Shown here in pieces: positions 1 through 36,262 of a DNA stretch of 36,262 bases. How positions within the stretch are numbered: the first letter of the stretch is position 1; each line of letters opens with the position of its first letter. The translations under genes and the position numbers were made by a program. The DNA comes from Acidimicrobiaceae bacterium (GTDB lineage Bacteria; Actinomycetota; Acidimicrobiia; Acidimicrobiales; Bog-793). The notes beneath the pieces are model-generated. The model was not told the DNA's origin. It was given only the letters and a program-made list of their open reading frames with translations, and did no database searches. The stretch lies in assembly GCA_027365385.1 (NCBI GenBank), contig DAHXNN010000215.1:1-36262 (forward strand), in the 5' to 3' direction.

Positions 1-995
1 TCATCGAGGGCTACACACGGGCCATCGCGGCAGCGCTCTCGGTCCAGGGTCCGATCAACGTCCAGTACGCCGTGAAGCAGGGCCAGGTCTTCGTCATCGA
101 GGCGAACCCGCGAGCGAGCCGCACCCTGCCGTTCGTCGCGAAGGCGACCGGGGTCGCTCTCGCGAAGGTCGCGTCGCGAGTGGTCGTCGGGGCGACTCTC
201 GCGGAGCTGCGCGCCGAGGGGCTTGTGCCACCCACGACACGTCACGACCTCCCGTACGTGAGCGTGAAGGAGGCGGTGCTGCCCTTCGACCGCTTCCCCG
301 ACGTCGACGCGCTGCTCGGGCCCGAGATGCGCTCGACCGGCGAGGTGATGGGCGTCGCGCCGACCTACGGGCTCGCATTCGCGAAGAGCCAGATCGCGGC
401 GGGCAACCGCCTGCCGGATTCGGGCGCCGTCTTCTTCTCGCTCGCTGACCGCGACAAGGAGAACGGTCTCGGCGTCGCGCGGTCCTTCGTCGAGCTGGGC
501 TTCACGATCGCGGCGACGGAGGGGACCGCGGCATTCCTCGAGGGCCACGGTGTGCCCGTCGCGACGCGTGTCGCGAAGATCGGCGATCGCGACCAGGGCG
601 AGCGCTGTCACGGGGGGGGTGACGGGCACGAGGACGGCGCGAGCCCCACGGTCGCGGCACGCGAAGCCGGTGGTCCGCAGGTGGACGCGGTCGAGCTCGT
701 CGCCGGGGGCGAGGTCCGGCTTGTCGTCAACACCCCTCGCGGACGTGGGCCCCGAGCCGACGGTGCGCACATCCGGCGCGCCGCGTCGGCCAATCACGTC
801 CCGATCGTCACCACCGTGGCTGCCGCACGTGCCGCCGCCGCCGGGATAGCGGACTGGGCGCGGCACGGACTCTCTGTGATGAGCCTCCAGGAGCACCACT
901 CGGCAGCGGCAGCGGCAGCGGCAGCGGCAGCGGCAGCCGGCGCCGGGCGGGCGAGCCCAGGCTCCGCCGCTCGGGGAGGACCCGCCTCGTCATGA
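1..995 (+). CDS. carB: Carbamoyl-phosphate synthase large subunit, C-terminal part (5' truncated by window edge)
   Basis: Frame open from base 3: IEGYTRAIAAALSVQGPINVQYAVKQGQVFVIEANPRASRTLPFVAKATGV..., then VVNTPRGRGPRADGAHIRRAA and terminal LSVMSLQEHH. Stop overlaps the pyrD start (ATGA at 992-995). Confidence 0.95.
   Translation, partial: IEGYTRAIAAALSVQGPINVQYAVKQGQVFVIEANPRASRTLPFVAKATGVALAKVASRVVVGATLAELRAEGLVPPTTRHDLPYVSVKEAVLPFDRFPDVDALLGPEMRSTGEVMGVAPTYGLAFAKSQIAAGNRLPDSGAVFFSLADRDKENGLGVARSFVELGFTIAATEGTAAFLEGHGVPVATRVAKIGDRDQGERCHGGGDGHEDGASPTVAAREAGGPQVDAVELVAGGEVRLVVNTPRGRGPRADGAHIRRAASANHVPIVTTVAAARAAAAGIADWARHGLSVMSLQEHHSAAAAAAAAAAAAGAGRASPGSAARGGPASS
901..937 (+). repeat. (CGGCAG)n microsatellite encoding a poly-Ala tail at the CarB C-terminus
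   Basis: cggcagcggcagcggcagcggcagcggcagcggcagc; translated as an alanine run after the normal CarB end. Confidence 0.9.
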
Positions 996-1930
996 GGAAC
1001 AGGGGCCGCGACGCGGCCGTCGACCTCGAGGTGCCCGTGGGCTCGCTCCGGCTCCGTGCCCCGGTCATGACCGCTGCGGGCACCGCCGGCCACGGGGCTG
1101 AGCTCGGTGCGTACGTCGACCTCGCCTCTCTCGGGGCCGTCGTCGTCAAGTCCCTGTCCTGCGATCCGTGGTCGGGCAATCCCGCGCCTCGCGTCCGACC
1201 CGTAGCGGCGGGCATGCTCAACAGCGTGGGACTCCAAGGTCCTGGGATTCCAGCGTGGCTGACACACGACTTGCCGGCCCTCGAGGCGACGGGGGCCAGC
1301 GTGGTCGTGAGCATCTGGGGCCGCCGGGTCGAGGACTACGCGCGGGCGGGCGAGCTCCTCGCCGGAGCGCCCCCGTGCGTGGTCGCGGTCGAGGTGAACG
1401 TCTCGTGCCCGAACACCGAGGACGGCGACCAGATGTTCGCCCACTCGCCCGACGCGACAGCAGCGGCTGTCGAAGCGGCCGCCGCCTGCGGGCGGCCTCG
1501 ATGGGCGAAGCTCTCGCCGAACACGTCCGACCTCGTCGCCGTCGCGGGGGCGGCGCTTCGTGCCGGGGCAGAGGCGCTCACGCTCGTCAACACGCTGGTC
1601 GGTCTCGCGATCGACGTCCGGACCCGCCGGCCCGCGCTCGGCGCCGGACGGGGCGGGCTGTCGGGACCCGCGCTCCACCCGGTCGCAGTTCGAGCGGTCT
1701 ACGAGTGCCGCGCCGCGTACCCGACCTGCGCGATCGTCGGTGTCGGAGGTGTGAGCGGAGCGCTCGACGCGGTCGAGCTGCTCATGGCGGGCGCAAACGC
1801 GGTCCAGGTGGGCACGGCGACGCTCGCGGATCCCCGCGCGCCTGCTCGCGTCCTGCGTGACCTGGAGATCTGGTGCCAGCGCAACGGCGTCACGGAGGTC
1901 GCGGAGCTGACAGCGTGCGCCCACGGCTGA
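992..1930 (+). CDS. pyrD: Dihydroorotate dehydrogenase (class 1B-like)
   Basis: MTAAGTAGHGAEL..., NVSCPNTEDG, AKLSPNTSD, GRGGLSGPALHPVA, VGVGGVSGALDAVELLMAGANAVQVGTA motifs; directly follows carB. Confidence 0.93.
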   Translation: MRNRGRDAAVDLEVPVGSLRLRAPVMTAAGTAGHGAELGAYVDLASLGAVVVKSLSCDPWSGNPAPRVRPVAAGMLNSVGLQGPGIPAWLTHDLPALEATGASVVVSIWGRRVEDYARAGELLAGAPPCVVAVEVNVSCPNTEDGDQMFAHSPDATAAAVEAAAACGRPRWAKLSPNTSDLVAVAGAALRAGAEALTLVNTLVGLAIDVRTRRPALGAGRGGLSGPALHPVAVRAVYECRAAYPTCAIVGVGGVSGALDAVELLMAGANAVQVGTATLADPRAPARVLRDLEIWCQRNGVTEVAELTACAHG

Positions 1931-2270
1931 CGGCCGCGACGTCTCAGCGGGTCGCGCTCGACGGAGGAGCTGCGATCCTCGCCGTCGGTCTGCTCGCGAC
2001 CACCGCTCCCGACCCCCTGGAGACCGCGAACGACCTCGTCACGGTCGTGGACAGTGCGCGACTGGATCCGCAGGGGGGGAGTGTGGGCGAGGCGGGTTCT
2101 CGCGGCAAAGTGTTAAATCTCGGCGAGAGATGCAGTCCTCGGGCCGTGTCGGCCGGCCGTTTCGTCACGCGACCGATATGCTGTACCGACCCAGCCTACG
2201 TATAGCCTTGCGCGGGGGGTCGAGAAGCACTAGGAGTCCGGGTTTCTCGCAGCCGGAGTCAGGAGCCGAC

Positions 2271-4214
2271 ATGAGCAGAGTCCATAAGCGGTCGAGCCTG
2301 GTACGTGCCGGGGTCGCCGTCGTCGCCGCAGCTTCGCTCGGGGTAGGTGCAGCTGCCGCCGGAGCGGCGGGCGCCTCGAGGCCGGCAGCCTCGAGCCACG
2401 CGAGATCAGGCACCATCACGTTCGCGAACCTACCTGGATCAGCGGCGAACTACATCTTCCCCTTCATGAACCTCTCGTTCTTCAGCGTCTCGAACTCGCA
2501 GTACTTCCAGAACCTCATGTACCGTCCCTTGTACTGGTTTGGCACGGGGGCGGCCCCCACGCTCAACCTCAAGTACTCGGTCGCGCAGAACCCCGTCTAC
2601 TCTGACGGCAACAAGACGGTCACGATCAACTTGAACCACTACATGTGGTCCGACGGCGAGCCGGTCACCGCACAGGATGTCGCGTTCTGGTTGAACATGT
2701 ACCGGACGAACCCCGGAGGATACGCCGGCTACGTGCCCGGCACCATCCCGGACGATATCGCGTCGGTCGACGTGACGAGCCCGACACAGCTCGTCCTACA
2801 CCTCACCGGCTCGGTGAACAGCTACTGGTATACCTACAACGAGCTCTCCCAAGTCTACCCGATGCCGATGGCGTGGGACGTCACAGGCTTGAAGCAGAAG
2901 GCGGCATCGCAGGCGTGCGGTACTGCCACGTTCACGTCGATCAAGGTAACGGAGAAGACCGTCAAGGGATCGCCGGAGTGGATCCCGAACTCTGCATCGG
3001 CGAAGTCCTGCGAGGCGGTCTACAACTTCCTTTCCGAGCAGGCGGGCTACAACCCGACGTCGTCTGCCAAGTCGACGAATGCCTTCGCGACATATGCGTC
3101 GAGCCCGATATGGAGTGTCGTCGACGGTCCGTGGAAGCTCAAGACGTTCAACGCGACCGGTGACGACACATTCGTGCCGAACTCGAAGTACACCGGCCCG
3201 GTGAAGCCGTCATACTCGCAGTTCGTCATTCAGAACTTCACGGCTGACACGGCCGAGGTCAACTCGCTGTTCGGGCACCAGACCGACGTTGGCTACCTCA
3301 ACGCCGCGAACACGACGTCTCCTGCGAAGAGCGAGACGCAGGCCGGAGCGAACAACCCTCGCCTTGCCTCGTCCTACAACCTCGAGCTCGGTCCGACGTG
3401 GGCAATTGCCTATGCGCTGTACAACTTCAAGGCGACGAACGACGGCGGTCAGGCGGGCAAGATCATCAGCCAGCTCTACTTCCGTCAGGCGATGCAGGAC
3501 CTCGTCGACCAGTCGCTGTACATCAAGAAGCTCGACAAGGGCTACGGCGCTCCCACCTACGGCCCGGTTCCGGTCCTCCCGAAGAGCCCCTTCGTCACGA
3601 GCTTCGAGGAGAAGAACCCGTACCCGTACAGCCCGATCAAGGCGAGAGCGCTGCTCTCGAGCCACGGCTGGAGCATCGTGCCGAATGGGACCGATGTCTG
3701 CAATGACGCGAGCAAGTGTGGCGTGCCGAAGGGGACCCAGCTCAACCTCACGATGTCGTACGCGACCGGCAACGCAGCCTTCACCGCGCAGGTCATCGCG
3801 GAGGACGAGGCGTGGTCGTCTATCGGCATCCACGTGACGCTGCTGCCAGGGACGTTCACCACCGTTGCCGGCGATGCAGTGCCGTCGAACCACAGCTGGG
3901 ACCTTGCCAACTACGGGCTGTGGATCTTCTCGCCGGACTACTATCCGACCGGTGAGGAGCTGTTCCAGACCGGAGCTGGGTCCAACGCTGGCTCGTACAG
4001 CAATCCCACCGCCGACCGTCTGATCAAGGCAACCGACTTCAGCTCGAACAACACCTACTTCGCAGCGTACGAGAACTACCTCGCGGACCAGCTTCCCTAC
4101 CTGTGGCAGCCCAACACGATTGGTGCGAACGAAGTCGCCAAGAACATCACGGGCGTCGCGCCGTTCAACTCTCTCGACTCGATCTTGCCGGAGACCTGGC
4201 ACATCAAGGGCTAG
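2271..4214 (+). CDS. ABC transporter extracellular solute-binding protein, family 5 (peptide/oligopeptide)
   Basis: ATG 2271 after AGGAG; hydrophobic signal segment; SBP_bac_5-like features (MWSDGEPVTAQDVAFWLNMYR, YFRQAMQDLVDQ, W..D.ANYGLWIFSPDYYPTGEELF); followed by permeases. Confidence 0.9.
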   Translation: MSRVHKRSSLVRAGVAVVAAASLGVGAAAAGAAGASRPAASSHARSGTITFANLPGSAANYIFPFMNLSFFSVSNSQYFQNLMYRPLYWFGTGAAPTLNLKYSVAQNPVYSDGNKTVTINLNHYMWSDGEPVTAQDVAFWLNMYRTNPGGYAGYVPGTIPDDIASVDVTSPTQLVLHLTGSVNSYWYTYNELSQVYPMPMAWDVTGLKQKAASQACGTATFTSIKVTEKTVKGSPEWIPNSASAKSCEAVYNFLSEQAGYNPTSSAKSTNAFATYASSPIWSVVDGPWKLKTFNATGDDTFVPNSKYTGPVKPSYSQFVIQNFTADTAEVNSLFGHQTDVGYLNAANTTSPAKSETQAGANNPRLASSYNLELGPTWAIAYALYNFKATNDGGQAGKIISQLYFRQAMQDLVDQSLYIKKLDKGYGAPTYGPVPVLPKSPFVTSFEEKNPYPYSPIKARALLSSHGWSIVPNGTDVCNDASKCGVPKGTQLNLTMSYATGNAAFTAQVIAEDEAWSSIGIHVTLLPGTFTTVAGDAVPSNHSWDLANYGLWIFSPDYYPTGEELFQTGAGSNAGSYSNPTADRLIKATDFSSNNTYFAAYENYLADQLPYLWQPNTIGANEVAKNITGVAPFNSLDSILPETWHIKG

Positions 4215-4230
4215 CCCAGGCGAGCAACGA

Positions 4231-4248
4231 CCGGGTCGAAGGACCCGG
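4231..4248 (+). promoter_or_regulatory. Short perfect hairpin (7-bp stem, GAAG loop) in SBP-permease intergenic region
   Basis: CCGGGTC-GAAG-GACCCGG. Confidence 0.7.
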
Positions 4249-4257
4249 ACGCGATGC

Positions 4258-4296
4258 GATCCCCGATGCGGTCGGAATCCGGCCGCATCGGGGATC
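4258..4296 (+). promoter_or_regulatory. Long near-perfect hairpin (about 18 bp with one G-U, 3-nt loop) between SBP and permease genes
   Basis: GATCCCCGATGCGGTCGG-AAT-CCGGCCGCATCGGGGATC read directly. Confidence 0.8.
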
Positions 4297-4389
4297 TCGT
4301 GCGTCAGCCGCTAGTCGTGGCGATGGCCGGTCTCGCGTGGGCCAGACTCGTATTGGCGTCGGTCGCGGACTGATCCTGGGGGTTGAGCA

Positions 4390-5346
4390 CTGATCTACTA
4401 CCTGATTCGCCGGCTGTTGCAGTCGATCGTCGTGCTCGCTGGCGTGACTCTTGTGACCTTCGTGCTGTCGCACGTGATACCGGGTGGTGCCGCACGAGGC
4501 GCGCTCGGGGCCCGGGCGACGCCGGGCCAGATTGCCTCGTTCAACCAGATCAACGGTTACGACCTACCTCTTTGGGACCAGCTCTACCGCTACCTCGAGG
4601 GTCTCGTCCTCCACTTCAACCTCGGCTATTCGTACAAGTCGAACGAGCCGGTCAAGGACCTGATCTTCTCTCGGCTTCCCAAGACCCTCGTGCTCCTCGG
4701 ACTGTCGACCACCCTTGCCCTCATCGTCGCCATTCCGCTCGGGATCCTCCAAGTCGTTCGCCGTAACACCATCGTTGACTATTTGCTGACCGCCATGTCC
4801 TTCCTGCTCTACGCGATGCCGGACTTCCTCATCGGGCTGCTGCTGATCCTTTATCTAGCCGTTGACGTCCACTTGTTCTCGATAGCGGCTCCAGATGCGT
4901 CGACCGTTGCGGGGATCCTCGCCGATCCACGCGCGCTCGTGCTACCAGTGCTCACTCTGGCCTCGACGACCGTCGCGGCGTTCAGCCGGTACATGCGGTC
5001 GTCGATGATGGACGTCCTGACGCAGGACTACATCCGGACGGCGCAGGCCAAGGGCGCGAGTAAGAGTCGAGTGCTGTACCGCCATGCCCTTCGGAATGGC
5101 CTCATTTCGATCGTCACGCTTCTCGGGTTATCGATTCCCGCGATCGTCTCTGGCGCCGTCGTCGACGAGACGGTGTTCAACTATCCGGGAATGGGCCTTC
5201 TGACTTACAATGCAGCGCTCAACAACGACGTGCCGCTCCTGCTCGGCACGACGTTCGTCGCTGCGATCTCGGTCATCGTGGGCTCTCTCGTTGCGGACGT
5301 CTTGTATGCCGTGGTCGACCCGCGCATCCGCTACGCGAAGCGTTAG
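4390..5346 (+). CDS. Peptide ABC transporter permease (DppB/OppB family), probable CTG start
   Basis: (L)IYYLIRRLLQSIVVLAGVTLVTFVLSHVIPGG...; permease signature RTAQAKGASKSRVLYRHALRNGL; in-frame stop at 4384-4386. The ORF track begins at TTG 4417, which removes the conserved N-terminus. Confidence 0.9.
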   Translation: MIYYLIRRLLQSIVVLAGVTLVTFVLSHVIPGGAARGALGARATPGQIASFNQINGYDLPLWDQLYRYLEGLVLHFNLGYSYKSNEPVKDLIFSRLPKTLVLLGLSTTLALIVAIPLGILQVVRRNTIVDYLLTAMSFLLYAMPDFLIGLLLILYLAVDVHLFSIAAPDASTVAGILADPRALVLPVLTLASTTVAAFSRYMRSSMMDVLTQDYIRTAQAKGASKSRVLYRHALRNGLISIVTLLGLSIPAIVSGAVVDETVFNYPGMGLLTYNAALNNDVPLLLGTTFVAAISVIVGSLVADVLYAVVDPRIRYAKR

Positions 5347-5362
5347 GGAGAGAGAAGGCGCA

Positions 5363-6322
5363 ATGGCCGTCATGGATCCCGGGGAGCTCTCTCCCGAGCA
5401 ACTCCAGCTCACACGCGACGACGTCGGGGCACCGCTGCCGAGCGGAGGCGACATGCGGTCCAGCGGGAGTCTCTCACGCCAGCTTCTCGGTGTCTTCGCC
5501 GAGAACAAGCTGGCAATCGTCGGAGCGGTCGTTGTCGTCCTGATGATCCTGCTCTGTTACATCGGCCCGGACTTTTATCACACGAACCAGACGAGCACGC
5601 AGCAGGCGCTGCTCTACTCGTCCCAGAATTCGCCGCCGGGCGCTCAGTACCCGCTCGGGACGGATAGCAATGGTTTCGACATCCTCGGACGTATCATGTA
5701 TGGCGGTCAGACCTCTCTCGAGATCGGATTCGCAGCCGCGGGCATCGCGACCGTGATCGGTGTCATCTGGGGAGCGGTGTCGGGCTTCTTCGGCGGGGTC
5801 GTCGATGCGGTGATGATGCGGATCGTCGATGTCTTCCTTGCATTGCCCGGCATCTACCTGCTTCTCACCTTGACGGTGATCTTCCGCTCGTCCGAGGAGC
5901 TTCTCATCCTCGTCATCGGGTTCACCGCGTGGCTGGTGCCGGCGCGGCTCGTGCGCGGTGAGACGCTGACGTTGCGCGTCCGTGAGTACGTCCAGGCGGT
6001 GCGGGTGATGGGCGGGCGAGGTTCGAGGGTCGTCGCCCGTCACATCGTGCCGAACGCCATCGGAACGATCATCGTGAACGCCACGTTCCAGGTGGCTGAC
6101 GCGATCCTCATTCTTGCCGCCCTCGGCTTCCTGGGTCTCGGCGTACCCGCGCCGAAGACCGACTGGGGATCGATGCTCTCGAACGGTGTGAACTACGTCA
6201 CGACCGGTTACTGGTGGGAGATCTACCCGGTCGCAGGGGCAATCGTCCTCGTCGTCGTGTCCCTCAACTTCATCGGCGACGCGCTTCGCGATGCTCTCGA
6301 GGTGCGACTTCAGCGTCGTTGA
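5363..6322 (+). CDS. Peptide ABC transporter permease (DppC/OppC family)
   Basis: ATG 5363 after GGGAGAGAGAAGG; LLGVFAENKLAIVGAVVV, YPLGTDSNGFDILGRIMYGGQTSLEIG, VQAVRVMGGRGSRVVARHIVPNAIGTIIV, FLGLGVPAPKTDWGSML. Confidence 0.92.
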   Translation: MAVMDPGELSPEQLQLTRDDVGAPLPSGGDMRSSGSLSRQLLGVFAENKLAIVGAVVVVLMILLCYIGPDFYHTNQTSTQQALLYSSQNSPPGAQYPLGTDSNGFDILGRIMYGGQTSLEIGFAAAGIATVIGVIWGAVSGFFGGVVDAVMMRIVDVFLALPGIYLLLTLTVIFRSSEELLILVIGFTAWLVPARLVRGETLTLRVREYVQAVRVMGGRGSRVVARHIVPNAIGTIIVNATFQVADAILILAALGFLGLGVPAPKTDWGSMLSNGVNYVTTGYWWEIYPVAGAIVLVVVSLNFIGDALRDALEVRLQRR

Positions 6323-6346
6323 AGTTCTCCGGTGCTGGCTCGGACC

Positions 6347-8485
6347 TCAGCTTGCCGAGGATGACAACGCGACCGGTTCGTCGGTCGGGCTCTGGAGGGG
6401 GAAGTGGCACGCAGCGGCGTGACCGGAGCCGAACGACTGCATCGGCGGCTCCTTCTCGGCGCAGATCGACTGGGCGAGCGGGCAGCGCGTCCGGAACCTG
6501 CAGCCGCTCGGCGGGTCGATAGCGGAGGGCAGCTCTCCCCTGACAGCCTGTCCGCGCCTGCCGTGGGCGAGCCCTGGGTCCGGCACGGGGATGGTGTCGA
6601 TGAGCCCTTGGGTGTACGGGTGCGCAGCCCGCCGGTAGACGTCGTCCGCCGCGCCGACCTCGACGAGCTTTCCGAGGTACATCACGCCGATGCGCGTCGC
6701 GAGGTAGCGGACCACTGCGAGGTCGTGGGAGATGACGATGTACGCGAGGTTGTGCTCGCGCTGCAGGCTGCGCATCAAGTTCAAGATCTGTGCCTGGATC
6801 GAGACGTCGAGCGCCGAGACGGGCTCGTCTGCGACGATGAGGCGCGGCTGGAGGGCGAGCGCCCGTGCGAAGCCGATCCGCTGGCGCTGGCCCCCGGAGA
6901 ACTCGTGCGGGTAGAGCTCGATCGCCCGCCTGGGCAGGCCCACCTCGTCGAGGAGCTGTTCGACGCGCCTGCGCCGCTCGGACCGGTTCCCGATCTTCTG
7001 CACGACGAGTGGCTCCTCGACGATGCTGCCGACGCGCATGCGCGGGTCAAGCGAGGAGTACGGGTCCTGGAACATGAGCTGGAGGTCGCGTCGCTTGCGC
7101 CGGAGCGCGGCGCCACGCATCGTCGCGAGGTCGTCGCCGGCGAAGCGGATCGCACCGACGGTCGGGCGCTCGAGCGCGACGACGAGACGGCCGATCGTCG
7201 TCTTGCCGCAACCCGACTCGCCGACGAGGCCGAACGTCTCGCCTTCGTGCACCGCGAACGAGACGTCCGAGACGGCGTGGACGGCTCCCCTGTGGCGGGC
7301 GAAGACGGCGCCCGAGCTGACGGGGTACTCCTTCACGACGTGGTCGACCTCGACGAGCACGCTCGTCGAGGTCTCGGGCTCGTCGCCGGCCCAGCGTGCC
7401 GGGGCAGGCGCGCGCGCCGGCCCGTCTCCCTGCGTGCCCGTCAGGCCGACGGGGTGGAAGCACGCGTAGCGGTGATCCGTGCCCGCGTGCTCGCCGGCGT
7501 CTGCGAGCGGTGGCTCCTCGCTCGCGCAGACCTCGGTCGCGTACCGGCACCGTGCCCGGAACCTGCAGCCCGACGGCGGGCTCGAAAGGTCGGGCGGGAG
7601 GCCGGGGATCGAGAACAGCGGGCGGGCACGGTCCTGGTCGAGTCGCGGGATCGACTCGAACAGTGCCTCGGAGTACGGGTGGCGCATGGCGGCGAACAGC
7701 TCGCCGGTCGGAGCCGCCTCGATGATCTTGCCCGCGTACATGACCATGACGTGGCTCGTCCGGGCGGCGATGACGCCCATGTCGTGGGTGATGAGGATGA
7801 CGGCCATCCGTAGCCGCTCGCGCAGCTCGTCGATCAGATCGAGGATCTGGGCCTGGATCGTCACGTCGAGAGCGGTCGTCGGCTCGTCGGCGATAAGGAG
7901 CTTCGGCTCGCACGCGAGCGCCATCGCGATCATGACGCGCTGGCGGAGGCCACCGGAGAGCTGGTGGGGGTAGTAGTCGAGCCGCTCCGCGGGGCGGGGC
8001 ATGCCGACGAGGTTGAGCACCTCGAGGGCACGCTCGCGTGCCTGCCTCTTCGTGGCGCCTCGGTGGAGCACGACAGGCTCAGCGATCTGACGACCGATCG
8101 TCCACGTCGGGTTGAGCGACGTCATCGGGTCCTGGAAGATCATCCCGACCTCGTTGCCCCGGACCTTTTGCATCTCGCTCTCGCCGAGGGGCACGACGTC
8201 TCGACCGAGGAGCCGGACGCTGCCCGCAGTGACGTGGCCGACGCTCGGCAGCAGCTTCATGATCGACAGCCCGGCCGTCGACTTCCCGCAGCCGGACTCG
8301 CCGACCAGCCCGACGCACTCACCCGCACCGACGGCGAAGGAGATCCCGTCGACCGCCCGGACGTTCGCCTTTCGCAGGTGGAACTCGGTGCACAGCCCAT
8401 CGACCTCGAGGACGGGCCCCTTGGCCGCGGGCGGGCTGCCGGCGCTGCGATCGGGCATTGCGTGCGACCTCCCGGTCCCGGGCAC
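6347..8485 (-). CDS. Fused two-domain peptide ABC transporter ATPase (DppD-DppF type)
   Basis: Two Walker A motifs (GESGCGKSTAG, GESGCGKTTIG), two signatures (LSGGLRQR, FSGGQRQR), two oligopeptide C-terminal Cys motifs (GCRFRARCRYATEVC...; GCRFRTRCPLAQSIC...). Confidence 0.94.
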   Translation of the reverse strand: MPGTGRSHAMPDRSAGSPPAAKGPVLEVDGLCTEFHLRKANVRAVDGISFAVGAGECVGLVGESGCGKSTAGLSIMKLLPSVGHVTAGSVRLLGRDVVPLGESEMQKVRGNEVGMIFQDPMTSLNPTWTIGRQIAEPVVLHRGATKRQARERALEVLNLVGMPRPAERLDYYPHQLSGGLRQRVMIAMALACEPKLLIADEPTTALDVTIQAQILDLIDELRERLRMAVILITHDMGVIAARTSHVMVMYAGKIIEAAPTGELFAAMRHPYSEALFESIPRLDQDRARPLFSIPGLPPDLSSPPSGCRFRARCRYATEVCASEEPPLADAGEHAGTDHRYACFHPVGLTGTQGDGPARAPAPARWAGDEPETSTSVLVEVDHVVKEYPVSSGAVFARHRGAVHAVSDVSFAVHEGETFGLVGESGCGKTTIGRLVVALERPTVGAIRFAGDDLATMRGAALRRKRRDLQLMFQDPYSSLDPRMRVGSIVEEPLVVQKIGNRSERRRRVEQLLDEVGLPRRAIELYPHEFSGGQRQRIGFARALALQPRLIVADEPVSALDVSIQAQILNLMRSLQREHNLAYIVISHDLAVVRYLATRIGVMYLGKLVEVGAADDVYRRAAHPYTQGLIDTIPVPDPGLAHGRRGQAVRGELPSAIDPPSGCRFRTRCPLAQSICAEKEPPMQSFGSGHAAACHFPLQSPTDEPVALSSSAS

Positions 8486-8609
8486 GCTTTCGTGGCGTGC
8501 GCCCTGGTCAGGTACGTGAGGCTAGCGCGCACCCCGCCGGCGGTCACGGATGGTAGCGACCGCAAAGCGCGCCGACCGGCCATTCGTGGTGCGCCGTGAG
8601 CTGCCGCGC

Positions 8610-8615
8610 TATCGT
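8610..8615 (+). promoter_or_regulatory. Possible -10 element (TATCGT) for a leaderless or near-leaderless mIHF transcript
   Basis: TATCGT ends 8 nt before ATG 8624 in the divergent ATPase/mIHF region; no convincing -35. Confidence 0.3.
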
Positions 8616-8623
8616 ACCGGCTC

Positions 8624-8944
8624 ATGCCTCAACCTCCCAGCCTCACACCAGAACAGCGCAAGGCCGCGCTCGAGAAGGCCGCGAAGGCGCGCAAGGAGCG
8701 AGCCGAGATCAAGGACCACCTCAAGGCGGGGCGGACCACTCTCGCGACGCTGCTCGGCCAGGCGGACAAGGACGACATCGTCGGGAAGATGAAGGTCCTC
8801 GCGGTCCTCGAGTCGCTTCCCGGCACGGGCAAGGTAAAGGCCCGGCGCCTCATGGAGCAGGTCGGCATCAGCGAGACCCGCCGACTCCAAGGCCTCGGCG
8901 CCAAGCAGCGCGACTCCCTCCTCGAGGCGGTGGAGCGGCCCTGA
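8624..8944 (+). CDS. mihF: Actinobacterial integration host factor (mIHF)
   Basis: PPSLTPEQRKAALEKAAKARKERAEIKDHLKAGRTTLATLL..., VLAVLESLPGTGKVKARRLMEQVGISETRRLQGLGAKQR; adjacent to gmk-rpoZ. Confidence 0.93.
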   Translation: MPQPPSLTPEQRKAALEKAAKARKERAEIKDHLKAGRTTLATLLGQADKDDIVGKMKVLAVLESLPGTGKVKARRLMEQVGISETRRLQGLGAKQRDSLLEAVERP

Positions 8945-9486
8945 TCCTCGTCGTCTTCGGCCCCGGAGGGGTCGGGAAGGGGACGGTCATCAGAAGGCTC
9001 GTCGCGCGCGATCCGCAGCTCTGGCTCTCGAGGTCCTGGACGACGAGAGCCAGGCGGCCCGGTGAGGACGAAGGCGCCTACACGTTCGTGGACAAGGACA
9101 CGTTCCTCGAGCGTGTGGCAGCAGGGGGCTTCCTCGAGTGGGCGACGGTGCTCGGGGAGCACTACGGTACGCCGACCCCAGACGCACCTCCGGGCCACGA
9201 CGTGGTCCTCGAGATCGACGTCCAAGGTGCCTCGCAGGTGCTCGAACGCTGCGACGGTGTCGTCGCTGTGCTGCTCGTTCCTCCGTCCCGTGCCGAGCAG
9301 GAGCAACGCTTGCGCAGGCGCGGCGACAGGCCGGAGCACGTCGAAGGTCGCCTCGAGCTCGGCGCGCACGAGATCGAGCGCGGGCGCCAGCTCGCCCACG
9401 CCGTCGTCGTCAACGACGACCTCGAGCGGGCTGTCGAGGAGCTTGCGGCTATAGTCGCAAATGCCCGTCGCGAGACGGATTCGTAA
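8941..9486 (+). CDS. gmk: Guanylate kinase; probable CTG start overlapping the mIHF stop (CTGA)
   Basis: [21 protein letters not shown]-loop, [42 protein letters not shown]. No in-frame ATG/GTG/TTG near the expected N-terminus. Confidence 0.9.
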
Positions 9487-9502
9487 GCGCGCCCGAAGGA
9501 GC

Positions 9503-9880
9503 ATGATGGCCGAGCCACGTAGCACGATGATCGACCCGCCGATCGAGAGCTTGCTCGACAAGGTGGACTCGAAGTTCACGCTCGTGACGCTCGCCTCGAA
9601 GCGCGCTCGCCAGATCAACTCCTACTTCAACCAGCTTGGCGAGGGGCTCGGCGCGATCGTGCCTCCCCAGGTCGCATCGGTCGCGCGCAAGCCGTTGTCC
9701 ATCGCGCTCGAGGAGATCGCCGCAGGCAAGGTGCGGTCCGGCGAGCCCGAGCCCGAGGTCGACGGAGCGGACGGCGCAGCCAAGCAGGACGAGGGGGCGA
9801 GGGGTGAGGTCGTCGTCAGCCTGGTCGAGGTCGAGGTCGAGGTCGAGGTCGACGCGGCGCCGGTCGACGCGGAGCAGTAG
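9503..9880 (+). CDS. rpoZ: DNA-directed RNA polymerase omega subunit
   Basis: [42 protein letters not shown]...[15 protein letters not shown]; acidic/EV-repeat tail. Confidence 0.9.
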
Positions 9881-9923
9881 GGCGATCGCAGGCGGCGAGG
9901 AGGACGGCTCGCACCTCGACGTC

Positions 9924-11201
9924 CTGCATGGCGCACGTGTCGTCCTCGGCGTCACGGGGGGGATAGCGGCGTACAAGGCGGTTGAGGTGTTGCGCCGGCT
10001 CGTCGACCATGGCGCGCACGTGGTCCCCGTGCTCACCGAGGCGGCGACGCACTTCGTCGGCGAAGCCACGTTCTCCGCCCTCGCGTCGGAGCCCGTCGAG
10101 ATGGAGCTCTTCGGCGGGGTGACGCCGATCCCGCACACCCGGCTGGGACGGCAGGCGGACGTCATCGTCGTGGCGCCTGCGACAGCACGGGTGATCGGCG
10201 AGTACGCAGCCGGGATCTCGGCGGACCTTCTCGGCGCAACCCTTCTCGCGACGAGGGCTCCTGTCGTCCTCTGCCCTGCGATGCACACGGAGATGTGGGA
10301 GCACCCTGCGGTACGTGACAACGTCGCGACTCTCCGGTGCCGTGGTGTCCACGTCGTCGAGCCGGAGAGTGGCCGCCTCGCCGGCGGTGACGTCGGGGAG
10401 GGCCGGCTCGCGGACCCGGCACGCATCGTCGCCGCGGTGGCCGAAGTGCTCGCCGCGCGAGGTCGAGCCATCCCGGAGCCGCGCTCGGATCTCGCAGGGC
10501 TCGTCGTCCTCGTCACGGCCGGGGGAACGAGGGAGCCGATCGATCCGGTCCGCTACATCGCCAACCGCTCCTCGGGCCGGCAGGGCCACGCACTCGCGGA
10601 GGTCGCGGCCCAGCGCGGCGCCACTGTCGTGCTCGTCAGCGCGTCGGAGCTCCCACCGCCCCCGGGAGTCACGACCGTCCACGTGGAGACCGCGGCCGAG
10701 CTTGCCGAGGCGGTGCTCGAGCGATCCGGCTCCGCCGACGTCGTCGTCATGGCGGCAGCGGTCGCCGACTTCCGTCCTGTCGCCGTGTCGGCCTCCAAGA
10801 TCCACAAGAGCGACGGCGTGCCGGAGATCCATCTCGAGCCGACGCTCGACGTCCTCGCCGAGCTCGGCCGGCGCCGCCAACCTGGCCAGGTGGTCGTCGG
10901 CTTCGCCGCCGAGACCGGCGAGGCGCTCGAGCGGGGGCGAGCGAAGCTCGTCGCGAAGGGGGCCGACCTCGTCGTCGTGAACGACGTGACCACGCCTGGC
11001 GCCGGCTTCGGTCACGAGACGAACGCGGTGACGCTGCTCTACGCGTCCGGTGCGACCCTCGAGGTGCCGTGCGCGCCGAAGCGTACGATTGCCGCTGCAG
11101 TCCTCGACGCCGTCACGGCGATCAGGCGCGACGACGCGCCCGTGCCATTCCCCGACGCCGGTGCTCGTGGCCCCGGACACGACGAAGGAGCAGTCAGGTG
11201 A
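9924..11201 (+). CDS. coaBC: Bifunctional phosphopantothenoylcysteine decarboxylase / phosphopantothenate-cysteine ligase; start uncertain
   Basis: [94 protein letters not shown]. Candidate CTG at 9924; ORF-track start overlaps rpoZ. Confidence 0.92.
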
Positions 11202-12391
11202 GCAGCTACACGTTCACGTCGGAGTCGGTCACGGAGGGCCATCCCGACAAGATGGCCGACCAGATCTCCGACGCGGTCCTCGACGCGATCCTCGAGGCGG
11301 ACCCCTCGGGTCGGGTCGCATGCGAGACGCTGCTCACGACGGGCCTCGTCTGCGTCGCCGGAGAGATCACGACGACTGCCTATGTCGACATCCCGCGCAT
11401 CGTCCGCTCGACGATCTGTGACATCGGCTACGACCGGGAAGAGTTCGGCTTCGACGGGAACACGTGTGGCGTCATCGTCTCGATCGGCGAGCAGTCGCCC
11501 GACATCGACCAGGGCGTGACCCGGGCGCTCGAGGCACGTAGCGGCACCTCCGGCGAGGATCTGCTCTCCGGGCAGGGGGCCGGCGACCAGGGGATGATGT
11601 TTGGCTTCGCGTGCGACGAGACGCCGGACCTCATGCCACTGCCGATCTGGCTCGCGCACCGCCTCGCCCAGCGCCTCTCCGAGGTGCGGCGCGCGGGCGT
11701 GCTCCCGTACCTCCGGCCGGACGGCAAGACACAGGTCTCCATCCGCTACGTGGACGGCCGTCCCGTCCAGCTGGACACCGTCCTCGTCTCGACGCAGCAC
11801 AAGCCTGGTATCGACCTCGAGACGCTCCTCCTACCGGACCTAGTCGACCACGTCATCCGCCCGCTGCTCCCACCAGACCTCGACACAGCGGGCCACCGCG
11901 TCCTCGCGAATCCGACGGGTCGCTTCGAGATCGGTGGCCCGCGCGCGGACGCCGGGTTGACGGGTCGCAAGATCATCGTCGACACCTACGGCGGCGCCGC
12001 CCGTCATGGCGGGGGAGCGTTCTCCGGCAAGGACCCGTCGAAGGTCGACCGCTCGGCTGCCTACGCGGCGCGCTGGGTGGCGAAGCACGTCGTGGCATCC
12101 GGCGCCGCCCGGCGCTGTGAGATCCAGGTGGCGTACGCGATCGGCGTCGCCCGGCCCGTGTCGCTCATGGTCGAGACCTTCGGGACCGAGGTGGTCGACC
12201 CGGCACGTATCGCCGCTGCGGTCGACGAGCTGTTCGACCTGCGCCCCGCAGCGATCATCCGTGACCTCGACCTACGCCGGCCGATCTACCGCCGGACCGC
12301 TGCCTACGGCCACTTCGGCCGAGCGGACAAGGAGTTCTCCTGGGAGGCGACGCCCCGGGTCGACGACCTGCGCCGGGCGCTCGCGCTCTAG
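11198..12391 (+). CDS. metK: S-adenosylmethionine synthetase
   Basis: GTG 11198 overlaps the coaBC stop (GTGA). [81 protein letters not shown]. Confidence 0.97.
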
Positions 12392-12399
12392 CGGCCGAG

Positions 12400-14322
12400 G
12401 TGGGCGCGGGCCGTCCGGCCGGCGCCGAGCAGGTGCGGGTCGCCCGGGTCGTGCCGGACGTCACGGGCGTCGATCGCCAGTTCGACTACTCGGTGCCCGA
12501 CGAGCTGCGCGCGAGCGTCGTCGTGGGTTCGATCGTGCGCGTCCCGCTCCAGGGGCGGCGCGTCCGCGGCTGGGTGGTCGCGACGAGCGAGGTGCCGACG
12601 ACGACGGTCCCGTTGCGCGACGTCGTGGAGGTCGTCTCCCTGGGACCGTCACCCGAGGTCGTCGCGGCCGCCGGCGTCGCGGCGTGGCGCTATGCGGGCA
12701 GGATGCGCCCGCTGCTCGTCGCCGCGTCTCCGCCCCGCATCGTCCGGGCACTGCCTTGCCCGGGCGCCGGTGTCGCGACGAGCGCCGTAGCACCGCTCCA
12801 CGTGCGGGCCGTCGTCCCTTCGCCGGCTCTCGCCGCAGCAGCGCTCGCGGCAGTCGGATCGCACCGGGCAGTCGTCCGACTTCCGCCGCTCGCGTCCCGG
12901 CTCGAGCTGGTGCTCGCCGTGCTCGGAGCGTCGGCGCGCCACCGGCCCACCGGTGACGCGCTCGTGCTCGTCCCGGAGCGTCGTGACGCGGAGATCCTCA
13001 CGCGCCGGCTCGCCCGTCTCGACTACGACGTCGCGCTCCATCCTGACGACTGGGCGGGAGCCGCGGCTGGCGGACGGGTCGTCGTCGGGACGCGGACCGC
13101 TGCGTTCGCTACGACGCGGAGCCTCGCCGTGGTGCTCGTCCTCGACGCGCATGCACAAGCCTACGTCGAGCAGCGCAGCCCGACCTGGGACGCGACGGTG
13201 GTCGTCGCCGAGCGCGCGGAGCGAGCGGGTGTGCCGTGCGTCCTCGCGTCGCCCTGCCCGACCGTCGACCACCTCGCCTGGGGTGAGCTCGTCGCGCTTC
13301 CCCGGGCGGTCGAGCGGTCGGGCTGGCCGCCAGTCCAGGTGCTCGACCGACGGGGCGAGGATCCGCGGTCGGGCCTCTACTCGCCGCTCCTCGCGCCGCT
13401 GCTCACGGCGGCGGTCGACTCCCGCCCCGACATCCCGGCGGTCTGCGTGCTCAACCGGACGGGACGGGCGCGTCTGCTCGCCTGTGGCTCCTGCGGTGCC
13501 GTCGTCGCCTGCGAGCGCTGCGCAGCCGCCCTGCTGCAGCGGCACCGCCCCGCGCCGGGCGAGACGGCCGAGCTCGACTGCCCCCGCTGCGCGGCGACAG
13601 GACCCGCTCTGTGCCGCATGTGTGGCTCGACGCGCCTCAAACTCCTGCGTGCAGGTGTCGGGCGCGTCGCCGAGGAGCTGGGCGCGCTGACGGGCCGGAA
13701 GGTCGCCGAGGTGAGCGGCCGGCCGCACGCCACGGACCATTCGGCCCGTGGCGCATTGACCCGCGGCGACCAGGCTCACGGCGACCAGGCTCACGGCGAC
13801 CAGGCTGGCGCGGCCGTCCTCGTCGGCACGCAGGCCGTTCTCCACCGTGTGCGCGCCGCGTCCGTCGTCGTCTTCCTCGACCTCGACCAGGAGCTCCTCG
13901 CGCCTCGCTACCGGGCCGCGGAGCAGGCGCTCGCGCTCGTCGCTCTCGCATCCCGGCTCGTCGGCAACGCGGGCCGGGCAGCCGGCGCGGCAGCTGCGGC
14001 GCGCGTCGTGCTCCAGACGCGCCTTCCGGACCACGAGGTCGTCCGGGCAGCGGTTCACGCGGACCCCGGCATCGTGTCGGCGGCCGAGTCCCTCCGGCGA
14101 GACGCCCTCGGGCTGCCACCGGCTCGAGCGCTGGCACGCCTGTCAGGTCCGGGAGCGGGCGCGTTCGCGGAGGCGCTCGACGGGATCGCCGAGATCGCGG
14201 CGGACAGCGGCGGCCGCTTCCTCGTGCGCGCGGCGGACTCCGCCGCGCTCGCCGGGGCGCTCGCCGCGACGGGGCTGCTCGGCTCCGGGACGAGGATCGA
14301 GGTCGACCCACGCGACGCCTGA
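12400..14322 (+). CDS. priA: PriA-like primosomal protein N' (actinobacterial, apparently lacking intact helicase Walker motifs)
   Basis: [47 protein letters not shown]; zinc-binding [13 protein letters not shown]...CPRC...CRMCGS; follows metK. Confidence 0.88.
13765..13806 (+). repeat. 15-bp in-frame tandem repeat (GGCGACCAGGCTCAC, about 2.8 copies) in priA
   Basis: ggcgaccaggctcac-ggcgaccaggctcac-ggcgaccaggct, encoding [14 protein letters not shown]. Confidence 0.9.
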
Positions 14323-14337
14323 GCGCCGCCGACCTGC

Positions 14338-14343
14338 TATCCT
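14338..14343 (+). promoter_or_regulatory. Candidate -10 element (extended: tgcTATCCT) for rpsO
   Basis: TGCTATCCT in the priA-rpsO gap, about 120 nt upstream of rpsO; no strong -35 seen. Confidence 0.4.
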
Positions 14344-14464
14344 TCGCCCGTCGGCTGCGGCCGACCTGGCTGTGGCATCCGCCCGGCCGGACCCGCGTCC
14401 TCCCGGTGCCGGGGCAGCTGCCCGAGCACCTGGCGCACGAGATCAGCGAAGGTCTGCACCGCGC

Positions 14465-14722
14465 ATGCCCGACAAGACGGCGACGATCGCCCAGTACCGC
14501 CTCCACGAGACGGACACCGGCTCCCCCGAGGTCCAGATCGCGATCATCACGGAGCGGATCAATCACCTGACCGAGCATCTTCGCTCGCACAAGGGCGACC
14601 ACCACACCCGTCGCGGGCTGATGAAGCTCATCGGCCACCGGCGTCGCCTGCTGGACTACGTGCGAGCGAACGACGTCGAGCGCTACCGGGGACTGATCGC
14701 GAGGCTCGGCATCCGCCGATAG
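14465..14722 (+). CDS. rpsO: 30S ribosomal protein S15
   Basis: [57 protein letters not shown]. Confidence 0.97.
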
Positions 14723-14750
14723 CGGAGCACGCCGCCCGCTCTGGCCCCCG

Positions 14751-14811
14751 GGTCCTCTGCGGGTCGAGGACCGCCGGGTCGCGGAAGCTGCCCGGCTGCA
14801 CATAGGGCAGC
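14751..14811 (+). promoter_or_regulatory. Structured pnp leader: two perfect 7-bp hairpins in the rpsO-pnp intergenic region
   Basis: GGTCCTC-tgcgggtc-GAGGACC (14751-14772) and GCTGCCC-ggctgcacata-GGGCAGC (14787-14811). Confidence 0.55.
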
Positions 14812-14964
14812 GCCGGACCTCCCGGAGTCCGACGAAGCGCCGCCCGTCGACAGCCAAGCAGCGCCCGCGGGCGCCAGCTGCCAGTCGCCGGGTCCTCGGC
14901 CAGCTCGGGTGCCCGACCACTGGGAACTGGCCGGTGCGGGTGCCAACGAGCACCTAGGAGTGAC

Positions 14965-17394
14965 ATGGCGGACGCCATCACGGTGTCGGGCCCCATCAGC
15001 GGGACCGACCGTACCCTCTCGTTCGAGACGGGAAAGCTTGCCGGCCAAGCCGACGGCGCTGTCGTCGCGCGGATCGGCGACACGATCGTCCTCGTGACCG
15101 CGACGGCGGCACGGCGGGTGCGTGAGGGGCAGGACTTCTTCCCCCTTACCGTCGACGTCGAGGAGCGGATGTACGCCGCCGGCAAGGTGCCCGGGTCGTT
15201 CTTCCGCAGGGAAGGCCGTGCGACCGACCAGGCGATCCTCATCGACCGCCTCATCGACCGGCCATTGCGCCCCTCGTTCCCTGAGGGCTTCCGGGCCGAG
15301 GTCCACGTCGTCGCCACGGTCTTCGGTGCCGACCAGGAGAACCCCCACGACGTCGTCGCGATCAACGGTGCGTCGGCTGCCCTCATGATCTCGGGCATCC
15401 CCTTCGACGGACCGATCGGTGCCGTGCGCGTCGCCTACTCGACCGATGGCCAGTGGCTGCCGCACGCCACCTACCAGGAGGGCGACGCGTCGACTTTCGA
15501 GCTCGTGGTCGCCGGCCGTGCCCTGTCCGAGGAGCCCGACGCCGAGATCGCGATCATGATGGTCGAGGCGGGCGGGACCGAGCACGCCGTCGACTACTAC
15601 GACAAGGGCGCGCCGAAGGTGACCGAAGAGGTCGTCGCCGACGGCATCGAGGCGTCGAAGACCTGGATCCGCGAGGCGATAGCGCTCCAGCGGGAGCTTG
15701 TCGCGAAGGCGGGCCGCAAGCCGACCATCCCCTACGAGCTGTTCGTCGACTACGAGCCTGAGGTCTACGAGCGAGTCGTGGCGGTCGGCGGCGAGTCCCT
15801 CGCCGCGGCGAACCTCATCACGACCAAGGCGGAGCGCGCGTCGGCGCTCGACGCGGCTGGCACCGAGGTCCTCGCTGCTCTCGCGGACGAGCTCCCGGGC
15901 CGCGAGCGTGAGGTCAAGGCAGCCATCCGCTCGCACACGAAGAAGATCGTGCGCAAGCGGATCGTCGAAGAGGGCGTGCGTATCGACGGCCGCGGCACGA
16001 CCGATATCCGGCCGCTCTCGGCCGAGATAGGCCTCATCCCGACGGCGCACGGGTCGGGCTTGTTCCAGCGGGGTGACACCCAGGTCCTCAACTTCACGAC
16101 TCTCGGCATGCCCCGGATGAACCAGCTCCTCGACACCATCGGCATCGACGAGTCGAAGCGCTACATGCACCACTACAACTTCCCGCCGTTCTCGACGGGA
16201 GAGACGGGCTTCATGCGCGGCCCGAAGCGGCGTGAGATCGGCCACGGGCTGCTCGCCGAGCGCGCGCTCCTACCGGTCGTCCCTCACGAGGACGAGTTCC
16301 CGTACACGATACGGCTCGTCTCCGAGGTGCTCTCCTCGAACGGCTCGACCTCGATGGCGTCGGTGTGCGGCTCGACGCTCTCGCTGATGGACGCTGGCGT
16401 CCCGATCAAGGCGCCTGTCGGCGGTATCGCGATGGGTCTCGTCTACGCGGAGGGCAAGTACACGACCCTCACCGACATCCTCGGTGCCGAGGACGCGTTT
16501 GGCGACATGGACTTCAAGGTGGCAGGGACCCGTGACTTCGTCACAGCGCTCCAGCTGGACACGAAGATCGACGGCCTTCCTGCGGACGTCCTCGCCCAGG
16601 CTCTCCGTCAGGCCCGAGACGCGCGCCTCGTCATCCTCGACGTCATCGCGAAGGCGATCGCGGAGCCGGCGACCGCGGTGAAGTCGCACGCACCGAAGAT
16701 CGTGAGCTTCGAGATCCCGATGGACAAGATCGGCGAGGTCATCGGCCCGAAGGGCAAGGTCATCAACGCGCTCCAGCAGGAGACCGGTGCCGACATCGCC
16801 GTCGACGACGACGGCTCGGTCGGGCGCGTCACCATCGGCGCGAAGGAGTCCGTCGCTGTCGACGAGGCCCGTCGCCGGATCGAGCTCATTCTCGACCCCC
16901 CGACTGCCGAGGTCGGGAAGGTCTACGACGGCAAGGTCGTCAACATCACGAAGTTCGGCGCGTTCGTCAATATCCTTCCCGGCCGCGACGGCCTGCTCCA
17001 CATCTCCCGGCTCGGCGCGGGCAAGAGAGTCGAGCGCGTCGAGGACGTCGTCGAGCTCGGCCAGGACGTGAAGGTCGTCGTCGACGACATCGACCCCCAG
17101 GGCAAGATCTCGCTGTCGCTCGTGGGCGAGGACGGCGAGCGGATCGCTGGAAGCAAGGCCGACGCGCAAAGGGGGAGCTCCGCGTCCGTATCGGCGCCCG
17201 TGTCCGAGCCGGTCATCTCAGGTGAGCAGGCCGGCTCCGGGACACGAGGCGCACCGAGGCGTGCCTCGTTCGAGGACGAGTTCGCCGCGGAGATCGAGCG
17301 GGACTTCGGCAATCTCGGACCGCCCGAGATCGCGACACCCGCGGGGCCACGCCCCGAGCGTGGGCCGCGCCGCCGCGGGGGGCCGCGGCGCTGA
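14965..17394 (+). CDS. pnp: Polyribonucleotide nucleotidyltransferase
   Basis: Two RNase PH domains (FFPLTVDVEERMYAAGKVPGSFFRREGR; HHYNFPPFSTGETGFMRGPKRREIGHG), KH domain (IGEVIGPKGKVINALQQETGADI), S1 domain (GKVVNITKFGAFVNILPGRDGLLHIS). Confidence 0.97.
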   Translation: MADAITVSGPISGTDRTLSFETGKLAGQADGAVVARIGDTIVLVTATAARRVREGQDFFPLTVDVEERMYAAGKVPGSFFRREGRATDQAILIDRLIDRPLRPSFPEGFRAEVHVVATVFGADQENPHDVVAINGASAALMISGIPFDGPIGAVRVAYSTDGQWLPHATYQEGDASTFELVVAGRALSEEPDAEIAIMMVEAGGTEHAVDYYDKGAPKVTEEVVADGIEASKTWIREAIALQRELVAKAGRKPTIPYELFVDYEPEVYERVVAVGGESLAAANLITTKAERASALDAAGTEVLAALADELPGREREVKAAIRSHTKKIVRKRIVEEGVRIDGRGTTDIRPLSAEIGLIPTAHGSGLFQRGDTQVLNFTTLGMPRMNQLLDTIGIDESKRYMHHYNFPPFSTGETGFMRGPKRREIGHGLLAERALLPVVPHEDEFPYTIRLVSEVLSSNGSTSMASVCGSTLSLMDAGVPIKAPVGGIAMGLVYAEGKYTTLTDILGAEDAFGDMDFKVAGTRDFVTALQLDTKIDGLPADVLAQALRQARDARLVILDVIAKAIAEPATAVKSHAPKIVSFEIPMDKIGEVIGPKGKVINALQQETGADIAVDDDGSVGRVTIGAKESVAVDEARRRIELILDPPTAEVGKVYDGKVVNITKFGAFVNILPGRDGLLHISRLGAGKRVERVEDVVELGQDVKVVVDDIDPQGKISLSLVGEDGERIAGSKADAQRGSSASVSAPVSEPVISGEQAGSGTRGAPRRASFEDEFAAEIERDFGNLGPPEIATPAGPRPERGPRRRGGPRR

Positions 17395-17413
17395 CCCGGG
17401 ACTGCACCGCGCA

Positions 17414-18688
17414 ATGCCGGGCGGCGACGAGCAGCGGCCGATGATCGAGACGGCGACGCTCGACTGCGGGATCCGTCTCGTGACCGAGCAGATGCCCGGT
17501 GTGCGGTCGGTGTGCACCGGCTTCTGGGTCGGCACGGGCTCTCGTGACGAGAGCGGTCCTCAAGTGGGCATCTCGCACTTCCTCGAGCACCTGCTCTTCA
17601 AGGGCACGCCGACGCGTTCCGCCCGCTCGATCGCCGAGGACGTGGACGCGGTTGGCGGTGACATGAACGCGTTCACGACGAAGGAGTACACGACCTTCTA
17701 CGTCCGTACGCTCGCGGACCACCTCGAGCTCGGGCTCGACATCCTCTCGGACATCTTGTGGAACCCTGCGCTTCGCCCTGACGAGGTCGACGCGGAGCGC
17801 CAGGTGATCCTCGAGGAGGTGCTCATGCACCTCGACGAGCCGGCAGACGTGGTCCAGGAGCGCTTCGCCGAAGCGCTCTTCCCCGGCCATCCGCTCGGGC
17901 GCGAGGTGCTCGGCCTACCCGAGGTCATCGCGAACGTGAGCGTGCCGGAGATCCGGTCCTTCTTCGCCGACCATTACCGTCCGGGCAACATCGTCGTCGC
18001 GGTCGCCGGCGACGTGGAGCACGGTCGCATCGCCGAAGGCATAGAGCGGCGCTTCGCGGGGTCAGCTGCAGGGAGCCCGCCAGTGCGCGACGCGCCGGGG
18101 GACGAGGTCCGCTCTCTCGACGTCACGTCGCGCGACACCGAGCAGGCACACCTCGTCGTCGGTGTCCGTGGTCCGGAGCGGCGCTCGCCGGACCGTTTCG
18201 CGCTCTCGTTGTTGAACCACAGCCTCGGAGGGGGGATCTCGTCCCGGCTCTTCCAGAAGATCCGGGAGGAACGTGGCCTCGCCTACTCGGTCGTGTCGGA
18301 CCGGGTCGCCTATGCCGACACGGGAGCCCTCGCCGTCTCGGTCGGGACGGCTCCGGAGAGGATCAAGGAGGTCCTGCGCCTCGTGCTCGACGAGATCGAG
18401 GACCTCGCTGCCAAGGGTGTGACCAAGGAGGAGCTCGAGCTCGCGAAGGGCCACCTGCGAGCCGACACCATCTTGAGCCTCGAGGAGTCCGGAGCGCGGA
18501 TGTCGCGCATCGGCGCGAGCTTGCTCCTCCACGGCGAGGTGCCGAGCATCGAGGAGATCACGGCGAAGATCGACGCAGTGACCCTCGAGCAGGTCGCAGA
18601 GGTCGCGTCGCGCGTCCTCGGTGGCCAGCGGGTGCTCGCCGTCGTCGGGCCGTTCAGCGCGGAGGAGCTCTCGTCTGAGCTCGGCTGA
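17414..18688 (+). CDS. M16 family zinc metallopeptidase
   Basis: HxxEH motif ISHFLEHLLFKGTPTRSA, GGDMNAFTTKEYT, downstream E (RQVILEEVLMHLDEP); follows pnp. Confidence 0.92.
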   Translation: MPGGDEQRPMIETATLDCGIRLVTEQMPGVRSVCTGFWVGTGSRDESGPQVGISHFLEHLLFKGTPTRSARSIAEDVDAVGGDMNAFTTKEYTTFYVRTLADHLELGLDILSDILWNPALRPDEVDAERQVILEEVLMHLDEPADVVQERFAEALFPGHPLGREVLGLPEVIANVSVPEIRSFFADHYRPGNIVVAVAGDVEHGRIAEGIERRFAGSAAGSPPVRDAPGDEVRSLDVTSRDTEQAHLVVGVRGPERRSPDRFALSLLNHSLGGGISSRLFQKIREERGLAYSVVSDRVAYADTGALAVSVGTAPERIKEVLRLVLDEIEDLAAKGVTKEELELAKGHLRADTILSLEESGARMSRIGASLLLHGEVPSIEEITAKIDAVTLEQVAEVASRVLGGQRVLAVVGPFSAEELSSELG

Positions 18689-19538
18689 TTCCCCTACGAC
18701 GCGCGTCGCCGTCCTCGGGGCAGCAGGGCGCATGGGCCGAGCGGTGTGTGCCGCGGTGAGCGCCGAGGAGGACCTCGAGCTCGTGGCAGCCGTCGACCCG
18801 TTGGCGGCGGGGGAGATGCTCGGTGCAGTCGTCCCAGGCCTTTCGGCGAGCCGACGTGCGGCGGGCACGGTGGACGCCGGCTCGCTCGTGATCTACGGCG
18901 GGGTCGAGGAGATCGCAGACGACGCACCCGACGTCCTCGTCGACTTCACGAGGGCGGCGGTCTGCGTACCCGCCCTCGAATGGTGCGCACGACATGGTGT
19001 CCACGCCGTGTCGGGCACGACGGGCGTCGCAGGCGAGCAGATCGCACAGCTGCGCGAGCGGTTCGCCGCGCCGGGCTCGCCCAATTGCATCCTCGCCTCG
19101 AACTTCGCGATCACGGCCGTCGTCCTTCTCCGCCTCGTCGAGATCGCGGCGGCGTACCTCGACGCCGCGGAGATCGTCGAGCTGCACCACGACGCCAAGC
19201 TGGACGCTCCGTCGGGGACCGCCCTCGAGACCGCTCGTCGCATCGCAGCGGTGCGCGAGGCGTCCGGCGTGGCACCCCGGCCGGAGCGGACCACGAGCGA
19301 GCTGCTCCCCGGCGTGCGTGGCGGCGTCGCCGCTGGAGGCATCCACGTCCACGCGATCCGTCTCCCCGGCCTCGTCGCCCACGAGGAGGTCGTCTTCGGC
19401 GCGCTCGGCCAGTCGCTCACGATCCGCCAGGACTCCTACGACCGCACCTCGTTCATGCCGGGCGTCCTCGTCGCAGTGCGCAAGGTTGCCGGCCTGCCCG
19501 GGCTCACGGTCGGGCTCGGAGACGTCCTCGGGCTGTGA
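18675..19538 (+). CDS. dapB: 4-hydroxy-tetrahydrodipicolinate reductase; probable CTG start
   Basis: TRVAVLGAAGRMGRAVCAAV, VSGTTG, SNFAI, ELHHDAKLDAPSGTAL. GGAGGAG at 18661-18667 lies 7 nt before CTG 18675; nearest upstream conventional start is GTG 18621. Confidence 0.92.
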   Translation: MSSADSPTTRVAVLGAAGRMGRAVCAAVSAEEDLELVAAVDPLAAGEMLGAVVPGLSASRRAAGTVDAGSLVIYGGVEEIADDAPDVLVDFTRAAVCVPALEWCARHGVHAVSGTTGVAGEQIAQLRERFAAPGSPNCILASNFAITAVVLLRLVEIAAAYLDAAEIVELHHDAKLDAPSGTALETARRIAAVREASGVAPRPERTTSELLPGVRGGVAAGGIHVHAIRLPGLVAHEEVVFGALGQSLTIRQDSYDRTSFMPGVLVAVRKVAGLPGLTVGLGDVLGL

Positions 19539-19599
19539 CGCGAAAAGGCTCCGCATCTCCCGGCGAGCTGCACCGGGGAAGCGGGGCCCTTCCTCTGCT

Positions 19600-19818
19600 T
19601 CAGGACTTCGCGACGTCGAGCCGGTGCGCCGTCGACACCAGCGCGGCACCAGCGAGCGAGGCGAACGCGAGCTCCGCGACGCCGGTCAGGTTCTCCACCT
19701 TCGCGAAGTCCTTGTCGACGATCTCGACGAGCTGCGCCCGACTCGCCCGCATCGCGTCCGCATGGATGTCGTCGGACTGCTCGAGGAGCTGCCCGAGACC
19801 GTGCTCGTCGTAGTCCAT
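19600..19818 (-). CDS. Small hypothetical protein (72 aa)
   Basis: MDYDEHGLGQLLEQSDDIHADAMRASRAQLVEIVDKDFAKVENLTGVAELAFASLAGAALVSTAHRLDVAKS; purine-rich GAGAGGGAGAAG upstream of ATG; no family recognised. Confidence 0.6.
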   Translation of the reverse strand: MDYDEHGLGQLLEQSDDIHADAMRASRAQLVEIVDKDFAKVENLTGVAELAFASLAGAALVSTAHRLDVAKS

Positions 19819-19964
19819 CTGCTTCTCCCTCTCTCGGTGCGTGACGACAGTGCTTCGGAGCACGGTGCCGGAGTGGATGAGGCCGCGCCGAGAGCCGCTC
19901 CGGCGCGCATGGCCCCGGCACCGCCGCACGGGCGTGCTGGTAGCGTCTGGATGTGGAGAGCACC

Positions 19965-20891
19965 ATGTCGGACCCCCCCTTCGGACGCACCATCACGGCG
20001 ATGGTGACGCCGTTCACCGCTAGCGGTGAGCTCGACCTCGCTGGCGCTGAGAGACTTGCGACGTACCTCGTCGAGCAGGGAAACGACGGGCTCGTGCTCT
20101 CCGGCTCGACGGGCGAGGCCTCGACCCTTACCGACGACGAGCGAGTGGCGCTCTGGCGTGCCGTCGTCAGTGCCGTCCGCGTCCCGGTCATCGCAGGAGC
20201 GACGTCCAACGACACAGCGCACTCGGTCGAGCTCGTGCAGCGTGCGGAGAAGGCTGGTGTGGCGGGCGTGCTCGCCGTGACGCCCTACTACAGCCGACCT
20301 TCTCAGGCTGGCATCGCAGCGCACTTCCGGGCCGTCGCCAGTGCGACCTCGCTCCCGGTCGTTCTCTACGACATCCCCGTGCGCACCGGACGCAGGATCT
20401 CCCGTGGCACGATGCTGCGCCTCGCCGAGGAGGTGGCCAACGTCGTCGCCGTCAAGGACGCGTCTGGCGACCCGGCGTCGACGGCGCGCCTGCTCGCCGA
20501 GGCGCCGGACGGCTTTTGCTGCTACGCCGGCGACGACGCCCTCACCTTGCCGTTGCTCGCCATCGGCGCGGTCGGCCTCATCGGCGTGGCGACCCACTGG
20601 TGCGCACCCGAGTGTGGCGAGATGATCCGACGGTTTCTCGCCGGCGACGTGGTAGGGGCACGGGAGGTGAACGCGGCGCTCGTCGAGAGCTTCGCGTTCG
20701 AGACGAGTGACGACACACCTAACCCGTTGCCGGCCAAGGCTGTGCTCCGAGTCCTCGGACTGCCGGCCGGCGAGTGCCGCCTACCGCTCGGCGAGGCGCC
20801 GGACGGCCTCGAGGGCGCGGCGAGGTCGGTCCTCGCGCGGCTCGACGCCTGGCGGCGCCAGCGGACCGACTCAGCACCGACGAGAGCTTGA
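19965..20891 (+). CDS. dapA: 4-hydroxy-tetrahydrodipicolinate synthase
   Basis: GRTITAMVTPFTASGELDLAG, LVLSGSTGEASTLTDDER, VTPYYSRPSQAGI, VVLYDIPVRTG, VVAVKDASGD. Confidence 0.95.
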   Translation: MSDPPFGRTITAMVTPFTASGELDLAGAERLATYLVEQGNDGLVLSGSTGEASTLTDDERVALWRAVVSAVRVPVIAGATSNDTAHSVELVQRAEKAGVAGVLAVTPYYSRPSQAGIAAHFRAVASATSLPVVLYDIPVRTGRRISRGTMLRLAEEVANVVAVKDASGDPASTARLLAEAPDGFCCYAGDDALTLPLLAIGAVGLIGVATHWCAPECGEMIRRFLAGDVVGAREVNAALVESFAFETSDDTPNPLPAKAVLRVLGLPAGECRLPLGEAPDGLEGAARSVLARLDAWRRQRTDSAPTRA

Positions 20892-20899
20892 GGATCGAC

Positions 20900-22561
20900 A
20901 TGGCAGAAGACGTACGCATCGTGTTCCTCGGCGGGCTCGGCGAGATCGGGCGCAACTGCGCTGTGGTCGAGCACTCGGGCCGCATGATGGTGCTCGACTG
21001 CGGCATCATGTTCCCCGATCCTGAGATGCCCGGGGTCGATCTCGTGTTGCCGGACTTCTCGTACCTGCGCGAGAACGCGGATCGTGTCGAGGGCATCATC
21101 CTCACCCACGGTCACGAGGACCATATCGGGGGTCTCGGCTACCTCCTCGGTGTCGTCGACGCGCCGGTCTTCGGCTCCGCGCTGTCGCTCGGGCTCGCAC
21201 GCTCGCGCGTCGAGGACGCGGGGCTCGGCGCCAAGGCGCGGCTCGTCACCGTCACCGACGGCGAGCGCAGGAGGATCGGGCCGTTCGACGTCGAGTTCAT
21301 CCCCGTCACGCACTCGGTCCCGCACGGGTTCGCCACCGCCTTCCACACGCCGCAGGGCGTGGTGCTGCACTCCGGCGACTTCAAGCTCGACATGACGCCG
21401 GTGGACGGGCGGCGGACGGATCTCGCGCGGATCGGCGCGCTCGCCGACGGCGAGAGCATCCGGCTGCTCCTCGCGGACTCGACGAACGCCGAGGAGCCCG
21501 GGCACACCCGTTCGGAGAGCTCCGTCGGCGAGACGTTGCGCCAGATCTTCTCGGAGAAGTCCGGGCGCAGGATCATCGTCGCGTGCTTCGCGAGCCATAT
21601 CCATCGGATCCAGCAGCTTGCCGACGCGGCGATCTTGCACCAGCGCAAGATCGCTCTCCTTGGTCGGTCGATGATCCGCAACGTGACCCTTGCCCGCGAG
21701 CTCGGGCTGCTCACCATCCCCGAGGACTCGCTCGTCGACGTCGAACGTGTCGACGACCTCGCGTCGGGCCAGGTGTGCGTCATCTCGACCGGGTCGCAGG
21801 GTGAGCCGATGTCCGCGCTCACATTGCTCGCATCCGGCGAGAACCGGAGGTTGGCCGTGAGCGACGGGGACGTCGTCGTGCTCAGCTCCCATGCGATACC
21901 TGGCAACGAGTGGGCGGTCGCGAAGGTGATGGACGGTCTCGCCCGCCGGGGCGCCGAGGTCGTCCACTCGGGGATCGCGCATGTCCACGAGAGCGGGCAC
22001 GCGAAGCAGGGAGAGCTGGCGACCTTGCATGCTGTGGCGAGGCCGCGCAGCTTCGTGCCCGTCCACGGCGAGTACCGCCACCTTCTCCGCCACGCGCGCC
22101 TCGCGATCGAGATGGGTGCCGACGAGCACGAGGTGCTCCTCTGCGAGGACGGCGACGCGATCCGGCTCAGCGACGAAGGGATCGACTTCGACGGCGAAGT
22201 GCCCGCGGGCTACCTCTACGTCGACGGCATCGTGGGCGACATCGGGACGGGTGTGCTGCGTGACCGCCGCGTCCTCGCGGAGGAGGGAGTCGTCGTCGTC
22301 GTCCTCGCCGTCGACAGCAAGTCGGGCGAGATCCTCACCGGTCCCGAGATCATCACGAGGGGCTGGGTGCACGCGCCCGAGGCCGAGGAGCTGATCGAGG
22401 ACGCGCGTGCGGTGGTGGTCAAGGCAGTGGGCGAGGCAGTGCGTGCCGGCTCGTTCGACGCCGATACCCTCCGCCGCGCGACGCGACGCGCCCTCGGCAA
22501 GCTCGTGAGCGACCGCACCCGACGGCGGCCCATGATCGTGCCCGTCGTCATGGAGGCATGA
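20900..22561 (+). CDS. rnj: Ribonuclease J (metallo-beta-lactamase/beta-CASP)
   Basis: IVFLGGLGEIGRNCAVVEHSGRMMVLDCGIMFPD, LTHGHEDHIGGL, HSGDFKLD, ADSTNAEEPGHTRSE, STGSQGEPMSAL, VHGEYRHL. Confidence 0.95.
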   Translation: MAEDVRIVFLGGLGEIGRNCAVVEHSGRMMVLDCGIMFPDPEMPGVDLVLPDFSYLRENADRVEGIILTHGHEDHIGGLGYLLGVVDAPVFGSALSLGLARSRVEDAGLGAKARLVTVTDGERRRIGPFDVEFIPVTHSVPHGFATAFHTPQGVVLHSGDFKLDMTPVDGRRTDLARIGALADGESIRLLLADSTNAEEPGHTRSESSVGETLRQIFSEKSGRRIIVACFASHIHRIQQLADAAILHQRKIALLGRSMIRNVTLARELGLLTIPEDSLVDVERVDDLASGQVCVISTGSQGEPMSALTLLASGENRRLAVSDGDVVVLSSHAIPGNEWAVAKVMDGLARRGAEVVHSGIAHVHESGHAKQGELATLHAVARPRSFVPVHGEYRHLLRHARLAIEMGADEHEVLLCEDGDAIRLSDEGIDFDGEVPAGYLYVDGIVGDIGTGVLRDRRVLAEEGVVVVVLAVDSKSGEILTGPEIITRGWVHAPEAEELIEDARAVVVKAVGEAVRAGSFDADTLRRATRRALGKLVSDRTRRRPMIVPVVMEA

Positions 22562-22604
22562 GCCTCCGACCCCGTCGTCGGTGACGTGGTGCCCCGGTGC
22601 CTGA

Positions 22605-25403
22605 TTGTCACGGGTGGCCGGTGGTGCTGGTGTTAGCGTTGTTGACATTGTGGCAACGACACGGGGGGCCGACGCGACGGCTGGGAGGAGCACGCGGTCC
22701 CAGCCAAGTCCCTCCCCGCGTGGCGCCGCACAGCACAAGGGCAAGGCGAGCCACAAGGACAAGGCTCCGGCCCGTCGTTCCTCCCCGGCCCCTGGCCCCC
22801 GGCGTGCGGTCGCGCCCGCCCGCCCGCCGGCCAGCCGCCGGATCGCAATACTCGTCGCCCGCCAGCCCGACGAGTTGTGGGGTTGGCTGCTCGTCGTCCT
22901 CGGTCTCCTCCTCGTGCTCGGCGTCCACGCGGACGTCCTCGGCCTGGCCGGCCACTATCTCCGTCGCTACGGAGCCGCCGTGCTCGGCTGGGGCCTCGAC
23001 GTCCTCCCGCTCGGACTGGTGGCGGTCGGTGCCTCGCTTGTCGCGGGCAAGGCGCGCCGGGGCGTCGCCGGCGCGCTCGTCGCCCTCTCTCTACTAGCCG
23101 TCTGCGGTGCCGGGCTCGGCGACCTCGCGGGGGGTCTCCCACGAGTCGGTGCCGGAGCGCACCGCCTCGGTGGGGCCGGAGGCGTCGTCGGTGCGTCGAT
23201 CGGTGACGGCCTCCATGTCCTTCTCGGGACCGCGGGTGCTGCAGTGCTGCTCGCCGGGATCGCGTTCGTCGCCGGGTGCGTGGCGATTGGCCTACCGGTG
23301 CGCTCCGCTCTCGTAGGGATCGGACGTGGCGTGCGGCATGCGGCGCGAGCTGCGCGGGCGCTATGGACGGGCGAGGGCCCGGCAGGGGTGTCGGCCGTCC
23401 CCGGCGCGGGTGCCACCGCCGTCGGCACGGTGAGCGTCGCTCCACCCAACGGCGATGCCGGCACTGGAGCTGGTCGGAGCCTCGAGTACGGATCGGCCTT
23501 CCTCGCAGACGCGGGGGCCGGGGCAGCCGGTGGAGCGGACCTCCGCGGCTCCTCGCCCGCCGGGACCGGTGCGCTGCCTGGCGACGCGGAGGACTCGTCG
23601 GATGCCGATGCAGGCCCGCGACCGGCGGTCGACCAGAGCGAGGGTGCTCGAGTCGCGCCGGGCGAGGCGCCCCCGTCCACGCCGAGACGCCCTGGCCGTC
23701 CGACGCGACAGGGGGCAGCCCAGGCAGGGACGGCGGACCCGCATGCCGAGGGCGACACCGACCTGGCGGGAGAGCAGCTCAGCCTCGGTGTGGTCCGGCC
23801 GCCCGGCCCGTGGCGCCTCCCCTCGAGCCGCCTGTTGGAACGAACCAAGGAGCAGGACCTCGACCGTCGTGCCGTCGAGGAGCGTGGCAAGGTCCTCGAG
23901 CGCGCGCTCGCCGCACACGGCGTCGAGACGCATCTGGTGGGCTTCACGGTCGGCCCGACGGTGACCCGCTTCGAGCTCGAGCTGGGCGCGGGGGTCAAGG
24001 TCGCCCGTGTGACGAACCTCGCGAAGGACATCGCCTACGCGATGGCTTCGCCCGACGTCCGCATCCTCGCCCCGATCCCGGGACGCTCGGCGATCGGCGT
24101 CGAGGTGCCGAACGTCGACCGTCAGCTCGTCACGCTCGGCGACGTGCTCGCCTCTCCCGAGGCACGCCGGGCAGTGCATCCCCTCGAGGTCGGCCTCGGC
24201 CGGGACATCGCCGGCCGCGCCGTCATGGCCAACCTCGCGGAGATGCCGCACCTGCTGATAGCGGGAGCGACAGGCGCAGGCAAGTCGTCCTGCATCAACT
24301 CCATCATCACGTCGGTGCTCATGCGCTCGACACCCGACGAGGTCCGGATGATCCTCGTCGACCCGAAGAGAGTCGAGCTCGGCCAGTACAACGGCCTGCC
24401 GCACCTGCTCACGCAGGTTGTCGTCAATCCGAAGCGTGCCGCCAACGCGCTCAGCTGGGCAGTCACGGAGATGGAGCGCCGCTACGACCTGCTCGCCGAG
24501 GCCGGGATGCGTGACGTCACCGGATACAACGCCGCCGTCGACAGGGGGGACTTCAACGAGGGACCGTTCGACCCCGGCCTCGGACCGCTCGAATCCCGCT
24601 CCCCCACTGCCACCGACGGCGACGGCGACGCCACCGACGGCGACGCCACCGACGGCGACGGCACCGACGGCGACGGCACGATGGAGGCAGGCTCGGACCA
24701 CGGCGGTGCGATGCGTGACGGTGCGCCGAGCCGGTTCCAGCGGCTCCCGTTCATCCTGATCGTCGTCGACGAGCTGAACGACCTGATGATGGTGGCTGCC
24801 CGTGACGTCGAGGAGTCGATCTGCCGCATCGCGCAGATGGCCCGTGCTGTCGGCATCCACCTGGTCATCGCCACGCAGCGCCCGTCGGTCGACGTCATCA
24901 CCGGGGTCATCAAGGCGAACGTGCCGTCACGGCTCGCCTTCTCCGTCTCCTCGCTCGCCGACTCACGAGTGATCCTCGACCAGCCCGGCGCCGAGCGCCT
25001 CGTCGGGCGCGGCGACCTCCTCTTGCTCACCGCGTCGTCGAGCGTTCCCCGCCGGATCCAGGGCCCCTGGGTGAGCGAGGAGGAGGTGCGCTCGGTCGTC
25101 GGGCATTGGCGCAGGTTGAGCGCGCCGGCCTACGTCGAGGGCGTCGTTGGTGACGATTCGGCGCCGGGCACCAGCCACTCCGGCCTCGGCGACGACGACG
25201 AGCTCCTCCACCAGGCCATGGAGCTCGTCGTGCGCTCGCAGCTAGGCTCCACCTCCATGTTGCAGCGCAAGCTCCGCGTCGGCTTCGCGCGCGCCGGGCG
25301 CCTCATGGACCTGCTCGAGCAGCGCGGAGTCGTGGGCCCGTCGGAGGGTTCGAAGGCTCGGGCAGTGCTCATGACCCCCGACGAGCTTGACGAAGCCGGC
25401 TGA
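22605..25403 (+). CDS. ftsK: DNA translocase FtsK/SpoIIIE (start uncertain; GTG 22650 also possible)
   Basis: N-terminal TM segments; HLLIAGATGAGKSSCINSII Walker A; ILIVVDELNDLMM Walker B; IATQRPSVDVITGVIKANVPSRLAF; C-terminal gamma domain ELVVRSQLGSTSMLQRKLRVGFARAGRLMDLLEQRGVVGP. Confidence 0.95.
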   Translation: MSRVAGGAGVSVVDIVATTRGADATAGRSTRSQPSPSPRGAAQHKGKASHKDKAPARRSSPAPGPRRAVAPARPPASRRIAILVARQPDELWGWLLVVLGLLLVLGVHADVLGLAGHYLRRYGAAVLGWGLDVLPLGLVAVGASLVAGKARRGVAGALVALSLLAVCGAGLGDLAGGLPRVGAGAHRLGGAGGVVGASIGDGLHVLLGTAGAAVLLAGIAFVAGCVAIGLPVRSALVGIGRGVRHAARAARALWTGEGPAGVSAVPGAGATAVGTVSVAPPNGDAGTGAGRSLEYGSAFLADAGAGAAGGADLRGSSPAGTGALPGDAEDSSDADAGPRPAVDQSEGARVAPGEAPPSTPRRPGRPTRQGAAQAGTADPHAEGDTDLAGEQLSLGVVRPPGPWRLPSSRLLERTKEQDLDRRAVEERGKVLERALAAHGVETHLVGFTVGPTVTRFELELGAGVKVARVTNLAKDIAYAMASPDVRILAPIPGRSAIGVEVPNVDRQLVTLGDVLASPEARRAVHPLEVGLGRDIAGRAVMANLAEMPHLLIAGATGAGKSSCINSIITSVLMRSTPDEVRMILVDPKRVELGQYNGLPHLLTQVVVNPKRAANALSWAVTEMERRYDLLAEAGMRDVTGYNAAVDRGDFNEGPFDPGLGPLESRSPTATDGDGDATDGDATDGDGTDGDGTMEAGSDHGGAMRDGAPSRFQRLPFILIVVDELNDLMMVAARDVEESICRIAQMARAVGIHLVIATQRPSVDVITGVIKANVPSRLAFSVSSLADSRVILDQPGAERLVGRGDLLLLTASSSVPRRIQGPWVSEEEVRSVVGHWRRLSAPAYVEGVVGDDSAPGTSHSGLGDDDELLHQAMELVVRSQLGSTSMLQRKLRVGFARAGRLMDLLEQRGVVGPSEGSKARAVLMTPDELDEAG
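24609..24679 (+). repeat. Imperfect tandem repeat (GCCACCGACGGCGAC-like) in ftsK encoding a TDGD(G/A)-rich insertion
   Basis: gccaccgacggcgacggcgacgccaccgacggcgacgccaccgacggcgacggcaccgacggcgacggc, encoding ATDGDGDATDGDATDGDGTDGDG. Confidence 0.9.
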
Positions 25404-26811
25404 CCGCTCCGGGCGCACGTTGTCAGGGTCTGGCGCGTCCCTCGTCGGAGAGGCCGGGCTTGCCGGCGGATCCGGCGGCCTGCGCACCGGATCACGGCGC
25501 ACCGACCTCGACGCGGACGTTCGGCGGCGCATCGATTCCCGCCGCCGCCACCGGCGGGCGCAAGTGCGCCGCCGCCGACTGGTCCTCGCGTCCGCGGTCG
25601 CACTGCTCTGCCTCGGCGGCTACGTCACCTTCGGCCAAGGCGGCGGCGCGGCGGCGCGGGACGTGTCGAGCCAGGAGCTGCTCCCGCCGCCGCGCCTGAC
25701 CGCGTTCGTGGCAGGCCGCGAGGTCGTGCCCGGCCACCTCACCGACCACCTGCCGTGGCCGGTGGTCGGACAGGGTGCCGTCGCGGTGCTCGGCTCCGGA
25801 CTCGTCGCGCGCTCGCCCGGAGAGCGTGAGGTGCCGATCGCAAGTCTCACGAAGATGATGACAGCGCTCGTCGTGCTCGACGACCGCCCGCTGTCCCTCG
25901 GGCAGCAGGGTCCGTCGATCCGCATGACCCGCGCCGACGCCGTGGCCTGGGTGGCTGACTCGCAGGCGGGAGACAGCACGCTTCCGGTCCAGGCGGGGGA
26001 GGTCCTCACGGAGTACCAGCTCCTCGAGGGCCTTCTCATCCCGTCGGGCGACAACATCGCCACCTTGCTCGCGCGCTGGGACGCAGGGAGCGTCCGAGCG
26101 TTCGTCGCGAAGATGAACGCCGAGGCGCGCCTGCTCGGGCTCGACCATACGCACTACGCGGACGCGAGCGGGCTCGATCCCGGGTCACGGAGCACTGCTG
26201 CGGACCAGGCTGTGCTCGCTTCCGAGCTCATGCGCGATCCCGTCGTGCGACGGATCGTCGCGTACCCGAGCCTTCCGTTCCCGGTCGCCGGGACCATCTG
26301 GAACTACAATCCCGCGCTCGGGACCGACGGCATCGTGGGGGTGAAGTCCGGCTTCACGGGTCAGGCGGCAGGTTGCCTCGTGGCAGCTGCCTACCGTGAC
26401 ATCGGAGGGCGGAGCGTGCTCGTCGTGACCTCCGCCCTCGGTCAACCGCTCGGGCTCGGCCAGGCCGCACAAGCGGACGAGGCTCTCCTCGCGAGCGCGA
26501 GCGCGAGCCTCGTCCGTTACCGGATCCTTCCGGCCGGCGGGCAGGTCGGCACCGCACGCTTCGCCTGGAGCGGCTCGGCGGTGCCGGTCGACGCGCCCGA
26601 GCTGCCGACGTCGGTCGTCACCTTCCCTGGAAGCGTCGTGACGACGCGGCTCGCTCCGAGCCCGACTGCGATCACCGCGGCCAGCCCCGAGCGGAGCGTG
26701 CCCGTCGGATCGGTCGAGGTGGTGTCCTCCGGTGGTCTCGACCTCGCCGTGCCGGTGACCGCGCAGTCGTTGCCACCGGTGCCGGCCGGCTGGTCGCCGG
26801 CCACGGGCTAG
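25387..26811 (+). CDS. D-alanyl-D-alanine carboxypeptidase, peptidase S11 (PBP5/6-like)
   Basis: SLTKMM (SxxK), SGDN (SxN), KSGFT (KTG-like); TM segment near N-terminus; TTG start overlaps the ftsK 3' end. Confidence 0.9.
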   Translation: MTKPADRSGRTLSGSGASLVGEAGLAGGSGGLRTGSRRTDLDADVRRRIDSRRRHRRAQVRRRRLVLASAVALLCLGGYVTFGQGGGAAARDVSSQELLPPPRLTAFVAGREVVPGHLTDHLPWPVVGQGAVAVLGSGLVARSPGEREVPIASLTKMMTALVVLDDRPLSLGQQGPSIRMTRADAVAWVADSQAGDSTLPVQAGEVLTEYQLLEGLLIPSGDNIATLLARWDAGSVRAFVAKMNAEARLLGLDHTHYADASGLDPGSRSTAADQAVLASELMRDPVVRRIVAYPSLPFPVAGTIWNYNPALGTDGIVGVKSGFTGQAAGCLVAAAYRDIGGRSVLVVTSALGQPLGLGQAAQADEALLASASASLVRYRILPAGGQVGTARFAWSGSAVPVDAPELPTSVVTFPGSVVTTRLAPSPTAITAASPERSVPVGSVEVVSSGGLDLAVPVTAQSLPPVPAGWSPATG

Positions 26812-26817
26812 CTGGTC

Positions 26818-27669
26818 GTGCGCGCGCGCGTCCCGGCCTCGACGTCCAACCTCGGTCCGGGCTTCGACGTCCTCGGTCTCGCGCTCGGCCTGTACGTCGA
26901 GGTCGAGATCACCGATGCTCCCCGTCTCGACCTGCGGAGCACGGGCGAAGGTGCCGAGCTCGCCCAGGATTCGACGCACCTTGCAGCGCGCGTCGCTTCC
27001 CAGATCTGTGGCCATGACCGTCTGGCGATCACCGTGCACTCGTCGATCCCGGTGGGGAGGGGCCTCGGCTCGTCCGCGGCGCTCGCGGTCGCCGCGGCGG
27101 CTGCAGCCGGCTCCGCCGACCCGCTCGCCGTCGCCGCGGCCGTGGACGGCCATGGCGAGAACGCAGCAGCATCGGTGCTCGGTGGCCTCGTTGCCGCGCC
27201 GATCGTCGACGGGAAGCCGGTCGTGCGCCGCCTCCCCCTCGATCCCGGCCTCGGCTTCGTCGTGCTCGTGCCCGACCGCGCCCTGGCGACAGCGCAGGCG
27301 CGCGCCGCGCTGCCCGCCATGGTGCCGTTTCGCGACGCCGTGGCGAACCTCGGCCGGCTCACCCTCCTCCTCGCCGGGCTCGCGGACGCGTCGCTCCTCG
27401 AGCGCGCGGCCGGCGACGACCGTCTTCACCAGGCCGCCCGTGCGCCTCTGTTCCCCGAGGCACCAGAGCTCCTCCGGGCTCTCGAGGAGGCTGGAGCAGT
27501 CGTCGCGTGCTGGTCGGGCGCGGGTCCGAGCCTGCTCGGGATATGCCGGGACCGCGAGAAGGTGCCGTCGGTGCGCGACGCGGGGGAGCGCGCGCTCGAT
27601 CGGGCGGGTGTCCGCGGGCGGGCCGTCGAGCTCGTTCCCGACCTCTGCGGTCTCGTCGTCGAGAGCTGA
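26818..27669 (+). CDS. thrB: Homoserine kinase (GHMP family)
   Basis: VRARVPASTSNLGPGFDVLGLALGLYVEV, IPVGRGLGSSAALAVAAAAAA, VACWSGAGPSLLGI. Confidence 0.93.
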   Translation: MRARVPASTSNLGPGFDVLGLALGLYVEVEITDAPRLDLRSTGEGAELAQDSTHLAARVASQICGHDRLAITVHSSIPVGRGLGSSAALAVAAAAAAGSADPLAVAAAVDGHGENAAASVLGGLVAAPIVDGKPVVRRLPLDPGLGFVVLVPDRALATAQARAALPAMVPFRDAVANLGRLTLLLAGLADASLLERAAGDDRLHQAARAPLFPEAPELLRALEEAGAVVACWSGAGPSLLGICRDREKVPSVRDAGERALDRAGVRGRAVELVPDLCGLVVES

Positions 27670-27673
27670 CCCT

Positions 27674-28178
27674 TCAGCTCTCCGCGGACTCGACTTCGTC
27701 GAGGCCCTGGCTGAGCGTGTTCCACGAGAGCGTGGCGCATTTGATGCGCACGGGGAACTTGACGACGCCGGCCAGTGCGGCGAGCTCGCCGAGCGACGAC
27801 GGGTCGAGGAGGTCGTCGGACCCGTCGTCGTCCTCGCCCTCCTCGCCGTCGCCGTCGGTCCCGAGCTGTGACTCGTGGATCGACATCATCGACTTGAACG
27901 AGCGCACGAGCGTACGGACCTCCGCGACAGTCCGCCCCTTGGCCGCTGCGGACATCATCGAGGCGGACGACTGACTGATCGAGCAGCCCTGACCGGAGAT
28001 CTTGAGATCCGAGACGACGCCGTCCTCGACGTCGAGGTAGACCACGATCTCGTCACCGCAGAGAGGATTGAAGCCCTCGACGCGATGTGCCGGCGGGATC
28101 GGGAGCTCACCGCGATTGCGCGGCGAACGGTAGTGGTCGAGGATGATCTCCCGGTATAGGTCTTCGAGTCCTGCCATG
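27674..28178 (-). CDS. sufU: Fe-S cluster assembly protein SufU (NifU-like)
   Basis: MAGLEDLYREIILDHYRSPRNRGEL, NPLCGDEIVVYLDVEDG, GQGCSISQSSASMM, VRIKCATLSWNTL; next to sufS. Confidence 0.92.
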
Positions 28179-28244
28179 GCTCGTCCTGGTCCTTGTCGTC
28201 GTGGTGGTCGGGTCGTGGAGCGCGGCACCCTCTCGGGGGTGCGG

Positions 28245-29600
28245 CTAGCCGAAAAGCCGGCGTACGTCGCGGAGAGCGTCGACCAGCTCGTCGACGTCCT
28301 CTTCGTCGTTGTAGAGGTAGAGCGAGGCGCGAGTGGTCGCCGGTACGCCGAGGCAGCGCATGAGGGGCTTCGCACAGTGGTGCCCCGCGCGGACGCAGAT
28401 GCCTCGCGTGTCGAGCACCTGGGCGACGTCGTGCGGATGGACGTCGCGCACAGCGAAGGAGATCACACCCGACCGACGCACCGGATCGGCTGCGGGGCCG
28501 AAGACCGTGACGTCGTCGCCGTGCTCCGACGCGAGGCGGTCGAGAGCGTATGCAGTGAGCGCGCTCTCGTGCGCGTGGACGCGCTCGAGGCCGACAGCGC
28601 TCAGGTAGTCGACCGCTGCACCGAGACCGACGGCCTCTGCGATCGGCGGCGTCCCCGCTTCGAACTTCCACGGCAGCTCGTTCGGCGTGAAGCCGTCGAG
28701 GCGCACGTCGCGGATCATCTCGCCCCCACCGAGGAACGGCGGCATCACCTCGAGGATCTCCTCGCGTGCCCAGAGCACGCCGATTCCCGTCGGGCCGAGC
28801 ATCTTGTGGCCGGTGAAGCCGAAGAAGTCGACGCCGAGAGCGGCGACGTCGACCGGGCGGTGAGGCACGAGCTGAGCGCCGTCAGCGAGGACGAGCGCGC
28901 CGGCACGCTTGGCCGCTGCCACGACCGGTGCCAGGTCGACGACGGTGCCGAGCACGTTCGACGCACAGGTCAACGCGACGAGCTTCGCTCCATCGACGAG
29001 CCGGTCGATATCGGAGACGTCGAGCTGGTAGTCGGCACCGAGACGCAGGTAACGCAGCTCCACGCCACGATCTTGTGCGAGCATCAGCCACGGCACGAGG
29101 TTCGCGTGGTGCTCGATCTCGGTGAGCACGACGACGTCGCCGGCCCCCAGCTCGTGGCGCGCCCAGCTGTATGCGACGAGATTGATCGCCTCGGTCACGT
29201 TCTTCGTGAAGACGATCTCCGTCGCCGGACGAGGCGCCCCGACGAACCGCCCGACGGCCACACGAGCGCTCTCGTAGAGGCGCGTCGCCTCCTCCGCGAT
29301 CGCGTACACGCCCCGGTGGACGTTCGCGTGGGTCGTCTCGTAGTAACGGTCCATCGCGTCGAGCACGGAACGGGGGTGCTGCGCGGACGCTGCCGAGTCG
29401 AGGTAGACGACGCGGCCACCTGGTCGGTCGGACGAGAGCAGGGGGAAGTCCGCGCGCAATGCTCGTGGGTCGAGATCGGCGTGCCCGGCCGCAGGCACCA
29501 CCCCGGCTCGACGTGGCGACCGTTCTCCCGTGGATCCCGTGGACCTTCTCTTGACGTCGGTGTCGAGGACGATTTTCGGCTCGGCGCTCATCTTTGCCAT
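28245..29600 (-). CDS. sufS: Cysteine desulfurase SufS
   Basis: YLDSAASAQHPRSVLDAMDRYYETTHANVHRG, FTGHKMLGPTGIGVLW (PLP lysine), GICVRAGHHCAKPLM. Confidence 0.95.
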   Translation of the reverse strand: MAKMSAEPKIVLDTDVKRRSTGSTGERSPRRAGVVPAAGHADLDPRALRADFPLLSSDRPGGRVVYLDSAASAQHPRSVLDAMDRYYETTHANVHRGVYAIAEEATRLYESARVAVGRFVGAPRPATEIVFTKNVTEAINLVAYSWARHELGAGDVVVLTEIEHHANLVPWLMLAQDRGVELRYLRLGADYQLDVSDIDRLVDGAKLVALTCASNVLGTVVDLAPVVAAAKRAGALVLADGAQLVPHRPVDVAALGVDFFGFTGHKMLGPTGIGVLWAREEILEVMPPFLGGGEMIRDVRLDGFTPNELPWKFEAGTPPIAEAVGLGAAVDYLSAVGLERVHAHESALTAYALDRLASEHGDDVTVFGPAADPVRRSGVISFAVRDVHPHDVAQVLDTRGICVRAGHHCAKPLMRCLGVPATTRASLYLYNDEEDVDELVDALRDVRRLFG

Positions 29601-30409
29601 CCTTCGTAGCCGTCACGCTCGAGGCGCTCGGCGAGCTCCGGTCCGCCGCTCTCGACGACGCGTCCCGCGACGAGCACATGGATCCTGTCCGGAGCGAGCT
29701 CGTCGAGGATGCGCCGGTAGTGGGTGACGAGGACGACGCCGAGCTGCGGGCGTGCCCGGCGGACCTCCTCGACCCCGCGGGCAACGGCCCGCACCCCGTC
29801 GATGTCCAGACCCGAGTCCGTCTCGTCGAGGACGGCGAGGTCCGGCTCGAGCAGCGCCATCTGCAGGATCTCGTTACGCTTCTTCTCGCCCCCGGAGAAG
29901 CCGTCGTTCAAGTGGCGCTCCCCGAAGGACAGGTCCATGCCGAGTCGCTCGAGCCACTCGCGCAGCTTGACGCGCACCTCGAGCACCGAGAGGTCGCCTC
30001 CGCGGCGTGCTGCCGCGGCCTGGCGGAGGAACTGCGCGATCGGCACGCCCGGGATCTCCTCCGGATACTGGAACGCGAGGAACATCCCGAGCTTCGCACG
30101 TGCGTCCGGGGAGAGCAGCGTCACGTCCTCGCCGCGAAGCGCGATGCGGCCCGAGTCGACGACGTAGGCAGGGTTGCCGAGAAGGACGTTCGCGAAGGTG
30201 GACTTACCGGAGCCGTTGGGGCCCATGATCGCGTGGAGCTCGCCGGCGCCGACCGTGAGGTCGACGCCACGCAGGATCTGCGTGCCCTCGACGCTCACGC
30301 GGAGGTCGTCGACGACGAGAAGTGGCACGTCCGGGGACGCGGGGCCTGCGCTCGTGCCGTGGCCGGCGAGAACGCTGTCGGTCGGAGGGGCGGCAGCCAT
30401 CGGTTCCAT
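29588..30409 (-). CDS. sufC: Fe-S cluster assembly ATPase SufC
   Basis: GELHAIMGPNGSGKSTFANVLLGNPAY, FLAFQYPEEIPGVPI, LNDGFSGGEKKRNEILQMALLEPDLAVLDETDSGLDIDG. Confidence 0.95.
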   Translation of the reverse strand: MEPMAAAPPTDSVLAGHGTSAGPASPDVPLLVVDDLRVSVEGTQILRGVDLTVGAGELHAIMGPNGSGKSTFANVLLGNPAYVVDSGRIALRGEDVTLLSPDARAKLGMFLAFQYPEEIPGVPIAQFLRQAAAARRGGDLSVLEVRVKLREWLERLGMDLSFGERHLNDGFSGGEKKRNEILQMALLEPDLAVLDETDSGLDIDGVRAVARGVEEVRRARPQLGVVLVTHYRRILDELAPDRIHVLVAGRVVESGGPELAERLERDGYEGWQR

Positions 30410-30460
30410 GCTAGGCGCGCCACAGGATTTCCACTACAGCGGTAGGAGAAATAGTGGTGA

Positions 30461-30484
30461 CGGCAGCGGCAGCGGCAGCGGCAG
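30461..30484 (+). repeat. Second (CGGCAG)n microsatellite, same unit as in carB
   Basis: cggcagcggcagcggcagcggcag upstream of sufC. Confidence 0.9.
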
Positions 30485-30705
30485 AGGGGAGTGGAGGCGC
30501 TGCGAAGACGCCCCCCGCGCGCGCCAGGGCAGGCGAGGCGCTCTCACCAGCCTCTCGACGGCGTAGCTGTGGACCTCGACGGCGGAGTCCTCGAAGCGCA
30601 GGGCCATGGAGCAAGGCTAGGCCGTCCACGAGCCTGGCCGGTCCTGGCCGCGGGATCTCGCCGAGCTGCTCGCGGGCAATGCACGACAAACGACGGCGAC
30701 GTTGG

Positions 30706-30711
30706 TATTCT
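30706..30711 (+). promoter_or_regulatory. Candidate -10 element (TATTCT) for the short transcript below
   Basis: TATTCT 11 nt upstream of AGAAAGGAGG; -35 not convincing. Confidence 0.4.
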
Positions 30712-30740
30712 GAGCGCACCAGAGAAAGGAGGTGGTCCAA

Positions 30741-30785
30741 CTGAGTAGTCAACTTGTTGGGACCCTGGAGGTGGCTGGCCGCTAG
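30741..30785 (+). CDS. Possible 14-codon leader-type peptide (CTG start): (M)SSQLVGTLEVAGR*
   Basis: CTG AGT AGT CAA CTT GTT GGG ACC CTG GAG GTG GCT GGC CGC TAG directly after the super-SD; GTG 30732 in the same frame lies inside the SD. The SD-to-CTG spacing is short. Confidence 0.35.
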   Translation: MSSQLVGTLEVAGR

Positions 30786-30922
30786 TCGGCAAGCTGGACC
30801 ATCTGGCGAAACCCACCAGACACCGTCGGCGCACCGGTTGGGAGCTGGTCCCGCCCGAGCAGTAGCCCGGGGCGTCGATGTCTTTCCCAGTAGCACGTCG
30901 CGGGCTGCCTTGCGGTCCGGCA

Positions 30923-30948
30923 CCGAGGGGCGCTCCGGCGCCCCTCGG
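30923..30948 (+). terminator. Perfect GC-rich hairpin, no T-tract (terminator-like)
   Basis: CCGAGGGGCGC-TCCG-GCGCCCCTCGG. Confidence 0.6.
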
Positions 30949-30985
30949 GCGCGCGCCCGGCATGGTTGGGCTGCACGCACTCCGC

Positions 30986-31021
30986 CGAGCGGTCATCATC
31001 GGGTCGAGCGGTCATCATCGG
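30986..31021 (+). repeat. Tandem duplication of a 17-bp sequence, period 19 bp
   Basis: cgagcggtcatcatcgg repeated at 30986-31002 and 31005-31021. Confidence 0.85.
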
Positions 31022-31062
31022 TGGGTGGACCCGCTGGCGATCGACGTGCCGGACGACGTGGC

Positions 31063-31626
31063 TCAGTAGCCGGTGCTCTTCGTCGTGGTCGTCTTCGTTC
31101 CCGCCGCCGACTTGACGACGATCGCATACCACTTGCCGAGGAACCCCTCGCCGTTGGCCTCGCCGCGCTTCTTGTCTCCCGAGAACGTGTAGAGCGGCTC
31201 CCCGTGGTAAGTCACCTGCGTCTGTCCCTCGGGGTTCTTCACGGTGCCGAGACCTGTGACGCCCTTGCCGCCGAGGACGCTCGTCGTCCCCTTCGGCACG
31301 ACGAGCGGTGGCCAGATCGTGATGCACTTGCCGACGCACGCGATCTTGCCGGGCTTGTCGAGAGTGAAGTGGTAGAGCGTCATCGCCTTCGCGTCGACGA
31401 GCACGACGCCGAGCTTCTTCACGCCTCCTTCGTAAACGAGGCGAGCTGTCTTGGCCTTCGCGGCCTCCGCGTGGGCAGCCGCCGGGGCTGCGACCGCAGC
31501 CGGCGCGGTCGCAGCGGCGAGAGCGCCGCCTGCGAGGAGCACCGGTACCAGCCGGCCGAGCGCCGTGCGGGCGCGTGCCGAGCGGGCCGGTGCCGCTGGG
31601 GCTTGAGCGTTCGTCGATGCCATCAC
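31063..31626 (-). CDS. Secreted protein with 'secreted repeat of unknown function' (COG4315-like)
   Basis: Signal-like Ala-rich N-terminus; GVVLVDAKAMTLYHFTLDKPGKIACVGKCITIWPPL and TYHGEPLYTFSGDKKRGEANGEGFLGKWYAI. Confidence 0.82.
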   Translation of the reverse strand: MMASTNAQAPAAPARSARARTALGRLVPVLLAGGALAAATAPAAVAAPAAAHAEAAKAKTARLVYEGGVKKLGVVLVDAKAMTLYHFTLDKPGKIACVGKCITIWPPLVVPKGTTSVLGGKGVTGLGTVKNPEGQTQVTYHGEPLYTFSGDKKRGEANGEGFLGKWYAIVVKSAAGTKTTTTKSTGY

Positions 31627-31768
31627 GCGTTCCTCCTCGGTTGGGTGTCCCCCTTGCGCGGGGTTCTACGGACGCCGGTCCCGACGGGATCACTTACCGG
31701 CGCACGAGGTCGACACCCTGCCTCTCCTTGCGAACGCTGCCAAGTCCACTGGGGATGCTAACATCGTT

Positions 31769-31782
31769 GTTCGTCGATGAAC
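31769..31782. promoter_or_regulatory. Imperfect palindrome upstream of the ars operon; candidate ArsR operator
   Basis: GTTCGTCGATGAAC (one G-T pair off perfect) between the divergent 31063-31626 gene and arsC; overlaps CATCG-N8-CGATG. Confidence 0.35.
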
Positions 31783-31873
31783 TAGACCCGCCTCGGGGGC
31801 GGACCGTGCCCGCGAGCGGGTCGACGTGCTCGAGCAAGAGTCCCTGCCACGAGGAGAGCGACCGTTGAGCGAG

Positions 31874-32281
31874 ATGCCTGAAGTGCTCTTCGTCTGTGTC
31901 CACAACGCTGGTCGGTCACAGATGGCGGCTGCGCTTCTCGACCACCATGGTGCCGGCCGGGTCCTCGTGCGTTCTGCAGGGTCTGCACCTGCGAGCGAGA
32001 TGAACCCCACGGTCGTCGAGGCGATGGCCGAGCTCGGGATCGACGTCTCGAAGGAGCTGCCGAAGCCGCTCACCCACGAGTCCGCTCGTGCTGCAGACGT
32101 GATCGTCACGATGGGTTGTGGAGACACCTGCCCGGTCTATCCAGGCAAGCGGTATCTAGACTGGGTGCTGGCGGATCCGGCAGGGCGCAGCCTGGCCGAG
32201 GTGCGCGTGATCCGTGACGAGATCGACCGCAAGGTGCGGAACCTGCTCGACGAGCTGTCGGACGAGGTCGCTGTCCGGTGA
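31874..32281 (+). CDS. arsC: Arsenate reductase, low-molecular-weight phosphatase type (TTG 31865 also possible start)
   Basis: PEVLFVCVHNAGRSQMAAALLDHHG, RSAGSAPASEMNPTVVEAMAELGID, VTMGCGDTCPVYPG. Confidence 0.9.
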   Translation: MPEVLFVCVHNAGRSQMAAALLDHHGAGRVLVRSAGSAPASEMNPTVVEAMAELGIDVSKELPKPLTHESARAADVIVTMGCGDTCPVYPGKRYLDWVLADPAGRSLAEVRVIRDEIDRKVRNLLDELSDEVAVR

Positions 32282-32781
32282 GCGGCGCGCAGAAGTCGCC
32301 GCGAGCACGACCAGAGGCTGCCGTCGGCAGTACGAAAGCTGAGCGGGTGGTCCGCCCGCGCCCGGCTGCTCCTCGGGCGAGCACGGCCAAGGCCGTGCCG
32401 GCGCGAGCCGAGCCGTCGGCAGTGGGGCCGGCGATCACGCCGTCTGTCGCCACCCGGGACCTGCTCGACGAGTGCTGTGCCGTGCCGGGGCCCCCCTCGA
32501 GGGACGTTGAGGTCGCAGACGACGAGCAGCTTGCGGCGATGGCAAAGGCTCTCGGGAACCCGATGCGGGTCCGGATCCTCCGCCTGCTCATCCAGCGCGA
32601 GGCATGCGTGACCGGTGAGCTGGTCGTCGAGCTTCCGCTTGCGCAGTCCACCATCTCGGAGCACGTGCGGATCTTGCGCGAGGCAGGTCTTGTCAAGGGC
32701 GAGATCGAAGGTCCGAGGACGTCCTACTGCGTGGACCGGTCACGGCTTGCCTCGCTGCGGACGGCGATCGACAGCCTTTGA
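32278..32781 (+). CDS. arsR: ArsR/SmtB family transcriptional regulator with long N-terminal extension
   Basis: GTG overlaps the arsC stop (GTGA). DECCAVPG, MAKALGNPMRVRILRLLIQREACVTGELVVELPLAQSTISEHVRILREAGLVKGEIEGPRTSYCVD. Confidence 0.9.
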   Translation: MSGAQKSPRARPEAAVGSTKAERVVRPRPAAPRASTAKAVPARAEPSAVGPAITPSVATRDLLDECCAVPGPPSRDVEVADDEQLAAMAKALGNPMRVRILRLLIQREACVTGELVVELPLAQSTISEHVRILREAGLVKGEIEGPRTSYCVDRSRLASLRTAIDSL

Positions 32782-32858
32782 GCTGCACCGATCATGCCAC
32801 TGTTGGTGGCGACGTCCCGATGAGCCACGGCCGAGCCGCCGTGGAGATCTGACCGTCC

Positions 32859-34310
32859 ATGGCAGCGGCCGTCCTCGTCTTCCTGGGCACGCTCGCGCTC
32901 GTCGTCTGGCAGCCGAGGGGTCTCGGCATCGGCTGGAGCGCACTCGGCGGTGCCGGCGTCGCGCTCGCCAGCGGGGTCGTCCATCTCGACGACATCCCCG
33001 TCGTGTGGGGGATCGTCTGGAACGCGACGTTCACCTTCGTCGCGGTCATCGTCGTGTCGCTCGTGCTCGACGCCTGTGGCTTTTTCGCGTGGGCCGCGCT
33101 GCACGTCGCCCGGGCAGGTCGGGGTCGGGGCCGCCTGCTCTTCTGTCTCATCGTGCTGCTCGGCGCCGCCATCGCGTCGGTCTTCGCGAACGACGGCACG
33201 GCGCTCATATTGACGCCCATCGTGATGGAGATGTTGCTCGCGCTCGAGCTGCCGCCAGCGACGAGCCTCGCGTTCGTCGTTGCCACCGGATTCATCGCGG
33301 ACACCTCGAGCCTTCCGCTCGTGGTCTCCAACCTCGTGAACATCGTGTCCGCCGACTACTTCCACCTCGGGTTCGCCTCTTACGCCGCCGTCATGGTGCC
33401 CGTCGCTCTCGCCTCGGTCGCCGCGAGTCTCGGCGCGCTGCTCGTCTACTTCCGGCGCCGGATACCACGCACCTACGATCTCGAGCTCCTCGGCTCGCCC
33501 CGATCCGCTGTCGTCGACATGGTGACGTTCAAGGCTGGCTGGGTGGTGCTCGTCGTCCTCCTCGCCGGGTACTTCGCTGCGGCTCCGCTCGGGATCCCGA
33601 TCTCCGCGGTGGCCGGAGCGGCGGCTGCTGCGCTCGTCACCGTCGCCGGCCGGGAGCAGATCGCCACCGCGCTCGGCCGGCCGCCACGCGCCGTCGCGGC
33701 CCTGACGAGCTCACCGGTGGCGGTCGGCGGGGGGACCGGCGAGGAGGCGGACTCGAGGCAAGGCGCCGTTGAGCAAGGCGCCGACGTGCCGGATGTCGAC
33801 GTGCCGGGGGTTGTGCTGGTCGCACCGCGTGCGGCGATCCCGGTCGTGCGCATCGTGCGGGAGGCACCCTGGCAGATCGTGATGTTCAGTCTTGGGATGT
33901 ATCTCGTCGTCTACGGCTTGCGCAACGAGGGGCTCACCGCCGACGTCGCGCACCTCCTCGACGTGATCGGCCGCCATGGCGTGCTCGCCTCGTCGTTCGG
34001 GACCGGCTTCCTCGTGGCGGCGCTCTCGTCGGTTATGAACAACATGCCGACCGTCCTCATCGGCGCGCTCTCCGTGCACGCGACGACCGTGCACGGCACA
34101 GTCCGCCAGGCCATGGTCTACTCGAACGTCGTCGGCGCGGACCTGGGGCCGAAGATCACTCCGATAGGAAGTCTCGCGACCCTCCTGTGGCTGCACGTCC
34201 TCGAGCGAAAGGGCATGAAGATCGGCTGGGGGAGGTATTTCCGTATCGGGATCGTCCTCACACCGCCAGTTCTCGCCATCACGCTCGCGACGCTTGCCGC
34301 AAGGGTCTGA
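32859..34310 (+). CDS. arsB: Arsenite efflux pump ArsB family
   Basis: [104 protein letters not shown]; about 12 hydrophobic segments. Confidence 0.93.
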
Positions 34311-34365
34311 CCCAGAGCAGGATCGGCCTCCCGCCGTGCATGACGCCCAGCGCCGTGCACGGAGC

Positions 34366-34755
34366 TCAGTCCATCGGGCTGACGGCGTACTCGTTGACGA
34401 GATCGAAGACCGGCTCGGCGTTCCCGACCACTAGGGTCGCAAGGGCGAATCGAGCGATGTGGAAGGCTTCCAGCAGCTTCGCGGACGCGATCCTCTGCTT
34501 GCGCGCCCTGTTCACCATGGCGGTCGTGCATGCGTGGTTCGAGGTCGCAAGCGCGACGGCGAGATAGACGAGCGTGCGTGTCTCTCCGTCGAGAGCACCA
34601 CCTTCGGGCGGCATAGCGAAGGCACTCGATCGAGCTTGCTCGGCGACCATCCGCTCGTCGGCGCTCGCCGCCTTCTCGATCGCCGGGGGTACCTCGTCCA
34701 TAGAAGCACGCATCTGCTCGAGGATCTGCATGGTGCTTGGTTGCGTTGCGGACAT
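34366..34755 (-). CDS. Carboxymuconolactone decarboxylase/AhpD-like protein
   Basis: MSATQPSTMQILEQMRASMDEVPPAIEKAA...LDGETRTLVYLAVALATSNHACTTAMVNRARKQRIASAKLLEAFHIARFALA, typical CMD-like pattern. Confidence 0.65.
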   Translation of the reverse strand: MSATQPSTMQILEQMRASMDEVPPAIEKAASADERMVAEQARSSAFAMPPEGGALDGETRTLVYLAVALATSNHACTTAMVNRARKQRIASAKLLEAFHIARFALATLVVGNAEPVFDLVNEYAVSPMD

Positions 34756-35010
34756 ACAAGCTCCTTGCGCCCAGGGAAGCGTCGTGGCGACGCGCCGTGA
34801 ATCCCGGTCGTTACCCTGGCGCGAAGATAGCGTCAGAGCTCGCGCCCGCGGTAGGGCCGATGGTCCCGATGTGCGGAGAGCGGAGAGCTGAGGTGACGAC
34901 GGCACGTCCGGCCGTAGGCTGCCAGCGGTCGGGCAACAAGTGCGAGATGGAGGACGCTGTAACGGGTAACGTCGTGCAGCGCACCTGAGACGGCGGAGGA
35001 CCAGGCCGCC

Positions 35011-36141
35011 GTGGCGGGCCTCGGCGCTGACGCGTCCGATCCAAGCATGCTCGACGACGCCACGTTGCGCGTGAGACGCGAACGCGGCGCGACCACGATC
35101 ACGACCCAGCCGAGACGGACGGTGTCATGGCGTCGACGGATCCGGGCCGTCACGACGCTTGCCGTGTTCGTTGCCGGCGCCGTTGCGCTCGGGTACAAGC
35201 ACCGGGAGCTCGCCGGCGCGCTCCGGCTGCTCGGGAGGCTCCGCTGGGGCTGGGTAGCCGTCGCTGCGATGCTCGAGGCGATGTCCATGGGGCCGTTCGC
35301 GAGGCTCCAGCGCTGGCTGCTCCGAGCGGGAGGCGTCCGGCTCGGATTTTGGCGAATGGTTGCAATCAGTCTCGCGGGAAACGCGCTCGGCACCACATTG
35401 CCCGGTGGTGTGGCATGGTCGGTGCTCTGGGTGTTCCGGCAGCTTCGCCGACGTGGCGCGGACAGTGCGCTCATCGTGTGGGCACTTGTCACAGCTGGGG
35501 TCTTGTCCGGGGTAACGCTCTTCCTCCTGCTCGTCGGGGGCCTCTGGTTGGCCGGCGGGAGTGGCCCGCTGCGTGTCCTTCGCTGGCCGGCAGCCGGCGT
35601 CGTCGTCGTTGCTCTCCTCGCGGTGCTCGCCCTGGTCGGCGCGACGTCCCGTGCCGGCGCCGGCCTATTCCGGGAGAGGCTCGAGGCAGCGGTCCGACAG
35701 TGGAGGTGGGGAGGGAGGGCGCTCGACGCCGTCCGGGATCTGCTCGTTCGACTGCACGAGGTATTCGTCCTCCCATCCTCGTGGGTGAAGGTCGCCGGCC
35801 TGGCCACGGCGAACTGGCTTCTCGACCTGGCAAGCCTTGTGTCGTGCATCCTCGCGGTGCGCGGAGACGTCCCGTGGCACGGGGTCGTCGTCGTCTACGC
35901 GACCACGGAGATTGCCGCGAGCATCCCGCTCACCCCCGGCGGGATCGGAGTCGTGGAAGGAAGCCTCGCCTTGCTTCTCGTCGCCTACGGTCTGCAAGGC
36001 GAGGTCGCGCTCGCCACCGTCGCTCTCTACCGGCTCCTCAGCTTCTGGGGGCTCGACGCGCTCGGATGGGCTGCATGGGCGGTCATAGCGGTCGGCGAGC
36101 GGCGTGGGGCGCGTCAGCAGGCAGGACGAGACGACCCGTAA
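35011..36141 (+). CDS. Lysylphosphatidylglycerol synthase TM region / UPF0104 family membrane protein
   Basis: Multiple TM segments; ISLAGNALGTTLPGGVAWSVLWVFRQLRRRG and ATTEIAASIPLTPGGIGVVEGSLALLLVAYG; YRLLSFWG. Confidence 0.8.
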   Translation: MAGLGADASDPSMLDDATLRVRRERGATTITTQPRRTVSWRRRIRAVTTLAVFVAGAVALGYKHRELAGALRLLGRLRWGWVAVAAMLEAMSMGPFARLQRWLLRAGGVRLGFWRMVAISLAGNALGTTLPGGVAWSVLWVFRQLRRRGADSALIVWALVTAGVLSGVTLFLLLVGGLWLAGGSGPLRVLRWPAAGVVVVALLAVLALVGATSRAGAGLFRERLEAAVRQWRWGGRALDAVRDLLVRLHEVFVLPSSWVKVAGLATANWLLDLASLVSCILAVRGDVPWHGVVVVYATTEIAASIPLTPGGIGVVEGSLALLLVAYGLQGEVALATVALYRLLSFWGLDALGWAAWAVIAVGERRGARQQAGRDDP

Positions 36142-36262
36142 GGTCGGCGCGACCCTCCTCCGCTCGTGCGATCGCGTCGTCGATCGCCTGTCGTAGCTCT
36201 CGAGCTGCGGCTTCCGGATCGGACGCCTCCGTGAGGTACCGGACGGCGACAAAGTGCCGGGC
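36083..36262 (-). CDS. Possible C-terminal fragment of a minus-strand gene (truncated by window edge)
   Basis: Open minus frame from 36262: ARHFVAVRYLTEASDPEAAARELRQAIDDAIARAEEGRADLTGRLV...*; plausible composition, but overlaps the previous gene end by 59 bp. Confidence 0.35.
   Translation of the reverse strand, partial: ARHFVAVRYLTEASDPEAAARELRQAIDDAIARAEEGRADLTGRLVLPADAPHAARRPL

Follow-up and report, generated by a model that had tools for sequence, protein, structure and literature searches.

The window (the whole 36,262-nt stretch of DNA that we analyzed) contains a putative RNA gene on its forward strand, whose features are listed in Table 1. Upstream of the RNA, and divergent from it, are sufS and sufC, which are involved in SUF iron-sulfur cluster assembly (28245-30409 on the reverse strand, with sufC at 29588-30409). 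The downstream flank is an ORF at 31063-31626, also on the reverse strand, with a partial match to SCO0930-family lipoproteins. A short direct repeat (CGAGCGGTCATCATCGG, two tandem copies at 30987-31021) lies just downstream of the RNA. Further along, 31826-32281 (forward strand) encodes an arsenate reductase-like or low-molecular-weight phosphatase-like protein, whose NCBIfam matches are below the cut-offs.

Table 1. Proposed features of the RNA locus, in window coordinates.
Feature	Position	Strand	Evidence
Extended -10 promoter element, TGgTATTCT	30703-30711	+	Direct sequence; homolog conservation
RNA gene, homolog of RF02471 (Ms_IGR-5)	30718-30950 (both ends approximate)	+	Rfam and covariance models
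P0 5' strand, CCAG (pairs with 30765-30768)	30719-30722	+	Covariation
Extended Shine-Dalgarno (SD), 17 nt complementary to relatives' 16S 3' end	30723-30739	+	Core GGAGG at 30728-30732
P1 5' strand, GGTCC (element A, also the 3' part of the SD)	30734-30738	+	87.6% paired
Conserved micro-ORF, CTG start, 14 aa, TAG stop	30741-30785	+	Homolog and hold-out comparison
Element B, GGGACC (pseudoknot with D; alternative partner of A)	30759-30764	+	96.7% paired
P1 3' strand, GGACC (within element B)	30760-30764	+	Comparison
P0 3' strand, CTGG	30765-30768	+	Covariation
P2 5' strand, GGTGgCTGG	30770-30778	+	98.6-98.9% paired, 4 pairs with double changes (3' strands in A2 trimmed by complementarity, so counts lean towards P2)
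P3 5' strand, CGCTAG (holds the stop codon)	30780-30785	+	Covariation
Element C, GCTGG (long-range pairing with E)	30793-30797	+	92% paired, 3 pairs with double changes (A1 rows trimmed at E by a motif list)
P3 3' strand, CTGGCG	30803-30808	+	Covariation
P2 3' strand, CCAGaCACC	30816-30824	+	Covariation
P5 5' strand, TTGGG	30838-30842	+	4 of 5 pairs with double changes
Element D, GGTCCC (in the P5 loop)	30847-30852	+	A1 pairing; permutation test
P5 3' strand, CCCGA	30854-30858	+	A1 alignment
Element E, CCAGT	30887-30891	+	A1 alignment
Terminator-like 11-bp hairpin, UCCG loop	30923-30948	+	Direct sequence

The initial annotation, made from the sequence of the window, did not recognize a named Rfam family at this locus, but there is one. 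In a relaxed Rfam scan, 30718-30883 (forward strand) matches RF02471, "Actinobacteria sRNA Ms_IGR-5", with 42.7 bits (E = 1.1e-8). This is 2.3 bits short of the gathering score of 45, and a search of the window at the gathering threshold gave no Rfam match. RF02471 also matches 26 of 40 relatives at E <= 0.001, with 47.0 bits in a genome from the same genus and 45.6 bits in another from the order. The window shares with Ms_IGR-5 the SD motif, the B element, GAGGTGG, and the 3' hairpin, and the two are homologous over 30718-30883. A second line of support is R2, a covariance model from 21 loci, all from elsewhere in the phylum (outside the window's class) and all exceeding the RF02471 cut-off. 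In the window's genome, the sole match to R2 is the window (63.1 bits, E = 8.6e-16), so homology to Ms_IGR-5 type sequences was found with the window's own class kept out of the model. By these comparisons, 30718 to about 30950 is a divergent homolog of Ms_IGR-5.

The locus is conserved in related genomes. Our revised model, R1, matches 161 of 398 genomes in the phylum (106 of 247 genera), as compared to 89 of 398 for RF02471, and the matches are nearly always one per genome. The best-scoring homologous loci reach about 160-182 bits. Within the window's family, R1 matches 24 of 35 genomes. It has no match in G001 (same genus, 95% complete) or in finished genomes from the order, such as G116, which may reflect either loss or a gap in the assembly. 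That some well-assembled genomes from the order have no match suggests real loss or divergence beyond the model. Transcripts of homologs have been reported in Streptomyces lividans (PMC8079986), Mycobacterium smegmatis (PMC10454040), and S. avermitilis (PMC8780764). In the literature, under several names, we did not find a function for the mycobacterial homologs of Ms_IGR-5.

We estimated the ends of the RNA from conservation and pairing. Conservation steps up sharply at 30718, which is the expected +1, and together with the pairing of P0 this places the 5' end at about 30718. Upstream of +1, the best conserved stretch is TGnTAnnnT (51 homologs with B = GGACC); the TATTCT that had been noticed as -10-like (30706-30711) is part of this conserved extended -10 element. 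The 3' end, at about 30950, is placed by the perfect hairpin at 30923-30948, which is present as originally described. It has no U-run, and similar GC-rich hairpins close the RNA in most of the relatives shown.

Near the 5' end of the RNA, at 30723-30741, is AGAAAGGAGGTGGTCCAAC, which was thought to be complementary to the 3' end of 16S rRNA over 19 nt. The sequence is exactly as described, but the complementarity is slightly shorter. (The 16S 3' end is absent from the window's assembly, and we judged complementarity on relatives of the same family and order, whose 16S ends in GGCTGGATCACCTCCTTTCT.) Against these, 30723-30739 forms 17 contiguous pairs, including one G.U, and then there is an A.C mismatch. 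The predicted duplex energy is -31.4 kcal/mol, as compared to -13.0 kcal/mol for an ordinary strong SD. Also, across the 2.39-Mb assembly, AAAGGAGGTGRTCC is matched at 14/14 by AAAGGAGGTGGTCC alone, and the runner-up has one mismatch. The 16S-complementary locus is a real observation, beyond chance.

The SD core is predicted to be exposed both in a P0-P2 fragment and in the full-length RNA. In single-sequence folding, AAAGG in the core is unpaired with probability 0.84-1.0 in the 107-nt and 233-nt forms, and the SD is paired in a 175-nt truncation. The initial annotation had the SD sequestering itself through pairing of 30733-30742 with 30792-30801. We rejected this helix because its covariation is not above shuffles: 82.6% of cells are paired, as compared to 83.1% in shuffled alignments. 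Its predicted probability is at most 0.02. On the other hand, the idea of a short transcript that binds 30S subunits strongly fits the data, and ribosome footprints on MS_IGR-5 homologs from M. abscessus and M. smegmatis have been published (Ribo-seq; PMC4974804). A caveat is that small RNAs can give Ribo-seq footprints without translation (PMC4974804).

Just after the SD is the micro-ORF, which would encode L-S-S-Q-L-V-G-T-L-E-V-A-G-R-stop. The initial annotation mentioned it, with the correct CTG start and end, as a possibility; it turns out to be the key feature, and it is conserved across homologs, with a length of 10-16 codons. Among 109 homologs, 105 have a start codon 6-13 nt past GGAGG and an open frame to a fixed stop, while the other two frames do so in just 2 and 3 of the 109. 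In 105 of the 109, the stop has the same offset (82 TAG, 14 TGA, and 9 TAA), and such swapping among the three codons at a single position is the hallmark of a stop codon. Between the SD and the second GAGG there are 12 different distances, and all three residues modulo 3 are represented. When we shuffled the intervening bases, a mean of 19.6 and a maximum of 31 homologs kept the ORF, as compared to 107 observed (a count that includes three other-frame loci, described below, in their own frame). We also considered 40 hold-out loci, which R1 found but which had no part in its construction. Reading frames do not enter the scores of R1, but its columns do include the stop region. The micro-ORF is present in 39 of these 40 loci, and the fortieth (L166) appears to have ATA.

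The start codons include ATG, GTG, and TTG and, often at a spacing of 8 nt, CTG, ATC, and ATT. (Apparent ATC or ATT starts occur in L084, L089, L092, L097, L109, L163, L178, and L188.) Such ATC and ATT start codons are known from infC. They suggest a possible sensitivity to the fidelity of initiation (IF3).

The peptide itself varies. At the codon that follows GTG, homologs have A, T, V, P, S, L, H, R, F, Q, or M. In one lineage (L101, L104, and L111, plus six hold-outs: L179, L181, L183, L184, L186, and L187), the second half of the ORF is in another frame, but the conserved TAG is kept. This lineage is a natural experiment on which parts of the RNA matter. Since another frame is used and yet the stop is kept, translation rather than peptide sequence is, by this comparison, what is conserved. 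(In the same lineage, the hairpin with D appears to be swapped for a simple terminator.)

We then considered the structure of the RNA. We used two alignments: A2, with 71 sequences, for helices P0-P3, and A1, with 35 close homologs. Across P0-P3 in A2, 92.4% of cells are paired, and there are 151 cells with double changes, as compared to 48.6 after shuffling. The covariation score is 0.306, versus 0.141 for shuffled alignments and 0.02-0.061 for slid controls, and A1 has 52 double changes versus 16.5, with the caveat that kinship alone can exceed shuffles. At fixed offsets, P0 is fully paired in 95 of 109 homologs, with many different compensatory Watson-Crick combinations. P1 (A with B) shows little covariation, and A is nearly invariant. 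P5, B-D, and C-E are supported on the 35 close homologs. Also, variants of B fit their own 3' region better than the 3' regions of others: 4 of 5,000 permutations reach the observed mean. For example, L167 has GCGCGACC and GGTCGCGC, and L185 has GTGTGACC and GGTCACAC. B-D pairing is dispensable in the lineage that lacks D (the L101, L104, and L111 type).

Overall, covariation supports helices P0-P3, P5, and two long-range pairings, most of which overlap or adjoin the ORF. These helices are unlike the Rfam consensus structure for RF02471. Single-sequence folding of the 233-nt form gives P0 and P1, and P2, P3, and P5 are absent. The TCTGG/CCAGA hairpin of the initial annotation does appear in single-sequence folds (30802-30806 with 30815-30819), but comparison favors helices that cannot coexist with it: its TCTGG shares bases with the 3' strand of P3, and its CCAGA with that of P2.

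If the RNA were a leader, as the initial annotation allowed, its downstream gene should be conserved, and it is not. With genes called by a crude GC-position method, 65 of the 109 loci have a convergent gene as their nearest downstream neighbor, 33 have a co-directional one, and 11 have none. The Pfam families of the flanking ORFs differ between lineages, and the suf neighborhood is not kept in the other lineages that we sampled. As its neighbors vary and the gene downstream is convergent in most cases, the RNA is not a cis leader but a stand-alone unit. By comparison of sequences, then, it is a homolog of Ms_IGR-5 that stands alone, has a length of about 230 nt, and is normally present in a single copy.

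We propose, at roughly even odds, that translation of the micro-ORF gates the fold of this stand-alone RNA, so that the RNA is folded when untranslated and open when translated. In the compared sequences, the SD sits in the loop between P0 and P1, the ORF starts just after it, and the stop is inside P3; P2-P3, B-D, and C-E connect the two halves of the RNA, of which the 5' one is translated. The RNA probably changes shape under translating ribosomes. As pairing with 16S uses the 5' strand of P1, binding of 30S should free B for D: a bound 30S would open P1, and B would become available to D. A translating ribosome would unfold P0, P2, and P3, and at the stop codon it would cover or dislodge B and C. 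D, E, and the 3' strands of P2 and P3 would thereby be released. The RNA would resemble a leader-peptide switch without an attached gene, and its output would be in trans or on its own stability. The suggestion of a ribosome-interacting sRNA was right but incomplete, as the RNA carries a conserved micro-ORF.

Another reading, which we consider possible but rather unlikely, is that the RNA is a decoy or buffer for ribosomes. The extended SD would tie up 30S subunits, the ORF and its stop would merely release ribosomes, and the 3' structure would stabilize the RNA. The 17-nt complementarity to 16S (-31.4 kcal/mol predicted) and the published footprints (PMC4974804) would fit, and non-canonical starts would give a slow, occupying site. 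But a decoy would not need a stop that is fixed in P3, or pseudoknots that join the ORF to the 3' half.

It is improbable that the micropeptide is the functional product, with the RNA structure tuning its translation. The ORF is conserved, and E-V recurs in most lineages, but the residues that recur fall on nucleotides that are paired and invariant. Furthermore, there is free variation in the N-terminal half and in the codon that follows GTG, and the other-frame lineage has an unrelated C-terminal half. We disfavored a functional peptide because of that lineage and the free codon after GTG.

It is very unlikely that the RNA is non-coding, acting as an sRNA through base pairing (with 16S as one partner), and that its ORF is a by-product. 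Although Rfam and transcriptome papers class it as an sRNA (PMC8079986, PMC8780764), the start, frame, and stop are kept in the 109 and 40 sequences despite 12 different lengths from SD to GAG. Finally, it is hardly credible that the RNA acts in cis, as the leader peptide or attenuator of a gene downstream: the micro-ORF, alternative pairings, and terminator do resemble those of attenuators, but we rejected this reading on gene context, as downstream genes are not conserved, 65 of 109 are convergent (with 33 of 109 co-directional), neighboring families differ, and in the window the gene that follows (31063-31626) lies on the opposite strand. The statistics on the ORF and the gene context bring both the plain sRNA and the leader close to exclusion.

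A family that was catalogued only as a non-coding actinobacterial sRNA, and which is present in laboratory organisms such as Streptomyces and M. smegmatis, is now seen to have a micro-ORF that is retained very consistently and that has a 17-nt SD, frequent AUU, AUC, CUG, or UUG starts, and a stop that is fixed within the fold. More speculatively, and with considerable doubt, the RNA may be an attenuator without a gene: across the phylum, its fold would report on translation initiation (free 30S or the fidelity of initiation) and would signal in trans. We know of no regulatory-RNA class of gene-less attenuators. If the RNA does sense the capacity for initiation, then its regulation would be global, in a phylum that is rich in leaderless mRNAs.

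In dual-function sRNAs of the SgrS/SgrT or RNAIII type, the ORF is for the most part set apart from the base-pairing region. Like these, our RNA would have an ORF and a structured regulatory part in one molecule, and its ORF is conserved, with ribosome footprints published for homologs (PMC4974804). Unlike in these, the ORF overlaps B and strands of P0-P3, and the stop is fixed in the fold. RF02471 has been presented as an sRNA that lacks an ORF, whereas the homologs that we compared carry the conserved micro-ORF. Ms1 of mycobacteria is likewise a structured small RNA of actinobacteria, but, as outlined in the report on it, Ms1 interacts with the core of RNA polymerase (PMC4191392), while the RNA described here has an extended SD and a conserved ORF. 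There may also be a likeness in mechanism to attenuators and uORF switches, in which an ORF is combined with alternative structures; here, the ORF is conserved and the covarying helices overlap it. With such systems, including the uORF of rbf in Staphylococcus aureus as outlined in its report (PMC13009471), our RNA shares a short ORF, an extended SD, non-canonical starts, and, if our proposal is correct, a structure that is coupled to translation. Unlike leader-peptide attenuators and uORF switches, it has no downstream gene, and the sequence of its peptide is not conserved.
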